NCBI GenBank assembly: GCA_902812385.1 | Contig: CADDZD010000003.1 | Coordinates: 1 to 64,000, forward strand | DNA from: Clostridia bacterium | GTDB lineage: Bacteria; Bacillota; DSM-12270; Thermacetogeniales; Thermacetogeniaceae | DNA: 64,000 bases | Reading direction: 5' to 3' | Shown: piece after piece, positions 1-64,000 of the stretch | Position numbering within the stretch: position 1 is the stretch's first letter | Layout of the letters: every line of letters begins with the position of its first letter | Notes under the pieces: generated by a model | Database searches by the model: none | What the model was told of the DNA's origin: nothing | The model's input: only the letters and a program-made list of their open reading frames with translations | Made by a program: the position numbers and the translations under genes

Positions 1-128
1 AGTAATAATAAAACAAAAGGGCGCGCGGTATTCCAACTTTGATCATACTCACGACCTTCTTTAGCCCAGTCTTGTCTAAAACATATTTTAGGTAATTTAT
101 CTTAAAAAGGCAAATTCTTCTTTACAGT
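1..128. other. Window edge, no gene seen
   Basis: This AT-rich stretch lies downstream of the last spoVA gene. I see no open reading frame with a ribosome binding site and no convincing hairpin terminator in it. The neighbouring gene on this side lies outside the window. Confidence 0.5.
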
Positions 129-485
129 TTAATTGTGCGGATTGAAGAGAACCGCGGCTGCATATCCAAAAACAACGGCAGCTACAATTCCTGCTGCCGT
201 GGCCTCCGCACCTCCTGCGAACGCTCCCAACAAACCTCTGGTCTGGACAGCCTTGATGGCACCCTGGGCCAGGCTGTGGCCGAAACCGGAAAGGGGGATG
301 GTGGCCCCAGCCCCTGCGATGTTAACCAACGGCTGATACAAGCCCAGCGCACTTAAGATCGCCCCGGCAGTCACATATCCAACGAGAACGTGAGCCGGGG
401 TAACAGAGCTTCTGGTAAGGTCTATAAACAGCTGTCCGATTGCACAAATGATCCCACCAATCAGAAATGCTAGTAGAAATTGCAC
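129..485 (-). CDS. spoVAE: Stage V sporulation protein AE (SpoVAEb type)
   Basis: A 118-residue membrane protein of the SpoVA channel, which moves calcium-dipicolinate into the developing spore and releases it at germination. It is almost wholly hydrophobic, with about four membrane segments and glycine/alanine-rich stretches typical of SpoVAC/SpoVAE. The start is GTG, with AAGGAG about 8 bases upstream, and lies 15 bases after the spoVAD stop. It is the last gene of spoVAC-spoVAD-spoVAE, the three-gene core found in Clostridia. Expression in the forespore under SigG is known for the family; I could not find a clear SigG promoter here. Confidence 0.93.
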   Translation of the reverse strand: MQFLLAFLIGGIICAIGQLFIDLTRSSVTPAHVLVGYVTAGAILSALGLYQPLVNIAGAGATIPLSGFGHSLAQGAIKAVQTRGLLGAFAGGAEATAAGIVAAVVFGYAAAVLFNPHN

Positions 486-500
486 CGAATCAACTCCTTA

Positions 501-1520
501 TCAGTTAAATTCAACAACCACCGCGTGTGCTATTCCAGGAATTGTTTCCCCCTGCTGGGCACTGGTTGGGCTCATCAGTGCACCGGTAGCCAGAAAAAGA
601 ATTTTTCGGTACTTCTTTTCCCACAACTGCCGCAGGATATCTCCCGAAAACACCACGGCGGCACAACCGCACCCGCTACCGCCCGAATGGACGTCCTGTT
701 TCTCCAGATCGAAAATAAGCATACCGCAATCCTGATAGTTCTCACCCAGCCGGTAGCCGCGCTGCTGCAAAAGTTTGATTAAGGTGTCCTTGCCTACAGC
801 CCCGAGATCACCGGTTAAAATGAGATCGTAGCTGTCGGGATTTGTTCCGGTATCCTGAAAGTGGTTAACGAGGGTATCCGCCGCGGCCGGAGCCATGGCC
901 GAACCCATATCGTTGGCATCGGTCATCCCCAGGTCGATCACTTTTCCGACGGTCCCCATGGTTACTCTGGGCCCGTTTCCGGACTCTTCCAGCAGCAGCG
1001 CCCCGCTCCCCGTCACCGTCCACTGGGCGGAAGGGGGGCGCTGCACTCCCTGCTCGGTGGGGAAACGGTACTGGCGTTCGGCGGTATTGTGGTGACTGGA
1101 AGAAACGAGCAGAACACGCCTGGCAAATCCGCCGTCAATTAAAATACTTGCAAGCAGCATGGCTTCAACGAATGTTGAACACGCCCCAAATAAACCGAAG
1201 AACGGGATGGCAATCCCCCTGGCCGCATAGTTTGCGGAAATAATCTGGTTTAACAAATCACCGGCCAGGAAATAGTCGATATCTTTTTCCTGAAGATTTA
1301 CCTTGCGGAGAGCCAGTTTCGCACTTTCCCGGAGCATCTTGCACTCCGCCTTTTCCCATGACTGCTCCCCAAACAGGAGATCCTCAATAATCCAGTCAAA
1401 GGTGTCTGCCAGAGGGCCAGCCCCTTCCGTACTCCCTACCACACTGGCACTCGACGTGATGCCGATCGGTTTGACAAAGCGGATTGATTGCTGACCTACT
1501 TTTTTCTCGATTTCCATCAC
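501..1520 (-). CDS. spoVAD: Stage V sporulation protein AD
   Basis: A 339-residue soluble SpoVA component with a thiolase-like fold. In Bacillus it binds dipicolinic acid directly and is needed for its uptake into the spore. Length matches the family. The N-terminus (residues 5-30) carries the family's VGQQSIRF and IGITSSASVVGSTEGAGPL elements, and a cysteine-containing GLFGACSTFVEA stretch marks the thiolase-like core. The start is GTG directly followed by ATG, so either codon could initiate, and the upstream AGGG is weak. Translation is probably coupled to spoVAC, whose stop is one base upstream. Confidence 0.95.
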   Translation of the reverse strand: MMEIEKKVGQQSIRFVKPIGITSSASVVGSTEGAGPLADTFDWIIEDLLFGEQSWEKAECKMLRESAKLALRKVNLQEKDIDYFLAGDLLNQIISANYAARGIAIPFFGLFGACSTFVEAMLLASILIDGGFARRVLLVSSSHHNTAERQYRFPTEQGVQRPPSAQWTVTGSGALLLEESGNGPRVTMGTVGKVIDLGMTDANDMGSAMAPAAADTLVNHFQDTGTNPDSYDLILTGDLGAVGKDTLIKLLQQRGYRLGENYQDCGMLIFDLEKQDVHSGGSGCGCAAVVFSGDILRQLWEKKYRKILFLATGALMSPTSAQQGETIPGIAHAVVVEFN

Positions 1521-1521
1521 C

Positions 1522-2004
1522 CTAACGTATCAAATAATAGATTAATCCGATCACAGCAGATACCAGGAATCCATAGACCAGAACCGGCCCGGCTACCGTA
1601 AACAACCTGGCGCCCACTCCGAAAACAAAACCCTCCCGCTTAAACTCCATTGCCGGTGCTACAATGGAGTTGGCAAACCCGGTGATGGGAACCATAGACC
1701 CCGCTCCACCGTATTTACCAATTACGTCATAGATCCCCAATCCGGTCAGTAAAGCCCCTAAGAAAACCATGATTGCAGCGGTGGCCTCAGAAGCTTCGTG
1801 GTCACCAAGCCCTTCTTTTTTCAAAAACCAGAGAATCAGTTGCCCGATGAGGCAAATCGCACCCCCAACCAGAAACGCCAGAATTGTGTTTTTCAAGACA
1901 GGTGGTCTCGGCTTAACGTTTTTTACCAACTGCTTATACTCTTGCTGTAATTCCTGCTGCATTTTTCGCTGTTGCAGATTACCCTGTCCCTGGCTCTGGG
2001 CCAT
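1522..2004 (-). CDS. spoVAC: Stage V sporulation protein AC
   Basis: A 160-residue integral membrane subunit of the SpoVA dipicolinate channel. In B. subtilis SpoVAC behaves as a mechanosensitive channel component during germination. The first 45 residues are polar, basic and glutamine-rich; about four membrane helices follow, with the conserved GGAGSMVPITGFANS segment in the middle. It starts at ATG behind a GGTGGTGAT ribosome binding site. It heads the spoVA set and is separated from dodecin by a hairpin terminator (2027-2059), so it should have its own forespore promoter in the short gap or depend on read-through. Confidence 0.95.
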   Translation of the reverse strand: MAQSQGQGNLQQRKMQQELQQEYKQLVKNVKPRPPVLKNTILAFLVGGAICLIGQLILWFLKKEGLGDHEASEATAAIMVFLGALLTGLGIYDVIGKYGGAGSMVPITGFANSIVAPAMEFKREGFVFGVGARLFTVAGPVLVYGFLVSAVIGLIYYLIR

Positions 2005-2026
2005 CAGACGATCACCACCAATACCT

Positions 2027-2059
2027 AAAAAAATAGGAGTACCCCCAGATACTCCTATT
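2027..2059 (-). terminator. Rho-independent terminator after dodecin gene
   Basis: On the minus strand a 10-bp perfect stem (arms 2050-2059 and 2032-2041, AATAGGAGTA pairing with TACTCCTATT) encloses an 8-base loop and runs into seven T residues. It sits just after the dodecin stop and before spoVAC, and should uncouple the sigF-dodecin transcript from spoVA. Confidence 0.8.
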
Positions 2060-2066
2060 CCCTAAA

Positions 2067-2279
2067 TTACAGGCCACCTTTGTCTCCATCGGCATAAGCT
2101 ATCTTGACATTGGCCTTGTACTCCATAATATCGCCGTGGACAACATTTGCCGTAAGATTCAACACTTCGACACCCGTGATATTACCCACAGTTTTCGATG
2201 CTTCCCTGATGGCAGATCTCACAGCATCCTTCCAGCTTGTTTCCGATTCTCCTACAAGCTCAATGACTTTTGCGTGCAA
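2067..2279 (-). CDS. Dodecin family protein
   Basis: A 70-residue protein with the full dodecin pattern: KVIELVGES near the N-terminus, SWKDAVRSAIREASKT helix, then a V-N-x-V-x-YKAN-V-K strand. Dodecins form hollow dodecamers that bind flavins, or CoA and FMN in some bacteria, and act as small cofactor buffers in the cytoplasm. The start is TTG with an AAGGGGG ribosome binding site about 7 bases upstream. It lies between sigF and spoVAC and is closed by a strong terminator. That position suggests co-transcription with the spoIIA operon, but a role in sporulation is only inference. Confidence 0.88.
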   Translation of the reverse strand: MHAKVIELVGESETSWKDAVRSAIREASKTVGNITGVEVLNLTANVVHGDIMEYKANVKIAYADGDKGGL

Positions 2280-2348
2280 GTTCTCGCCCCCTTTTGGTTT
2301 TTTCTTTTTGTATTATCTCCTTTCTCTCTCTAAATATTCAGGGGCTCG

Positions 2349-3119
2349 CTAGGACCTCAGATGATCCCGGAGTCTTGCCACTGCCTGCCGTTCCAACCTG
2401 GAAATCTGAACCTGAGATAAACCCAGCAGTGCACCCACCTCGGCCTGGGTTTTATCCTCAAAGAACCTCAACCAGATAATTCGCCGCTCCCGTTCGGGCA
2501 GCCTGGTTAAAGCATCCCGCAGGGCGATTTTTTCCAACCAGGCATGCTCCTGCTCGCCTTCACTTTTCAAACAATCCAGTACACTGAGGGAATCTCCCTC
2601 GTTATGGTTATTAAGGGTTTCAAAAAGAGATATCGGAAGTTGAGCGGCCTCGAGGGCTGCTGCAACTTCTTCCTTTCCTAAATTTAAAGCTCCGGCGATC
2701 TCTCCTACGGTCGGTTCCCGGCCCAACTCGCGCACCAGCTTCTCCCGCATCCGTTTAACAAGAATCCCCTTTTCCTTCAAGGCCCGCGTGATCTTGATCG
2801 GATGATCATCTCTAAGAAACCGCTTGATTTCACCGATAATCATCGGTACCGCGTATGTGGAAAACCTCACACCATAATCGGGGTCAAAGTTATCTATAGC
2901 CTTGATCAGGCCGATTACGCCGATTTGAAACAGATCTTCCGGGTCAAAACCACGCCCCTCAAAGCGCTTGACAATGTTAAAAACCAGCCGGAAGTTGCAG
3001 TTAACCAGTTTTTCTCTTGCCTTTTGATCCCCCTTGCGGGCTTTTTTTAAAAGCCGAGCGGTTTCCCTCTCCGTCAGGAGGGGGAAACGGGGAATGCTCA
3101 TATCCTGTAAGGAACCCAT
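2349..3119 (-). CDS. sigF: RNA polymerase sporulation sigma factor SigF
   Basis: The first forespore-specific sigma factor, held inactive by SpoIIAB until SpoIIAA is dephosphorylated. From the chosen start the protein is 256 residues, close to the 255 of B. subtilis SigF. Visible parts are region 2 (residues 35-100, with FDPDYGVRFSTYAVPMIIGE as the melting and -10 recognition segment), region 3 (about 115-165) and the region 4.2 helix-turn-helix (about 223-243). The frame stays open to 3164, but ATG at 3117-3119 is preceded by GAGAGG at good spacing and clears the spoIIAB stop, so I prefer it. It is third in spoIIAA-spoIIAB-sigF. Confidence 0.96.
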   Translation of the reverse strand: MGSLQDMSIPRFPLLTERETARLLKKARKGDQKAREKLVNCNFRLVFNIVKRFEGRGFDPEDLFQIGVIGLIKAIDNFDPDYGVRFSTYAVPMIIGEIKRFLRDDHPIKITRALKEKGILVKRMREKLVRELGREPTVGEIAGALNLGKEEVAAALEAAQLPISLFETLNNHNEGDSLSVLDCLKSEGEQEHAWLEKIALRDALTRLPERERRIIWLRFFEDKTQAEVGALLGLSQVQISRLERQAVARLRDHLRS

Positions 3120-3129
3120 TTCCAGCCTC

Positions 3130-3582
3130 TCAGTTTCTGACACAGTTTTGAATTTTACAAACACCCGGCAGCGATTTCACCAACTTGACCCTGGTTCCCT
3201 TGCCGACTTCCGTCCAAACGTCCACCTCATCCATGAAGGATTTCATGAAGACAAAGCCTAATCCCATCCGCTCTGGATCACTGCCTGACCCGGGCTGCAA
3301 GGCCCGGTTCAGGTCCTCAATCCCCTTACCCGCATCCTCGATAATAATTTCAAGGCGATCGGTATAAAGCTTGACGGTGAGGGTGATAATCCCATTGGTT
3401 TGTTCCTCGTACCCATGAATTACGGCATTGGAAACTGCCTCCGAGACTGCAACTTTAATTTCTTCGATGTCGCTGAGATTAAAGTCAACCTCGGCAGCAA
3501 CGGTGGCAACGGTTACACGCGCCAAAGCCACATTTTCAGGACGGCTCAGAAATTCCAGTTTGACTTTGTTGCGCAGGCCCAA
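3130..3582 (-). CDS. spoIIAB: Anti-sigma F factor SpoIIAB (serine kinase)
   Basis: A 150-residue GHKL-fold protein that binds SigF and also phosphorylates SpoIIAA on serine using ATP. The ATP site is intact: N box EAVSNAVIHGYE (residues 48-59), G1 box DAGKGI (83-88) and G2 box MGLGF (106-110). The start is TTG with GGGGGAG five bases upstream. It lies 15 bases after spoIIAA and 10 bases before the sigF start, the standard partner-switching operon. The C-terminus, after about residue 135, is slightly longer than usual and ends with two cysteines. Confidence 0.96.
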   Translation of the reverse strand: MGLRNKVKLEFLSRPENVALARVTVATVAAEVDFNLSDIEEIKVAVSEAVSNAVIHGYEEQTNGIITLTVKLYTDRLEIIIEDAGKGIEDLNRALQPGSGSDPERMGLGFVFMKSFMDEVDVWTEVGKGTRVKLVKSLPGVCKIQNCVRN

Positions 3583-3597
3583 GTAACTCCCCCCATT

Positions 3598-4011
3598 CTA
3601 TGCAAGCTGCCGGAGGGCGTCCGACGCATCCGGGTAAATGGAAATCAAGCGTGACAACCCCGCCAGCTCTAATATTCTTAAGATTTTTGGAGACGCATTA
3701 GATATGGCCACTTTTCCTCCCTGTTCGGTCACTTTTCGGTATCTTCCCAGAATCACCCCAAGACCTGAGCTATCTATAAATGTAACTCCGTCCAAATCGA
3801 ATAAGATATGCTTTGCACCATATTCTCTCATTTTTTGATCGATGTCACGCCTGCAGTAATCTGCCGCAGAGAGATCAAATTCCCCATATATGCTTACAAT
3901 TAAAATATCCCCTTGTTTCTTGATCTCGAGGCTACCCAAGCCACTGCCCCTCCTGTCTTTTTTCAATAACATTTCTCCGTCACCCCATGAAATCCTGCTA
4001 AATTCTGGCAT
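3598..4011 (-). CDS. spoIIAA: Anti-sigma F factor antagonist SpoIIAA
   Basis: A STAS-domain switch protein that frees SigF by binding SpoIIAB. It is inactivated by phosphorylation of the serine in FIDSSGLGV (first Ser, residue 81) and reactivated by SpoIIE. At 137 residues it is about 20 longer than B. subtilis SpoIIAA; the extra residues form a polar N-terminal tail. The long start is supported by a very strong GGAGGAGG site eight bases before ATG 4009-4011. A shorter start at 3972 would give the usual length but lacks a comparable site. A small GC hairpin overlaps the ribosome binding site (see findings). Confidence 0.93.
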   Translation of the reverse strand: MPEFSRISWGDGEMLLKKDRRGSGLGSLEIKKQGDILIVSIYGEFDLSAADYCRRDIDQKMREYGAKHILFDLDGVTFIDSSGLGVILGRYRKVTEQGGKVAISNASPKILRILELAGLSRLISIYPDASDALRQLA

Positions 4012-4091
4012 AAAAAACCCCTCCTCCAGGGGTAATTTTGAACATGAAATCCAGACCAGATAAACGTTTTGGAGAGTGTGTTCTTGCTGGT

Positions 4092-5234
4092 CTAAAATGC
4101 CAGGGAACGGAAACTCTTTTTGAACTGCTGCCAGAGGGTGCCTTTTGGCACATCATTACCGGCAACTACCGGAACCCTTTCGCTGACACGCCCATCCACA
4201 TAAACCAGCAACTCACCCAGGAGGGCACCTTTACGTACGGGTGCGGAGATAGAGGATCTCAATCTTATTTCATTCTTAACTTTTTGGTCTTCACCCTTTT
4301 TCACCAGGACGCCTACGGCACGGGGAGCCACAGCCTCCACCTGTTCCCTGACTCCTCTGTTGACCCGCACTTCCCCAAGCTGCTGCCCGGCATCAAACAA
4401 CTTCTTGAGGTCAAAATTAGCAAAACCCCAGTTGTACAGCTTGACAGACTCCCGGAAGTGACCGCCGGGTTCTGGAACTCCAAAAACCGTGCAAATCAGG
4501 CGCAAATTGCCCCGCTTTACGGTTGAGGCCAAACAGTAGTTGGCTTCGGTGGTCCAGCCTGTCTTGAAACCGTCGGTTCCATCGTACCACCAGAGCAGTT
4601 TATTCGTATTGTCAAGCCTGGTTTTCCCGCCGCGCAGTTTATAATAGTGCTTTATTCCGGTAAGCTTCAACAGGTCCGGGTATTTAAGAGCTTCCCGGCA
4701 AATCACAGCCATATCGTAGGCGCAGGTATAGTGCCCTTTTGCGGGAAGGCCATGACAGTTTACAAAATGGGTGTCTTTCAACCCTAACGCTTTTGCCTTC
4801 CGGTTCATCAGGTCCACATAAGCCTGTTCGCTTCCGGCTATATGCTCGGCAACAGCCACACATGCATCGTTAGCAGACCCGACCGCAATAGCGATCATCA
4901 TTTCCCGGAAGGACATCTCTTCCCCCGGCTCAAGCCAGATTTCCGAACCTCCCATTTCCCAGGCCGCTTCGCTGGCCACTACCCTGTCGCTCCACCTGAC
5001 CTTTCCCTTTTCGAGGGCCTCCATGGCGACGAGTAGAGTCATAATTTTGGTTACACTTGCCGGGGCAAGGCGCTTGTGAGGCTCCTTTTCGTATAATATT
5101 TTTCCAGAATAAGCATCCATAAGCACTGCCGAAGCGGCATCAGTTTCCAGGACAGGGCTGCTCCACGCACCACAGGGGAAAACCTGGAACAAGAAAACAA
5201 AGATCAGAGAAAACACGAACATTTTTCGATGCAT
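4092..5234 (-). CDS. dacF: Serine-type D-Ala-D-Ala carboxypeptidase DacF (sporulation-linked)
   Basis: A 380-residue penicillin-binding protein that removes the terminal D-alanine from peptidoglycan stem peptides. A signal peptide covers about residues 1-25. All three active-site motifs are present: SxxK at Ser60-Lys63, SxN at Ser120-Asn122 and KTG at Lys224-Gly226. The C-terminal part after about 270 is the beta-rich PBP5-type domain, ending in a hydrophobic/basic tail that may bind the membrane. The start is ATG with AGGGAGGT upstream. As in B. subtilis it precedes spoIIAA-AB-sigF; the 80-base gap contains no clear terminator, so read-through into spoIIA is possible. Confidence 0.95.
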   Translation of the reverse strand: MHRKMFVFSLIFVFLFQVFPCGAWSSPVLETDAASAVLMDAYSGKILYEKEPHKRLAPASVTKIMTLLVAMEALEKGKVRWSDRVVASEAAWEMGGSEIWLEPGEEMSFREMMIAIAVGSANDACVAVAEHIAGSEQAYVDLMNRKAKALGLKDTHFVNCHGLPAKGHYTCAYDMAVICREALKYPDLLKLTGIKHYYKLRGGKTRLDNTNKLLWWYDGTDGFKTGWTTEANYCLASTVKRGNLRLICTVFGVPEPGGHFRESVKLYNWGFANFDLKKLFDAGQQLGEVRVNRGVREQVEAVAPRAVGVLVKKGEDQKVKNEIRLRSSISAPVRKGALLGELLVYVDGRVSERVPVVAGNDVPKGTLWQQFKKSFRSLAF

Positions 5235-5315
5235 GAGACTACCTCCCTGAACATGTTTTCCCCGTTATTATTTGCACTTTAAGGTTAATTAACGCAGGAA
5301 CCCTTTTCCAAACGG

Positions 5316-6620
5316 TTAAGAAACAACTTCGTAAATGAGGGGGTGCGGGGTAGGTGCCTCAGAGCCGATGGTAAATGCTTCCACCGCCCTGCGTTCCGCT
5401 TCAGGCAGGAAATCCTTTTTGTTTACGTGCAGAACGGCCAGGGGTTCACCCTCCTGGACGTAATCGCCGACTTTCTTGAGCAAAATAATCCCCACCGCCG
5501 GATCTACCCGGTCCTCCTTCCGCAACCTGCCGGCTCCCAGGAGCAGGGAAACCCACCCAATCTCCCGAGCTTTGATTTCTCTCACGTAGCCGGTTGCCGG
5601 AGCCTTGATATCAACCCGGTCGGCCGCTTCAGGAAGCAAACTTAAATCATCCACAACCAGCGGGTTACCACCCTGCGCCTCGATGATCCGGCGCATTTTC
5701 TCCAAACCCTCTCCTCGCCGCAGCAGTTCTTTCAGTTTTTCATAACCGACTTCAGGGGATGATACGGCACCTGCTGTATAAAGCATTTGCGACCCAAGAG
5801 TTAAAGAAAGTTCAGCCAGATCCGATTTTACCTCTCCCTGTAAGGTTATAATTGCCTCGCCAACCTCAAGGGCGTTGCCCACCGCATTTCCAAGGGGCTG
5901 CTCCATACTGCTCAGCACCGCCACGGTACGGCGATCAAACTCCATACCAAGCCTTACCATCCAACTGGCCAGTTCCCGAGCCGTTGCAACCTCAGTCATA
6001 AACCCGCCCGAACCCACCTTCACATCCAGCACAATTCGGTCCGCCCCCCCGGCGATCTTTTTGGACATGACACTGCTGGCGATCAGGGGCAGACAATCAA
6101 CTGTACCTGTGACATCCCTCAAGGCATATATTTTTTTGTCTGCCGGAACCAGATTTGCAGTCTGGCCTGCCACAACCGCACCGACCCTGGAAGCCAATTC
6201 CTTTATTTCCTCCAGATCGAGATCCGTTCGAAATCCGGGAATGCTCTGGAGCTTGTCGATCGTGCCGCCGGTATGGCCGAGAGCCCTCCCGGACATTTTA
6301 ACCACCGTAACCCCGGCTGCGGCCACCAAAGGAACAACGACCAGGGTGGTCTTGTCCCCCACACCCCCTGTGCTGTGTTTGTCAACCTTGATGCCCGGCA
6401 TTCCTTTGAGGTCCACGACGTCACCTGAACGGATCAAGGCGCGGGTCAAATCCCTGGTCTCATCAAAAGTGAGGCCTTTAAGGAAAACCGCCATCAAGAA
6501 AGCGGCCATCTGGTAGTCTGGTATCTCTCCCCGGGTGTAACCCCTTACCAAATAATCTATCTCATCACCGCTCAGGCTTTCCCCATTTCTTTTCCTGATG
6601 ATCAGGTCAAGCGCCCGCAC
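5316..6620 (-). CDS. pdp: Pyrimidine-nucleoside phosphorylase
   Basis: Cleaves thymidine, uridine and deoxyuridine with phosphate to free base and (deoxy)ribose-1-phosphate. The 434-residue protein has the KHSTGGVGDK phosphate-binding loop (residues 81-90) and the thymidine-phosphorylase signature SGRALGHTGGTIDKLQ (110-125), plus the C-terminal alpha/beta domain. GTG start with AAGGAGGTGA upstream. It follows deoB after two bases, so the sugar-1-phosphate it makes can be turned into the 5-phosphate by the neighbour. B. subtilis has a purine phosphorylase gene at the equivalent position between deoB and dacF. Confidence 0.96.
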   Translation of the reverse strand: MRALDLIIRKRNGESLSGDEIDYLVRGYTRGEIPDYQMAAFLMAVFLKGLTFDETRDLTRALIRSGDVVDLKGMPGIKVDKHSTGGVGDKTTLVVVPLVAAAGVTVVKMSGRALGHTGGTIDKLQSIPGFRTDLDLEEIKELASRVGAVVAGQTANLVPADKKIYALRDVTGTVDCLPLIASSVMSKKIAGGADRIVLDVKVGSGGFMTEVATARELASWMVRLGMEFDRRTVAVLSSMEQPLGNAVGNALEVGEAIITLQGEVKSDLAELSLTLGSQMLYTAGAVSSPEVGYEKLKELLRRGEGLEKMRRIIEAQGGNPLVVDDLSLLPEAADRVDIKAPATGYVREIKAREIGWVSLLLGAGRLRKEDRVDPAVGIILLKKVGDYVQEGEPLAVLHVNKKDFLPEAERRAVEAFTIGSEAPTPHPLIYEVVS

Positions 6621-6622
6621 AG

Positions 6623-7828
6623 CTACTCACCTCCTTGAAGGATGCCTTTTATAGCCTCTCCGTCCCCCGGCGCAACCCCGAAATACACGGCAAGGGTCGC
6701 TCCCAGATCCGCCATGGTTGGGCGGGTTCCAATGGCACCAGGATTTACGCCGTTTCCCGTCATCAGCAAGGGAACATACTCTCGCGAATGATCCGTGCTT
6801 GGCGTTGTGGGGTCGCAGCCGTGATCCGCCGTGATAATCAATACGCCTCCGCTCTTCAGTTGATTCAGGAAGCCGGGCAGCATTCCGTCGAATTCTTCTA
6901 AGGCTCGGGCAAGTCCCCTGATGTCGTTGCGGTGGCCGTACAATGTATCAAAATCGACCAGCGTTGCGAAGACAACCCCCTTTTCGAGCTCCTGGAAAGC
7001 CTGCAAGGCTTTACCGATAATCTCCCGGTTACCCGCTGCAGGTATGGCCTTCGTGATCCCGCGGCCCGCAAATACATCCGCCACCTTACCGACGGCAGCC
7101 ACCTGGTACCCGGCTTCTGCCAGCCTGTCAAGGAGGGTAGGGCGCGGGGGTGGCAGTGAAAAATCATGGCGTCTGGCCGTTCTCTGGAAATGACCGGGTT
7201 TTCCGATAAATGGGCGCGCGATCACCCTCCCGACGGAGTGCTTGCCTGTAAGAATCTGTCGCGCTATTTCACAGATTCGATAGAGATCCGGAACAGGGAT
7301 TACCTCTTCGTGGGCAGCCACTTGAAATACGCTGTCTGCAGAGGTGTAGACAATCGGCCTGCCCGTGGCCATGTGTTCCGCTCCGAGCTCCTCGATTATT
7401 TCGGTTCCGGATGCGGGTTTGTTGCCCAGCACCTTCCGCCCGATCCTGGCCTCGAAGGGCTCGATGACCTCCGGTGGGAAGCCCTGCGGGTAAACGGGGA
7501 AAGGGGTTTTCAATATGACTCCCGCCATCTCCCAGTGACCGCTTGTGGTGTCCTTACCCGCTGCCTGCATGGCCATCTTACCCCAGGCGGCCAAGGGACA
7601 TTCCCTAGGGAGAACACCTCTGATGGGAATAATATTACCCAAGCCAAGGGAACCCAGGTGGGGCAGGTTTAGCCCGTCCACTGCCTCCGCCAGGTTCCCA
7701 AGGGTACAGGATCCCTCGTCACCATAATTGCGCGCATCAGGCAGTGCACCCACACCTATACCATCCATTACCATAATACATACTCTTTTTAAACCTGACT
7801 TCTTATGCACGGGGATGCGCCCGTTCAT
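6623..7828 (-). CDS. deoB: Phosphopentomutase
   Basis: Interconverts ribose- or deoxyribose-1-phosphate and the 5-phosphates in nucleoside salvage. It belongs to the alkaline-phosphatase-like superfamily and is metal-dependent. The 401-residue protein carries the N-terminal [13 protein letters not shown] metal site, the [11 protein letters not shown] segment around the phosphorylated threonine, and the C-terminal [20 protein letters not shown] metal-binding motif. The ATG start has GAGGGAAG upstream and overlaps the end of xerD by 26 bases. The start adds about 10 residues before the conserved KRV core. Partner of the downstream pdp. Confidence 0.95.
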
Positions 7829-8702
7829 AGACTTCCCTCAACTTTCTCTGACTCAAATGGGTATAAATTTGTGTGGTAGTTACATCGGCATGGCCGAGCA
7901 ACTCCTGTACTACCCTGAGGTCGGCCCCGTTTTCCAGCAGGTGTGTAGCAAAGGAATGGCGCAGAACATGCGGTGTGATTTCTTTTTGTATACCCGCCTT
8001 TTTGGCATAGCCTTTCAGTATTTTCCAGAAACCCTGTCTGGTGAGCCTTTTGCCAAGCCTGTTTAAGAAAAGCGCCCTTTCCCCGTGGTTTTTTCTTAGC
8101 TTTGCCCGCCCTTTGGCAAGGTATTCCCTCATATACTGGAGAGCGACCTCGCCCACGGGAATGATGCGCTCCTTTGAGCCTTTTCCGAAGCACCTGACAA
8201 AGCCGGCGTCCAGGTTGACATGCTCCGTATTCAATCCCAGCAGTTCCGACACCCGCATCCCGGTGGCGTAAATCAGTTCCAGCATGGCCTTGTCCCGGAG
8301 ACCCGCCACGGTACCAACATTGGGCTGGGAAAGAAGCAAATCCACCTCACCGACACTCAGGATCCGGGGCAGATGCTTTTCAGGTTTCGGAGATTCCAGG
8401 TTTTCAGTGGGATCCGCCTGAATGTAATATTCCTGCAGGAGGTAGTGGTAGAAGCAGCGGATAGCAGCCAGGTAACGCGCCAGGGTGCGCGGGGTTCGCC
8501 CCTGTTCCCGCTGATAATTAAAATAGCCCAGGATCATAGTTTGAGAAGCGTCTTTCAAAGCGATTTTCTTACTATCCAGATATGCCTTAAACTTTTCGAG
8601 ATCGTACCGGTAAGATTGGACTGTATTGTTTGAGAGGCCCCTCTCAACCCGCAGAAAATTCAAAAACTCGGTAAGATAACGATCCTCTTTTAGCACGCTC
8701 AA
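7803..8702 (-). CDS. xerD: Site-specific tyrosine recombinase XerD
   Basis: Resolves chromosome dimers at dif together with XerC. The 299-residue protein has an N-terminal SAM-like core-binding domain (about 5-90) and the catalytic domain with Arg150, Lys174, His245, Arg248, His271 and the nucleophile Tyr280. Only XerD is in this window. The proposed start is TTG with a GGGTGATG site. Gene position between a yqzK-like gene and deoB is as in B. subtilis (ripX). It is preceded by a likely terminator (8754-8792), so it probably has its own promoter. Confidence 0.95.
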
Positions 8703-8753
8703 GCAATCATCACCCGTTAATATTTTCCTCTCCTGGTTACAGTTCCACGGGCC

Positions 8754-8792
8754 AAAAAAAAATCCTCCTAAATGTATAAAAAATCAGGAGGA
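8754..8792 (-). terminator. Likely terminator after yqzK-like gene
   Basis: On the minus strand a 7-bp stem (TCCTCCT with AGGAGGA, arms 8786-8792 and 8763-8769), a 16-base AT-rich loop and nine T residues follow the stop of the yqzK-like gene. The long loop makes it weaker than a textbook terminator. Confidence 0.6.
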
Positions 8793-8798
8793 GTGCTT

Positions 8799-9077
8799 TT
8801 ATCTCGTATGATCGGTTTGTGGATCGTGGTAAAATATCCGCAGCTTCTCTAAAAAACGCTCATCCGCCGGCTGTTTTTTCTGAACTCCGGGCTCCGCCTT
8901 TTCCACCCGAAGCGCCGGAGGCGTCTTTCCTTCGGGGCGGATTTTAAGATCCGCAATTTCTGCAGCTATGTAATTCAGAAATTTCGGAATAACCAGGCCT
9001 AGCAAAACCAGAAACAGAATCAGCCGGATGGCTAACCCACACTTTTCCTTCCACTTCGTAATTGCGATAAACAGCAT
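8799..9077 (-). CDS. DUF4227 family protein (YqzK-like)
   Basis: A 92-residue protein with one membrane helix near the N-terminus (about residues 14-38) and a charged, lysine-rich C-terminal half. I assign it to the YqzK/DUF4227 type mainly from its size, single-helix layout and its place between spoIIM and xerD, which is where yqzK lies in B. subtilis. Function is unknown. The fur gene that sits between spoIIM and yqzK in Bacillus is absent here. ATG start. Confidence 0.7.
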   Translation of the reverse strand: MLFIAITKWKEKCGLAIRLILFLVLLGLVIPKFLNYIAAEIADLKIRPEGKTPPALRVEKAEPGVQKKQPADERFLEKLRIFYHDPQTDHTR

Positions 9078-9156
9078 AGACTCCCCTGCCTGGATAAGTA
9101 TTTTGCCTGATCATATGCCCGTCCCGACCATCCTAGAACAACCCTTCCAAAAGATT

Positions 9157-9828
9157 TCATGTCAAAGACAACATGAGTCGAATCAGGCCGGGGACAAAAT
9201 AGGCTTCGATCCACGTACCGAGTAGGGTGATCAGCAAAATCAAAACAAAAATGAGGGAATACGCCAGCACTCCCTTCAGAACCGGACCATTGCGGTACCC
9301 CCGGAGAAGAGAAAAGGAGAAGTAGAAAGCAAAGCTTCCCGCTCCAATGAGGGCAGGCACATAGCAGAGGTTTTGGGGAAGGACGGCCACCAGCGCCAGA
9401 AGCAGCCCCTGCATCGCCTGTTCCTTGATCAAAAAACCAACTGTAAAACCCAAGACAAATCCTCGCGCCCCGACCGCGAAAACAATCAGAGGAACACCTA
9501 CAACCGTCAAGCCTAAAATCCAGAGGATCCCCAGGAGGGGTAACTGGGTCTTGAGAATCTGACACCATGCGTGGAATCCGGATGCACGGGAGGTTTCAGC
9601 AAGGGGTTCTACTCCCTGGAGAAACCCGTTTAAATACTGGCGCAGTTCCTCAAGCTGTGAGGAATGCAATGTGTGCAGTGTCAGGGCCCCGCAGACCAAA
9701 CCTCCCAAGAAAGCGCCCAAAATCAGGATTAAGGGAAAAAATACCTCTTTATGCTGGCAAAGCCAGAGGCGTGCCTTGGATACCAACATCTTTTTTCTCT
9801 CCCGGCCACTCTTAAGGGAAAAAGTCAT
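9157..9828 (-). CDS. spoIIM: Stage II sporulation protein M
   Basis: A 223-residue polytopic membrane protein of the engulfment complex, which with SpoIID and SpoIIP remodels septal peptidoglycan so that the mother cell can engulf the forespore. About five hydrophobic helices are visible (around residues 30-55, 97-120, 122-150, 152-172 and 190-212), with a soluble extracytoplasmic segment between the first two. ATG start with AGGG seven bases upstream. SpoIIM is expected to be SigE-controlled in the mother cell. Its position upstream of yqzK-xerD agrees with Bacillus. Confidence 0.93.
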   Translation of the reverse strand: MTFSLKSGRERKKMLVSKARLWLCQHKEVFFPLILILGAFLGGLVCGALTLHTLHSSQLEELRQYLNGFLQGVEPLAETSRASGFHAWCQILKTQLPLLGILWILGLTVVGVPLIVFAVGARGFVLGFTVGFLIKEQAMQGLLLALVAVLPQNLCYVPALIGAGSFAFYFSFSLLRGYRNGPVLKGVLAYSLIFVLILLITLLGTWIEAYFVPGLIRLMLSLT

Positions 9829-9879
9829 TATTATCCCTAAGAGAGTCTATGCCGGGAAAAAGAAACCAAGTACAGGCCC

Positions 9880-10569
9880 CTAAAAAATGTAATTAAATCC
9901 TTCCGCAATGGCACGCTGGGCAAAGTAGTGAGCTGCCAGAACATCTTCCAGGGCCTTGCTGCTTGCAGCGACAATGCAAAGGCCACGCCCCTCTTTTGTG
10001 GCCACTTGGAGTGCCCGCCGAATGCCGGAATCGGCATTCTCCCACCCTGTCCTCCCGAAAGTGCGGGCGGTTGTGCCGGTAACGACGGGAGCGCCCGCAT
10101 TGAAAGCGGCATCGAAAGCCGTTCCACCGCAATCCGAAACAGCAACAACGATCTTATTTTTGAAATCCACAAGCCTGATCGTTTCTGCACCGAGGTTCGG
10201 ATAGATCCCGACAGGTTCCTTTCCTCCCTGCTGCATGCCGCGCAGGACTCCCGCCGCCCGTTCGATTCTTTCAGCTTCGCTGCCGACCCGGGGTTCGGCA
10301 ATTAAAACGATGCCGGTGTGCAGATCACTGGCCACTCGTGCGGCGTACCTGCCGATGGCTTCCGGGTTAACTGGCACCGGGGCCTTGCAGAAGGAGGGGC
10401 TTGCTCCTAACACCAGAGACGCACCTGCCTGAAGGGCGGCCTCTAGAGTTGTGCCCATGTCGATGACATCAATGATCAAAACCACCTGTCCCGCACATGC
10501 CGCATGATAAGCGCCGCTGGCATCGGCGGCCACCGTGAGAATCCTTTTATACCGCTCCATACTCCTCAC
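9880..10569 (-). CDS. ComB-like (2-phosphosulfolactate phosphatase-like) protein, function unknown
   Basis: A 229-residue soluble protein that I do not recognise firmly. Its layout resembles the ComB phosphatase family: an early IIDVIDMGTTLEAALQAGA element where ComB has a V-D-V-L-R-A-T-T-T motif, a central KIVVAVSDCGGTAFDAAFNA strand-turn, and a late ASSKALEDVLAA helix. The ComB metal/phosphate residues are only partly kept, so enzyme activity is uncertain. There are no other coenzyme M genes nearby. It overlaps the EndoQ-like gene by 23 bases, which suggests translational coupling. GTG 10567-10569 has AAGGTGA upstream; ATG 10558-10560 is an alternative. Confidence 0.45.
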   Translation of the reverse strand: MRSMERYKRILTVAADASGAYHAACAGQVVLIIDVIDMGTTLEAALQAGASLVLGASPSFCKAPVPVNPEAIGRYAARVASDLHTGIVLIAEPRVGSEAERIERAAGVLRGMQQGGKEPVGIYPNLGAETIRLVDFKNKIVVAVSDCGGTAFDAAFNAGAPVVTGTTARTFGRTGWENADSGIRRALQVATKEGRGLCIVAASSKALEDVLAAHYFAQRAIAEGFNYIF

Positions 10570-11749
10570 CCATCACCTTTCCGTAGGTTCCCCCGCCGCC
10601 GGTCCTGATGGTGACGTTACCCGCCCGGGCCTGCAAAATCACCTCGGCCACCCTTAAACCAACCGCTTCTACAATATCCTCACGGCTTGCCCTGTGCAGG
10701 ATCTCTATTTCTGAACCAAACCTGTCCAACAGCCTTCGAACCGTTTTGGCGCCGATACCCGGCAAAAATGACAGCGGAACCTGGTAGTTGTAAGGAGGCC
10801 GGTGCTCCGGGTGCCGGGGTTCGGGCCAGTCGCCGATCTCCGCGATCCTGTCGAATACCCCCTTTACAACGTGCTCAGATCCGCAGTGCGGACAAGTAAG
10901 TACAGGGGGATCCGCCGTAGCAATACGCCGGCAGGATAGGCAGAAGGTCCGGTGATACTTCCCCAGTTTGGGGTTCAAGCCGTAATTAGCAACGACCCGG
11001 CGCCCGCCGCTCCGCTTGAAAGCTTTTATCAACTCGCTCCAGCTCGGCTCCTCCAATAGAAAAACATTGAATTCCCGGCCTATGTTTCTCAATGAATGGG
11101 CGTCCGAGTTACTCAAAAAGGTGAGATTCGCCAGCTCCTCCAGGTGGTCCGCCATGTCGGTATCGGCGCTCAACCCCAATTCCAGAACAAATATCGACTG
11201 AAAATACTCTGACCCTAGGAGTTCTTTAATGCGCCTGGTGCACTGGCCGTAGACACCTTTGTGGGGGGTGAAGGCATGGGCCGGGAAGAAAATACCGCCG
11301 ACTGCCGTTACTTCTCGCAGTAGCACTCGTGCGGGAAGATGGCAGGGTTGGGTGCTGAGCTCGGGATTGGTAAGGTGTTTGGATAGAGAAAACGAAAACT
11401 CTCTAAGCATTTCGAGAGAAGGGAAAAAAGCGAGCCAGTGAGTGTGGCACCCGTTTTCCTCCGTCGTCTCCACTTCAGCTCCGGGGATTACGGTCAGGCG
11501 ATCCCGGTAGCACAGTCCACCTCCGGCAAGCTCTCTGGCGTCCCCCTTCTCCACCATACCGGCGAGTTCCAGGTAAAGCCGCGGGCAGGCGGCATCAACT
11601 ATGCCTATGATGTGCAGACCTTTTTCGGCCACCGCCTTCTCAAAGACGCATGGCAGGGTCTGGGTGCGCGAGGCCGTCACCTTAACCGGATGGCCCTCCT
11701 GGGTGCGCCCGATGTGTATGTGCAGATCCCCGTAATACTCAGCCAGCAA
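10547..11749 (-). CDS. Endonuclease Q-like PHP-domain nuclease (TIGR00375/YqxK type)
   Basis: A 401-residue protein of the family that includes archaeal EndoQ, which nicks DNA 5' to deaminated bases such as uracil and hypoxanthine. Visible parts: N-terminal PHP metal site YYGDLHIHIG, a second metal motif FPAHAFTPHKG, the SNSDAHS motif, a zinc finger with two CxxC pairs (CLSCRR and CPHCGS), and a C-terminal helix-hairpin-helix LPGIGAKTVRRLL for DNA binding. I chose TTG 11747-11749 because GGAGGAG lies seven bases upstream and the protein then begins just before the PHP motif. The frame remains open to 11803. B. subtilis yqxK also lies near nudF. Confidence 0.8.
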   Translation of the reverse strand: MLAEYYGDLHIHIGRTQEGHPVKVTASRTQTLPCVFEKAVAEKGLHIIGIVDAACPRLYLELAGMVEKGDARELAGGGLCYRDRLTVIPGAEVETTEENGCHTHWLAFFPSLEMLREFSFSLSKHLTNPELSTQPCHLPARVLLREVTAVGGIFFPAHAFTPHKGVYGQCTRRIKELLGSEYFQSIFVLELGLSADTDMADHLEELANLTFLSNSDAHSLRNIGREFNVFLLEEPSWSELIKAFKRSGGRRVVANYGLNPKLGKYHRTFCLSCRRIATADPPVLTCPHCGSEHVVKGVFDRIAEIGDWPEPRHPEHRPPYNYQVPLSFLPGIGAKTVRRLLDRFGSEIEILHRASREDIVEAVGLRVAEVILQARAGNVTIRTGGGGTYGKVMGEEYGAV

Positions 11750-12305
11750 TTCTCTTCTCCTCCGACAGGGGCAAAGCCAGGATTCCCAGGATGGTTTTGG
11801 CATCCCTGATCTCCCCGGCCAGCACCATCCGGCGCGCCTCTTCCGCAGGAACCGCTAATACATCCAGGAACTCCTCCCCATCCGGGTGCGACCTTCCTTT
11901 TGCCAGCCCTCTTGCGGTTACAAAGTACAGCAGCTCGTTGCAGAAACCAGGTGATGTATAAAAAGAAAAAAGAACGTCCCATTCGTGTGCGGTGTAGCCT
12001 GTTTCCTCCTCTAACTCTCTTTGGGCGCAGGCCAGCGGGGTTTCGCCGGAATCCCTTTTTCCGGCAGGCAGTTCGAGAAGAATCTCTCCTGTGGCATGGC
12101 GGTACTGCCGCACCATAATGATCTCATTCTGGTCGTTTAACGCCAGTACCACCACGGCCCCCGGGTGCTCCACCACCTCTCGCTTCGCCTCCCGCCCGTC
12201 CGGGAGAAGAACTGTATCGACCCTAACCCTGATAATCCTCCCTTGAAAGACATCCCTGGAACTGATGGTTCTCTCTTTCAACCTGGCCTCAAGCTTCTGA
12301 TCCAT
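11739..12305 (-). CDS. nudF: ADP-ribose pyrophosphatase, nudix family
   Basis: Hydrolyses ADP-ribose to AMP and ribose-5-phosphate. The 188-residue protein has a complete nudix box at residues 82-104 (G-x5-E-x7-R-E-L-x-E-E-x-G-Y) preceded by the ELPAGK strand typical of ADP-ribose-specific members, and VRQYRH, which also fits this subgroup. ATG start with GAGGTGATAG upstream. The end overlaps the EndoQ-like start by 11 bases. The pairing with a DNA-repair nuclease is conserved in Bacillus and may reflect nucleotide-damage clean-up, which is inference. Confidence 0.9.
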   Translation of the reverse strand: MDQKLEARLKERTISSRDVFQGRIIRVRVDTVLLPDGREAKREVVEHPGAVVVLALNDQNEIIMVRQYRHATGEILLELPAGKRDSGETPLACAQRELEEETGYTAHEWDVLFSFYTSPGFCNELLYFVTARGLAKGRSHPDGEEFLDVLAVPAEEARRMVLAGEIRDAKTILGILALPLSEEKRIAG

Positions 12306-12311
12306 AGACTA

Positions 12312-13406
12312 TCACCTCAACTGTAGAGTCCCTTTCAGCAATTCAGCGGCTACCTGACCGGCGGCACCGGCAGCCTCAAAGAAAACCGGATCATCCTGCA
12401 GACCTCTGCCCATGCTGGTTAGCGGAATTCCCCTGCGGTTAAGATACTCAAGGGCCGGCCTTCCATCCCTGCTAAGAACCCGGTGTTTTGACAGAATACC
12501 CCCCTCCTCCAACTGACTCCGGACGAGCTCCCCCTGGGATCTGTTAAGCTCCGGTAGAACTACAAGCGCAGAAGTCAGGGCAACCTGTCCAAGGGCGGTG
12601 AGAGTATGATGGCTGACCCCGCGATGCCGTGACCGGGGATCCGCAAAGCTTATGCGGGGAATGGCAATCCCTTTTCCCCCCAGGATGCTGACTGCGTTAA
12701 GAATTTCACCCTGCTCCAGCGCCGTAGTCCCCCATTTCGTTCCTGTCCCCACTATGCCGGGCCCCATCGTGACGATGATCACGTCGGCTTTTAAGGCGGC
12801 ATACGCTGCAACAAGACCGGAGTAAATGTTGACCGCCTCCAGATCTCCTCCGAAAGCGTGCCCGCAGGTAACCGTCCCTGCCAGCAGTCCCTTTTCTTTT
12901 AAGTTGCGGACTGTTTTGCTGAGGGTGATGGGCAAAGCCGCACCATCGGTCATCAGGTAAGCGATCCGGGGCACTTCCCCCGCAGCAGCAAGACACCCTC
13001 CCACTGCAGGGGCCAGCATGCTGTGCAGGGTCCCCACAATCACCGGCGTGTCTTCTAGTGAAGTAAAACCGGCGATATCTGCCCGGTACGGGCTTGCCTC
13101 CTCCTCGGCGCTCATCACCTTCAGCTGAAAAGGGGTGTAGCGCAGCTTCATAATATGGCCGGGCCCCAGCGGTCTTTCCGGAAGACGGCTTAAATTTGCG
13201 ATCACAAAGTGATAGCCGCCGCTGCCCAACCCCAACTCTACTGCACTGGTGTTTAAATACACCTCATCGCCGGGTTCCGCTCTTCCTGTCAAACCCGTGT
13301 AATTCCAGGCCAAACCGCCGATACCCTCATACTCCACTGCAAGTTCCTGCAGATCCTCTTGGGACTGAAGAACCTTAGTTACTCTTCCTTTTCGCCAGGA
13401 AATCAA
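12312..13406 (-). CDS. DUF3866 family protein
   Basis: A 364-residue soluble protein of unknown function. The start matches the DUF3866 pattern: a short beta-rich domain (MISWRKGRVTKVL, then a GDEVYLNTSAVELGLGSGGYHFVIANL stretch read in parts) followed by an alpha/beta domain with glycine-rich loops such as GHAFGGDLEAVN and TMGPGIVGTGTKWG. These loops suggest a nucleotide- or sugar-phosphate-like binding site, but no catalytic motif is recognisable. TTG start overlaps the M20 peptidase stop as TTGA, behind an AAGGAGAAGG site. It probably belongs to one operon with the peptidase and nudF. Confidence 0.75.
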   Translation of the reverse strand: MISWRKGRVTKVLQSQEDLQELAVEYEGIGGLAWNYTGLTGRAEPGDEVYLNTSAVELGLGSGGYHFVIANLSRLPERPLGPGHIMKLRYTPFQLKVMSAEEEASPYRADIAGFTSLEDTPVIVGTLHSMLAPAVGGCLAAAGEVPRIAYLMTDGAALPITLSKTVRNLKEKGLLAGTVTCGHAFGGDLEAVNIYSGLVAAYAALKADVIIVTMGPGIVGTGTKWGTTALEQGEILNAVSILGGKGIAIPRISFADPRSRHRGVSHHTLTALGQVALTSALVVLPELNRSQGELVRSQLEEGGILSKHRVLSRDGRPALEYLNRRGIPLTSMGRGLQDDPVFFEAAGAAGQVAAELLKGTLQLR

Positions 13407-14542
13407 CTGCCTTCTCCTTCCCTGCCCGCAGTCAGTTGGATCAGTTCGATGAGCCAGCGAACGTCATCCGTGAGGTCTTTAACTTCTAAAAATTCCTCCT
13501 TAGTATGCACCTGCTGCATACCGATCCCGAGATTGGCGGTGGGAATACCGGCAGCATTAAATACATTTGCGTCGCTCCCTCCCCCGCTCGTCTCGTAACG
13601 CACTTGCAAACCGGCTTTTTCAGCTGCCTGGGAAGCGTACCTGATAACCGACATTTCCGGGTCTAAACGGAATTCGGGGTACTCAAAAGTGACCTTAACC
13701 TCACTTTTGGCTCCTGCAGCCTCAACGGCCTTTGTAAAGGTCTCGATTATCTCGGAGGTCAATGCCTCCATCTTTTTTCTGTCCAGGCTTCTCACCTCAC
13801 CCTCGAGGTAGACAAGGTCTGGAACAATATTCGTCGCCTTGCCCCCCCTGATCACGCCGATGTTGGCGGTGGTTTCGGCATCAATCCTGCCCAGCCTCAG
13901 CCGCACCAGGGCATGGCCCGCGGCCTGGATGGCATTGATCCCCCGTTCCGGTTCTATTCCTGCGTGAGCGGCTTTTCCCTTGATGCTGAAATTGATGATG
14001 TTCTGGGTCGGGGCAGCGATAATGATCGTCCCCGGCTTGCCGCTGCTGTCGAGCACATATCCACACTTCGCCTTCAGCCTGGAACAATCGAAGTTTTTGC
14101 TTCCACGCAGGCCCTGTTCCTCCCCTACGGTGAACAGGATTTCCAGAGGTCCATGCGGCACCCGCTCTTCTTTCAGGATCTCGAGCAACTCGATCATCGC
14201 AGCTATACCGGCCTTGTCATCTCCTCCGAGAACGGTGCTGCCATCGCTCCGGAAAACCCCGTCTTTCAAAACCGGTTTAATCCCTTCACCCGGCTGCACG
14301 GTGTCCATATGGGCACAAAGAAAGAGCGTTGGATACTTCTCATCTCCCGGTAGGCGTGCAAATATATTCCCACAGTTGCCGCCGATCTTCTCTCCTGTGT
14401 TGTCCTCCTCCACAAGGAGCCCAAGCCCGTTCAGGCGCTTGATCAGATAATTTCCCAACTCTCGCTCCTTGTAAGACGGCGATGAGATCTGCACCAGAGT
14501 GGTGAATTCCCGTGTCAGCCTTTCAACGTTAACCTCTGTCAT
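13403..14542 (-). CDS. M20 family peptidase, PepT-like (YqjE type)
   Basis: A 379-residue metallopeptidase predicted to release N-terminal residues from small peptides in the cytoplasm. The two-zinc site is complete: His78 and Asp80 in CAHMDT, Asp108 in LGGDDKAG, Glu141-Glu142 in VGEEQGL, Asp164 region VLDSSG and a late His in MQQVHTKEE. The dimerisation insert lies at about 180-290. It fits the PepT-like subgroup rather than true PepT, which is about 410 residues. ATG start; it is directly upstream of DUF3866 with coupled translation. Confidence 0.88.
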   Translation of the reverse strand: MTEVNVERLTREFTTLVQISSPSYKERELGNYLIKRLNGLGLLVEEDNTGEKIGGNCGNIFARLPGDEKYPTLFLCAHMDTVQPGEGIKPVLKDGVFRSDGSTVLGGDDKAGIAAMIELLEILKEERVPHGPLEILFTVGEEQGLRGSKNFDCSRLKAKCGYVLDSSGKPGTIIIAAPTQNIINFSIKGKAAHAGIEPERGINAIQAAGHALVRLRLGRIDAETTANIGVIRGGKATNIVPDLVYLEGEVRSLDRKKMEALTSEIIETFTKAVEAAGAKSEVKVTFEYPEFRLDPEMSVIRYASQAAEKAGLQVRYETSGGGSDANVFNAAGIPTANLGIGMQQVHTKEEFLEVKDLTDDVRWLIELIQLTAGREGEGS

Positions 14543-14562
14543 CTTCTCAACAAGAGCCTCCT

Positions 14563-15387
14563 TTAATCTATGTCTCTTCCCAGGCGATCCAGAAAATGCA
14601 AGACCCTGTTTCTTTCAATAATTTCTGTCAGGGAATACTTCTCCGTAAAAACATGAAGAAGCAGCAGGAACCCGACAACCGCAAGCTGCACAAAAAAAGA
14701 AAGAGTCCAGGCGGTTGCCATTCCCAAAGCGGCTCCTAACAGGTTCGACCCCGCATCTCCCAGCATTGCTCTTGCTTTCAGGTCATGGGGCGTATAAGCC
14801 AAAACACTTCCTGCCAGGGGAGCGAGCAAGGAGAAAGCACCTCTTACCCCGGCTGCAGGGAGAAGGATTAGAAACCAGAGAAAAAATACCTTAACCGCTC
14901 TCCCGGGACGCAAGTCAAAGAGATTGAGAGTATTGGCGGCCAGTGCTATAAGAAGTGCGCTGGTCAGGATCTCCCACCACGGCCTTTGGGGAAACGACAG
15001 CAAAGAGATCAGAATTGCCCCGATCCCGCCTCCGAGTGCCTTCAATGCTCCGGTAGTAAGCCTCCCTCTCATCAGGGAAGCAAAATGACCCTTAAAGCCT
15101 CTGCTGCTCCGCGACCCCAGCAGATCGTCGATCAGGCCGAGCAAACAAAAAAAGGCTAGTCCCAAGAGGAAAACGATATACCTGGGGTTGTGCCATTTCA
15201 ACAGAAATATGGACGCAAGCAAATAAACAAACACAAAAAGTATACCCGTTCCTACCGGAATGGTTTCGTTGCGGTAGTTGGGCCGGGTTGCACCGGCATC
15301 CCGCAACATTTCAAGCAAGAAAGGCATTAGCAGTAAGCCAAAAAAATATCCCAAACCACCGCCCATTAATAGTTCAAATCCGTTCAT
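14563..15387 (-). CDS. Glycosyltransferase family 4 (MraY/WecA-like) membrane protein
   Basis: A 274-residue polytopic membrane protein related to enzymes that transfer a phospho-sugar onto undecaprenyl phosphate. It keeps the family's metal-binding pair in LGLIDDLLGS, the NTLNLFDLRPGRA loop where MraY has NLTDGLDGL, the MLGDAGSNLLGA motif, and a C-terminal HVFTEKYSLTEII element. The altered third loop marks a subfamily of unknown substrate rather than MraY itself. The true start is ATG 15385-15387, overlapping the glycosyltransferase 2 stop as ATGA; a longer open frame to 15525 is not needed. Confidence 0.85.
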   Translation of the reverse strand: MNGFELLMGGGLGYFFGLLLMPFLLEMLRDAGATRPNYRNETIPVGTGILFVFVYLLASIFLLKWHNPRYIVFLLGLAFFCLLGLIDDLLGSRSSRGFKGHFASLMRGRLTTGALKALGGGIGAILISLLSFPQRPWWEILTSALLIALAANTLNLFDLRPGRAVKVFFLWFLILLPAAGVRGAFSLLAPLAGSVLAYTPHDLKARAMLGDAGSNLLGAALGMATAWTLSFFVQLAVVGFLLLLHVFTEKYSLTEIIERNRVLHFLDRLGRDID

Positions 15388-16049
15388 CTTTGAGCCACAA
15401 CCCTGATTAAAGTTAATAACACGTGCCAGAATTGCTTGCCGCGATGCCTGAAGCCTGCCCAATCCCTCCCGGTCACATGGTGGGACATGGTTGTGGGCAC
15501 CTCCAATATGCGGAAACCGGCCCATGCTGCTTTCACGGTCATCGCCACCTCAACACCATACCCGTTGGCAAAAGGAGTGACCGCTTCCAAAACCTCCCGC
15601 CTTAACACACGCTGGCCAGATAAGGGAGCTTGCAGCCGCAGGCCGGTTAAGAGGAAAATACCTCGTCGTGCCAGCCCTTTAACAAATCCAAAACCACCGG
15701 CCTTCGGAACCGGGGGGAAACCGGCGATAGTCATATCGGCTTCCCCGGCAAGCACAGGCCGAACCAATGTCTCGACCTGGCATGCAGTTTCACCCAAATC
15801 GCCGTCCAATAAGGCAACAAGGGGCTGAGTAAGATGAGTAATCCCGGCGTTTAAGGCGCTCCCCTTCCCCCGGTTGCAAGGAAGCCGCACCACCTCCGCC
15901 CCGGCCTCGGCTGCCCGGGCGGCAGTGGCGTCTTGAGAGCCGTCGTCGACCACCAGCACCTGGCGAACCACATCCACCCCCCAGGCCGCCCGGACAGTAG
16001 CAGCTATGGTTTCTTCTTCGTTATAAGCAGGGATTAAAACCGAAAGCAA
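15384..16049 (-). CDS. Glycosyltransferase family 2
   Basis: A 221-residue GT-A enzyme. It has the nucleotide-sugar site LIPAYNEEETI at the N-terminus, VVDDGSQD, NRGKGSALNAG and the metal-binding LLDGDLGE; these are the standard elements of dolichol-phosphate mannose synthase-like GT2 proteins. It has no C-terminal membrane helices. TTG start with GAGGAGG eight bases upstream. It is followed with an ATGA overlap by the MraY-like gene and preceded by the SteB-like gene, so the two glycosyltransferases probably build one lipid-linked glycan; the product is unknown. Confidence 0.88.
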   Translation of the reverse strand: MLSVLIPAYNEEETIAATVRAAWGVDVVRQVLVVDDGSQDATAARAAEAGAEVVRLPCNRGKGSALNAGITHLTQPLVALLDGDLGETACQVETLVRPVLAGEADMTIAGFPPVPKAGGFGFVKGLARRGIFLLTGLRLQAPLSGQRVLRREVLEAVTPFANGYGVEVAMTVKAAWAGFRILEVPTTMSHHVTGRDWAGFRHRGKQFWHVLLTLIRVVAQR

Positions 16050-16066
16050 GGAAAAAGCCTCCTCGT

Positions 16067-16939
16067 TTATAAGGGGGGAAGAAAATCTTCGGCTGTTGGC
16101 TTGATCCCATAATGGCCGGGATAGCCGGCCATTGCCTGAATCAAAGCAACCTGGCCGTAAATGCTGTCGATATTGTCAACGGTCGTTAAGCGGGCAGCCT
16201 GATAATAGCGCATGTAAGAAACAGGAACATCGCTGTCTTCAACGCCAAAAATCCTGATCCCATCGGTCTGCCAGGCCTTAACCAGCACCAGATCAAATAT
16301 TTTAGCATAATCCTCTTCCTTGGAGTTGCCACCACTTATCATTATAATATCCTGTACAGGAAGCCCGTAAGAACCCGAGACTTTAAGAACCTTTTTATCA
16401 TCTAATAAACGAACGAGGTCCTCCCCAGCCCCTGTTACAAGAGCACCGGCAAAAAACCGGGCGAATTCTGGCAGTAAAGAGTTTAGGGAAATATCATTGC
16501 CTTTACCCAAAAAGGTTGCAACCTGTCCTCTCACCACTGGGTCCTTAAGCTGGTTCAAATTGATAACCGTTATCGATTGAACCTCCGCTCCGGCTTCTCG
16601 CAATACGTTGGCCAGGTTGTCGTGCTCCTTCCGGTTGTTGATGTCTACAACTGCCACTTTTCGTCCCTGTAGTTTTTCCCTTACCAGTACCGGCAAAACC
16701 GCCCGATCAAACTCCTGTTGATAGGCGGAATTCTGCTTTATCGCCGCCAATTCCTCAGCAGTTCTTCGGTTTTCGTCCCTTAGGGCCGTGTACTGGGTTT
16801 GCAGGCTTGTGATGAGCGCCTCCTGCTTTTTCATCAAGGTGTCACTTCCAATTATCGTTGTCCCGATCAAGATACCTATTCCAAGGGCGATAAAAACCGC
16901 AGCAAGGGAAGCAATGTGATATTTCATATCGATAATCAA
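16067..16939 (-). CDS. SteB/MctB-like membrane-anchored protein (copper transporter family annotation)
   Basis: A 290-residue protein with one N-terminal membrane helix (about residues 8-27), a coiled coil (about 35-70) and an extracytoplasmic alpha/beta domain. It matches the family annotated as copper transporter MctB, which includes corynebacterial SteB. No metal-binding cysteine cluster is visible, so a copper role is doubtful. In actinobacteria SteB pairs with SteA at the division site, and the gene directly upstream here is the SteA homologue. TTG start with AAGGGG about eight bases upstream; an ATG four codons in is an alternative. Confidence 0.8.
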   Translation of the reverse strand: MIIDMKYHIASLAAVFIALGIGILIGTTIIGSDTLMKKQEALITSLQTQYTALRDENRRTAEELAAIKQNSAYQQEFDRAVLPVLVREKLQGRKVAVVDINNRKEHDNLANVLREAGAEVQSITVINLNQLKDPVVRGQVATFLGKGNDISLNSLLPEFARFFAGALVTGAGEDLVRLLDDKKVLKVSGSYGLPVQDIIMISGGNSKEEDYAKIFDLVLVKAWQTDGIRIFGVEDSDVPVSYMRYYQAARLTTVDNIDSIYGQVALIQAMAGYPGHYGIKPTAEDFLPPL

Positions 16940-16963
16940 CTGTCATACCCCTTCCAGCAATCA

Positions 16964-18085
16964 CTAAATACGCAACAAAACCTTTAACTGCATAATCAGG
17001 AGCTTAATATAATTCCTGATAGCCGGCGAGACAACCGCCACGATAAAAAGGGGAATGAGCGCCGCCAAAAAAATTTCCGCCAGATGCCTGAAACGCAATC
17101 TCTGGCGATAAAGCTTGCTCACTCCTTTGGCGTCAACCAGAATCGACCCCACCTTAAGGCGGACCAAAAAAGTACTCGACATGCCGGAACGGCCTTTTTC
17201 CAGAAAATCGATCATGTTTGAGTGAGTTCCGACGGCGACGATCAATTCGGCGCCATTTTCATAGGCAATCAGAAGAGCAATATCTTCACTAGTCCCTGGG
17301 GCGGGATAAAGAACTGCAGGCAAACCAAGGTTTTGGATTCTTTTGAGGCCCGGAGCGGTCCCGTCCGGATAGGCGTGCACGACGATTTCCGCTCCGGACA
17401 GCAAAGCCCTGTCCGAGACGCTGTCCATGTCCCCCACAATTATATCGGGGTGGTAACCAAGTTCCCACAAGGCGTCGGCACCGCCATCTACTCCGATTAG
17501 AACCGGTTTTACTTCATCAATGTATGATTTAATAGCTAAAATGTCTTCGTGGTAACCCTGGCCTCGCACCACCACGAGGGCATGCCGTCCATGAATTTTT
17601 GTTCGCAGTTGGGGTACCGGGTAATCACCTAAAATCAAACCCTGTTCCCGCTGGGCATAGTTCAGGGTGTTATCAACAAATTTTGCCAACTCATTTTTAA
17701 GGTTCTCCTTGGTTGCAGCAATTTTTGCCAGGGCTATTTCTTCTGTAAGCCAGGCACCCCCTGCAATCCGCCTGCCACCCCGGTAGATCCCATCCTCGGC
17801 AATAACTATTTCGTCACCATCGCGGATCTTTTTCATAACATCGGGTCCGGCCTCATCAATAAGAGGAACCCCTGCCCTCAAAAGGGTAAGGGGTCCTGTA
17901 TTAGGATACCTTCCGGTTATGAACGCACTCGCATTAACTACCGCACGCGGCCTGCAACTGATCAAGCTTTCTGCTGCAACCTCATCGAGATCTGCGTGAT
18001 CTATCACCGCTATTTCATGGGCGCGTAGTCTTTTGACAAGGTTCTTCGTCCGTTCGTCTACCTTCGCCCTTCCCTTAATCACCAT
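16964..18085 (-). CDS. SteA-like protein (thiamine pyrophosphokinase-like fold, membrane-anchored)
   Basis: A roughly 373-residue protein of the SteA family, described in Corynebacterium as part of the cytokinetic ring. The middle contains a thiamine-pyrophosphokinase-like domain with GVDGGADAL and IIVGDMDSVSD motifs; a hydrophobic helix near the C-terminus (about 340-360) would anchor it to the membrane. ATG 18083-18085 fits the conserved beginning (GRAKVDERTKNLVKRL) and has a GGCGGGG-like site; the frame extends to a TTG at 18121 that lacks any ribosome binding site. It lies after spo0A and before steB, forming a division or envelope module. Confidence 0.82.
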   Translation of the reverse strand: MVIKGRAKVDERTKNLVKRLRAHEIAVIDHADLDEVAAESLISCRPRAVVNASAFITGRYPNTGPLTLLRAGVPLIDEAGPDVMKKIRDGDEIVIAEDGIYRGGRRIAGGAWLTEEIALAKIAATKENLKNELAKFVDNTLNYAQREQGLILGDYPVPQLRTKIHGRHALVVVRGQGYHEDILAIKSYIDEVKPVLIGVDGGADALWELGYHPDIIVGDMDSVSDRALLSGAEIVVHAYPDGTAPGLKRIQNLGLPAVLYPAPGTSEDIALLIAYENGAELIVAVGTHSNMIDFLEKGRSGMSSTFLVRLKVGSILVDAKGVSKLYRQRLRFRHLAEIFLAALIPLFIVAVVSPAIRNYIKLLIMQLKVLLRI

Positions 18086-18173
18086 CTCAATGTACCCCGC
18101 CACCTTCGTACTTGATTTCAATTTTAAACCAAGCTGGCAACAGGTGCAAGATTGTCAGAAGAACCTCAAGCGG

Positions 18174-18938
18174 CTAACTTACTTTCGCCCCAACGCGGAG
18201 CCGGTCTGCAACCATGGCGATAAACTCGGAATTGGTTGGTTTTCCTCTTTCCACATCAATAGTATAGCCAAAAAACTTGTTCATTAACTCCACGTTACCC
18301 CTATCCCAGGCAAGCTCAATGGCATGGCGAATCGCCCGCTCGACCCTGCTTGGGGTGGTGTTGTATTTTTCAGCGATCATCGGATAGAGCTCTTTGGTGA
18401 TTGCTCCCAGCAAACTCATTTCCCCAATAACCAGGATAATGGCATCCCTCAGGTACTGGTAACCCCTTACGTGGGCCGGCACACCCATCTGATGGATTAA
18501 ATTTGTAACCTCCACGTCGAGATTCCTCATCTTTGGTTGAGGGAGACGCACGGAGCCTGATTGATTGTTTGCCAGTTGCCTGACACGGTTCCCCAGCACC
18601 TCAAGATCGAAAGGCTTCAGTATATAATAATTCGCCCCGAGTTCCACCGCCCTCTTGGTCATCGCTTCCTGGCCAAAAGCGGTGAGAATAATTACCTTGG
18701 GACGAACCTCATATTCTGAGTCAAGCCTCTCAAGTACACCGATCCCGTCAAGGTGCGGCATGATCAGGTCAAGAATCATTACATCCGGCATATCCTGCGC
18801 CAGAAATTCAAGAGCCTGCAGTCCGTTATGGGCTACAGCAGTAACGAGACAGTCCTCTTGCCCCTCAAAATATTCTTTTAGAATCTCACAAAAATCTCTG
18901 TTATCATCAACAATCATAAGTTTACACGGGTTCGCCAC
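18174..18938 (-). CDS. spo0A: Sporulation master regulator Spo0A
   Basis: Response regulator that commits the cell to sporulation by binding 0A boxes (TGTCGAA) when phosphorylated. The 254-residue protein has a receiver domain with acidic Asp11-Asp12, phospho-acceptor Asp57, Thr86 and Lys108, and the effector domain whose recognition helix lies in [16 protein letters not shown], the signature nearly invariant among Spo0A proteins. GTG start with AGGGGGCG upstream. A SigH-type promoter lies in the 185-base gap to spoIVB (18992-19020). Gene order spoIVB-spo0A is as in Bacillus. Confidence 0.98.
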
Positions 18939-18991
18939 TCACTTTCGCCCCCTAGTTGCGTGGTTCTTAGATTTTCTAATTACGTCTAAAC

Positions 18992-19020
18992 TGATTCGAC
19001 GCGGCTACCCAATATCCTTC
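18992..19020 (-). promoter_or_regulatory. SigH-type promoter of spo0A with overlapping 0A-like box
   Basis: On the minus strand GAAGGATAT (19012-19020) matches the SigH -35 consensus and GTCGAATCA (18992-19000) matches its -10, 11 bases apart, about 55 bases before the spo0A start. The -10 element contains CGTCGAA, one base off the Spo0A target TGTCGAA. This matches the SigH-driven, Spo0A-controlled sporulation promoter known for B. subtilis spo0A. Confidence 0.65.
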
Positions 19021-19123
19021 TTCGAACTATGGCAAAAGATGGCTTATCATGACACTTCATGTAACGAAACACAAAATCGGTCACTATCCAAGCTCTTTGA
19101 GATAACGATTTGTTATTTACCTT

Positions 19124-20485
19124 TTATAACAAAAGAGAAAGGCCGGACACTTTTCTCAGCCCTTTAGCCGAGAGCAGTCCGGCCTCTTCCAGCATTGATT
19201 CGGCCAAAACCCCGTACCCTCGCGTGGGATCATTTATGAAAACATGGGTCACGGCCCCAACCAGCCTTCCATTCTGGATGATCGGGCTCCCGCTCATACC
19301 CTGAATAATTCCCCCCGTCCTGTTGAGCAGTCCCGGATCGGTAATTTTTATTATAAAGGCTTTTCCATCCGGGCGAGGTTGACTGAAAACATTTTGAATT
19401 TCGACATCGAACGCCTCTATCTTCTCTCCATTCAGAACAGTTAACATCTTTGCCTTGCCTTTTTTGATCTGGTGCCCCATCGCAACTGGCATTAGTTTGG
19501 TGAAAAGCGGGTTGCTTAAGCCGCCTTTCATTGTCCCGAAAATGCCATACACTGTATTTTTTTCGATACTACCCGTGGTCTGGCCATCACCAAAAAAAAC
19601 ACCGATCTTTTCACCAATCTTCCCCCGTTCTCCTTTTTGAATCCCCTGCACCGAGGCTCCCACAATTTTTCCATCACGCAAATCCAAAAACTTGTTGGTT
19701 TCGGAATTGGTAATCACATGTCCGAGCGCCCCATATTTTTTTGTGTTTGGCTCGTAAAAGGTTAATGTGCCAACCCCCGCCGCCCCGTCTCGGACGTACA
19801 GGCCAACCCGGTAACGCTTCGTTTCGGAGCAGTAGATCGGTTTAATTCTGTATTCCTGAAGCGTTCCATTGCGTTTTACCTGAAAGCGGAGCACGTCCTT
19901 CTTGCGTGCAAGCTGATCAATCAAAAAACTTACCTGGGAGTCGCTTTGAACAACTTTTTCCTCTATTCTGACAATGACGTCACCCGGTAAAATCCCGGCC
20001 TGACGGGCCGGGGAGAGACCAACCGCGTCGCCGGCCTCATGAATATTTGCATAACCAACCACGATGACTCCCTGAGCATGCAGCAGTACTCCGATAGAGT
20101 GACCCCCTGCGATTACCTTGACCGGGGGCACTACCTGAAGCGCAACTCGTTTGATAGGAACGACCCCGAACAGGCGTAAATCCAGGTTGATCATACCGGG
20201 GATGGCGGCAATCGGCGACTTATCAAGAAATGGATAAAAGGTCTGGGCGGTTAAATCCCCGCTTTTCCACCTTAACTTCTGCCCACCGTCTGATACATAA
20301 GCGATGATCTGCCTGGAAATCCGCCTGGGCAGGCAACACCCTAAAGAAACCTGCTCACCAACATTGACCCTATAAATAGGTGGGATTGAAAACAGCGATT
20401 GAAAAAACAGACTATAGATGCACGCCCCCAGAAAAATAAAACATAACAGGGCATGAGGCTTCCGCTTGACAACTTTATTTTCTAT
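19124..20485 (-). CDS. spoIVB: SpoIVB S55 serine peptidase (non-canonical start)
   Basis: Forespore-secreted protease that triggers pro-SigK processing by cutting SpoIVFA. It has an N-terminal membrane helix, a PDZ domain (VVGYANIHEAGDAVGLSPA, then ILPGDVIVRI) and the S55 peptidase domain with His in GALGHVITN and Ser in IQGMSGSPII. The first ATG in frame is at 20192-20194, but family-like sequence continues upstream: a basic start KRKPHALL, a hydrophobic helix, and a beta-rich domain before MINLDLRLFG. No ATG, GTG or TTG occurs there before the stop at 20558. I propose ATA 20483-20485, with AAGGGG nine bases upstream, giving 453 residues (B. subtilis: 426). Confidence 0.82.
   Translation of the reverse strand: MENKVVKRKPHALLCFIFLGACIYSLFFQSLFSIPPIYRVNVGEQVSLGCCLPRRISRQIIAYVSDGGQKLRWKSGDLTAQTFYPFLDKSPIAAIPGMINLDLRLFGVVPIKRVALQVVPPVKVIAGGHSIGVLLHAQGVIVVGYANIHEAGDAVGLSPARQAGILPGDVIVRIEEKVVQSDSQVSFLIDQLARKKDVLRFQVKRNGTLQEYRIKPIYCSETKRYRVGLYVRDGAAGVGTLTFYEPNTKKYGALGHVITNSETNKFLDLRDGKIVGASVQGIQKGERGKIGEKIGVFFGDGQTTGSIEKNTVYGIFGTMKGGLSNPLFTKLMPVAMGHQIKKGKAKMLTVLNGEKIEAFDVEIQNVFSQPRPDGKAFIIKITDPGLLNRTGGIIQGMSGSPIIQNGRLVGAVTHVFINDPTRGYGVLAESMLEEAGLLSAKGLRKVSGLSLLL
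19126..19185 (-). terminator. Terminator hairpin inside the 3' end of spoIVB
   Basis: On the minus strand arms AGGCCGGAC (19177-19185) and GTCCGGCCT (19140-19148) form a 9-bp stem, with a second inner stem (TCTCGGC with GCTGAGA), followed by a T-rich tract. It lies within the last 20 codons of spoIVB and should separate spoIVB from spo0A transcription. Confidence 0.65.
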
Positions 20486-20589
20486 CTTTAAACACCCCTT
20501 CAGTCTTCCGCTGCCATACTCCCCTGCGCTTTTTAAATTAACCTCTTCTACCTCTATTTATTCACTCAGCTTCTTCTCCAAACAGGCAT

Positions 20590-20612
20590 AAAAAAAAGGC
20601 GTGGTTACGCCC
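20590..20612 (-). terminator. Rho-independent terminator after recN
   Basis: On the minus strand GGCGT-AACC-ACGCC (20598-20611) is followed by eight T residues (20590-20597), about 55 bases after the recN stop. It ends the housekeeping transcript, so spoIVB (start near 20485) must use its own sporulation promoter in the remaining roughly 100 bases; I see a GAATA that could be part of a SigG -35 but no matching -10. Confidence 0.8.
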
Positions 20613-20665
20613 CTAATACTGTGATCAGGATAGCCGTAGCTGATGGCAGGTCTCTAGCTGTTATC

Positions 20666-22345
20666 TTATTTCTGCCGGAGGATCTGTTCCGCGTGGCTGC
20701 GGGTTACCTCTTCATCTTCAGCCCCACCCAGCATCCTTACCAGTTCCTTTACCCTTTCCTGTTCGCCAAGCAGGTGAACAGAAGTGTAAGTTTGATTGTC
20801 TACCGTCTTTTTTTCTATGTAGAAATGCCTCTGCCCCCTCCCTGCAATGTGGGGTGAGTGGGTTACGCACAGCACCTGCTTCGTGCGCGCCACCGCGCTC
20901 AACTTTTCACCGACAATCTGAAGGGTTCTGCCACCAATACCCGTATCGATTTCGTCAAAAATAAGGGTCGGAATCTGGTCTGTTTCGGCAAGGATCACCT
21001 TTAAGGCCAGCATGACCCGCGACATTTCACCACCTGAGGCGATTTTTGCCAGGGGTTTAAGGGGTTCGCCCGGGTTTGCGCTGAACAAAAACTCAATCCG
21101 ATCACTTCCAACAGGTGTTGGCACTGTTAAACTCTCCCAGGCAATATCAAAGCGTGCATTCTCCATTCCCAGACTGCGCAGCTCATTTACCACGGCAGCA
21201 GTAAAAACAGCGGCTTTCTCCCTGCGCAGGGCGGACAGTTCATTTCCAACAGTTTCATATTGATGGAGAACTTCCGCATATTCCTCGGCCAGTTTCTCTG
21301 CACGGCTGTGCATCTGACCGAGTTCCTCCAGTTCTGCTGCTGCCTGTTCCCGGTAGGCGCAAACCTCTTCCAACGATGCCCCGTACTTGCGCATTAAGTT
21401 TTTCAGGGCATATAGCCTCTCCTCCACCTCCTGGGCATGATCCGGGTCAAAATCGAGCTTCTCCCGGTATTCCCGGAGGAAATCTAAAAGATCTTCCAGC
21501 CTATACTTAATCTCCTGCAAAGCGGCAGAGAGCATCTCCGCCGTCCTGTCATAGCGTATCATTTCCTGAGCCTTATCGGCGGCACGGCTCAAGAGATCGT
21601 AAGCAGGAATCATATTGGAATACCCATCAAACAGATCGTCCGTGATTTCCCTGGCCAGGCTGGCCAACTTTTCCCCGTAGCGCAGGCGCTCTCTTTCCTT
21701 TTCCAGTTCCTCTTCCTCACCCGGGCACGGTTTAATCCTTTCTATATCTGCTATTGCGTGCCTCAGATAGTCTATGCGCCGCGCCCTTTCTCTCTCGTCG
21801 AGCATTAATTTTTCCTGTTCTTCCTTAAGATGAATCAAGCGCCGGTACAGGTCTTCAACCAGGGCGCGCCTCTCCAGCAAATCAGAACCTCCGAAGTGAT
21901 CCAGCAACTCCAGGTGCTGATCCACCCTTAACAAAGACTGGTGTTCATGCTGACCATGCAAATCAACCAGGAGTTCGCCAATGGAACGGTACATGGCCAG
22001 AGGAACAACCCGTCCATTAACCCGGCAGACACCTCTTCCGCCGCGCACCACCTCGCGTGCCAGCATAAGAGTACCATCCTCGCTCACAGGCAGGCCGAAC
22101 TCTGCCAGCCTCCGGGAAACCCGGGGCAATTCGCTACAGTCGAACAGGCCTTCCACGTAAGCCCTTTCAGAACCGGTGCGCACCTGTTCACCCAGTGCTC
22201 GTCCCCCTACCAGGAGATTCATGGCATCAACGACAATGGATTTACCAGCCCCGGTCTCCCCGGTCAAGACATTTAAACCCGGTCCCAGGGACAGGCTCAC
22301 TTCTCTGATCAAAGCCAGATTCTCAATATTAATCTCGAGAAGCAT
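20666..22345 (-). CDS. recN: DNA repair protein RecN
   Basis: SMC-like ATPase that gathers broken DNA ends for recombinational repair. The 559-residue protein has the N-terminal Walker A GETGAGKS (residues 29-36), HGQHEHQSLL, long helical coiled-coil segments (about 150-380) and the C-terminal signature SGGEMSRVMLALK with Walker B LIFDEIDTGIGG. Length agrees with the family. ATG start, 10 bases after argR, as in Bacillus argR-recN. A terminator follows at 20590-20612. Confidence 0.97.
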   Translation of the reverse strand: MLLEINIENLALIREVSLSLGPGLNVLTGETGAGKSIVVDAMNLLVGGRALGEQVRTGSERAYVEGLFDCSELPRVSRRLAEFGLPVSEDGTLMLAREVVRGGRGVCRVNGRVVPLAMYRSIGELLVDLHGQHEHQSLLRVDQHLELLDHFGGSDLLERRALVEDLYRRLIHLKEEQEKLMLDERERARRIDYLRHAIADIERIKPCPGEEEELEKERERLRYGEKLASLAREITDDLFDGYSNMIPAYDLLSRAADKAQEMIRYDRTAEMLSAALQEIKYRLEDLLDFLREYREKLDFDPDHAQEVEERLYALKNLMRKYGASLEEVCAYREQAAAELEELGQMHSRAEKLAEEYAEVLHQYETVGNELSALRREKAAVFTAAVVNELRSLGMENARFDIAWESLTVPTPVGSDRIEFLFSANPGEPLKPLAKIASGGEMSRVMLALKVILAETDQIPTLIFDEIDTGIGGRTLQIVGEKLSAVARTKQVLCVTHSPHIAGRGQRHFYIEKKTVDNQTYTSVHLLGEQERVKELVRMLGGAEDEEVTRSHAEQILRQK

Positions 22346-22354
22346 TGTGATACC

Positions 22355-22810
22355 TCACACCAAAAGGGATTCCAGCCTTTCAACCACCTGCATCACAATT
22401 TCCCGTGGTTTCACAATCACAAAAATTGTATCGTCTCCGGCTACGGTTCCGATAATTTCCCGCCAGCCCACCTGATCAATAGCTGAGGCCACTCCCTGGG
22501 CTGCGCCGGGTAAGGTACGGACCACAATGATATTTTCGCTGAAATCAATATTGACAACAGCATCCTGGAAGAGCCGGCGCAGGCGTTCCTGAGAGCGGGG
22601 TGATTCCAATTGCTGCTGGGGCCGGGCATAGCGATAGACATCACCGGCTGTGGGCACTTTCACCAACTGAAGTTCTTTAATATCCCGCGAGATCGTTGCC
22701 TGCGTGGTTGGAATACCCCTGTTCCTCAGCTCTTGTGCCAGTTCCTCCTGAGTCGTAATCGGTTTTGATTCAATAATTTCGAGAATTAATTGCTGACGCC
22801 TTAACTTCAC
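22355..22810 (-). CDS. argR: Arginine repressor ArgR/AhrC
   Basis: Hexameric transcription factor that senses arginine and controls arginine synthesis and breakdown. The 151-residue protein has the winged helix-turn-helix domain (residues 1-70, with TTQATISRDIKELQLVK as recognition region) and a C-terminal arginine-binding domain with LPGAAQGVASAID and GTVAGDDTIFVI, the ligand and oligomer contacts. GTG start with AAGGGTGATAAC upstream. No arginine genes are in the window; the association with recN is positional and widespread in Firmicutes. Confidence 0.96.
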   Translation of the reverse strand: MKLRRQQLILEIIESKPITTQEELAQELRNRGIPTTQATISRDIKELQLVKVPTAGDVYRYARPQQQLESPRSQERLRRLFQDAVVNIDFSENIIVVRTLPGAAQGVASAIDQVGWREIIGTVAGDDTIFVIVKPREIVMQVVERLESLLV

Positions 22811-22834
22811 GTTATCACCCTTCTCGGGGTCTAA

Positions 22835-23689
22835 TTAATCCCCCTCCCGAAGTTTCAGCCGTAAAACTTCAAAAAACGATCTGTTCCTGAGTTTGACTAA
22901 ATTTGTATATACATCGGCCTTTTTAACAAGGATCTGGTCCTTCTTCTGCAGCGGAAAACCAATCTGCCCGTCAATGGTAACCATTACATCAGGGGACTCA
23001 GATTTTAGAACAATCCTGATCAACTCGTGATCAGCGAGAATGAACGGACGGGCGTATAGCGTATGCGGGCAGATCGGGGTGACGATCAGAACTCCAAGGT
23101 CCGGCCGGACGATCGGTCCCCCGGCTGAAAGAGAATAAGCGGTGGAACCTGTAGGAGAAGCAGCGATGATGCCATCCGCCCGGTACGTAGCAAGATACTC
23201 GTCCCCTACGTAAGTCTCGAGTCTGATAATCCGGGAAAGAGGCCCCTTTGTAATCACCACGTCATTCAAGGCATAAAAACTGGCTACAGACACTCCTTCA
23301 CGCCGCACTTCAGCGGAGAGCATCATGCGCTTTTCAATTATGTAATCCCCCCGGAGCAACCTCTCCAGGCACGGAAACAGATCCGCCATCTCCAAATCAG
23401 TGAGAAATCCCAGGTGACCTAAATTAACCCCTAATATCGGTATTCCCGTCCCTGCGAGGGAACGGGCCGCACCCAGGAGGGTACCGTCTCCCCCTAAAGT
23501 AATAATTAAATCTACTTCCTCTGTAAACTTCATCTCGGGACAGGGAACACCCATATACGGCTTATCTTCACCAGAACTCTGGGGCATAACCACTTTTATA
23601 TTTCGCTTGACAAACCAATCTGTAAGAATCCGGAGAAACTTACCGCCCCGGGTTTTCTTAAAATTTACTATCAGGCCCACCCGTTCCAT
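22835..23689 (-). CDS. nadK: NAD kinase
   Basis: Phosphorylates NAD to NADP. The 284-residue protein shows the GGDGTLLGAAR motif that binds ATP and the catalytic aspartate, NLGHLGFL, and the ASPTGSTAYSLSAGGPI segment typical of NadK. ATG start with GGGAGG upstream. It sits between tlyA and argR, a common clostridial arrangement, and is probably part of the ispA-dxs-tlyA-nadK-argR-recN transcript. Confidence 0.96.
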   Translation of the reverse strand: MERVGLIVNFKKTRGGKFLRILTDWFVKRNIKVVMPQSSGEDKPYMGVPCPEMKFTEEVDLIITLGGDGTLLGAARSLAGTGIPILGVNLGHLGFLTDLEMADLFPCLERLLRGDYIIEKRMMLSAEVRREGVSVASFYALNDVVITKGPLSRIIRLETYVGDEYLATYRADGIIAASPTGSTAYSLSAGGPIVRPDLGVLIVTPICPHTLYARPFILADHELIRIVLKSESPDVMVTIDGQIGFPLQKKDQILVKKADVYTNLVKLRNRSFFEVLRLKLREGD

Positions 23690-23719
23690 CTTAAGCCTCC
23701 CAACTTTGGCTGATTACTG

Positions 23720-24559
23720 TTACGTATGCCCGTCCAGCAAGGCTTCGTGAGCGGCTGCCACAACACACCGGACTTCCTCGGGGGAAAGCTCTGCGGTAAA
23801 CCCGCCATTTCCTGTTGTCATCCACAAAAAAAATTCCAAATTCCCGTCTGCTCCTAATAGGGGTGAATAGGTCAACCCCTTGATATGAAAGCCTAATTCC
23901 CGGCTGGTTTTGATGATACGCTCCAGCACCTGGCAATGTACCTCAGCGTCTGTTACGATACCGCCCTTTCCCACATACTCACGCCCGGCTTCAAATTGCG
24001 GCTTTACCAGGGCTATAACCTCTCCCCCGTTATTGAGCAGTCTCCTTACAGCCGGCAGCACCTTCTCCAGGGAAATAAAGGAGAGGTCAAGGGTGATCAG
24101 ATCAAGCCGGGTACCCAATTCCTCGGGCGTCAGGTAGCGAAGATTGGTCCTTTCATACACTGCAATACGCGGGTCCTGGCGCAACTCCCAGGCAAGCTGT
24201 CCATAGCCCACGTCAACGGCATAAACCCGCCGCGCTCCCTGTTTTAGCAGACACTGGGTAAAGCCCCCGGTCGAGGCACCTGCATCAAGCGCTATCTTGT
24301 CTCTGACAGTGATACCAAATTTACGGAGGGCATCTTCCAGTTTCAGACCACCTCGACTTACATAGGGGCAGGGATTCCCTCTGACTTCAATCTCCCCATT
24401 GGGATCGACGAAAGTGCCCGGTTTTTCTATGCGCCGTCCCTGGTAAAAGACAAGCCCTGCCATAACAGCCCTCCTGGCCTGTTCCCGGCTCGAAAAATAT
24501 GCTTTATCTACCAGCAGTGTATCAATGCGAACCTTGCCACGGGAACCCAAGCTTACCAA
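23720..24559 (-). CDS. tlyA: TlyA family RNA 2'-O-methyltransferase
   Basis: A 279-residue protein with an N-terminal S4 RNA-binding domain (about 8-68) and an FtsJ-like Rossmann methyltransferase domain with the SAM loop [15 protein letters not shown] and the [17 protein letters not shown] motif. Mycobacterial TlyA methylates 16S and 23S rRNA riboses; the older hemolysin label for the family is unlikely to describe its function. TTG at 24559 overlaps the dxs stop; the TTG at 24548-24550 has better spacing to AAAGGG and is an equally likely start, three residues shorter. Gene order dxs-tlyA is conserved. Confidence 0.93.
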
Positions 24560-26415
24560 CCCTTTGCTTTAACGAAATCCACGATCCCCTGCGCATCCAA
24601 TCCGTATTGTCGGCGAAGAAGATCGGGCGCTCCATGTTCTACAAAGCAGTCGGGTATTCCAATTCTGGCAACTTCACCCCTAAATCCCCGCTCTGCTAAG
24701 AACTCCAGGACGGCGCTTCCAAAACCACCGGCCAGGACATTTTCCTCAAGGGTAAGCACCCGCCCGGTTTTCTCCGCCCATTTCAGAATCAGGTCTTCAT
24801 CCAGGGGTTTCACGAAACGGCAGTTAATGACCGCTACCGAGCAGTTATCCTTCTCCAGCTGTTCGGCTGCTTCGAGAGCGGAATAAACCAGCGGCCCCAC
24901 TGCAAAAATGGCCAGATCCTTTCCTTCCCGCAGGACCTCGCCCTGCCCGGGAGCAATAGACACGGGTCTGTACTCAAAAACGAGATTCTTCCCATTGCCC
25001 CGCGGGTAACGTATTGCCGTCGGTCTTTTATAATCAAGGGCGTTCGCCAGCATAACCGCCAGTTCGTTCTGGTCCTTCGGCACCATGACGATCATACCCG
25101 GAATGCTTCTCAAATAGGATAGATCAAACAGGCCCTGGTGTGTTTCGCCGTCTTCCCCAACAATCCCCGCCCGATCCAGGGCAAAAACAACGGGAAGCCC
25201 CTGCAGTGCAACGTCATGCACAATCTGGTCATAGGCCCGCTGCAGGAAAGTCGAATAGATGACCACCACCGGTTGGTAGCCGCTGCGGGCCAGGCCAGCG
25301 GCAAGGGTTACGGCGTGCTGTTCCGCGATCCCCACATCGAAAAAGCGTTTGGGAAATTTTCGAGCAAAGCTGCTCAACCCTGTCCCGTCGGTCATCGCCG
25401 CGGTAATCGCCACCAGGCGCGGATTTTCTTCCGCAAGTCGGCATATGCACTCCCCGAAAACCTGGGTATAAGTAGGAGCCGGACCCCTTGAGTAAGGAAC
25501 CCCGGTCTTTAAATCAAACGGACCGATGCCGTGGAATTTGTCCGGGTTCCTTTCCGCGGGAGTGTACCCCTTTCCCTTTTTGGTGTAAACGTGTACCAGG
25601 ACCGGCCCCGATAACATTTTCGCCCGCTCAAAAACCTGACGCAACAGCTTGATGTTATGCCCGTCGATTGGGCCCAGGTAGGTAAAGCCCAATTCCTCAA
25701 ATATGATTCCGGAAACAAGCAGGTACTTGATACTGTCTTTGAAGCGTTCAACCGCTTTGACCATGCGTGGCCCTATATTGGGAATGCGACGGAGGATTTC
25801 CTCAATCTCCTCTTTGCTCCTGTGGTAGAGGGGGTCTGTCCGCAACCTGCTCAGATAGCCGGCCATGGCTCCTACATTTTTGGTTATCGACATTTCGTTA
25901 TCATTAAGCACCACAATCAGCCTTGTCCCCAACTGTCCCGCATGGTTCAATGCCTCATAGGCCATTCCGCCCGTTAAGGCACCGTCACCGATAACAGCCA
26001 CCACCGAAAAATTGTCTCTGTCTAAATCCCGCGCCAGCGCCATGCCAAGGGCAGCAGATATCGATGTGCTGCTGTGTCCTGTTTCAAAACAGTCATGGAT
26101 GCTCTCTCGCAATTTTGGAAAACCGCTCAGGCCTCCATATTGTCTTAACGTGGAAAACTGTTTGCGACGCCCTGTGAGGATTTTATGAACGTAAGACTGG
26201 TGCCCGACATCCCAGATGATCTTGTCGCGAGGTGAGTTAAAAACAAGGTGAAGGGCAATGGTCAGTTCCACCACACCCAGATTAGGTGCCAGATGCCCTC
26301 CTGTTTCGGCAACAGTCTGAAGCACGTAGGCCCTGATTTCATGAGCGAGGGTTCCCAACTCTGAGAAGGAGAGCTTCCGTAAATCGGAAGGGTTTTCAAT
26401 TCGCTCTAAGATCAC
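24553..26415 (-). CDS. dxs: 1-deoxy-D-xylulose-5-phosphate synthase
   Basis: Thiamine-diphosphate enzyme that condenses pyruvate and glyceraldehyde-3-phosphate, the first step of the MEP isoprenoid pathway. The 620-residue protein has the ThDP site [20 protein letters not shown], the N-terminal histidine motif [13 protein letters not shown], and the transketolase-like pyrimidine domain with the glutamate in [17 protein letters not shown] start overlaps the oapA stop as GTGA behind AAAGGGTG. Together with ispA upstream it supplies isoprenoid precursors, and it is the gene normally found next to the OLE RNA locus. Confidence 0.97.
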
Positions 26416-26999
26416 TTTTTTTTCACCCTTTCTCCTTTTGCGGGGTGAAATATTTCGTATCCCGTGAGCCTTTCAATCCATGCTAACAACTGGCCGATTC
26501 GGAACATGATCTCCGTGGCTTCTCTGAGGGCAATCCCCTTTCCTAAAGCCTTTCCTCCCACAGACAATGCCGCCACAAAACCTGTCATGACCGTCGTCAA
26601 TAAACCCGATTCGATGCCCGGCCGGTTGGCAAGGAGGCGAAAAACTATCACCGCACCCAGTGATCCTGCAAGGGTACTGGAAATATCCCCCATCACATCA
26701 CTGCAGATCACAGCAACTTGATCGGCATTTTTGATCAACCTTACTGCCTGGCGTGCCCCCATTACCCTGTTGGCCGCCCTGGCATTCAAGGGACTCAGCT
26801 CTGCCGCAGCAGCGGCGAACCCGATCATGTCGAAAATGATCCCGATAAGAATAACCAGCAGCAAAAGGAGAAAAGCTAAGAAAAGAACGACAATTTGCCG
26901 CATCAGTATTTCTGCCAAATAGCTGAAGAGCGAGCTGAAAAAAAAGGTCAAAATGGCGTAACGCAAACCGGTGCGCAGCCATTTAGTTTGTTCCGGCAT
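26412..26999 (-). CDS. oapA: OLE RNA-associated membrane protein OapA (CNNM-like)
   Basis: A 195-residue membrane protein with hydrophobic segments at about 14-32, 36-65, 108-124 and 133-157. The [18 protein letters not shown] stretch and following [19 protein letters not shown] resemble the transmembrane domain of CNNM/CorC-type magnesium proteins, without their cytoplasmic CBS domains. In Bacillus halodurans the protein encoded directly downstream of OLE RNA and upstream of dxs (OapA) binds OLE RNA and localises it to the membrane. Here it occupies exactly that place, between the RNA and dxs, with a GTGA overlap to dxs. ATG start with GGGTGA upstream. The OapA assignment rests on position, size and membrane layout. 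Confidence 0.85.
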
Positions 27000-27059
27000 A
27001 TTTTTCAGTCACCCATAAAAAAATAACGGTTAATTAAGGTATATTAAAATTTTTAGGAG

Positions 27060-27681
27060 GTGGGAATTAAGTGGGTGGCCACCCGCCGGGTAAATATTGT
27101 GGCTTAGGTCTAGCAGGTTTTCCCAACGAGGCACCAAAACGTCGCCGTTCTGGCGGTTCCCCTTTAAGCCTGTTCTGTTTCGTTGCCGAAAACAGGGCTA
27201 GATTACCACTTAGTCCACACTTTAATCCCCCGCGGGCGCTGCGATCTGCAGACAGTCTAGGAGATTTCCTCAACGGTTCAACCGACTTCTAGCCTCTTTT
27301 GCAGGGAAGGTTTCAGACAGTCTCTCGTGGTGTCCAGGGCCCTGGAACCACGAGGCCTTTGTTGTCATCCACCAGCCCCACTCAAGGCAGGCTATCCGGC
27401 ATGCTTTACTGCATCCCGGTTCAACCCTGAGCCGTGGTCTATATCCCACGAACTAGGGCCTCCGCGGAGGAAGGGTCAACGCCTACATGCCTTTGTAGAT
27501 CGCCCTTCCCCCTTAACTCCCGGTACAAACCCCCGAATGGGCCTCGGAAGCCGGCACCGGGAACTTCATCGATATGCCCGTGACGGATTTTTAGGCCCGC
27601 CTTTGAAATCGGCTGTCCCGACTAGAATACTGCACCACCCACCATTAATTCACTTCAGCCCGGTAATGTCCGGGTATTGAT
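27060..27681 (-). ncRNA. ole: OLE RNA (ornate large extremophilic RNA)
   Basis: A roughly 610-nt stretch without a plausible gene between ispA and oapA-dxs, the position where OLE RNA occurs in extremophilic and anaerobic Firmicutes. A promoter at 27687-27715 predicts a 5' end near 27680. Both ends pair: RNA segments at 27635-27651 and 27064-27078 form a 15-bp closing helix (8 bp GTGGGTGG with CCACCCAC, then 7 bp GAATTAA with TTAATTC after a 2-nt bulge). Inside are strong hairpins, notably 27324-27354 (about 15 bp), 27168-27196 and the palindrome at 27459-27470. OLE RNA forms a membrane ribonucleoprotein with OapA linked to stress and magnesium tolerance. Identity comes from location, size and pairing; I could not run a covariance model. 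Confidence 0.88.
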
Positions 27682-27686
27682 GTAAC

Positions 27687-27715
27687 ATTATAACATAACT
27701 TATATTTACAAACAA
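27687..27715 (-). promoter_or_regulatory. SigA-type promoter of the OLE RNA
   Basis: On the minus strand TATAAT (27687-27692) lies 17 bases after TTGTTT (27710-27715), just past the ispA stop and 6-7 bases before the expected OLE 5' end. It would allow the RNA to be made independently of the upstream xseA-xseB-ispA transcript. Confidence 0.7.
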
Positions 27716-27728
27716 ATTTTCGTATTGT

Positions 27729-28616
27729 TCAGGATTTCCGGTGCAGTAAGTAGCGTACCGTTTCCCTTAAAAACTCCGCACGCGATCCGAATATTTCGAG
27801 ACTATGCAAAGCCTTGTTCACTTGCTCGGCGGCTAAGCTGCGTGCCTGTTCTATTCCAAAGACCGCCGGGTAGGTAGCCTTCTTTTTGACAAGGTCGCTT
27901 TTTACAGGCTTTCCCAGCTCCCGTTCGTCACCAGTAATGTCCAATATGTCATCGGTGATCTGAAAGGCTAAGCCAAAAGCAGCGGCGTAGTCCGTTAATG
28001 CCTGCAACTGGCGCGCATCTGCCCCCGCCAGCAGAGCACCTGAGCGCACCGCTGCGCGAAACAGAGCCCCGGTCTTGTGTTCGTGTATGTAAGCAAGGGT
28101 ATCGGACACCACCTGAATCCCCTCAGACTCGAGGTCCACAACCTGCCCCCCGATCAGCCCATCGGTTCCCGCGGCCCTGCTCACCTCTTCGACGATCTTT
28201 ACAATCAGCCCGGCGTCAAAACCCTCTTTTTTCAGGTCACTCAAAGTCTGAAAGGCCAGAGTCAGCAATGCGTCACCGGCGATAATCGCCACAGCTTCAC
28301 CGAATACTCTGTGGCATGTGGGTTTACCCCGGCGGTAATCATCATCGTCCATTGCCGGCAGGTCATCGTGAATCAGAGAGTAGGTATGAATCATTTCCAG
28401 TGACGCCGCTACCGGAAGAACCCGCTTTGGCTCCATATTTAGCAACTCGGCAACAGCCAGGACAAGCGCCCCTCGCAAACGCTTCCCACCCGCGAAAAGG
28501 CTGTACCTCATGGCCTCGTGGATTTTAGGCGGGTACTGGGAGGCCGGAGGGAGATAACGGTCTAAAGCGGCGTTGATCATGGCTGCTTTTTGAGCCAGTT
28601 CCTTTTCCCAGTTCAC
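27729..28616 (-). CDS. ispA: Farnesyl/geranylgeranyl diphosphate synthase
   Basis: Prenyl transferase that extends dimethylallyl diphosphate with isopentenyl diphosphate. The 295-residue protein has both aspartate-rich motifs: DDLPAMDDDDYRRGKPTCH (first) and ITDDILDITGD (second). The two-residue spacing DDxxxxD in the first motif is the bacterial farnesyl diphosphate synthase type. GTG start overlapping xseB as GTGA, with GGGGAGG upstream. It precedes OLE RNA and dxs. Confidence 0.95.
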   Translation of the reverse strand: MNWEKELAQKAAMINAALDRYLPPASQYPPKIHEAMRYSLFAGGKRLRGALVLAVAELLNMEPKRVLPVAASLEMIHTYSLIHDDLPAMDDDDYRRGKPTCHRVFGEAVAIIAGDALLTLAFQTLSDLKKEGFDAGLIVKIVEEVSRAAGTDGLIGGQVVDLESEGIQVVSDTLAYIHEHKTGALFRAAVRSGALLAGADARQLQALTDYAAAFGLAFQITDDILDITGDERELGKPVKSDLVKKKATYPAVFGIEQARSLAAEQVNKALHSLEIFGSRAEFLRETVRYLLHRKS

Positions 28617-28855
28617 CTCTGCCTGCCTCCCCCATCCTGGCCGCCGAGCCAGGAAGGAGCTTCTGCATAATAGTCCTCCAGCAGGACCTCGATCTGCTCT
28701 TCAAACTTGTTAAGCTTTGTGATACACAGGCGCAGCAATTTAACCCCTTCTTGAAAGGCTGCAAGGGCCTCGTCAAGGGTCATCTCTCCCTGCTCCAGCT
28801 CCGTAACAACCCTTTCCAATCGCGCCAGGGCTTCTTCAAAGGCTAACTCATCCAT
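28613..28855 (-). CDS. xseB: Exodeoxyribonuclease VII small subunit
   Basis: An 80-residue helical protein that binds several-fold to XseA to form exonuclease VII, which degrades single-stranded DNA to oligonucleotides. The FEEALARLERVVTELEQG and LDEALAAFQEGVKLLR patterns are diagnostic. The C-terminal tail (PSWLGGQDGGGRQR) is not conserved. ATG start overlaps the xseA stop by 8 bases; its own stop overlaps the ispA start. Confidence 0.95.
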   Translation of the reverse strand: MDELAFEEALARLERVVTELEQGEMTLDEALAAFQEGVKLLRLCITKLNKFEEQIEVLLEDYYAEAPSWLGGQDGGGRQR

Positions 28856-30068
28856 GCTGGTCCTCCTTTATTTCTTTAACCAGGCAATGCATGCTTCCGT
28901 CCCCTAAAATCACATCAACCAGTTCCCCTACACCGGTCTCTCGAATCCCCTTGATGATATTACCGGTAGAATGGTTGCGGCAAATACTGTAACCCCGTTT
29001 TAAGATTGCAAGAGGACTAAGGGCATCCAACTTACCCGCGATCAGTTCGGTTTTCGCCCTGGCATTCATGGTTATTGCCCGCGTTCTATCAAGCAAACGC
29101 CGGTTTAGAAAACCCACTTCCTGCTTATGGAGCAACAGGCGACTTTGAACAGAACGCGGCAGGCTTCGACCGGCAATTGTCTTGAGCTTTTCCCGTTTTT
29201 CCTTGAGACCCCGGTTAACAGCCTGCATCAAACGGCCCTGAAGGTTGAATACTCGCCGTTCCAGTTCCCGGCGGTCCGGCACGACAATTTCGGCAGCAGC
29301 AGAAGGTGTCGGCGCCCTTAAATCCGCCACAAGATCCGCGATGGAGTAATCCGTTTCATGCCCCACAGCGCTCACAACGGGGATATGCATACGAAAGATC
29401 GCCCGGGCAACTTCTTCCGTGTTAAACGCCCAAAGTTCTTCGAACGATCCCCCACCCCGGCCGACGATCACCACATCGATGTCGTCACGCCTGTCGAGCG
29501 CCGCGAGAGCTGCCTGAATCTCCCCTGGCGCCTGCTCCCCCTGGACGGCGGCAGGAGCCAAAACAATCGGCATCTGGGGGAAACGCCGTCTGATCACAGT
29601 GACAATATCGTGCCATGCCGCCCCGTTCGGAGATGTGACAACCCCCACCTTGCGCGGCAAAAAAGGGATCGGTTTTTTACGCTCTACGGCAAAGAGCCCT
29701 TCCGCCTCCAGCCTGTCTTTCAGCAGGCAGTAGGCCAGATAAAGGGCTCCCATACCATCCGGCTCTAACTCCTCCACATATAGCTGGTAGCTTCCGTCTC
29801 TCTCATAGAGGCTAATGTACCCGCGCACCAGGACATTCATCCCGTTTGCAGGTAAAAAATCCAGCAGGCAGGCTCGGGAACGGAACATGACACACCGCAG
29901 GCTGCTTGAATCATCCTTTAGGGTAAAGTATATATGTCCAGAGGTATGGCGCTTAAAATTAGAAATTTCGCCGCGAATCCAGAGGTCGGAGAGCAGTGAG
30001 TCAGATTCCAGGAGATTCCGGATATAACCGGTGATCTCCCCTACCCGGTAGATCCTGCGCAGCACCAC
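28848..30068 (-). CDS. xseA: Exodeoxyribonuclease VII large subunit
   Basis: Catalytic subunit of exonuclease VII. The 406-residue protein has an N-terminal OB-fold (about 5-100, with the WIRGEISNFKRHTSGHIYFTL pattern read in part) and a catalytic domain with VGVVTSPNGAAWHDI and the conserved VGRGGGSFEELWAFN and SAVGHETDYSIADLVADLRAPTPSAA elements, in part. GTG GTG start shares one base with the folD1 stop. A coiled-coil region at about 270-350 would hold the XseB subunits. Confidence 0.95.
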   Translation of the reverse strand: MVLRRIYRVGEITGYIRNLLESDSLLSDLWIRGEISNFKRHTSGHIYFTLKDDSSSLRCVMFRSRACLLDFLPANGMNVLVRGYISLYERDGSYQLYVEELEPDGMGALYLAYCLLKDRLEAEGLFAVERKKPIPFLPRKVGVVTSPNGAAWHDIVTVIRRRFPQMPIVLAPAAVQGEQAPGEIQAALAALDRRDDIDVVIVGRGGGSFEELWAFNTEEVARAIFRMHIPVVSAVGHETDYSIADLVADLRAPTPSAAAEIVVPDRRELERRVFNLQGRLMQAVNRGLKEKREKLKTIAGRSLPRSVQSRLLLHKQEVGFLNRRLLDRTRAITMNARAKTELIAGKLDALSPLAILKRGYSICRNHSTGNIIKGIRETGVGELVDVILGDGSMHCLVKEIKEDQHG

Positions 30069-30925
30069 TAGCAGGCCCCGGCCTTTTGTTTAGCGGCCAG
30101 CACCAGGTTATAAATCAGCATGATTATCCGCATCGGTCCGACACCGCCGGGAACAGGTGTGATGTAGCCCGCCACCTGGGCGGCACTGTCGTAATCAACG
30201 TCACCGATCGATTTGCCGTCCACAAAATTGGAACCGGTGTCGATGACTATCGCTCCTGGCTTGATCATATCGCCGGTAATCGCCCTCGGCCTGCCCACCT
30301 CGGTAACAATGATATCCGCTTGCTTTGTATACGGAACGAAATCTGAATCGGGGTGTACCAGGGTAACCGCGCATCCTTTTTCAAACAGCAGAACGGTCAC
30401 GGGTTTGCCGATTTCGATTGACCACCCCACCACTACGGCGTGCTTACCCTTAAAATCGATACCGAGGTTCTCAAGTATTCTTATACAGGCATATGCTGTA
30501 ACACCCAGGTAGCACTTGTCCCCGATCACCATGTTTCCGATGTTCACAGGATGGAAGGCATCCACGTCCTTTTCCGGCAATATGGCGTTCATCACCTGCT
30601 TTTCATACTGGTGCAGATGATGTGGCAGGGGAAGCTGAACCAGGATGCCATGCACCTTATCATCCCGGTTCAGTTTATCCACCAAAGCCATCAACTGATC
30701 GATAGTGGTGTCTTCCGGCAGGTGGTGAACCTCGGCAAAGCCTCCCACAGCTTCGCAGTTTTTGGCCTTGCTCCTCACATAAAGGGCGGAATCCTCGGCG
30801 TCCCCCACCAGAATCAGGGCCATGTGCGGTGTTACACCCTTTGCCTTCAGCTCTTCTACCTCTTTAATCAACTGCTGTTTAATCTCCTCGGCCATCGCCT
30901 TACCGTCAATGCGAACCGCTGCCAT
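30068..30925 (-). CDS. folD: FolD-like methylene-THF dehydrogenase/cyclohydrolase, paralogue 1
   Basis: A 285-residue FolD family protein. FolD oxidises methylene-THF to methenyl-THF and hydrolyses it to formyl-THF. The folate site is standard: Tyr49 and Lys53 (YVRSK), GILVQLPLP, and KDVDAFHP. The nucleotide-binding loop is unusual: GWSIEIGKP instead of GRSxIVGKP, so the Arg that contacts NADP is Trp, and GGVGPMR replaces GGVGPMT. I chose ATG 30923-30925 (AAGGAGG upstream); the open frame to 31126 is a spurious extension. It lies 98 bases after a second folD with complementary changes. Confidence 0.9.
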   Translation of the reverse strand: MAAVRIDGKAMAEEIKQQLIKEVEELKAKGVTPHMALILVGDAEDSALYVRSKAKNCEAVGGFAEVHHLPEDTTIDQLMALVDKLNRDDKVHGILVQLPLPHHLHQYEKQVMNAILPEKDVDAFHPVNIGNMVIGDKCYLGVTAYACIRILENLGIDFKGKHAVVVGWSIEIGKPVTVLLFEKGCAVTLVHPDSDFVPYTKQADIIVTEVGRPRAITGDMIKPGAIVIDTGSNFVDGKSIGDVDYDSAAQVAGYITPVPGGVGPMRIIMLIYNLVLAAKQKAGAC

Positions 30926-30971
30926 ACCATACAACCTCCTTGTTCGTGTATAAAAATCTCGGATAAGGAAA

Positions 30972-31001
30972 GAGAACTGGACCCTCCCGCGTCCAGTTCT
31001 C
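30972..31001 (-). other. Perfect 11-bp hairpin between the two folD genes
   Basis: On the minus strand GAGAACTGGAC (30991-31001) pairs with GTCCAGTTCTC (30972-30982) around an 8-base loop, followed by TTTCCTTATCC. It could be a partial terminator or an mRNA-stability or processing element that sets different levels of the two FolD proteins. The T-tract is too broken for a confident terminator call. Confidence 0.6.
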
Positions 31002-31023
31002 CGGTCAGACACAAGTGCGCTTT

Positions 31024-31893
31024 CTAACCTCTTTTTTCCAACTGCCACTTGGCAGCTTCCACGGTATTCTTCATCAAGATAGCTGTTGTTGCAGTTCCTG
31101 CGCCGCCCGGGACAGGGGTAATCCACGAAGCTTTTTCTTTTGCCACCTCGAACTCCACGTCGCCAACGATCTTCCCGTCTTTTGTGGGATTGATCCCGAT
31201 ATCGACAACAATGGCGCCCTCTTTAATCCAATCTCCCTTGATGAGTTCAGGCACACCCACTGCAACCACTAAAATTTCGGCCCTTCTGACGTGTTGTTCC
31301 GTTAATCCTCTCTTACCGGTTGCAATATGACAGATAGTTGTAGTGCCAAAGCTGTTCAGGAGAAGCAGCGCAGCCGGTTTCCCGACGATGTCGCTGTGCC
31401 CGACCACAACAACCTCTTTACCGTAAATATCGACACCTGTCGATTTAATCAATTCGAAAGCACCAAGGGCGGTACACGGCACCAATCGGGGTTTCCCGAA
31501 GGTAACCAGGCCCATATTTGTTGGAGTGACGCCCTCTACATCCTTCTCGTAGGCAATGCTCCACTGACAAACCTTACCGTCGATCTGTGGTGGAACAGGC
31601 ATCTGAAGGATGATGCCGGAAACGTTCGGGTCGGCATTAAGACCTGCAATATGTTTCAGGAGTTGCTCCTGTGTCGTATCTTCCGGAAGTTCCTGAAGTT
31701 CGTATTTGATACCGCATTTCTCCGCATTCTTCGCCTGGGCATTTGTATAAACCCGTGAGGCATCGTTCTTCCCTACCTGGATGGCCACCAGGCTCGGATA
31801 AACACCTTTAGACTTTAATTCCTCAACATCCTTGACGACCTCTTCCCGAATCTTCTCTGCAAGAGGTTTCCCCAACAATAGTTGAGCCGCCAT
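31024..31893 (-). CDS. FolD-like methylene-THF dehydrogenase/cyclohydrolase, paralogue 2 (catalytic Lys replaced)
   Basis: A 289-residue FolD family protein upstream of folD1. The alignment with folD1 is gap-free at the active site: Tyr49 is kept but the cyclohydrolase lysine at 53 is Gln (YTNAQAK), and KDVDG is KDVEG. The Rossmann part has GHSDIVGKP, closer to the normal GRSxIVGKP, but the end PGGAGTAT differs from PGGVGPMT. Loss of the lysine is known to remove cyclohydrolase activity in other FolD enzymes, so a dehydrogenase-only role is a reasonable inference. ATG start with GGGAGG. Confidence 0.88.
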   Translation of the reverse strand: MAAQLLLGKPLAEKIREEVVKDVEELKSKGVYPSLVAIQVGKNDASRVYTNAQAKNAEKCGIKYELQELPEDTTQEQLLKHIAGLNADPNVSGIILQMPVPPQIDGKVCQWSIAYEKDVEGVTPTNMGLVTFGKPRLVPCTALGAFELIKSTGVDIYGKEVVVVGHSDIVGKPAALLLLNSFGTTTICHIATGKRGLTEQHVRRAEILVVAVGVPELIKGDWIKEGAIVVDIGINPTKDGKIVGDVEFEVAKEKASWITPVPGGAGTATTAILMKNTVEAAKWQLEKRG

Positions 31894-32136
31894 TTTTCAT
31901 CCTCCCTTAATTTATATGATAATTAGTAAAATAAGCCGAACTTTACTTCTCTCACCTCCCAGGAGTTTCGGGTTCCTGTATACGGCAAATAACCCTCTCA
32001 CCTATCCGGTTCCGGACTCCATTAAGTAAAAGCCAAATACGCACACGCTAAGCGTACAAACATATAAGTTCTATTCGTGAAAAACCTTCCGAATTCCTGC
32101 CTTGAGAGCAAAACTTTCTTCAATTTTTAACTCAAG
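31894..32136 (-). promoter_or_regulatory. Structured leader of the folD pair
   Basis: About 240 bases without a gene between the nusB terminator and folD2. On the minus strand 31962-32020 can fold into a three-way junction: a closing GGAGT/ACTCC stem (32016-32020 with 31962-31966), a CCGG-AA-CCGG hairpin (32006-32015) and a GGGTT/AACCC hairpin (31970-31995). It does not match the THF or ZTP riboswitch consensus that I know. No clear SigA promoter stands out. Confidence 0.35.
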
Positions 32137-32170
32137 ATAAAACCCCGGCTTAGCTTTTCAAGCCGGGGTT
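32137..32170 (-). terminator. Rho-independent terminator at the end of nusB
   Basis: On the minus strand AACCCCGGCTT pairs with AAGCCGGGGTT (arms within 32160-32170 and 32141-32151), followed by TTTTAT. The stem includes the nusB stop codon. It ends the asp23-amaP-DUF2273-nusB operon and separates it from the folD genes. Confidence 0.85.
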
Positions 32171-32572
32171 GGCCGCCACCTCCTTTGCTATTCTCCCCAG
32201 GACTCCATTGATAAACCGTGGGGCATCCTCGTCGCTGTAAGTCTTGGCAAGCTCCAGCGCTTCATCTATCGCCACGTTAAGAGGGGTTTCATGATAATAC
32301 AGCATCTCAAAAAGGCCCAGCCTCAAAATGTTACGATCCACATTCGCCATACGAGGCAGGTCCCAGTCGCTGGAATACTGCTTGAGATAATCATCGATTT
32401 CTTTTCGATGCGTCAGAGTCCCCTCCACCAGGGCCCGGGCAAAAGCACCTGTTTCCTCGCTTACCTGAGACTCGCTCAATGTGTACTCCAGCGCACGCTC
32501 CGGTTTGATCTTTCCCACGTCAACCTGAAACAAAACCTGTAATGCTATTTCCCTGGCCCGCCGCCTTCCCAA
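32150..32572 (-). CDS. nusB: Transcription antitermination factor NusB
   Basis: A 140-residue all-helical RNA-binding protein that, with NusE (S10), binds boxA in rRNA leaders and prevents early termination. The RRRAREIALQVLFQ N-terminus, LPRMANVDRNILRLGLFEML core and VAIDEALELAKTYSDEDAPRFINGVLG end are characteristic. TTG start behind AAGGAGGG. It follows DUF2273 and is closed by a strong terminator. Bacillus has the same asp23-nusB-folD order. Confidence 0.97.
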   Translation of the reverse strand: MGRRRAREIALQVLFQVDVGKIKPERALEYTLSESQVSEETGAFARALVEGTLTHRKEIDDYLKQYSSDWDLPRMANVDRNILRLGLFEMLYYHETPLNVAIDEALELAKTYSDEDAPRFINGVLGRIAKEVAANPGLKS

Positions 32573-32607
32573 TAAAAACCCTCCTTACCATCTTTGCTTC
32601 GGGCCTC

Positions 32608-32841
32608 TCAACGCTCGCCGAAGAAGCGATCCCACCAGTCCCCCGGACTCCCATCGTCATCGAAGCGCTTTCCCAAAAAATATCCGATCAGGATACAGAA
32701 GATTATAAAAACAGTTTTCCAAAAGCCAAATACAATTATTAACAGTCCTATGATAAGTCCAAATACAGCACCCAGGACTTTACCACGGTGTGTTTCCAGA
32801 AGCTCCTGTATAATTTCCAGAAATGTTCTACCGCCCCACAT
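32608..32841 (-). CDS. DUF2273 small membrane protein
   Basis: A 77-residue protein with two adjacent membrane helices (about 20-60) and an acidic, tryptophan-containing C-terminus. DUF2273 proteins accompany Asp23 and AmaP in envelope-stress operons of Gram-positive bacteria; their function is unknown. ATG start with AAGGGA upstream, 31 bases after amaP. Confidence 0.85.
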   Translation of the reverse strand: MWGGRTFLEIIQELLETHRGKVLGAVFGLIIGLLIIVFGFWKTVFIIFCILIGYFLGKRFDDDGSPGDWWDRFFGER

Positions 32842-32871
32842 CCGATATCCCTTCTTTCTGCAGTGCCGCCA

Positions 32872-33417
32872 TCATTCAACACGAGCGCGGGGCTCTATAG
32901 AAACGCTGTCGACGCGTACACCTACCTGGAGGACACGCACCCCTGCCTTTTCCTCCAGGTACTCCTGGACGATCTGCTGGATCTCCTGGGATATGGACGG
33001 TATATGAGCCTCCGGATTTACATTCAGGTGAAGGGATATTCCCAGGCCATCGCGGTCACAGCGCAAAACCGGTTTAACTTCACGGACATCTCTCACCTGA
33101 CGGGCAGCGCGGCGAATCAGGTTTTCAAGTGCGGATGCCGCAATCTCAACCCTGCCCAGACCCGTTTCCTGGATGGTTATTTCATGTTCCCGGCTCCTGC
33201 TGAATGCTGTAGATAAAAGCTGTAAAGACATAATAAGTAAAAATACACAGGTGACTATCGCACCCCAGCGGCTTGCGGGATCCACCTTAAAAGCCGACAT
33301 AATATTGGTAGGAAATGTCCATCCCAGCAAGAGAGCAATGGCTACACCGGAAGAAACAAAAACAATTAAGGAAAAAAACACAAGGAGTACCCGGTATGGC
33401 AGATGCGTGGATCTCAT
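32872..33417 (-). CDS. amaP: Alkaline shock response membrane anchor protein AmaP
   Basis: A 181-residue protein with two N-terminal membrane helices (about 8-30 and 52-72) and a soluble domain (about 80-175) with the RRAARQVRDVREVKP segment. In Staphylococcus AmaP anchors Asp23 to the membrane. ATG start overlaps the asp23 stop as ATGA, so the anchor and its partner are translationally coupled. Confidence 0.88.
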   Translation of the reverse strand: MRSTHLPYRVLLVFFSLIVFVSSGVAIALLLGWTFPTNIMSAFKVDPASRWGAIVTCVFLLIMSLQLLSTAFSRSREHEITIQETGLGRVEIAASALENLIRRAARQVRDVREVKPVLRCDRDGLGISLHLNVNPEAHIPSISQEIQQIVQEYLEEKAGVRVLQVGVRVDSVSIEPRARVE

Positions 33418-33806
33418 TTTACCCGTTGCTCTTCCTGGGGTTCCGGGAACGAAACACCCTGCACATGAACATTGACCTCGACAACGGCCAGCCCTGTCAT
33501 GCTCTCAATTGCCTCTTTGACATTCTCCTGCACCTGAACTGCAACGTCAGGAATTCGTACGCCATATTCGACGATCACAAAGAGATCGACCGCCGCCTCT
33601 CGTTCCCCCACTTCCACCTTGATACCCCGGGCTAGATTGCGCCTCCCGAGCATCTCTGCGATGCCGCCGGCAATGCCACCGCTCATGCCTGCAATACCCT
33701 TTACTTCGGTAGCAGCCAGACCGGCGATCACTGCCACCACCTCGTTGGCGATCCGCACCGCTCCCAGCGGAGTGCGGCTTGTCTCCTCAATCTTGCTTTC
33801 GACCAT
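33414..33806 (-). CDS. Asp23/Gls24 family envelope stress protein
   Basis: A 130-residue protein with the Asp23 pattern: GAVRIANEVVAVIAGLAATE near the N-terminus, a glycine-rich stretch, then VDLFVIVEYGVRIPDVAVQV and VVEVNVHVQGV. Asp23 proteins form polymers below the membrane and respond to cell-wall or alkaline stress. It is the first gene of an operon with amaP, DUF2273 and nusB driven by the promoter at 33859-33887. B. subtilis YqhY is the equivalent, between accC and nusB. Confidence 0.93.
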   Translation of the reverse strand: MVESKIEETSRTPLGAVRIANEVVAVIAGLAATEVKGIAGMSGGIAGGIAEMLGRRNLARGIKVEVGEREAAVDLFVIVEYGVRIPDVAVQVQENVKEAIESMTGLAVVEVNVHVQGVSFPEPQEEQRVK

Positions 33807-33858
33807 TTCCCGGTCACCCCCAATAAATTAATTGCTAATTATGCCCAGTCTTAGCCTC

Positions 33859-33887
33859 ATTATACCGAAGGAATGGCGTAATTGCAA
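33859..33887 (-). promoter_or_regulatory. SigA promoter of the asp23-amaP-nusB operon
   Basis: On the minus strand TTGCAA (33882-33887) and a perfect TATAAT (33859-33864) are separated by 17 bases, immediately after the biotin carboxylase stop and about 50 bases before the asp23 start. Confidence 0.8.
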
Positions 33888-33894
33888 AGAAAAA

Positions 33895-35241
33895 TCATTG
33901 TTCGTCCAGGCATCGCTGGACAAAATGGGTATCTACCGAGCCAGTTACGAAATACGGGTTTTCCATGATGCGCAGCAAAAAGGGTATCGTCGTTTCCACA
34001 CCCTCTATCCGAAACTCCCTCAGGGCGCGCTTCATCCGCTCGATGGTCTCCTGGCGGTTCTTTCCCCAGGTGATCAACTTCGCAATGAGGGAATCATAGT
34101 AGGGCGGAATGCTATAACCCGGGTAAACCCCACTGTCGACCCGCACTCCGAATCCACCGGGAGACAGGTAGTTTTTTATAACACCCGGACACGGCCGGAA
34201 GTTGAAATTGGTATCTTCGGCATTGATGCGGCACTCCAGGGCCACCCCATTGGGCTTGATGTCCTCCTGCTTGAAACCCAAGGGTTCTCCCGCTGCAATT
34301 TTAATCATCTCCGCAATAAGGTCGATTCCGGTGACCATTTCGGTGACCGGGTGTTCCACTTGAATCCGGGTGTTCATTTCGATAAAGTAATAGTTTCCTT
34401 GCTTGTCGAGCAAGAACTCAACAGTACCCGCTCCCACATAATTTACGGCCTGTGCTGCCCGTACGGCGGTAGCCCCCATTTCTTCCCTCAACTGTTGGGT
34501 CAATACAGGACAGGGTGTTTCCTCGATCAGCTTTTGGTGCCTGCGCTGAATGGAACAGTCTCGCTCTCCCAGGTAAACCGCATTTCCGAATTTGTCTGCC
34601 AGGATCTGTATTTCCACATGCCTGGGTTCGAGCAGGTACTTTTCAAGATATACCCCACCGTCTCCGAAAGCGGCTTCTGCCTCAGCCCGGGCTGTCCGGA
34701 CGGATCTTTCCAGTTCCTCGCGGTCTAAGGCAATCCGCATCCCGCGGCCTCCCCCTCCTGCAGAGGCCTTGATGATGACCGGATACCCGATGGCTTCGGC
34801 AATTTCCGCGATTTCCCGTTCCCTGGTTAGAAGCCCCGGGGAGCCCGGTACAACAGGAACCCCTGCCTTGATCATCAACTCGCGGGCCCGAGCCTTCGCA
34901 CCCATGTCCTCGATCGCCGAGGCGGGAGGGCCGATGAAGGTAATTTTCTGTCTTTCGCAGATCTCAGCAAAGTACGGGTTCTCGGCAAGAAAGCCGTAAC
35001 CGGGATGAATCGCCTCCGCGCCCTTCATCTCCGCTGCGCTGATAATGTTTGGAATATTCAAATAGCTTCGACCCGGCGGGGGAGCCCCGATACAAACCGC
35101 TTCGTCGGCCATCTTTACATGCAGTGCTTCGCGATCCGCTTCGGAGTATACGGCGACGGTCTTTATTCCCATCTCCCGGCAGGTGCGGATAATCCTGACC
35201 GCAATTTCACCCCGGTTAGCTACGAGGATCTTTTTGAACAC
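33895..35241 (-). CDS. accC: Biotin carboxylase subunit (acetyl-CoA or pyruvate carboxylase)
   Basis: ATP-grasp enzyme that carboxylates biotin on a carrier protein with bicarbonate. The 448-residue protein has [13 protein letters not shown] (glycine-rich ATP loop), [19 protein letters not shown] and [15 protein letters not shown], all standard. GTG start behind GAGGAGG. It follows the carboxyltransferase-AccB fusion, so it probably loads the biotin on that protein. Its place between accB and asp23 matches B. subtilis accC, but the attached carboxyltransferase indicates pyruvate or oxaloacetate as a substrate. Sequence alone does not distinguish AccC from PycA. Confidence 0.93.
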
Positions 35242-35263
35242 GAAAAAACCTCCTCAAAACTCC

Positions 35264-35295
35264 TCAAAAAGTAAGACCGCATGCAGGACATGCGG
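35264..35295 (-). other. Hairpin between accB fusion gene and accC
   Basis: On the minus strand CCGCATG and CATGCGG (35289-35295 and 35277-35283) form a 7-bp stem with a 5-base loop, followed by a T-rich tract ending in five T residues. It may be a weak attenuator reducing accC relative to the upstream gene. Confidence 0.5.
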
Positions 35296-35320
35296 CACAA
35301 AGATGCTGCTCCAGCCCAAG

Positions 35321-35806
35321 CTACTTCTCGGGCGCAATAAGGAAAAGGACCTGACCGTATTCGACAGGCTCTGCGTTCTCAACGAGAATCTCCACTACCT
35401 CTCCTGCACACTCTGCCTCTATCTCGTTCATCAGCTTCATGGCCTCAATGATGCAGAGGGTGTCTCCCTTCTGCACCTTCGACCCCACCTCCACAAAGGG
35501 TGGTGCATCGGGCGCAGGCGCTCGATAGAAGGTCCCCACCATAGGGGCTACCACTTCCACCAGGTTAGCCGCTCTTTTGGCAGGGGCTGGTTCCAACGCC
35601 GGAGCAGGTTCTGGAGTACCACTCGATCTTAAAGGTATTTCCTCCGTCGCCGGTTTGATCTTTGCAGTGCCTTCAAATGCCCTGGGCGATCCCTCGAAAA
35701 CACCCTTTCGAATGTTAACCTTCATGGAAGCCGTTTCAATATGGAGCTCGTTGACATCCATTTCGTGAATCAAGCGGATAAACTCTTTGACATCGTCGAC
35801 ATTCAT
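35321..35806 (-). CDS. accB: Possible internally initiated AccB (biotin carboxyl carrier)
   Basis: This is the last 161 codons of the fusion gene. ATG 35804-35806 is preceded by GGGAGGACGGAGAG, an excellent ribosome binding site inside the coding sequence, and the product would have the usual length and start of a free AccB. In B. subtilis a free accB lies at this point before accC. Whether the free form is made is inference; a sequencing or assembly indel joining two genes is the alternative. Confidence 0.45.
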
Positions 35807-37273
35807 CTCTCCGTCCTCCCTGGAGGCCTGCTGGGTCTTTGATTTGACAACCGGTGTTGCTGCCTGTTGCTTTTTACCCTTTTCCTGAGCAGGAGGCGCT
35901 TCTTTTTGTGTTTCGGCAACAGTTTGAATTTCACCGGTGCGCAACTGCTTCCGGTATTCAAAAAATTTCCTGGCTATTTGAGGAAAAAGAGCATAAGTGA
36001 TGTAGTCTTCGTCTGATTCGGCAAGATCCCTGATTTCCTCCTTCATTTTCTCAAACCTGCATTCAAGCAGGTCCGCCGGCCGGCAGGTAATGGGTTCCTC
36101 ATCGCCTATTATAAGCCGTTTAATCTCTTCCTTAATTGGAGCAGGCGGCCTCCCGTAATAGCCCCTGACGTAATCCTTGACCTCCTGAGGAACCATTTTA
36201 TATCGCTCACCAAGCAACACGTTCAGAACCGCCTGCGTCCCCACCACCTGGCTCGTCGGGGTAACCAGGGGTGGATATCCCAGTTCCTCCCGTACCCGCG
36301 GGATCTCCTCAAGCACTTCATTCAGGCGATGCAGAGCCTTCTGTTCCTCAAGCTGGATGACCAGGTTAGTAATCATTCCTCCGGGCACCTGGTGATCAAA
36401 CACCTTCATGTCGTTGATCCTGGTGACACCGCGCTCGAAGCCGCGGCGGCGACGCAGTTCCTCCCAGTAGTTGGATATTTCAAAAAGGTGGTGCAGGTCG
36501 AGGCCGGTATCCCAGGGTGTTCCCTGCAGCGCCCGTACCAGTGTTTCCACAGGCGGCTGGGAAGACCCGAAAGCGAGGGGTCCGGAACAGGCGTCGAAAA
36601 CGTCAACCCCGGCTTCAACGGCCTTCAGACAGGCTCCGATGGCCATCCCACCGATATAATGGGTATGAAGCTGAATGGGTACATCCAGTTTTTCTTTGAA
36701 AAGAGATACTAGCTCATAGGCCGCGTAAGGGGAGATCATCCCTGCCATGTCCTTGATGCAGATTGAATCGGCCCCCATATCCTGAAGCCGGAGAGCGGTT
36801 TCCAGGTAGTGCTCATAAGTATGCACCGGGCTGAGGGTATAAACCACACAGGCCTGAACATGCTTTCCGGTCCTCTTCACGGCCCGTACCGGCACCTCCA
36901 GGTTGCGGACATCATTCAGGGCGTCAAAAATCCGGAAGATATCAATCCCGCACTCTGCCGCCTTGTCTACAAAAGCGACCACCACATCATCGGGATAGTT
37001 GGTATAGCCAACTATATTCTGACCCCGCAGGAGCATCTGGAGCGGTGTTTGTTTGACATATTTTTTAATTATCCTGATCCTGTCCCAGGGATCCTCATTC
37101 AGGTAGCGGATGCAGACGTCAAAGGTTGCTCCTCCCCACATCTCCAGGGAAAAATAGCCTACTTTATCAAGATGCTGCAGAATCGGAACCATATCCTCCG
37201 ACCGCATCCTCGTGGCCCAAAGGCTCTGATGAGCATCCCGTAAAGTGGTATCAGTAATAGCCGGCCTCTTCAC
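35321..37273 (-). CDS. Carboxyltransferase (PycB/OadA type) fused to AccB biotin carrier
   Basis: A 650-residue fusion. Residues 1 to about 440 are a pyruvate carboxylase/oxaloacetate decarboxylase carboxyltransferase with [51 protein letters not shown] and the conserved barrel. A Lys/Gln/Ala-rich linker follows. Residues 490-650 are a complete AccB: the [20 protein letters not shown]-terminal region, a Pro/Ala linker, [19 protein letters not shown] thumb, and the biotin site EAMKLMN with Lys613. Before Met490 lies GGGAGG at perfect spacing, so free AccB could also be made (see 35321-35806). GTG 37271-37273 is chosen, with GGAGAGG upstream. Probable role: pyruvate carboxylation to oxaloacetate with AccC. 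Confidence 0.9.
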
Positions 37274-37334
37274 AGGTCCTCTCCACCCTTTCAACAACGA
37301 ACTGCGAGGTTTCCAAACCAAAATATTAAAGAAA

Positions 37335-37363
37335 ATTATATCTTTAATCACCTTATAATACAA
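37335..37363 (-). promoter_or_regulatory. SigA promoter of the carboxyltransferase-accB-accC operon
   Basis: On the minus strand TTGTAT (37358-37363) and TATAAT (37335-37340) are separated by 17 bases, upstream of the GTG start at 37273 and downstream of the spoIIIAH stop. Confidence 0.75.
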
Positions 37364-37387
37364 GACTAAAGCCAGCAGGCGCCATAA

Positions 37388-37405
37388 ATGTATACAGGTA
37401 TACAT
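37388..37405. promoter_or_regulatory. Perfect 18-bp palindrome, putative operator
   Basis: ATGTATAC and GTATACAT arms with a 2-base spacer lie just after the spoIIIAH stop and 24 bases upstream of the -35 of the carboxylase promoter. The symmetry and position suggest a repressor or activator site (GntR-like regulators bind GTATAC-type sites), but the regulator is unknown. Confidence 0.5.
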
Positions 37406-37407
37406 AG

Positions 37408-37935
37408 TCAAGGCTTTGCCATGACAAAAACATTCCCCGGCTCTAATCCTGTTGCCCTGGCCACGATCTCCGCTATTCTTTCTGCGTCCGGCCGCAGGAG
37501 GGAAGGTGCCTGGACGATCACCGTTGCCATCTTTGACTGGAGCATCACCACCGCATCCTTATACCCTCGCGCCATGATGAGCTTTTCAATTTCGGTTTCC
37601 TTGCCCAGGCTGTCGGTGATCTGCATTATATCCTTCTGGGCCCGATCCCGCACCTCAGCACTGGAATCCGGATTATTTGCAATCTCCTTTAAAAGCTCGA
37701 TCTGCCGGCTGCAAATGCGATCCCTGGTAAGACGACAATCCACAAAAAACTCCTTTCCACCGTTCTGAGGGCCGACCTGTTGCCTCCTGGAAGTTACATT
37801 TTTCTTATCAACTTTAACTTCAACGGGAGAATGTTTATATACCTCTTTTTTTAGTAACACCCATCCTCCGGCCAACACAACCAGAGCCAGGCAACATACC
37901 GCCAGTTTTCTTCTGTTCAACGTTATTGAGATCAT
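37408..37935 (-). CDS. spoIIIAH: Stage III sporulation protein AH
   Basis: A 175-residue single-pass membrane protein; its extracellular YscJ/FliF-like domain pairs with forespore SpoIIQ (or a functional equivalent) to form the channel between mother cell and forespore. The N-terminal membrane helix lies at about 10-28; the ring-building domain covers about 70-172 with the [20 protein letters not shown] region. ATG start. Last gene of the spoIIIA operon. Confidence 0.93.
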
Positions 37936-37939
37936 TTCT

Positions 37940-38566
37940 TCACCAGCTTTCTTTAGCGAGTACGCTTACTTTATGGGGGGGTATGTCGAGCAGTGTTTCC
38001 ACCGCCTGGGCCAGTTTCTCCCGAAGTTCGGGATCTTTCGCCCCCTCTGCAAGGACGAGGACTCCGGCAACTTCAGGGCGCTTCGCTTTGAGGAGAACAG
38101 GATCGTTCTTTCCTCCATTTAGCGTTTCGGCAAATACAAGGCTTCCCTGCTCATTGACCTCCGTCGTCTTCCGGTTTCCGCCGGCCTGGTCTTTCTCCTC
38201 GATGATCCTGTTCTGCTTGTTGACATTTTGCGCAAACACGTTTTCCTGCCCCGAAGACAGCGTCACCGTTACCTGCACACTGCCCGCACCCGCAACAGAA
38301 CCCAAAACCTTTTCAAGCCGGTACTCCAGCTCCTTTTCTGCCGCCGTCAGGCTGTTGTCCCTTTGCACCTCCTCTTTGGCCGGTGCGGGAGGTGAGGTGG
38401 TAGAAGCAGCGGGATTTATAAGGGATCCTGCAACAATGAGCAAGGCTACCCCCCCTCCGAGTAACACCAAAAACCGCCACAGATTTGAGATGCGTCCGGG
38501 AAAAAATCCCTTTTCATCCCCTAAATTTCTCAACCATTTGTTTAGGATACTCTTCAGTTCTGTCAT
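37940..38566 (-). CDS. spoIIIAG: Stage III sporulation protein AG
   Basis: A 208-residue protein with one membrane helix (about 30-50) and a ring-building domain that forms a large oligomeric ring in the intermembrane space of the sporulating cell. The LEYRLEKVLGSVAGAGSVQV and LSVL-like end (PPHKVSVL) match the family. ATG start with AGGTGGTG. Unusually, 212 bases separate it from spoIIIAF, so spoIIIAG-AH may have a separate promoter. Confidence 0.93.
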   Translation of the reverse strand: MTELKSILNKWLRNLGDEKGFFPGRISNLWRFLVLLGGGVALLIVAGSLINPAASTTSPPAPAKEEVQRDNSLTAAEKELEYRLEKVLGSVAGAGSVQVTVTLSSGQENVFAQNVNKQNRIIEEKDQAGGNRKTTEVNEQGSLVFAETLNGGKNDPVLLKAKRPEVAGVLVLAEGAKDPELREKLAQAVETLLDIPPHKVSVLAKESW

Positions 38567-38778
38567 ACAACACCACCTGCCATAATAATGATGTCAGAAA
38601 CAGGATGTCGGAGGTCTGAAAAAAGTTAACGAAACAGTCTCCTGACATACTCCTGCTCCTTACAATAAAACCGCCCCATTTCATCCCCCGATAATTCGCT
38701 ACACTTAAAGTAAGTGACTCTTACTGATTATGATTGAATTAACTGTAGGGCATGAGAGTAACTGTAGGGCATGAGAGT
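38567..38778 (-). other. Long intercistronic gap in the spoIIIA operon
   Basis: This 212-base gap between spoIIIAF and spoIIIAG holds no gene that I can support. It contains the 19-bp tandem repeat at 38741-38778 and an imperfect hairpin near 38595-38650. I see no promoter that clearly matches the SigE consensus. In most sporeformers the spoIIIA cistrons touch or overlap here. Confidence 0.5.
38741..38778. repeat. 19-bp perfect tandem duplication
   Basis: AACTGTAGGGCATGAGAGT occurs twice head to tail (38741-38759 and 38760-38778), ending at the spoIIIAF stop codon. Two copies only; it looks like a recent slippage or duplication event. Confidence 0.95.
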
Positions 38779-39414
38779 TTACCTGAAAGAACCCATGGTT
38801 ACAACCACCTGCTCAGGACGCAGCCCGAACAGGGATGCAACTGTGTCACGCACCTGGGCAGACAGTTCTCCGGATACCGGAGGAGTGGTCTGCGTTTGCT
38901 GCGGGCCGCCATCCGGATGGCTCCCGATGCTGATATTTTCAACCGGTTTTATTTGGGAGAGGCCGTCCTTCTTTTGGCCAGGTTGAACAGTCACAAAAAT
39001 CTTATCAATAGTTCCCTCCGCCTGTGGCAGCGGGGCACTGGCCAGGGTTACCCGGGCCTTCGCCGCCTGCACACCCGGCACCAGGCGTGCAACAACGGCT
39101 ACCTGCTCTTCCAGCCGCTTTACGCAAGCGGCGCGCGCCTCTTCGAGATTGGCTTGCTGTAAGGCCTTCCCCTGCTTAAAAATGGAGTCGAGTTGCATTG
39201 TCCCTGCCTCCAGGTTCTCAGAAATACCAAAGTTCAGAATGGGAGCCTGACGAAAAAAGGTGACTACAGGATTTAAGACGGCCACCAGCACAAACAGGCC
39301 TAGAATCACCTGAAGGAATTTGCGGGTTTCCCTTAACGGCAAAAGCATTTCCAGAAATGCCGCCAGGAGAACGAGGAAAACTAAATTCCTGACAACCGCC
39401 CGGATCGTTTCCAT
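38779..39414 (-). CDS. spoIIIAF: Stage III sporulation protein AF
   Basis: A 211-residue protein with two N-terminal membrane helices (about 6-26 and 33-52) and a soluble domain that has a ring-building fold in B. subtilis. The central part is coiled-coil-like (about 75-110). ATG start 13 bases after spoIIIAE. Part of the SpoIIIA-SpoIIQ feeding-tube complex. Confidence 0.92.
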   Translation of the reverse strand: METIRAVVRNLVFLVLLAAFLEMLLPLRETRKFLQVILGLFVLVAVLNPVVTFFRQAPILNFGISENLEAGTMQLDSIFKQGKALQQANLEEARAACVKRLEEQVAVVARLVPGVQAAKARVTLASAPLPQAEGTIDKIFVTVQPGQKKDGLSQIKPVENISIGSHPDGGPQQTQTTPPVSGELSAQVRDTVASLFGLRPEQVVVTMGSFR

Positions 39415-39427
39415 AGAACCAACCCCA

Positions 39428-40621
39428 TCATCTCAGCATTACGGTGAAGTTCCCAAGCCCCACCACGATTGCCAGAGCGATAAAGAACATCAGCCCCACT
39501 GCTGCCACTGCAGCAAAAACGATAAAGAGGTAATTTCCGAGGAGGTTGAGAGATTCCCCCAACCTCTGGGCCCCCAAAGGCTGCATCAATGCCGCCGCCA
39601 GACGGTAGATAACGGCGGCGGAAAGGATCTTCACCACCGGAAGGGCGCACATAAAGAAGAGTGTCAAGGTCCCCAGGACACCCACGGCGTTTTTGAGGAA
39701 GAGGGAGCACCCCATTACAGCTTCTACCGCGTCCGATAAAACCCCGCCGACCACGGGAACAAAGGCTCCTGTTAGAAACTTGGCGGTTCGCAGACCGATC
39801 CCGTCGGTAACCGCCCCTGCAACTCCCTGAATCCCGAGAATACCGATAAACAGAGTTAAAAAGAGGGTGATTAAAGCCACACTGCCGTCCCTGAACAGTT
39901 CTGCCAGGCGTGAAACCTGAAAGCGTTCCGAAACATGGCTGACAATATCGAGAATTGCAGCGCAAAAAATTAAGGGAAAAACTATGTTGCGGATGAGGGT
40001 TCCCAAAAGGTTAAGGGAAATAAAAATGACCGGATGCAGCAAAGCAACCGATGTGAGACTACCTAGGGCGGTCATCAGGGTCAATAAAACCGGAATGATG
40101 GATTGCATAAATCCAACCATATTTCCAATGGCCTCCCTCCCTGTGTTGAGGGCCAGGGTAAAGGAAGACAGGGCCACCGTCAGCAAGCCGAGCACACCTA
40201 TCCCATGTGCCAGCTGGGCAACTGTATTTTTTTCAAAGGCCCCCTGCAGGTGTTCGAGCAACGCCAGAATGGTTCCGAGCACCAGGAGTTTCCCTAAAAG
40301 AACCGAATGGGTTAAAACTTCACGAAATAAAAAATCAAGCAGGGATTTAAAAACACTTGCCAGGTTCAAATCAAGCTTCCCGCGGCGGATTGAATCCAGG
40401 ATTTTTTCCAGGCTGAACCCGGACAGCTGGTTATGGAGATCTTGGTCAACTCTTTTGATAAAGGATTCAAGCTCCCCGAGATTTAATTTCTCGAACTGCT
40501 CGGTCACGAACTGCTCCGGCTCCGCAGTGGCAGTAGCAGCTGCGGCGGCAGGACGAGGGAAGAACAACAAGGAAAGTAATGTTACGGCCAGCAGAGCACG
40601 GCGTGCCCGGCGCTGAATCAT
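39428..40621 (-). CDS. spoIIIAE: Stage III sporulation protein AE
   Basis: A 397-residue polytopic membrane protein with a signal sequence (about 1-27), an extracytoplasmic segment to about 85, and about eight membrane helices. It is the largest subunit of the SpoIIIA complex and is thought to form the membrane channel. GFMQSIIPVLLTLMTALG and TGAFVPVVGGVLSDAVEAV are typical conserved stretches. ATG start with GGGGGG-type site. Confidence 0.94.
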   Translation of the reverse strand: MIQRRARRALLAVTLLSLLFFPRPAAAAATATAEPEQFVTEQFEKLNLGELESFIKRVDQDLHNQLSGFSLEKILDSIRRGKLDLNLASVFKSLLDFLFREVLTHSVLLGKLLVLGTILALLEHLQGAFEKNTVAQLAHGIGVLGLLTVALSSFTLALNTGREAIGNMVGFMQSIIPVLLTLMTALGSLTSVALLHPVIFISLNLLGTLIRNIVFPLIFCAAILDIVSHVSERFQVSRLAELFRDGSVALITLFLTLFIGILGIQGVAGAVTDGIGLRTAKFLTGAFVPVVGGVLSDAVEAVMGCSLFLKNAVGVLGTLTLFFMCALPVVKILSAAVIYRLAAALMQPLGAQRLGESLNLLGNYLFIVFAAVAAVGLMFFIALAIVVGLGNFTVMLR

Positions 40622-40642
40622 GTGCAGCCCCCCACTTCCTCC

Positions 40643-41029
40643 TCAAGGAAGCAACCGGATAATAACCTCCAGGATAGCCGCGAAGATGGGCAATGCCAGG
40701 ATCATAATCAGTATTTTCCCCGCCAGTTCTATCTTGCTTGCAATGGTACCTTCCCCTGCATCCCGGCAGATCTGTGCACCAAACTCGGCTATGTAAGCAA
40801 TTCCCATGATCTTTAAAAGGGTGACCAGGTACAGTTCATCCACATGAGCGCGCCTCGTGAGATCTCGAAAAACCGTAAAAATCGCCCCTATCTTCCCCAG
40901 AACCAGGATAAAGACCAGGATTCCGAAACCGAGCCCTAAAAACAGTGCCATTTCCCGGCGGTTCTCGCGCAGGAGTACCGCAAAAACGGCAACGATGAGG
41001 CCGAGACCAACTATCTGAAGGATCTCCAC
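40643..41029 (-). CDS. spoIIIAD: Stage III sporulation protein AD
   Basis: A 128-residue membrane protein, with four hydrophobic segments, of the mother cell-forespore channel. I chose GTG 41027-41029: AGGAGGG lies seven bases upstream and the protein then begins EILQIVGLGL, like other SpoIIIAD proteins. The frame continues to a TTG at 41047 that overlaps spoIIIAC without a site of its own. Confidence 0.93.
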   Translation of the reverse strand: MEILQIVGLGLIVAVFAVLLRENRREMALFLGLGFGILVFILVLGKIGAIFTVFRDLTRRAHVDELYLVTLLKIMGIAYIAEFGAQICRDAGEGTIASKIELAGKILIMILALPIFAAILEVIIRLLP

Positions 41030-41043
41030 CGCAGTCCCTCCTC

Positions 41044-41241
41044 TCAAAAGAGGCGAAAAACCGAACGCACCATGTTGTACAACTGGTTGATCAGTTGCAC
41101 CACCATGATCAGAACCACCACCACACCTGCCAGGGTCAGCATCTGAGCCTGCTCCTCTTTGTCGGCCTGCTTTAGGATGATGTGTAAAACAGAAATAAGA
41201 ATGCCGATACCGGCAATTTTAAAAATAATGTCCACGTTCAT
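41044..41241 (-). CDS. spoIIIAC: Stage III sporulation protein AC
   Basis: A 65-residue protein with two membrane helices, close to the 68 residues of B. subtilis. ATG 41239-41241 has GAGGGG upstream and gives the family start NVDIIFKIAGIGI; an open frame to 41283 adds a spurious cysteine-rich leader. The internal KQADKEEQAQMLTLAG loop is conserved. Confidence 0.93.
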   Translation of the reverse strand: MNVDIIFKIAGIGILISVLHIILKQADKEEQAQMLTLAGVVVVLIMVVQLINQLYNMVRSVFRLF

Positions 41242-41263
41242 TGCATTACCCCTCTCTTTCTTT

Positions 41264-41788
41264 CTACAGGAGCAACAAAACAATACTGATTCCCAGCAGA
41301 AACCCTCCGTAACGCCAGAGGCGCTCGTTTCTCTCCCGTTCCCGCTGCGCCTTTTCTTCTTCCTTGCGCAGGTTCAGAGAGGTTAAGGCGATTTTTTTAT
41401 GCTGTTCCTGCCTGTCTGAGGCCCCCAACCCCTCACCGAAAGCGCGCAGCACGGCATAATCGTCCCCGTTCAAAGCGGTCCGACCGATCTCCTCATCCAG
41501 GGCCCGGCTCCAGGCTTCTCCGGCGGTATAACCCCAGGAGGACTCCAGCAGCGCTGCCGCGCCCGAAAAAATCCGGCTTACTGCCGTATCTCCTGCCTGT
41601 CCAATTTTTCTTAAAGCGGCAGGTAGTGGCGTGGCCCCGTACATGATTTCCGTGTCAAGCATTTGCAGGGCATCCTGCAAGGCACGCAACTGGCGGGGAC
41701 GCAGTGAGTAATAGGAGGCGATGTTCATCCCTGCCATGCCTGTGGAAAAAATCACCAGAAAAGCGCCGATCAGCTTAAACAGAGACAT
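41264..41788 (-). CDS. spoIIIAB: Stage III sporulation protein AB
   Basis: A 174-residue protein with an N-terminal and a C-terminal membrane helix around a cytoplasmic helical domain that resembles the GspF/PilC platform of secretion systems. RALQDALQMLDTEIMYGATPLPAALR is characteristic. ATG start overlaps spoIIIAA by 14 bases behind GAGGGG, so it is coupled to the ATPase gene. Confidence 0.93.
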   Translation of the reverse strand: MSLFKLIGAFLVIFSTGMAGMNIASYYSLRPRQLRALQDALQMLDTEIMYGATPLPAALRKIGQAGDTAVSRIFSGAAALLESSWGYTAGEAWSRALDEEIGRTALNGDDYAVLRAFGEGLGASDRQEQHKKIALTSLNLRKEEEKAQRERERNERLWRYGGFLLGISIVLLLL

Positions 41789-42767
41789 TCACCCCTCGCA
41801 GCAGCCTCTTGTTCTCATCCCAGACCCCTTCGAGCGTTCCCGGCCCCCTTCTCCTGCTCAGAAAAACATAGCGCTGGAAAACCCGCTGCTCGATGAGTTC
41901 TCGCAGGTAGGGACGCTGCTCCAGTTCCTCCCAGCAGGAGGCGTGCGCCGTCGCCAGAATGCTGACACCGGTGTTGACCATCTCCCAGAGGGCAGCCACA
42001 TCTTCGGAGCGGCCGATTTCGTCGGTGGCAATGACCTGAGGCGCCATCGACCGCAGGAGCATTACCATTCCCACAGCTTTCGGACAGCAGTCCAGCACAT
42101 CCACTCTCGGCCCCAAATCATGCTGAGGAACCCCCTGAAAGCAGGCGGCCAGCTCACTCCTCTCGTCAACCACTCCCACCGAAAGGCCCGGGAAGTTCAA
42201 AGCGGGCAAACCGTAGCTCAAGGATCTAACGAGATCCCTGAGAATGGTGGTCTTACCCGCCCGGGGAGGTGATACGAGCAGGGTATGGTAAGGGCGTCTC
42301 TCCTGGAAATTCAGAACGAATGGCAACAGGTGGCGTGCAGCGCCGGGGACGGCCCGGGCGATTCTGATATTTAAACTGCTGATGTCCCGGATAGTCTTCA
42401 ATGCTCCTCCGTCCAAAACAGCCCTGCCTGCCAGGCCGACCCGGTGCCCGCCGGGCAGTGTAATAAAACCCTGACGGAGCTCCTCCTCATAAGCATAAAG
42501 GGAGCCCTGGCTGATCAACTGCAGCGTTTTCCAGATATCCTCCGCCGAAACCAGGTACGCTTCCGAAAAAGCATGAACCGGCTCTCCCTTGATGTTTAAG
42601 AAACACTCCTCCTGATGGTAACGCACAGCCAGGGGGCGTTCGCGACGAAGCCGGATTTCCTCGATCCCCTCAACAATAAACGAGGGAAGCCTTTCAAAGA
42701 TTGCCTTCAGAGCAGGAGCAACCAGAGGCAGGATCTGACAGATCCCCGCTTCCATGAGGCCGGGCAT
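41775..42767 (-). CDS. spoIIIAA: Stage III sporulation protein AA (ATPase)
   Basis: A 330-residue cytoplasmic ATPase related to secretion ATPases that powers the SpoIIIA channel from the mother cell. Walker A SPPRAGKT is at residues 166-173, with GVVDERSELAA and IATDEIG (Walker B-like) downstream. ATG start with AAGGGGA. First gene of the operon; a possible SigE promoter lies at 42804-42833. Confidence 0.95.
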   Translation of the reverse strand: MPGLMEAGICQILPLVAPALKAIFERLPSFIVEGIEEIRLRRERPLAVRYHQEECFLNIKGEPVHAFSEAYLVSAEDIWKTLQLISQGSLYAYEEELRQGFITLPGGHRVGLAGRAVLDGGALKTIRDISSLNIRIARAVPGAARHLLPFVLNFQERRPYHTLLVSPPRAGKTTILRDLVRSLSYGLPALNFPGLSVGVVDERSELAACFQGVPQHDLGPRVDVLDCCPKAVGMVMLLRSMAPQVIATDEIGRSEDVAALWEMVNTGVSILATAHASCWEELEQRPYLRELIEQRVFQRYVFLSRRRGPGTLEGVWDENKRLLRGVNVSV

Positions 42768-42803
42768 AGGTCATTCCCCTTATTTTATTCCTGGACTTGC
42801 CTT

Positions 42804-42833
42804 ATATATATTTAGTTCTTGCCGGTTTTATGA
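42804..42833 (-). promoter_or_regulatory. Candidate SigE promoter of spoIIIAA-AH
   Basis: On the minus strand TCATAAA (42827-42833) and AATATATAT (42804-42812), 14 bases apart, partly match the SigE -35 and -10 consensus. Placement just before spoIIIAA and after a terminator is right, but the match is only moderate. Confidence 0.4.
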
Positions 42834-42856
42834 AAAGGAGGGGGTTCGGAAGGAGA

Positions 42857-42888
42857 GAAAAATAAAAAGCCCCATTGGCCGGGGCTTT
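42857..42888 (-). terminator. Rho-independent terminator after the CD1247-like gene
   Basis: On the minus strand AAAGCCCC-GGCCAAT-GGGGCTTT (42866-42888) forms an 8-bp stem and is followed by a run of T with one A. It separates the efp-CD1247 transcript from the spoIIIA operon. Confidence 0.85.
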
Positions 42889-42923
42889 GAATCAAGCATA
42901 ATTGGTGGTTGTTAACAGAAGAT

Positions 42924-43430
42924 TTAAAGATCTTCCTGATCTTCGGACGGCCTGGCGTGCCTCGCAGGTCTGCCCGACCTTTGTGGAGGTGGCATGGAAC
43001 CATCATTGACATAGACCACCTCGTTGCAATTCGGGCAGGTTACTTCAATGACATCTTCTTCATCGACAATGTCCGCATCAAAGCAAATGATATCGTGACA
43101 CTTGGGACACTCTACTTCAACATACTCGATGTCGTCATCTTCGTCGCATTCGTAATCCGCCTCATCCTTAGCTGCATCCTCTTTATTTTCCGCCTCGTTG
43201 CTTTCTTCCAGATCAAACTCATCCTCGTCACCGTATAAATCCTCATCAATGCTCTCCAGGTAGTCTTCCAGATCCTCCTGGCTGGCCCGCAATTCCTCCA
43301 CCTCGTCCACCAAGTCCCCCAGGATATCAATGATCTGCTTGATAATTCTCGCCTCTTCCCTGCCCTCTTCAAATTTAAGGCCCTCCGTCAGGCCTTGAAG
43401 ATAGGCAATCCTTTCCCGCAAATCTTCCAT
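42924..43430 (-). CDS. CD1247 N-terminal domain-containing acidic zinc-ribbon protein
   Basis: A 168-residue, very acidic protein. The N-terminal helical part (1-60: LRERIAYLQGLTEGL and following) is the CD1247 domain common in Clostridia; an Asp/Glu-rich segment (about 60-105) follows, then a zinc ribbon with CPKCHD and CPNCNE pairs. The C-terminal tail is Pro/Arg-rich. Function unknown; it is usually found between spoIIIAA and efp. ATG start behind AGGAGG. Confidence 0.8.
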   Translation of the reverse strand: MEDLRERIAYLQGLTEGLKFEEGREEARIIKQIIDILGDLVDEVEELRASQEDLEDYLESIDEDLYGDEDEFDLEESNEAENKEDAAKDEADYECDEDDDIEYVEVECPKCHDIICFDADIVDEEDVIEVTCPNCNEVVYVNDGSMPPPQRSGRPARHARPSEDQEDL

Positions 43431-43482
43431 ATTTTTGACCTCCTAAAACCTTTTTACCTATTATTCCCATTTAAAGCCAGAT

Positions 43483-44040
43483 CTAAACCCGCTCCAGATA
43501 CTCTCCGGTGCGTGTATCCACCCTAACTACATCTCCGACTTCCACAAAGAGTGGTACCTGGATTGTAAGTCCTGTTTCCAGGGTAGCAGACTTCGTTCCA
43601 CCTGTTGCCGTGTCGCCGCGTACTCCGGGATCTGCGGCAACCACCTCAAGCTCTACAAAATTGGGCAGTTCCACTCCGATCAGGTTTCCCTCGTGAGTGA
43701 GCAGGTAAATATTCATATTTTCTTTTAAGTACTTCACGTTGTCCCCCAGTTGCTCGGTTGTAAGGCTCACCTGCTCGTAAGTCTCATTATCCATAAAGAC
43801 AAAGGAATCCCCTTCACGATAAAGATACTGCATTTCCTTTCTTTCCAGGTGCGCCCTCGGTAGCTTCTCCCCGGCCCGAAAGGTGCGCTCGATAACTGCA
43901 CCTGTTCTGAGGTTCTTCAACTTTGAGCGCACAAATGCCGAGCCCTTTCCCGGCTTAACATGCTGAAAGTCCACAACTGTGTAAATGTCCCCTTCAACCT
44001 CAATTGTTAGACCTGTCCTGAAATCATTCGTTGAAATCAT
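43483..44040 (-). CDS. efp: Translation elongation factor P
   Basis: Relieves ribosome stalling at polyproline. The 185-residue protein has the three beta-barrel domains; the tip loop [12 protein letters not shown] places Lys32 as the residue that reaches the peptidyl-transferase centre. No dedicated lysine-modification genes are seen nearby. ATG start with AGGTAGG. It lies between pepP-like and CD1247 genes, as in many Clostridia and B. subtilis (yqhT-efp-spoIIIAA). Confidence 0.97.
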
Positions 44041-44104
44041 CTTCCTACCTGGCTCATTTCACCTGTTAGCAACAGGCCAGGATTCGCTCCTTTCATCAAA
44101 TGAA

Positions 44105-45178
44105 TTAAACAACGATGAGTTCTTTTTTTAAAGGCGTCAGGATTTCACAGCCCTTGTCCGTAACCAGAACGGTATCCTCGATCCGTACACCTCCCCAACC
44201 CGGTAGATAGACACCTGGCTCCACGGTGACCACCATGCCCGCTTCCAGCACCAGTTCCCCGCCGGGGGCAAGCCTTGGCTCCTCATGAACTGCCAGCCCA
44301 ACCCCGTGACCGAGGCTGTGCGAAAAATATTCACCGTAACCGGCTTTTTCTATAACCCGGCGCGCCGCTGCATCAGCCTCGCCGGTCGTTATTCCAGCTC
44401 GAATTAAATCAAGGGCGTTCTGCTGGGCGTCTTTTACCACTTCGTATACTTCCCGCTGCTTTGCATTATAGTGGCCGAGAGCAACCGTCCTGGTAAGATC
44501 CGCGGCGTAACCCCGGTAGGTCGCCCCCAGGTCAAGCACGATCAACTCACCAAGCCCGATCCGCTTCTCGGATGCGGCGCCATGGGGCAAGGCACTCCGC
44601 TGCCCGCTGGCCACGATCGTATCGAAGGCAGGAAGCCCTGCGCCTTGGGAACGCATAAAAAATTCCATGACACCCGCCGCTTCCTGTTCCGTCATGCCTT
44701 CCCTCAGTTCTTCCAGGAGGTGACGGAAAGCCGCACAGGTGATGATTCCGGCCTCCCTGATCATTGCGATCTCTTCCGCATCCTTCACCATCCGCATCTT
44801 TTCCACCAAGCCGCTCACCGGTCGCAGCCGGATCTGGGGAAGCTGCTCCTGAATCTGCCTAAACTGCCGGTAGGTCAGATAATTCTCTTCAAAACCCAGC
44901 TCAGTGTGCCGTCCCCCGTAAACCTCCGTCAATGCTTCCAGAAATGTTTTCCTGACGAGTTTCAGATCCCAGTCAGGAGCTTCAGCATGCGCCTGTTCCA
45001 CAAACCTTCCGTCTGTGAATAAACAGGCCGTGTCAGAGGTCACAAGGAGGGCACCTTCACCGGTAAAACCGCTTATATACCTTCGATTTTCCGGCTGCAT
45101 CACCAGCAGCGCTTCCAGACCCTGAGCCGCCAAAATGCTCCGCAGTCCGGCCAATCTCCGGGAGTAATTAACCGTCAT
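44105..45178 (-). CDS. Xaa-Pro aminopeptidase (M24 family, YqhT type)
   Basis: A 357-residue metallopeptidase with an N-terminal creatinase-like domain (about 1-130) and the pita-bread catalytic domain. Metal ligands are visible in LIVLDLGATYRGYAADLTRT (two Asp), HSLGHGVGLAVHEEP (His) and VVTVEPGVYL (Glu) with GGVRIEDTVL (Glu). Removes an N-terminal residue before proline. ATG start with AAGGTAG; six bases after aroQ. Confidence 0.93.
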   Translation of the reverse strand: MTVNYSRRLAGLRSILAAQGLEALLVMQPENRRYISGFTGEGALLVTSDTACLFTDGRFVEQAHAEAPDWDLKLVRKTFLEALTEVYGGRHTELGFEENYLTYRQFRQIQEQLPQIRLRPVSGLVEKMRMVKDAEEIAMIREAGIITCAAFRHLLEELREGMTEQEAAGVMEFFMRSQGAGLPAFDTIVASGQRSALPHGAASEKRIGLGELIVLDLGATYRGYAADLTRTVALGHYNAKQREVYEVVKDAQQNALDLIRAGITTGEADAAARRVIEKAGYGEYFSHSLGHGVGLAVHEEPRLAPGGELVLEAGMVVTVEPGVYLPGWGGVRIEDTVLVTDKGCEILTPLKKELIVV

Positions 45179-45184
45179 CTCAGG

Positions 45185-45634
45185 CTACCTTCTTTCCTTT
45201 TGCGATATGATCTGGCAGGCGGCGGTAAGGGCGAGGCTGTAGCCGAGCGGGCCGAAACCCGTGATCTGGCCGACGGCAGCAGGTGCCGTCACCGACTTGC
45301 TCCGCCAGTCTTCACGGGCATAGATATTGCTCAAATGCACCTCGATTACCGGGATGTTAACGGCTCTGAGGGCATCGTACAGAGCATAGCTGTAGTGGGT
45401 CAAAGCCCCAGGATTGATAATGATGGCATCAAAGCGTCCTCTGGCAGCGTGGATCCGATCGATCAGATCCCCCTCATGATTTGACTGGTAAAACTCTACA
45501 TCCACTCCTGCAGCCTCCCCCTGCCTGGTTAAAGCGCGGTTGATCTCTGCAAGAGTGATTTTCCCGTAGATCTCCTCCTCACGCTCCCCAAGCAGGTTAA
45601 GGTTGGGACCGTTGACAACCAATATGCGCGCCAC
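45185..45634 (-). CDS. aroQ: 3-dehydroquinate dehydratase, type II
   Basis: Third step of the shikimate pathway. The 149-residue protein has GPNLNLLGERE with the catalytic loop Arg/Tyr region, YQSNHEGDLIDRIH, INPGALTHYSYAL and EVHLSNIYAREDWR with the catalytic His. GTG start with GGAGG upstream. The rest of the pathway (aroB, aroK, aroC, aroE) is about 15 kb away in the same window. Confidence 0.96.
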   Translation of the reverse strand: MARILVVNGPNLNLLGEREEEIYGKITLAEINRALTRQGEAAGVDVEFYQSNHEGDLIDRIHAARGRFDAIIINPGALTHYSYALYDALRAVNIPVIEVHLSNIYAREDWRSKSVTAPAAVGQITGFGPLGYSLALTAACQIISQKERR

Positions 45635-45658
45635 TTGAAAACCTCCAGAAAATCGTTG

Positions 45659-47014
45659 TTATTGCCCGCTCACCGTCAACCCGGCAACGCGAATAGTAGG
45701 TGCTCCGGTGCCGATGAAAAAGCGAAGGTCCTTTCCTATTAAATCAATGTTCTCCAGCAATTCCAGTATATTTCCAGCTATTACCATTCCCCGTACCGGT
45801 GTAGTTAATTCGCCGCGTTCTATCCAGATTCCTGCCGCACCCACCGAAAAATCGCCGGATACGGGATTGGCGGTATGCATACCCATCACTTCCGTGAGAT
45901 AGAGGCCGCTTTCTGTGTTTTTGATAATATCCTGCGGGTCCTTTTCGCCGGGAGCGAGGTAAAAATTCGTGGTTCCCACTTCCGGAGGCGATTTATAAGA
46001 ACTCCGGGCAGCATTTCCCGTGGAGGGAACCCCATCCCTGGCCGCGGTATACGAGTTGTGAAGAAAGCCCCGCAATGTTCCCTTCTTGATAAGGAATGTG
46101 CGCTGACTGGGAACCCCCTCTCCGTCGAAGGGAGAACTCATTAAACCCTTTGGAATAGTGCCGTCGTCGATCACGGTCACCCCTTCGGCTGCAACCTTCT
46201 GCCCAACCTTTCCCGCAAAGAGGGAACGGCCTTTCTGAACGGCATCAGCCGAAAGGGCGGAAGCGATCAGCCCGAGAAAATTCGTAACCACATAGGGGTC
46301 AAAAACAACGGCCGTGCGCCTGGTTTCCAAACGGCGTGCCCCGAGCATCCGGACCGCCTTAAAGGTGGCCTCCCGCCCGATGGCCTCTGGATCGAGCTCA
46401 TCGAACTTACGGGTAAAATACAGTCCAAACCCGGTCTGCTGATCACCATCATCCCCGGCCACCAGCGATGCATAACCGCCGCAGAGCGAGCCCCGGTACG
46501 AAGCCAGTATCCCGAGAGAATTGGCGATAGTTACGTGGTATTGCGACTCCTGGTAGCTGGCTTGCTCCGTAATCCGGACCCGGCTGTCGTAGCCGCGCCC
46601 GCTCTTCTCTATTTCCTGCGCCAGCCTGATTTTCTCTTCCAGGGGTACCTCCTGCAGCCTGCGATCCTCCAATTCCATCTCCGGATAGGCTTCAGGAGGC
46701 GCCGGGAACACATTGTTCAGATCTGGGCTTCCAATCCGGGCGTTGGCAAGAGCTGCCCGGACGGTTTCCCTGATCGAATCCAGGCCCAGATCGGAGGTGT
46801 AGGCAAAACCCAGGCGCCCTTCCTTTATCAGCCGGATGCCGATGCCACTTTCCCGGGCAACTTTCAGGTTTTCCACTTCCCCGTTCCTGACCTCGATCAC
46901 AAGCTCATGGTTTTGGGAAAAAAAGGCGTCCGCCAGATCGGCACCGTACCGCTTCGCATCTTCAACTGCGGCAGCCACCAGATCGCGCTCGTTCAGTTTT
47001 TCAACCTCGATCAT
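45659..47014 (-). CDS. pmbA: TldD/PmbA family metalloprotease partner (TldE/PmbA)
   Basis: A 451-residue subunit that with TldD forms a heterodimeric protease degrading small unfolded peptides and maturing some peptide antibiotics. It shows the C-terminal GNILELLENIDLIGKDLRFFIG pattern and lacks the HExxxH motif, as expected for TldE. ATG 47012-47014 has AAGGTG six bases upstream and is preferred; the frame extends to a GTG at 47023. It overlaps the end of tldD. Confidence 0.92.
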   Translation of the reverse strand: MIEVEKLNERDLVAAAVEDAKRYGADLADAFFSQNHELVIEVRNGEVENLKVARESGIGIRLIKEGRLGFAYTSDLGLDSIRETVRAALANARIGSPDLNNVFPAPPEAYPEMELEDRRLQEVPLEEKIRLAQEIEKSGRGYDSRVRITEQASYQESQYHVTIANSLGILASYRGSLCGGYASLVAGDDGDQQTGFGLYFTRKFDELDPEAIGREATFKAVRMLGARRLETRRTAVVFDPYVVTNFLGLIASALSADAVQKGRSLFAGKVGQKVAAEGVTVIDDGTIPKGLMSSPFDGEGVPSQRTFLIKKGTLRGFLHNSYTAARDGVPSTGNAARSSYKSPPEVGTTNFYLAPGEKDPQDIIKNTESGLYLTEVMGMHTANPVSGDFSVGAAGIWIERGELTTPVRGMVIAGNILELLENIDLIGKDLRFFIGTGAPTIRVAGLTVSGQ

Positions 47015-48407
47015 CGCAATCACCTTCTTCGAGAATGCCGCCCACGATCAGTTCCGGAATCCGGATGGTCGGCTGGGCGTCGGAGACCGGTACGCCCTGC
47101 CCGTCTTTGCCGCAGATTCCTATGGAAAATCCAAAATCCCTTCCTATCATATCGATCTGCTTCAGCACTTCCGGCCCGTTTCCCGTCAGAGTGGCGCCCC
47201 GCACAGGAACGGTCGCTTCACCATCCTGGATCAGATAACCTTCCGTAACCTCAAAAACAAAGTCCCCGTTGGTGGTATTCACCTGACCACCCCCCATGCG
47301 GCGGACGAGCAGGCCGGCCCTGGTTTCCCTGATGATCTCGTCAGGTGAGGCATCGCCCGGAGCAAGGTAGGTATTGGTCATCCTGGGAATCGGCCTGTGC
47401 TGAAAGGATTCCCGCCGGCCGTTCCCCGTCAAACCGGCCCCCTCCCTGGAGGCGGTAATGCGGTCGTACATATAGCCGCGCAGGATCCCGCCTTCAATCA
47501 GCACCGTCCGCTGCGCAGGGTTCCCCTCGTCATCGAAGCGAAGCGTCCCAAATTTCCCCTGCAGGGTTCCGTCATCCACTACTGTCACAAGCTCTGAAGC
47601 CACCTGTTCCCCCTGCCTGTTGGCGTAAACCGAGAGGCCCTTTTGGGCGAGGTCCGCTTCCAGGCCATGACCGCATGCTTCGTGAATCATGGTTCCTCCT
47701 GCCTCTCCCGCCAGGACCACAGGCATGCGTCCCGCAGGGGCTCGCCTGGCGTTGAGCATCAGAAGCGCCCTCCTGGCCGCACGGCGCCCCAGGTCCACAG
47801 GTTTCTCCTCGTCAAAGAACTCCAGCCCCTGGGTTCCTCCGGCCGATTCATATCCCGTCTGGATTACCTGGCCCTCTGCAGCCACGGCATTGACCGAAAG
47901 ACGGCTCCGAATCCGCTCGTCCTCAACATATACCCCATCCGTATTGGCTATCGTTACCCTCTGCGTCACATCCCCGTAACCTACCGTCACCTGGCGCACC
48001 AGTTTGTCGTCAACGCTCCTGGCCGCCTCTTCCGCGGCCTTTACAAGCTCTGCCTTTTCCTCGATGCCTTCCTCCTCCGGACGCCGCTTCACCGGCAGCT
48101 TAACCGGGGATTCCCTGCGTACGAGGGGAATGGTTTCGACCGGGTTCTCCCTGGCCGCTTTCCCTACACGCTCCGCCAGTTTGAGCAGTTCTTCTTTTTT
48201 CAAAACATTGGTGTAGCCGTAGGCGGTATTTTCGCCCCGGATCACCCGGATACCGGCACCCTGTTCATGGCCGGTGATGACACGCTCGATTTTCCTGTCC
48301 TCACAGCCGATTTTTGTGCTCCTTTTGTCTTCAATAAATATTTCCGCGAAATCGCCGCCCCTCCGGGCGACCTGCAAAATCTCTTCAAGATCCGCCTTTG
48401 AAAGCAT
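47001..48407 (-). CDS. tldD: TldD family zinc metalloprotease
   Basis: Catalytic subunit of the TldD/TldE protease. The 468-residue protein has the zinc motif HEACGH in GTMIHEACGHGLEADL and the C-terminal NGPEVLKQIDMIGRDFGF pattern. ATG start behind GAGGGAG. A good SigA promoter at 48447-48475 makes it the first gene of tldD-pmbA-aroQ-pepP-efp-CD1247. No peptide antibiotic precursor is visible nearby. Confidence 0.94.
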   Translation of the reverse strand: MLSKADLEEILQVARRGGDFAEIFIEDKRSTKIGCEDRKIERVITGHEQGAGIRVIRGENTAYGYTNVLKKEELLKLAERVGKAARENPVETIPLVRRESPVKLPVKRRPEEEGIEEKAELVKAAEEAARSVDDKLVRQVTVGYGDVTQRVTIANTDGVYVEDERIRSRLSVNAVAAEGQVIQTGYESAGGTQGLEFFDEEKPVDLGRRAARRALLMLNARRAPAGRMPVVLAGEAGGTMIHEACGHGLEADLAQKGLSVYANRQGEQVASELVTVVDDGTLQGKFGTLRFDDEGNPAQRTVLIEGGILRGYMYDRITASREGAGLTGNGRRESFQHRPIPRMTNTYLAPGDASPDEIIRETRAGLLVRRMGGGQVNTTNGDFVFEVTEGYLIQDGEATVPVRGATLTGNGPEVLKQIDMIGRDFGFSIGICGKDGQGVPVSDAQPTIRIPELIVGGILEEGDCDDRG

Positions 48408-48446
48408 TCTGCTCCCTCACTTAAAACTGGTATAATTTACTTTATC

Positions 48447-48475
48447 ATCATACTCCCGCCAGCTTTTATTGTCTA
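48447..48475 (-). promoter_or_regulatory. SigA promoter of the tldD operon
   Basis: On the minus strand TAGACA (48470-48475) and TATGAT (48447-48452), each one base from consensus, are separated by 17 bases, about 40 bases before the tldD start. Confidence 0.7.
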
Positions 48476-48506
48476 CTTTTTCCGCTCCCCCTATACAAAA
48501 TATAAG

Positions 48507-48533
48507 ACCCGGAGCGCTCCCCCTGCCCCGGGT
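48507..48533 (-). terminator. Possible terminator after the pilus cluster
   Basis: On the minus strand ACCCGG pairs with CCGGGT (48528-48533 and 48507-48512) around a GC-rich loop containing the palindrome GAGCGCTC, followed by CTTATATTTTG. It lies 13 bases after the GspH-like gene and before the tldD promoter. Confidence 0.5.
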
Positions 48534-48545
48534 TGACACATTATA

Positions 48546-49070
48546 TTACGGGGAAATCTCCCAGTTCTCAGGAGGTTGGTCGCTGCTCCGCACCCTTCCG
48601 GTTATCGAGGCTACGATCACATATTTGAACCTCGACGTTACCTTATCACGCAGTGTAATCGTGCCGCCTCGCGGCCAGGGCAGTCCCTTTGCCGATATGA
48701 GAAGCTTATTACCATCGAAATTGGTATTTTCAATAGCCACCGTATCCGGAAGGTGAACAACGGCAATTGTAACATCCGGAGAAGCCGTTTTTCTGATATA
48801 GTAGGTTCCGTTTGATCTATTAAACAGGATAAAATACCGAGCACACTGCTCGCTGAGGGCGCGCTGCTGCACTCCCCGGATGTCTTCGACAAGGCGGTCT
48901 GCGGCCATTTGCAGATTTGCACCCGCCATGAACCGCTGCAACCCAGGAGCAACTCCCACCAGAAGAATGCCTGCGATCAACAGTGTGATGGTTATCTCCA
49001 GCAATGTATAACCGTTAGAGCAAAGCACTGTCCTTATCCGGTTTTCCGATCCGGGCATATACCGTATCAC
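48546..49070 (-). CDS. GspH-like pseudopilin
   Basis: A 174-residue prepilin-like protein. A leader to about residue 19 ends in SNG, followed by YTLLEITITLLIAGILLVG, the N-methylated hydrophobic helix with Glu at position 5. The remainder is a beta-rich GspH-like domain. Likely a minor pilin processed by the prepilin peptidase encoded directly upstream, whose stop overlaps its GTG start as GTGA. Confidence 0.85.
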   Translation of the reverse strand: MIRYMPGSENRIRTVLCSNGYTLLEITITLLIAGILLVGVAPGLQRFMAGANLQMAADRLVEDIRGVQQRALSEQCARYFILFNRSNGTYYIRKTASPDVTIAVVHLPDTVAIENTNFDGNKLLISAKGLPWPRGGTITLRDKVTSRFKYVIVASITGRVRSSDQPPENWEISP

Positions 49071-49837
49071 CCTGAAAAGAAACGAAAATACCAGCCGATG
49101 ATCCCATTACCCCACAGCAAAGCGATGATGGAACCAAGGGCGATAAACGGCCCGAAGGGGATCGGATCTTTTCTACCTTTTATGCGAAAAGCCAGCAGCA
49201 CCACCGCCAGTACCCCCCCCAGGCAAATACCGATAAACAATCCAAGCTGAGCAAGCGGCCACCCCAGGAAGAGACCGGTGACAAATGCGAGCTTGATATC
49301 CCCGCCGCCCATCCCTCCCCCGCTCAGCACTGCTACCAGAAATAAAAACCCGCCGCTTGCAGCGGCGCCAACCAGAGCGGAAATAGCTCCCACATCCCCG
49401 GTTGCCGTCCCCAGGACAATGCCGCCCACTAAAGCTGTTATTACAAGGGAGTCCGGAATGAGGTAGTGCTGCAAGTCGATAAAAGTGGCCGCTATCAACA
49501 CAGCACTCAAAAAAAGGTACTTGGTAAGAGCTGCCGTAACCCCGAAGCGCCAAAACAATACCAAAAAAAGCAGCCCTGTCAGCAACTCCACGCCGGGATA
49601 AAGCCACGATATCCGGGCACCGCAGGTGCGGCACCTTCCCCGGAGCAGAATAAAGCTTACCACCGGCAGCAGATCGTACCAGGCCAGCCCATGACCACAT
49701 GCGGGACAGCGGGATCTTCCCCACAGGATAGATTCCCCCCGGGGGAGCCGGTAGATCACCACATTTAAAAAGCTTCCGATGCACATTCCTAAAAGGGTGA
49801 TGATAACTGCATTGAAAACAAAAGCCTGTTTTCCCAA
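49067..49837 (-). CDS. pilD: Prepilin peptidase (A24 family)
   Basis: Cleaves and N-methylates type IV prepilins. The 256-residue membrane protein has the zinc-binding domain with Cys44, Cys47, Cys69 and Cys72 and both catalytic aspartates, in FIDLQHYLIPDSL and in GGGMGGGDIKLA (GxGD). About eight membrane segments. TTG start with GAGAGG. It serves the pilins encoded in this cluster. Confidence 0.95.
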   Translation of the reverse strand: MGKQAFVFNAVIITLLGMCIGSFLNVVIYRLPRGESILWGRSRCPACGHGLAWYDLLPVVSFILLRGRCRTCGARISWLYPGVELLTGLLFLVLFWRFGVTAALTKYLFLSAVLIAATFIDLQHYLIPDSLVITALVGGIVLGTATGDVGAISALVGAAASGGFLFLVAVLSGGGMGGGDIKLAFVTGLFLGWPLAQLGLFIGICLGGVLAVVLLAFRIKGRKDPIPFGPFIALGSIIALLWGNGIIGWYFRFFSG

Positions 49838-49854
49838 TTCAGTACCTCTCGTCG

Positions 49855-50697
49855 CTATTGCTGCGGTTGTCTAAGCTGCTTCTGTTCCGGCTGAGTGGCG
49901 GCCGGATTAGCCGGGGGTACCGGTAAACCGCCCTGCACCTGCCCCTGCCCGCTTACCGGGGTCGCAGACTGAGGCGGCGGTGGCAGCTTCAGGTGCCCGG
50001 ACAACTCGGGAACGGGAGAGACTGCACCCGCCGGCTGAAAAGCGTTCCCTCTCCCCCGCAGCCACCCTGCCAACTGCTCCAGCTGCAGCCTGGCCTCCGG
50101 AGTTTTCGCGGAATAAATAATAAGCCCGATCTCCGCCCTTACACCTCCGCCGGCAGCATCACCCGCCGCAGAGTATGACTGCGAAGATGCAGCCGGAGAC
50201 TGGAAAGCCTCGATGGCTTCGACCTTCAAACTCCTGACTTCGGTTAAGTTCTTCAACGCCTGGTTTTCCAGGTTGTTTATAAAGGCAAGCACATCCAGGT
50301 AGTTCCCCCGGACCATCACCTTGAGGAGTATTTCCAGGGAATGTCTGTTGGTGATGATACTACCCGGTTCAACACCAGTAATGTCAATATTTCCTGCAGC
50401 CGACCTCAAGCCCAATAGAATAATGTCCGCACCGTCCCGCATCTCGGTTTTAAAGGGTTCGCCTGTCTTATCCTTTTCCTGCTGTGCCGCCCGGAGTCTG
50501 GTCATTTCCGTTTTTAAGGCGGCTGCGGTCGACCGCGCCCTGGCCAGCTTCGCCTTCTCCGCCGCCAGCTCACTCTTCACTCGGGCGTAAGCTTTGATCT
50601 GCGGAGACAAGATAAAGGAGTAAACTGCATAAATCCAGACGGCCACCAGCAGGGCGACCAGCAAGAACCTGTCCCTGGAACTCAGCTTTTCCCACAT
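49855..50697 (-). CDS. pilO: PilO-like type IV pilus assembly protein
   Basis: A 280-residue protein with one N-terminal membrane helix (about 11-30), a coiled coil (about 35-75) and a ferredoxin-like domain (about 90-210), the layout of PilO. The Pro/Gln-rich C-terminal tail (about 225-280) is longer than usual. It should dimerise with PilN in the alignment complex. ATG start directly after pilN. Confidence 0.87.
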   Translation of the reverse strand: MWEKLSSRDRFLLVALLVAVWIYAVYSFILSPQIKAYARVKSELAAEKAKLARARSTAAALKTEMTRLRAAQQEKDKTGEPFKTEMRDGADIILLGLRSAAGNIDITGVEPGSIITNRHSLEILLKVMVRGNYLDVLAFINNLENQALKNLTEVRSLKVEAIEAFQSPAASSQSYSAAGDAAGGGVRAEIGLIIYSAKTPEARLQLEQLAGWLRGRGNAFQPAGAVSPVPELSGHLKLPPPPQSATPVSGQGQVQGGLPVPPANPAATQPEQKQLRQPQQ

Positions 50698-51354
50698 TCA
50701 GCTCACACCTTTGAGAAATGCAGTTATTTCAAACTGAATACCGTCGGTCCCTTCTCCGATCTTGTCCAGCCTGACCTCCAGAAAATAAGGCAGGCAGGTG
50801 AGGCCGTTGATAAAGACCCCGATCGATGCCACGGTGCGGGAATTCCCTTTGAAGATTACGGCGTTCGGGCGAGGCACCGCTTCCGGTTGCTTGGCAGCGC
50901 CGCTGTTTCCGGAAACCTGCCTTTGAGCCGGAGCGCCACTTTGCGAAACCTGCCCCGGCGCTTTCTGTTCCGGCTGCTTATAGGTGAGCTCAAGACCAAC
51001 CAGCCATAAATCCACGGGCATGATCCGGTTGATATCCACCAGCAGGTCCGACCACTGCTTTCGGCTTCTTAAAATCAGATGGTATTCCTCAATGGTCCGC
51101 TCAAGCTCTACCCTCTCGGCCCTCATTTTCTCCACCCGGGCCGCTACCGGGTTTACGGCTGTCAACTCTACCTTTGTTGCGGACAGTTCATTTTTCACAT
51201 TGTAAAAACTGATGATAAAGACACCGTAACTCCCGAGGATTACGGCAATAAGAAGGGCAACGCCGGTGATGATTAGCAGACGGCGCACATCCACGATTTC
51301 CTCCCGCTGCAGCTTTGGAGGGAGGAGGTTGACTTTGTAATTGAGTCCAGGCAT
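50698..51354 (-). CDS. pilN: PilN-like type IV pilus assembly protein
   Basis: A 218-residue protein. The short cytoplasmic N-terminus YKVNLLPPKLQRE contains the NLLP motif that binds PilM; a membrane helix (about 27-50), a coiled coil (about 55-95) and a periplasmic-type domain follow, with an unconserved Gln/Pro insertion at about 128-155. ATG start 1 base after pilM. Confidence 0.9.
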   Translation of the reverse strand: MPGLNYKVNLLPPKLQREEIVDVRRLLIITGVALLIAVILGSYGVFIISFYNVKNELSATKVELTAVNPVAARVEKMRAERVELERTIEEYHLILRSRKQWSDLLVDINRIMPVDLWLVGLELTYKQPEQKAPGQVSQSGAPAQRQVSGNSGAAKQPEAVPRPNAVIFKGNSRTVASIGVFINGLTCLPYFLEVRLDKIGEGTDGIQFEITAFLKGVS

Positions 51355-52398
51355 CTAGTAAATCCCTCTCATGGCCAAACCGAGAGCAATGGCATATGCG
51401 GGATCGAAGCCTTCACCTCCCGGCAGGGGAAGATCCACCATCCCAATACTGACAGGAATACCCAGCACGTCCTGCATGAAAAGGGGAAGCCCTTTCAACT
51501 TGCTGGTTCCTCCGCTTAAAATTAAGCGTTCAACAGGAGCACCCTCCTGAACAGAGTAAAAATTCAGAGATCTCTGCACTTCACCCGCAATCTCCATGAG
51601 GCTTCCCCTCAGGATTTCCGCCAGTTGCCTGCCACCGCTCAAGCTCCAAGCGTTATCCCTCAGAAGGCTGGCATCCTCTTGCATCTGCTGGGCTTCGGAG
51701 GCTCCCACCCCGTGGGTGTCCATAATCGCCCTGGTTAAAACACTCCCTCCGACGGGCAACACCCTGAGAAAACGGATTCTCCCATTTCTGGTGATCACCA
51801 GGTGAGAGGTCCTGGAACCGATGTCGATCACGGCGAGCGTCCCTGAGGTGTTCCTGCCGAAAAGCCGCCACAGGGCAAATACTTGGATGTCAAATGCCGT
51901 CACAGTCAGGCCTGCACGGGAAAAAATGCCGTAATACCGGTAAACGGTACTGGCCGGGACGGCCAGCAGCAGCACGTTCTGGCCCTCTTCGCCGTCGACA
52001 TCCCCGGTTCTGCCCTCGGCTAACCTGACATGCCTGAATATAAACTGATCCGAAGGAGAAGGCAGGTACTTTTCTATTTCGATTTCGGCGGCAGCCGCCA
52101 GCTCCTTATCGCTCATCAAGGGGAAGCGCATGACCCGGCTGATTACCTTTTCGCCTCCGATACAGGCGATCACCTCATGTATTCCCTCAGTTCTGACCTG
52201 GCTTAAAACCTCAACCAGATGCTCCTCATCAAACTGTTCCGTCCAGACACCGGGAGGGCTCGGGTACTTCGTCAGGGAAACAATTTCAGCCATACCACCT
52301 GAGATCCTGACTTCCGCCACTTTGATCCAGTTGGTGCCGATATCCACACCGGTAAATTGGTTCTTGCGAGGCAATATCTTTTGAAGAAAATCCTTCAT
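51355..52398 (-). CDS. pilM: PilM type IV pilus biogenesis ATPase-like protein
   Basis: A 347-residue actin-like protein with VDIGTNWIKVAEV (phosphate 1), LAVIDIGSRTSHLVI (phosphate 2) and LILSGGTSKLKGL (adenosine) motifs. It binds PilN at the cytoplasmic face. ATG 52396-52398, with AAGGCGG upstream, gives the normal N-terminus; the open frame to 52470 is a spurious extension. First gene of pilM-N-O-D after a 380-base gap. Confidence 0.93.
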   Translation of the reverse strand: MKDFLQKILPRKNQFTGVDIGTNWIKVAEVRISGGMAEIVSLTKYPSPPGVWTEQFDEEHLVEVLSQVRTEGIHEVIACIGGEKVISRVMRFPLMSDKELAAAAEIEIEKYLPSPSDQFIFRHVRLAEGRTGDVDGEEGQNVLLLAVPASTVYRYYGIFSRAGLTVTAFDIQVFALWRLFGRNTSGTLAVIDIGSRTSHLVITRNGRIRFLRVLPVGGSVLTRAIMDTHGVGASEAQQMQEDASLLRDNAWSLSGGRQLAEILRGSLMEIAGEVQRSLNFYSVQEGAPVERLILSGGTSKLKGLPLFMQDVLGIPVSIGMVDLPLPGGEGFDPAYAIALGLAMRGIY

Positions 52399-52475
52399 GA
52401 TAACCGCCTTGTTGAGAAATTGCACTTTCGCGTGATCCTGTACAGCAAACACATACCAGATTTTCGACATTTACA

Positions 52476-52497
52476 ATTGTTTACATGTGGTAACAAT
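52476..52497. repeat. Imperfect inverted repeat upstream of pilM
   Basis: ATTGTTTAC (52476-52484) faces GTAACAAT (52490-52497) across five bases; one arm has an extra T. About 80 bases before the pilM start, it could be a regulator site. Confidence 0.4.
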
Positions 52498-52747
52498 GAT
52501 AATTCTCTACTTCATTCGATAATACTTCCTAAAATCCTGCATTTTTTTGTTTTATAGCCTAAGTTAAAAAAACCACCATCCACATAGAATACTTCTGTCT
52601 CAGATGATGTAGGCTAAGCGCACCAGCTTTTCTCCTTTTTTCAACCTTTATCCCGGATCCGATAATACAATAAACCACCGGCGTTCCAGGAGGAACTGCC
52701 GACTGTTCCGCATTGAGATTAAATGTTAAATGAGCGTATTGATCAAC

Positions 52748-52767
52748 AAAAAATCGGCTTTCCCGAT
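52748..52767 (-). terminator. Short terminator after the PilX-like gene
   Basis: On the minus strand ATCGG-GAAAG-CCGAT (52753-52767) followed by TTTTTTG lies about 12 bases past the stop of the PilX-like gene. The stem is only 5 bp, so termination may be partial. Confidence 0.55.
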
Positions 52768-52778
52768 CATGCAGAAAA

Positions 52779-53990
52779 TCAACCTCCCTGCCAGCTCTTG
52801 ATCGTAACTTTCGGGTACGGGTTGTCTGGTATAGCACTGGTATCCTTGACCCTTTGAAAAAATTCCTTAAGGCTCCGCTCGACCAGATCGGGATCTGTTC
52901 TGATCTCTGTCTTCCCGCTGATTTTATTCTTATCTAGTTTTTGAGTAACAATGGATCCGAAAAGTTCTTTGTTGCCACTGCCACAAAGAGAGCCACAGGC
53001 AACTATTACGGCATCAATATCGCTGTTACCTTTGACAGAAACATCACCGAGGGCTATTAGCGTCAGTAATAAACCGTTATCCCTGTCATTCCTCTGTAGA
53101 TCCTCTACAGAAATATCTCCTGTGGCAACAATTGTAGCTGGCACGAAATAGGTTCCTGAAATCGAAACATCCCCCTCAACAATATATATCCCATTTGCTT
53201 CCAAACTTGTTATATCAAGAAAATCATCCTGTTCTTGACTTGCTCTTCTGCCATTACTATCTTCATCAATTGTGATGCCTCCACTGAAACATTGCGTTGC
53301 ATTGTCCCGGAACCAATTCATTGAAGGAAGTTTAGGAAAAGGTGGTATATGACTATAGTTGGGATATTTATCCTTAGAATTTATTCGGTTATGTTTATCA
53401 GTTATCTCTCCTGAAGCAAACACAACGGCATTAATATCGGCGTTAGAACCAAAGGTAAGATCTCCATTGACAATCATCTGAGGTTTCTTACTCTGTCCGG
53501 CGGGAAGAAGGGTAAAGTTACCTACCACATCTGTGTCAATATCAGCCGGAGTTTCAGGCAATATGCTCAGGCCGTTAAATACATCAGCCATTGTGGTTAC
53601 CAGAACACCCACTTCCAGTGTTTTGTAAGCTTCGCGGTATCTCCCCTTCGAGGTAATTTTCATCAGGCTGCCAATTTCATTCTGGGTATCGATATCATTA
53701 ATGGTAACCTCGTCGATCACCCCGTCGGCATAAGGTGCGTTATGTATGCTTAGTTCCTCAAAGCCGGGGTCTGGGTGGATGAACCTCTGCCGCAGGTCAG
53801 CCAAGGCCATTTCGACGCCTGCATCGGCGATATAATAAGCCTTCTTCTGCCATATGTCCCGGATAGCGTTCCTTCGCACTGCGGTGCTCAGTGTCACCGC
53901 CGCACTGCCGATTAAAAAAATCACAGTGCTCAGTATTAGCACGAGTAGAAGCGCTTGCCCTTTCTTGTTTCGAAGCATGTGATACACCAT
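52779..53990 (-). CDS. PilX N-terminal domain-containing pilus assembly protein
   Basis: A 403-residue protein starting with a prepilin-like segment (RNKKGQALLLVLILSTVIFL) and the YYIADAGVEMALADL motif of PilX-type minor pilins. The C-terminal two thirds are Asp/Asn-rich with repeated short beta strands such as VNGDLTFGSNADINAVVF and VEGDVSISGTYFV, which look like a beta-helix or polymer-forming fold. The pilin Glu5 is replaced (GQALLL), typical of PilX-like proteins. ATG start. Confidence 0.78.
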   Translation of the reverse strand: MVYHMLRNKKGQALLLVLILSTVIFLIGSAAVTLSTAVRRNAIRDIWQKKAYYIADAGVEMALADLRQRFIHPDPGFEELSIHNAPYADGVIDEVTINDIDTQNEIGSLMKITSKGRYREAYKTLEVGVLVTTMADVFNGLSILPETPADIDTDVVGNFTLLPAGQSKKPQMIVNGDLTFGSNADINAVVFASGEITDKHNRINSKDKYPNYSHIPPFPKLPSMNWFRDNATQCFSGGITIDEDSNGRRASQEQDDFLDITSLEANGIYIVEGDVSISGTYFVPATIVATGDISVEDLQRNDRDNGLLLTLIALGDVSVKGNSDIDAVIVACGSLCGSGNKELFGSIVTQKLDKNKISGKTEIRTDPDLVERSLKEFFQRVKDTSAIPDNPYPKVTIKSWQGG

Positions 53991-54496
53991 TATCCGCTCT
54001 CCCCAACCCGTAAGTTAACCTCTGTGCTCAGCCGCACCTTCTCGCTCTTTCCCTTCTCCCCTTCGATGGTAATCGTGATGCTGTTCCCCTCCCTGGTAAA
54101 AACGAGTTTCGTGATGACGCGGCCGGTGACAGGAAGCCACGTATACCCGCCCGTACCTTCGAACTTCTCCTCAATCTCTCCCTCCTTCTCCCCCTCCTTC
54201 TTGTCGAGACGGTATCCGCTGCTCTTCTCGCTGAATGAGAGGGTAAACTCGATGTGGGAACTGGGAACCTCATCTAGATTTTCTGGAATAATGGTGTCAG
54301 GTTTGGCCTGCTTTATTTTGACGGCCATCCTGGCCATCGCGATCCGTAGGTTCTCCTGCACTTCGATCCTGTCGCGCTCACGTACATAGCTCCGGTAGCC
54401 GCTCAGGTAAAGGAGGGAGATGCCGGTTACGACAAAAGCCATGATGGTCAGGGCAATCAGCATCTCTATGAAGGTGAAACCCTGGTTGCGGCGCAC
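53990..54496 (-). CDS. PilW-like minor prepilin
   Basis: A prepilin of about 168 residues: NQGFTFIEMLIALTIMAFVV gives the G/F cleavage site and Glu5. The remainder is polar with a charged KKEGEKEGEIEEK stretch at about 110. GTG 54494-54496 has AGGAGG six bases upstream and is preferred; the frame extends to a GTG at 54505 overlapping the previous gene as GTGA. Shares one base with the PilX-like start. Confidence 0.82.
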   Translation of the reverse strand: MRRNQGFTFIEMLIALTIMAFVVTGISLLYLSGYRSYVRERDRIEVQENLRIAMARMAVKIKQAKPDTIIPENLDEVPSSHIEFTLSFSEKSSGYRLDKKEGEKEGEIEEKFEGTGGYTWLPVTGRVITKLVFTREGNSITITIEGEKGKSEKVRLSTEVNLRVGESG

Positions 54497-54501
54497 CCCC
54501 C

Positions 54502-55077
54502 TCACCTCCTGAGCCTTTCGCTCGTGAGCGACACTTCCCGCTGTCTGTTTCCGGTCGCTTGATAGGTAACGGTGACGGTAACCGTGGCCAGATTGCCATT
54601 TGGCGCAACGGTTACCTGGTAGGCATAGCCGGTGTCGACTCCCTTGAAAATGGCATATGTAGTGGTGGTATCGGGTATGGTATCCCAGGCGCCTTCCACC
54701 GTGGCAGTACGCGTTGCGCCATTGTAATCCGCGATCTTCCGCACCTGCCCGGCGCCCGTCCCGCCGGTAATGGCTATCGTCATCCCGTTGTAGCTGTCGT
54801 TGGCGTCGCTGGCCCCGCTCTCAAGTTGGATGGTGGTGGCCGTTCCGTCCCGCGCCGTCCCGAGCTGGTTTTCGGGAGCAGCCTTTACCTGCTCGAGTAT
54901 CTCCTGAGCCATGTTGGCAGCCTCCACATCGTGGCGCGCTACCGCCGTATCCCTGCTCCCGACCAGAAAAAGCCCCATCAGAGCAGCGCTGGTGAGTCCG
55001 AGAATGACCAGAGCCACCATCACCTCAATCAGGCTCATGCCGCTTTTTCGCAATCTAAAATAGTCGTATATAGCCAT
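54502..55077 (-). CDS. PilV-like minor prepilin
   Basis: A 191-residue prepilin: KSGMSLIEVMVALVILGLTS has the leader glycine, Met1 of the mature protein and Glu5. The globular part is Thr/Ala-rich with an Ig-like or beta-rich TATVEGAWDTIPDTTTTYAI segment. The ATG at 55075-55077 has no recognisable ribosome binding site; the upstream bases are AT-rich. Third of the pilin genes after pilA. Confidence 0.82.
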   Translation of the reverse strand: MAIYDYFRLRKSGMSLIEVMVALVILGLTSAALMGLFLVGSRDTAVARHDVEAANMAQEILEQVKAAPENQLGTARDGTATTIQLESGASDANDSYNGMTIAITGGTGAGQVRKIADYNGATRTATVEGAWDTIPDTTTTYAIFKGVDTGYAYQVTVAPNGNLATVTVTVTYQATGNRQREVSLTSERLRR

Positions 55078-55163
55078 AAATAATAAAATTCACAAGAACT
55101 AATTTTTTCTACTATTTCAGAATTTTTTGATATCAGGAAATCTTTGTGATGGATAGTTTAATA

Positions 55164-55185
55164 AGAGGCCGTTTAAACAGCCCCT
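55164..55185 (-). other. Hairpin after the major pilin gene
   Basis: On the minus strand AGGGGCTG and CGGCCTCT (55178-55185 and 55164-55171) form an 8-bp stem with two G-U pairs, 28 bases past the pilA stop. The T-tract is poor, so it may protect the abundant pilin mRNA rather than terminate. Confidence 0.5.
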
Positions 55186-55212
55186 TTAAAGAATTCAAAT
55201 TTAATTTTACTC

Positions 55213-55692
55213 TTATTTTGCGTTACCATCTGGATCAGTATCATTTGTTATTCTAATACCAGGTGGATCTATCAGTTCACCATTTTTACATTCGGCAGCC
55301 ACAACATCCCCGCTTTGTTTCTGGACATTGCTATATCCTGTATAAACAACACATGAATCTTTTGTAGAAGACACAGCATATTTGTAATTTTGTCCCCATG
55401 GATCTTTTGTATCTAATGTAAATGGAGAAGTAGTACTTGATGCTTTCATGCCGGCATTTAAAAGCTCATCCTGGCTTACAGGATATGCTCCATTTTCAGA
55501 ATAGTATGCATCTAACGCAGCCTGCATCGTGCTTATTTGTGACTTCGCTTTTGCCACCCTCGAATTCTCGATATACCCCAAATAGAACTTGATGCCGCCT
55601 GCAATCAAGACTGCGATGATGATCAGGACGACCATCATTTCAATCATGGTGAAGCCCTTTTCGCTGCGCAAATACCTTTTCAGGTTCAACAT
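55213..55692 (-). CDS. pilA: Major type IV pilin (PilA/PilE-like)
   Basis: A prepilin of about 159 residues. EKGFTMIEMMVVLIIIAVLI is a classical class III cleavage site with Glu5. The globular part has IEN-SRVAKAKSQISTMQAALDAYYSENGAYP, the common alpha1-C/loop pattern, and two cysteines (SSTKDSCVVY, AAECKNG) that could form the D-region disulfide. ATG 55690-55692 has AGGAG eight bases upstream; a GTG two codons earlier (55698) is also possible. It is the first pilin after pilC. Confidence 0.88.
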   Translation of the reverse strand: MLNLKRYLRSEKGFTMIEMMVVLIIIAVLIAGGIKFYLGYIENSRVAKAKSQISTMQAALDAYYSENGAYPVSQDELLNAGMKASSTTSPFTLDTKDPWGQNYKYAVSSTKDSCVVYTGYSNVQKQSGDVVAAECKNGELIDPPGIRITNDTDPDGNAK

Positions 55693-55761
55693 TCGCACCT
55701 CTCCTCTCCGAATTTCATATCTTTCTCTGCATTCCTGCGTGAAATAAAATGCGTTTTTTTT

Positions 55762-57003
55762 CTACGGCATTCCTCCGGGCATACCCCCTCCCTGTATTGC
55801 TCCCGACAGGCCGAACAAAGGAAAATAGATGGAAATCGCTATAAACCCCACCAGGATGCCCACCACGGCGATTAAGAGGGGTTCCACGATGTTGGATAGC
55901 CGGGCAATCATTGCCTCCACCTCCTGCTCGTAGAAGGCTGCCAGCTTTTCCAGCATGCCGTCCAGGGCACCGGATTCCTCACCGATGCCGATCATGTTGA
56001 CGGCCATCGGGGGAAAGATCTTGCTTTTGATGAGAACCGGCGCCATCCTTTCTCCTTCCTTGATATTGCGCATGGCTTCGGCGATTTCCTTAGCAGCAAT
56101 TGAGTTTCCTACCACCTTTTCCACCGTTTCCAGGGAGCGCAGCAGCGGGATTCCGCTCCTGAGCAAAGTCGCCAGCGTGCGGGAAAACCTGGACACGATC
56201 GTCTTGGTTGCCAGGGGCCCCACCACGGGGATCTGCAGCAGCAAACGATCGACAAACTTTCTGCCGCTTTCGCTGGCGATCCCCTGTCTTGCAGCGACAA
56301 ACAACCCGGCCATGCCCGCCAGAAACAGGTACCAGTACCCGGTCAGGGCGCCGCTGATCCCCATCAGGATGCGGGTAGGCAGGGGAAGGACGGCTCCCGA
56401 CTGGGCAAAGATGTCGGCAAAGATGGGAACGATCAGGGTGATCAGGACGAGTACGGACAGGAGAGCCATTCCGGCAATCATAGCCGGGTAGGCCATGGCC
56501 GATTTGATCTTTTCCCTGAGTTGATGGTCCTTTTCGAAATGGACCGCCAGGCGCTCCAGCGTCTGGTCAATCGTGCCGCTGACCTCACCTGCAACAAGCA
56601 TGTTGATAAAGATCTCGGGGAGGTGCTCCCTGTAGCCGCGAAAGGACTCGCTCAGGCCTTTCCCCTTCTCGATCTCGCCCGCCACTTCAACAAGGATACC
56701 GCGCAGTTTTTTGTTCTCCGTCTGACAGGCCAGGATGTTGAGGCACTGGAGCAGAGGGATTCCCGCTCCGGCCATGGTGGCAAACTGCCGGCAGAAAACG
56801 GCAAGGTCCCGCACGGCAATTCTTCTTTTGAAAACCCTGTCAAGGTCGATATTTAAACTGCGCACCGGGCTTAATTTAACAACAAACAGGTTTTTTTCAC
56901 GCAGGAGGGCGATGGCTTCTCCCGGGCTGCCGGCCTCAACTTTTCCGGTTATCAGCCGCCCGGAAAGGTTTCTCGCCCTGTAATTGTAAGAAACTCCTCC
57001 CAT
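55762..57003 (-). CDS. pilC: Type IV pilus inner-membrane platform protein PilC
   Basis: A 413-residue GspF family protein with two repeated cytoplasmic GspF domains (about 70-190 and 270-395) and three membrane helices (about 170-190, 215-240 and 375-400). FCRQFATMAGAGIPLLQCL and FSRTLATLLRSGIPLLRSLE are the duplicated signatures. ATG start 2 bases after pilT. The C-terminus ends with a Gly/Met-rich tail. Confidence 0.94.
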   Translation of the reverse strand: MGGVSYNYRARNLSGRLITGKVEAGSPGEAIALLREKNLFVVKLSPVRSLNIDLDRVFKRRIAVRDLAVFCRQFATMAGAGIPLLQCLNILACQTENKKLRGILVEVAGEIEKGKGLSESFRGYREHLPEIFINMLVAGEVSGTIDQTLERLAVHFEKDHQLREKIKSAMAYPAMIAGMALLSVLVLITLIVPIFADIFAQSGAVLPLPTRILMGISGALTGYWYLFLAGMAGLFVAARQGIASESGRKFVDRLLLQIPVVGPLATKTIVSRFSRTLATLLRSGIPLLRSLETVEKVVGNSIAAKEIAEAMRNIKEGERMAPVLIKSKIFPPMAVNMIGIGEESGALDGMLEKLAAFYEQEVEAMIARLSNIVEPLLIAVVGILVGFIAISIYFPLFGLSGAIQGGGMPGGMP

Positions 57004-57005
57004 TC

Positions 57006-58106
57006 CTACTTGACCAGACCTTTCATCAGGATCTCCGGGTCCCGCGCCCGGTTCAAAACCTCATCCCGACCGATTATCCCTTTTTGGTAAAGCTCCCGCA
57101 GGGACATATCAAGGGTCTGCATCCCGTAGCGTGCACCGGTCTGCATATGCGATAGTATCTGGTAGGTCTTCCCCTCCCTGATCAGGTTCCTCACAGCCGG
57201 GGTAGCGATCAGGATTTCCAGCGCCACAACCCGGCCGGGCTTATCCACCCTTGAAATAAGCTGCTGGGAGACAATCCCCTCGAGGGTGTCTGCCAGCTGG
57301 ATGCGGATCTGCTGCTGTTGTGCCGGCGGGAAAACGTCGATGATCCGGTCGATGGTCTCGGCCGCTCCCGGCGTGTGCAGTGTGGCAAGCACCAGGTGGC
57401 CTGTCTCCGAAGCCGTGATTGCCGTGGCAATCGTCTCCAGATCACGCATCTCTCCAACCAGGATGACGTCCGGGTCCTCACGCAGGGCGGCACGCAAGGC
57501 GGCGGCGAAGGATCTGGTATCCCCTCCGATCTCCCGCTGGTTGACGATGCTGAGATTGTGCCTGTGCAGGTATTCGATCGGGTCTTCGAGGGTGATGATG
57601 TGCAGCCTTTTTTCACTGTTGATGAGGTCGATCATCGCGGCCAGGGTTGTGGACTTGCCGCTGCCCGTAGGGCCGGTCACCAGCACCAACCCCTTTGGCC
57701 TTCTGGCAAGCTGCATGAGGGTATCCGGCAGGCCCAATTCCTGGAAGGAAGGGATACGGCTATTGAGCAGCCGCATGACCATGGCTATGCTGTTCCTCTG
57801 TTTGAAGACATTGACGCGCACCCTTGCCACACCCGGAACAGAGTAGGAAAAATCCAGTTCCCCTTTTTCCTGCATGCGGTTATACTGCTCCGGAGTCATG
57901 ATTTGCCGCGCCAGCGCCTCCGTATCCGGAGGCGTCAGGTTCCTGATCTCCCCCGTATCAACAATGTCGAACTTCCCCGCCAGTTCCGGTGCGTCAAAGG
58001 GATAGAGAATGCCGTTTAGCCTTATAATAGGAGGCCTGCCAACTGTGATATGGACGTCCGATGCCCCAAGTTTTGCAGCCTGGGCAATAATATCGACGGT
58101 ATTCAC
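57006..58106 (-). CDS. pilT: Twitching motility ATPase PilT
   Basis: Retraction ATPase of the pilus. The 366-residue protein has an N-terminal PAS-like domain (1-100) and RecA-like domain with Walker A GPTGSGKS (145-152), Asp box LEDPIEY, Walker B DVILVGEMRD with Glu219, and His box TGHLVLATLHT. All catalytic residues are intact, unlike its paralogue at 59912. GTG start overlaps pilB as GTGA behind GGGAGG. Confidence 0.95.
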   Translation of the reverse strand: MNTVDIIAQAAKLGASDVHITVGRPPIIRLNGILYPFDAPELAGKFDIVDTGEIRNLTPPDTEALARQIMTPEQYNRMQEKGELDFSYSVPGVARVRVNVFKQRNSIAMVMRLLNSRIPSFQELGLPDTLMQLARRPKGLVLVTGPTGSGKSTTLAAMIDLINSEKRLHIITLEDPIEYLHRHNLSIVNQREIGGDTRSFAAALRAALREDPDVILVGEMRDLETIATAITASETGHLVLATLHTPGAAETIDRIIDVFPPAQQQQIRIQLADTLEGIVSQQLISRVDKPGRVVALEILIATPAVRNLIREGKTYQILSHMQTGARYGMQTLDMSLRELYQKGIIGRDEVLNRARDPEILMKGLVK

Positions 58107-59773
58107 GCCTTTTCCTCCCGAAAGACGACTCGCATGATTTCCTTGATCGTGGTTATCCCCTGCAGAGCTTTACTGATGCCGTCCTCTTTGAGCGGAACCA
58201 TGCCTTCCAGCAGGGCAGCCTGTCTCAATTCCTCAACCCAAGCCCTCTTCAAAATGAGCTTCTGCAGGGCAGGCTTGACTGCAAGCACCTCGTGGATTGC
58301 GATTCTCCCGCGGTAGCCGGTCTGGTTGCACTGTTCGCATCCCTTTCCAACAAAGAAACCGTCGGGGCTCTCAACCCCTGCAAAGGCAAGCTCGGCCTCA
58401 TCCGGCACATAGGGCTCCCGGCAGTTCGGGCAAATCCTGCGCACCAGGCGCTGGGCAACCACTCCAAGGGCTGAAGAGGCCACCATAAAAGGCTCAACCC
58501 CCATGTCCACAAGTCTGGTCAGCGCACCCGGGGCGTCGTTGGTGTGGAGGGTGGACAGCACCAGGTGCCCGGTTGTGGCAGACCGGACGGCAATCTCCGC
58601 TGTCTCCAGGTCGCGTATCTCGCCGATCATGATCACATCGGGGTCCTGGCGCAGGATCGATCTCAGGTAGGTCCCGAATGTTGCGCCCGTTTTAACATTG
58701 ACCTGGATCTGGTTAACCCCCTCCAGCACGTATTCCACGGGGTCCTCGACGGTGATAATATTTTTCTCGACACTGTTGAGACTTTTCAAAGCGGTATAAA
58801 GCGTGGTGGTCTTTCCGCTTCCGGTGGGTCCTGTGACCAGCACCATCCCGTATGAGCTTTTCAGAAAATTCATAAAGTATTTAAGGTTGTAATCGGAAAA
58901 ACCAAGCTGATCAAGGGTTAAATTTTTGATGTTCTCTTTGTTGAGGAGCCGGATCACCACCTTCTCCCCGAAAATTGTCGGTACCGTGGAAACCCTCAGG
59001 TCCATATCGTAATGGAGCAGTTTCAACGGGATGCGGCCGTCCTGGGGTAGCCTGCGCTCGGCAATGTCCAGGCTGGCCATTACTTTGACACGCGAAACCA
59101 CTGCATGGCTCATCCTGCGGGGCATTTTCATGACATGGTGGAGCACTCCGTCAACCCGGAATCGCACCAGAACATGGTTTTCAAAGGGTTCAATGTGGAT
59201 ATCGCTCGCATCCTCCTCGATCGCCCTCATCAGCAGGGAGTTCACGAGCTTAATCACAGGGGCGTCGTCAACGATGTTCTCCTCTATTTTGACCGTTTCC
59301 TCTTCAGTCTCTTTTTCAAGCTCTTTAAGGGCCTCTTCCACCTCCGGAAGCCCGAAGTGTTTTTCTATCAAGGCATCGATCTCCTTGTCCGTAGCCTTTA
59401 CCGGTTCAATGTCGTACCCTGTCAGCAGCCTGAGATCATCCATGGCCATAACATTGCAGGTATCAACCATGGCTACGAACAATCTGTTTCCCTCTTTTTT
59501 AACGGGGATCATCCTGTGCTTCCTCAGCAATTGTTCCGGCACGACCCTGAGCAGTTCGGAATTTATTTGCAGATCGATATTGTTCAGCCTTTCGATGCCA
59601 AGGACCTGATTCAGGTCATCCTCCGTGATCATCCCTAACCTTATCAAAACACGCCCCAGCAGCCCTCCTGTATCAGCCTGGACGCGCAGGGCTTTCTCCA
59701 ACTGTTTTCTGGTAATAATCCCTTTTTCAATTAGGGTTTCTCCAAGCAGTTTCCTTTTTGGGACCACAGCCAT
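58103..59773 (-). CDS. pilB: Type IV pilus extension ATPase PilB
   Basis: A 556-residue GspE/PilB ATPase. An N-terminal MshEN domain (about 1-140, starting KLLGETLIEKGIITRKQLEKAL in part; such domains bind c-di-GMP in some homologues) is followed by the catalytic domain with Walker A GPTGSGKTT, LEDP-type VEDPVEYVL, Walker B DPDVIMIGEIRD, His box TGHLVLSTLHTNDA and the zinc site (CPNC ... CEQC). ATG start behind GGAG. Confidence 0.96.
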   Translation of the reverse strand: MAVVPKRKLLGETLIEKGIITRKQLEKALRVQADTGGLLGRVLIRLGMITEDDLNQVLGIERLNNIDLQINSELLRVVPEQLLRKHRMIPVKKEGNRLFVAMVDTCNVMAMDDLRLLTGYDIEPVKATDKEIDALIEKHFGLPEVEEALKELEKETEEETVKIEENIVDDAPVIKLVNSLLMRAIEEDASDIHIEPFENHVLVRFRVDGVLHHVMKMPRRMSHAVVSRVKVMASLDIAERRLPQDGRIPLKLLHYDMDLRVSTVPTIFGEKVVIRLLNKENIKNLTLDQLGFSDYNLKYFMNFLKSSYGMVLVTGPTGSGKTTTLYTALKSLNSVEKNIITVEDPVEYVLEGVNQIQVNVKTGATFGTYLRSILRQDPDVIMIGEIRDLETAEIAVRSATTGHLVLSTLHTNDAPGALTRLVDMGVEPFMVASSALGVVAQRLVRRICPNCREPYVPDEAELAFAGVESPDGFFVGKGCEQCNQTGYRGRIAIHEVLAVKPALQKLILKRAWVEELRQAALLEGMVPLKEDGISKALQGITTIKEIMRVVFREEKA

Positions 59774-59911
59774 AACCGGAACTCCACTTTTTGTTATGTA
59801 TTATTAAATTACGCCAAGATTTGTAACTATCCTGCATGAAATGTGCAGCAGGATCGCTGCAGGAAGGTGATTCGGGAGTTTCCAGGAAGACGGAAGGAGC
59901 TGTTCGGCACT
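59774..59911 (-). other. Short gap before pilB
   Basis: A 138-base gap between the PilT-like paralogue and pilB. A 7-bp hairpin (ATCCTGC with GCAGGAT, 59829-59854) lacks a T-tract. No gene is supported here. Confidence 0.4.
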
Positions 59912-60937
59912 CTACGGGGCCGATATCCTGTTCCGGCAAATTATACCAGCCTCCTCTAACTGTTTCAGGGATGCTTCCATAGTTTGCATACCGTATCTCC
60001 CGCCTGTTTCCATGGTCGAGCCAATCTGCTGGAACTTACCTTCTCTGATCAGGTTCCTGACGGCTGGAGTAACAACCAGGATCTCCACTGCAAGCACCAT
60101 ACCTTTTCCGTCAGCCCGTGGAATCAACCGCTGAGAGATTATCCCCTGAAGAACGGATGCAAGCCTAGCAAGCACTTGGTGATGCCGGTGCGCCGGAAAC
60201 ATATCAATGAGGTCTTCTATGGTCTGTACGGCACCGGTGATATCGTAAGAGGCGAGGACAAGTTTGCCGGTTTCGGCCGCTCCAAGCGCCGCCGAGACAG
60301 TATCCGATTCCTGCATTTTCCCTACCAGGATCACATCGGCGTCCTGTCGTACTGCCGAGCGCAAGCCGCCCGCAAAGGAGCCCGTATCCTCCCCCACCTC
60401 ACGCTGGTTGACAATCCCCCGCTTGTGGTTGTGAACATATTCGATAGGAGCTTCCAGTGTAATGATTAGGCAGGTTCGTTCACTGTTAACAAGGTCGATC
60501 ATCGCCGCCAGAGTGGTGGTTTTTCCGCTTGCAGCGGGGCCTGTAACAATAACCAGTCCCTCGCGTCTCCTGGCGAGCTCTTTGACAATCTCGGGAAGTC
60601 CAAGTTCTTTAAAACTTCTTATCCTTGCGGGAATAACACGAATTGCCGCGGCGCAGCCACCCTGCTGGCGGTATGCAATGCAGCGAAAACGGCTTCCATC
60701 CGGTAGCGTGTAGGCAAAAGCAATTTCTCCATTCTGTACAAAACTTCTCCACTGTTCCTCGGTGGCAAGGGAACGAAGGATCCTTTCGGTATCCCTGGCG
60801 GTAAGCGGCGGGAGTTCGATAGGAGAAAGGTGTCCGTTGACCCGGACAAAAGGAGGTGCCCCCGCAGACAAATGCAGATCCGAGGCGCCCATCTGTGCAG
60901 CAGTCCACAAAAGTTCAACGCTTTCCAACTGGCTCAA
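59912..60937 (-). CDS. Degenerate PilT paralogue, probable pseudo-ATPase
   Basis: A 341-residue PilT family protein that aligns with PilT along its whole length, but with altered motifs: Walker A GPAASGKT (133-140) keeps Lys-Thr; the Asp box is TLEAPIEY (Asp to Ala at 163); Walker B is DVILVGKMQE, so the catalytic Glu is Lys207; the His box is TGKLVLASYDIT, with both His lost. ATP binding may persist but hydrolysis is unlikely. The frame is intact, so selection seems to keep the protein. TTG start overlaps the aroB stop as TTGA behind GAGGTGA. Confidence 0.9.
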   Translation of the reverse strand: MSQLESVELLWTAAQMGASDLHLSAGAPPFVRVNGHLSPIELPPLTARDTERILRSLATEEQWRSFVQNGEIAFAYTLPDGSRFRCIAYRQQGGCAAAIRVIPARIRSFKELGLPEIVKELARRREGLVIVTGPAASGKTTTLAAMIDLVNSERTCLIITLEAPIEYVHNHKRGIVNQREVGEDTGSFAGGLRSAVRQDADVILVGKMQESDTVSAALGAAETGKLVLASYDITGAVQTIEDLIDMFPAHRHHQVLARLASVLQGIISQRLIPRADGKGMVLAVEILVVTPAVRNLIREGKFQQIGSTMETGGRYGMQTMEASLKQLEEAGIICRNRISAP

Positions 60938-62037
60938 GACAGTTCACCTCTTTCCGCCCGGCACCTTTCCAGGGCGGACCTGATCACGTCCCGGCCGACA
61001 TCGGCATCAATGACCACCCGGCCAAGAGCAACGGGAAGCACAAAACGAGGCCACCCCCCCTGAGCCTTTTTATCCCGCGGGAGAACCTCAATTATTTCCT
61101 CGGCTTTGAAGGGAATCCGGACCGGAAGCCCGGCATGCTCCAGTATGCCGGCCAGGCGCATTGTGAGGTCCGGGCCGCACAGCCCCTTTTCCTCTGCAAT
61201 TGCAGCAGCAGCCACCATCCCTGCCGCAACCGCCTCACCGTGCCTGTAAACCCGATATTTCGTCAGGACCTCCAGGGCATGCCCGATGGTGTGGCCGAAA
61301 TTGAGGATCGCCCGCAACTCCTGCTCCGTTTCGTCTTTTTCTACGATTCCCGCCTTGATGGCGCATGATCGCTTGACAACCTCGATCAGTACATCTTGAT
61401 CAAGTCTGAGGATCTTTTCAAGGTTTTCTTCCAGAAATTCAAAAAAGTCCTTATCCCGGATGACGCCATACTTGATCACCTCAGCCAACCCCGCCCGTAT
61501 CTCTCTCAACGGCAGGGTTTTCAATGTTGCCACATCCGCAAACACCAGCCGCGGTTGGTAAAAGCATCCGATCATATTTTTCCCCAGCGGGTGATTGACG
61601 GCCACCTTCCCCCCTACCGAACTGTCCACCTGGGCCAGCAGGGTAGTCGGCACCTGTACCAAAGGAACGCCGCGCATATAGGTCGCCGCCACGAAACCGG
61701 CCAGATCCCCGATCACTCCTCCGCCGAGGGCAATCATGGCACTTCGCCGCTCCACTCCCCCCTCAAGGGCCCGGGTGTAGAGCTGTCCGGCAGATTCCAG
61801 GGATTTATACTCTTCACCGTCGGGCAGTTCCTGGTAGAGGACCTCAAAACCCGCATCCCGCAACGCCCGGGTGACCTGTTCCCCATAGAGCCTCCCCACA
61901 ACCTCGTCCGTGATAACAAAGACACGGGAGGCCAGTGAAAGGGGTATAAGGTACCTTCCCAGGTGTGGCAACTGAGAAGATACGATAAAGATCGGATAGC
62001 TGCGCTGGCCAAGGTTTACTTTGAGTTCTACTCCCAT
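60934..62037 (-). CDS. aroB: 3-dehydroquinate synthase
   Basis: NAD- and metal-dependent second step of the shikimate pathway. The 367-residue protein has GGGVIGDLAGFVAATYMRGV, VPTTLLAQVDSSVGGKVAVN, metal ligand His in LNFGHTIGHALE and MRHGEAVAAGM-like YRHGEAVAAGM. ATG start behind GAGGGAG overlaps aroK by 10 bases. Its stop is coupled to the PilT-like gene. Confidence 0.96.
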   Translation of the reverse strand: MGVELKVNLGQRSYPIFIVSSQLPHLGRYLIPLSLASRVFVITDEVVGRLYGEQVTRALRDAGFEVLYQELPDGEEYKSLESAGQLYTRALEGGVERRSAMIALGGGVIGDLAGFVAATYMRGVPLVQVPTTLLAQVDSSVGGKVAVNHPLGKNMIGCFYQPRLVFADVATLKTLPLREIRAGLAEVIKYGVIRDKDFFEFLEENLEKILRLDQDVLIEVVKRSCAIKAGIVEKDETEQELRAILNFGHTIGHALEVLTKYRVYRHGEAVAAGMVAAAAIAEEKGLCGPDLTMRLAGILEHAGLPVRIPFKAEEIIEVLPRDKKAQGGWPRFVLPVALGRVVIDADVGRDVIRSALERCRAERGELS

Positions 62038-62567
62038 CCCCGCTCCCTCAATACCGCAACGATTTTATCTACGACCTCTTGGATACCGAGATCCGAAGTG
62101 TCTATTCTGCAATCACAATCCTCATAATAGGGCGCCCTTTCCTGCAGCAGGCTCTCAATCTGTTCCATTAACCGCTCCCGATCCGCCAGTAGCGGCCGGT
62201 TGTTATGGCACCGTACCCGCCGGGCGATCACCTCAGGCCTGGCCTGCAGCAGCACGATTACCCCGCTTTTTCGGAGGTTTTGCATGTTTTCCGGGTCTAA
62301 AACCACCCCGCCGCCGGTCGCGATCACCGTGTTGCGGAAACCGGCGGCTTTTTCCACGACAGAGCGCTCCTCCGCCCGAAAGCGTTGCTCTCCGTATCGC
62401 TTAAAGATCTCATGGATTTTCAACCCGGTGGCGCACTCGATCTCCCTGTCCGTGTCGATGAAGTTCATGTTCAGCCGCGAGGCCAGCCGGCTGCCCACCG
62501 CAGTTTTTCCCGTTCCCATGAAGCCGGTCAGGACGATGTTATCATTCTTCAAATTCTTCCACCCCAT
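62028..62567 (-). CDS. aroK: Shikimate kinase
   Basis: Phosphorylates shikimate at the 3-OH. The 179-residue protein has Walker A GFMGTGKT (residues 15-22), FIDTDREIE (shikimate Asp), FRAEERSVV (Arg) and IATGGGVVL (Gly-rich Walker B-like). ATG 62565-62567 overlaps the aroC stop as ATGA and has AAAAGGTG upstream; the frame extends to 62603 without a better start. Confidence 0.95.
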   Translation of the reverse strand: MGWKNLKNDNIVLTGFMGTGKTAVGSRLASRLNMNFIDTDREIECATGLKIHEIFKRYGEQRFRAEERSVVEKAAGFRNTVIATGGGVVLDPENMQNLRKSGVIVLLQARPEVIARRVRCHNNRPLLADRERLMEQIESLLQERAPYYEDCDCRIDTSDLGIQEVVDKIVAVLRERGWE

Positions 62568-63748
62568 CACACCTTTTCGAGATAAGCCCGATATTCCCCC
62601 CATCTCAGCCGGATCTCGTCCAGGGTATCGTTACCGAACTTTTCGAGCACCGCATCAGCCAGAACCCATGCCGTCACGGCTTCGGCAACAACGGCGGCAG
62701 CGGGGACCACGCACACATCGCTGCGCTCCACCGCAGCCCCGGCCTCTTCTTTCGTGAAAAGATCCACACTGGGCAGGGGATTACGCAGGGTAGGAACGGG
62801 TTTTACGGCGGCCCTCATCACCAGAGGCTCCCCGTTGGTCATACCCCCCTCGATGCCGCCGGCATGATTCGTAGGCCTGTAAAAGCCTCGACCCTTTTCA
62901 TAACAAACCGGATCGTGGAACTTCGAACCCGCCAGACCCGCACCCCGGAAACCCAGTCCGATCTCCACACCTTTCACCGAAGGAATGCTCATCAAAGCTG
63001 CTGCCAGGCGGGTGTCGAGGCGCCGGTCCCAGTGCACATGGCTCCCTAGGCCGGGGGGAAGGCCAAGGCAGACGACTTCAAACACCCCGCCCAGGGTGTC
63101 CCCGGCTTCCTGGGCCCGCTCGATCTCCCGGATCATCTCGCCGGCCTTCTCCCGGTCAGCGCAGCCCACCGGAGACGACCGGGCGAGTTCGGCAATTTCC
63201 GCATATTCCTTCCGGTCTGCATCTGCCGCGCCGCAGGCTGCGACGCCGATCTGTACCACATGGCTGAAAATCATACAGCCGAGGTGCTCCAGGAGCGTCC
63301 GGGCAACCGTTCCGACGGCAACCCTGGCTGCCGTCTCCCTGGCGCTGGCTCTTTCCAGGACATTTCTTAAGTCTATGTGCCGGTACTTCAAGGCTCCCGC
63401 CAGATCGGCATGCCCCGGCCGCGGCCTGGTAACCCTCTTTTCAGCCTCTCTCTCAGGGTTAATCTCCCCGGCGTCGGCAGACATCACATCATGCCAGTTT
63501 TCCCAATCCCGGTTTCTGACTACCAGAGTGATGGGACTCCCCAGGGTCAGGCCCTTCCTGACCCCGGACAGAACCTCCGCTTCATCCTGTTCAATCTTCA
63601 TGCGACCCCCGCGGCCAAAGGAGGACTGCCGCCGCTTAAGCTGCTCGTCTATAACCTGCTTGTCCAGCGGCACACCTGCGGGAAAGCCTTCGATAATAGC
63701 AGTAAGGGCTGGGCCGTGCGATTCTCCCGCCGTTAAAAAACGCAGCAT
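62567..63748 (-). CDS. aroC: Chorismate synthase
   Basis: FMNH2-dependent final step of the common aromatic pathway. The 393-residue protein has [49 protein letters not shown] and [15 protein letters not shown], all diagnostic. ATG 63746-63748 with GAGGAG eight bases upstream; a TTG one codon earlier also lies in frame. It is 14 bases after aroE. Confidence 0.97.
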
Positions 63749-63765
63749 CAAACACTCTCCTCACT

Positions 63766-64000
63766 TCATGTTCCCAAAGCCTTTTCCGCCGCCACCCGCA
63801 TCACCGCCACGGGCGCCTTCCGTCCTGTCCACAACTCAAAGGCCAGTGCGCCCTGGTAAACAAGCATCCCGATTCCGTTGAAAACCCGGCAACCCCTGGC
63901 TTCTGCTTCCAGCAAAAGGCGCGTTTTCCTTGGGTTGTAAACGAGGTCATAGACTATCAACCCCGGCCGCAGGGCTGCCGGGTCCGGTAAAGGTACCTCA
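63766..64000 (-). CDS. aroE: Shikimate dehydrogenase (partial, cut by window edge)
   Basis: The C-terminal 77 residues of AroE. The visible part has [22 protein letters not shown] and [18 protein letters not shown] in parts, which form the end of the NADP domain and the conserved Gln that closes the active site. The frame remains open through the upper edge of the window, so the N-terminal substrate domain lies outside. First visible gene of aroE-aroC-aroK-aroB. Confidence 0.9.

Follow-up and report, generated by a model that had tools for sequence, protein, structure and literature searches.

A full-length OLE RNA gene in a clostridial draft genome, with its closing helix, promoter and gene context

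OLE RNA and its gene context

Among the bacterial RNAs that lack a known biochemical function, OLE is one of the largest, and thousands of genomes carry it. The experimental reference is the OLE RNA of Halalkalibacterium halodurans, which is reported to be about 620–630 nt long and whose partners are OapA, OapB, OapC and bS21. In this species ole has its own promoter in addition to being part of an operon (PMC9723947). The published OLE model names a helix P1, located in domain 2 (PMC12265935).

A sequence-only reading of the 64,000-nt stretch analysed here (the window) had proposed an OLE RNA between ispA and the oapA-dxs pair, in a stretch without a plausible gene. A covariance search (cmscan) revealed a full-length match to the Rfam OLE family RF01071 on the minus strand (model positions 1–616 of 616, 500.9 bits, E = 5.6e-144), exceeding the gathering score of 50 bits tenfold. 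Together with the published gene context, this match bears out the naming. It was the sole Rfam match at the gathering threshold within the window, and OLE is present in one copy in the genome. The gap from the end of ispA (27729) to the start of oapA (26999) holds only three small ORFs of 68, 73 and 117 aa, all overlapping OLE in differing frames and on both strands, and none of the ORFs listed in the gap is gene-like. The stretch is an ordinary full-length member of the already known OLE family. Coordinates of the features are given in Table 1.

The oapA gene lies directly downstream of OLE, and its orthologues also adjoin OLE in loci L032–L036. The encoded protein has a CNNM transmembrane match of 25.4 bits, below the cut-off, which fits the published relation between OapA and MpfA (PMC11332333). 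Comparison with the conserved dimerisation loops of OLE (PMC12286853) showed that the alignment of the window's RNA contains the A-rich P4 loop CUAAAAAU and the palindromic P9 loop GGGCCC, which includes GGCC.

Genes for the other partners were found elsewhere in the genome. The OapB orthologue is encoded between map and infA and matches PDB entry 7k9b, "OLE-associated protein B" (E = 3e-13); an intact OapC/YbxF orthologue of 80 aa is encoded between rpoC and rpsL, and bS21 is also encoded. No MpfA-like CNNM protein, and none of the CNNM type besides OapA, was found in the draft genome, which comprises 172 contigs and is 92% complete, so that the absence of MpfA is not certain. OapA as the sole CNNM protein fits the published anticorrelation of MpfA with OLE, a statistical tendency (PMC11332333). 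Judging from gene content, the known OLE RNP looks complete, with the essential partners described so far (OapA, OapB, OapC and bS21) all present and the expected competitor MpfA apparently absent.

The window's OLE shares with RF01071 the full-length sequence and structure, the terminal P1, the own promoter, the directly downstream oapA, and the dxs/ispA/xse/fol/nusB gene context. It differs in a leader of about 27 nt that precedes P1 and contains a small genus-specific hairpin, a shorter loop in the P7/P8 region of the RF01071 alignment, an extra outer 7-bp P1 extension of uncertain value, and the lack of a terminator before oapA. With H. halodurans it has in common the own promoter, the embedding in an operon, a similar length and the same four partners, whereas the organism belongs to a different class of Bacillota and is known from a draft genome alone.

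An OLE match was found in 149 of 200 related genomes, and about 137 OLE loci from related genomes made up the comparison sample. The nearest relatives, with OapA identities of 97% and 95%, are MAGs of unclassified Clostridia that carry the labels Syntrophomonadaceae and Clostridia bacterium. The rarity implied by the sequence-only reading did not hold, given this frequency and the fact that an own promoter and P1 had already been published. Neither the promoter nor the closing helix is special to the window; both are common to most OLE genes. Taken alone, this copy adds little. The observation of that reading was confirmed and its interpretation supported; its importance was overstated.

Two other features of the neighbourhood were recorded. 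Two adjacent folD-like genes (methylenetetrahydrofolate dehydrogenase/cyclohydrolase) occupy window positions 30068–31126 and 31024–31893 on the minus strand with overlapping ends, and could be tandem duplicates or a pair of specialised halves. An amaP-like gene for an alkaline-shock membrane anchor (32872–33417, minus strand) is located beside nusB in the same cluster, a stress-related neighbour in keeping with the OLE gene context.

Table 1. Features of the OLE locus, in window coordinates
Feature	Position	Strand	Basis
OLE RNA	27059..27654	-	cmscan RF01071, model 1-616
oapA (OLE-associated membrane protein A, 195 aa)	26412..26999	-	adjoins OLE; weak CNNM match
dxs	24553..26415	-	Pfam DXP_synthase_N, 417 bits
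ispA (polyprenyl synthetase), upstream gene	27729..28616	-	Pfam PF00348, 216 bits
P1 5' strand, inner 8 bp	27635..27642	-	pairs with 27071-27078; covariation, 100 loci
P1 3' strand, inner 8 bp	27071..27078	-	pairs with 27635-27642; covariation, 100 loci
P1 outer 7-bp extension, 5' strand	27645..27651	-	pairs with 27064-27070; sequence only; one mismatch in L038
P1 outer 7-bp extension, 3' strand	27064..27070	-	pairs with 27645-27651; sequence only
-35 hexamer TTGTTT	27710..27715	-	sequence; kept in sister genera
-10 hexamer TATAAT, TG one base upstream (extended -10)	27687..27692	-	sequence; conservation
5' leader hairpin CCCGG-ACAUUA-CCGGG	27659..27674	-	between predicted start and P1; congeners

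The closing helix P1

The terminal segments had been described as a closing helix of 8 bp plus 7 bp around a 2-nt bulge, and this helix was found base for base, with a GU bulge at 27644–27643 and arms about 556 nt apart. It is included in the minimum free-energy fold of 27682–27059 (z = -8.2 against 20 shuffles). For analysis of covariation, both ends were anchored in 100 non-duplicate loci in one fixed register. In these loci 84% of the P1 cells were paired, versus 64% in shuffles and 35%–58% in slid registers. Two-sided changes numbered 346, whereas shuffles averaged 122 and never exceeded 161, and slid registers gave 140 or fewer. These counts refer to sequences rather than independent events, but dozens of families are represented among the loci. 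The core GTGG/CCAC also varies with compensation, examples being AGGTT/AACCT in L067 and CTGAT/ATCAG in L024. The length of P1 is mostly 8–13 bp across the loci.

Of the pairing predicted earlier between the two ends, covariation supported the inner 8 bp, which make up the terminal P1 of the window, and gave no support for the outer 7 bp. The outer extension contains an A.C mismatch in one of the two congeners (L038) and was not counted as a conserved element. From its name and position, we infer that the helix corresponds to the published P1. In RF01071 the P1 columns are left unpaired, and this strongly covarying helix could be added to the Rfam model.

The promoter and the 5' end

The promoter TTGTTT-17-TATAAT lies exactly where the sequence-only reading had placed it; in addition, it carries the TG of an extended -10 and is conserved across loci. 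The -35 hexamer matches the consensus at 3 of 6 positions, and because of this weakness a simple promoter/terminator scan of the window, which found nothing specific, did not list it. Of 96 loci, 75 have an exact TATAAT 8–70 nt before P1; dinucleotide shuffles gave 7.0 on average and no more than 16, and four control stretches further upstream contained it in 0–4 of 95. TG precedes the hexamer by one base in 63 of these 75 loci. In held-out loci the exact hexamer was present before P1 in 26 of 37. In the full set of 102 loci that carry an exact -10, T at -23 is kept in 97, T at -22 in 82 and G at -21 in 74, and the preferred spacing is 17. In the sister genera (L014, L042, L047, L045 and L031), TTGTTT or TTGTTC is found at a spacing of 16–17 nt, although spacer and leader diverge.

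Since an own promoter had been published for ole of H. halodurans (PMC9723947), the data on the window and the family extend a known fact. A promoter described for one species is kept in most sampled loci and locates the 5' end family-wide. No terminator that would mark the 3' end was found in the window. Transcription would start at about 27681, and the predicted RNA from this position to the end of P1 is about 618 nt long, not far from the 630 nt reported for H. halodurans.

In the congeners L037 and L038 alike, G-C replaces the outer C-G pair of the leader hairpin. Similar hairpins were observed in L014 and L039, and other family members are without one; this restriction to a few members suggests, weakly, that the hairpin probably serves as local protection of the 5' end.

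Formation of the transcript and the region before oapA

The best explanation overall, and one that we consider nearly certain, is a full-length OLE RNA gene whose RNA has its ends brought together by P1 and whose partners are encoded in the genome. P1 would close domain 2 and fix the ends of the RNA. By analogy with H. halodurans and clostridial OLE work, the RNA would be transcribed both from its own extended -10 promoter, some 40 nt ahead of P1, and through read-through that starts in the isoprenoid/xse cluster. It could dimerise via the P4, P5/P6 and P9 loops, be anchored to the membrane through OapA, and take part in adaptation to stress (alcohol, cold, Mg2+, carbon source); a function in this organism is thus ascribed from that in other species. 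No terminator was found between OLE and oapA in the window by the promoter/terminator scan, so an ole-oapA transcript is probably processed to give the 3' end.

Processing could also account for the whole RNA, if OLE were cut from a polycistronic ispA-dxs transcript alone and the TATAAT were incidental. The cluster of H. halodurans is indeed transcribed as one polycistronic RNA (PMC12265935), and the poor -35 missed by the scan points the same way. However, exact TATAAT with TG is kept in most OLE loci studied here and is rare in the control stretches, and the TTGTTT-16/17-TATAAT arrangement persists in sister genera despite the divergence around it, making this origin improbable.

Even less probable is that the stretch belongs to the oapA mRNA as a structured 5' untranslated region and acts as a cis-regulator such as a riboswitch rather than as a free-standing RNA. 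Its position directly upstream of oapA, with no intervening terminator in this genome, would suit such a role. On the contrary, the match covers the full length of OLE, an RNA that is stable, abundant and trans-acting in H. halodurans (PMC9723947), P1 pairs both ends into a closed unit, and a terminator-like hairpin separates OLE from oapA in 24 of 137 relatives, versus 2.2 in shuffled sequences. The chance that the region is coding is negligible: the three overlapping ORFs could be cited in its favour, but they are scattered over strands and frames, and the 500.9-bit match to a noncoding family over the full length refutes it.

For the full-length OLE gene, a broader generalisation may be offered, tentatively and with more doubt than confidence: across Bacillota, ole might be an autonomous transcription unit within an operon, with a conserved extended -10 directly before P1 and lineage-specific 3' signals that would fix where the RNA ends and restrict read-through into oapA. 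The candidate 3' signals are a UACAUA box (19 families), an intrinsic terminator (others) and a GGUUGG/CCAACC hairpin (sister genera). In the window's genus the promoter is present and all three 3' signals are absent.

In L013, L015, L028, L058, L088, L104, L116, L137 and L146, which belong to several families, OLE is followed by a convincing intrinsic terminator ahead of oapA and would thus be transcribed as a unit of its own. The sequence TACATA (UACAUA in RNA) occurs 3–25 nt past the 3' strand of P1 in L002, L012, L019, L021, L025, L112, L118, L131 and others, and is absent in the window. Within the first 30 nt past P1 it was found in 18 of 100 loci (shuffle mean 0.84, maximum 4) and, among held-out loci, in 12 of 37 (shuffle mean 0.24, maximum 3). 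This motif could mark the 3' end or direct processing; no mention of it together with OLE was found in the literature searched.

The sister genera keep a hairpin, GGUUGGAGG..AGGU..ACCUUACCCCAACCUAUUU, between OLE and oapA, which is missing from the window's own genus; Rfam scans of two loci, L014 and L031, gave no match for it. It was observed in L004, L006, L009, L014, L031, L042, L043, L045, L047, L048 and L051, and L040 has the same hairpin with a rebuilt inner stem. Possibly, it acts as an attenuator or regulator of oapA. Both the UACAUA motif and this hairpin may be new observations.
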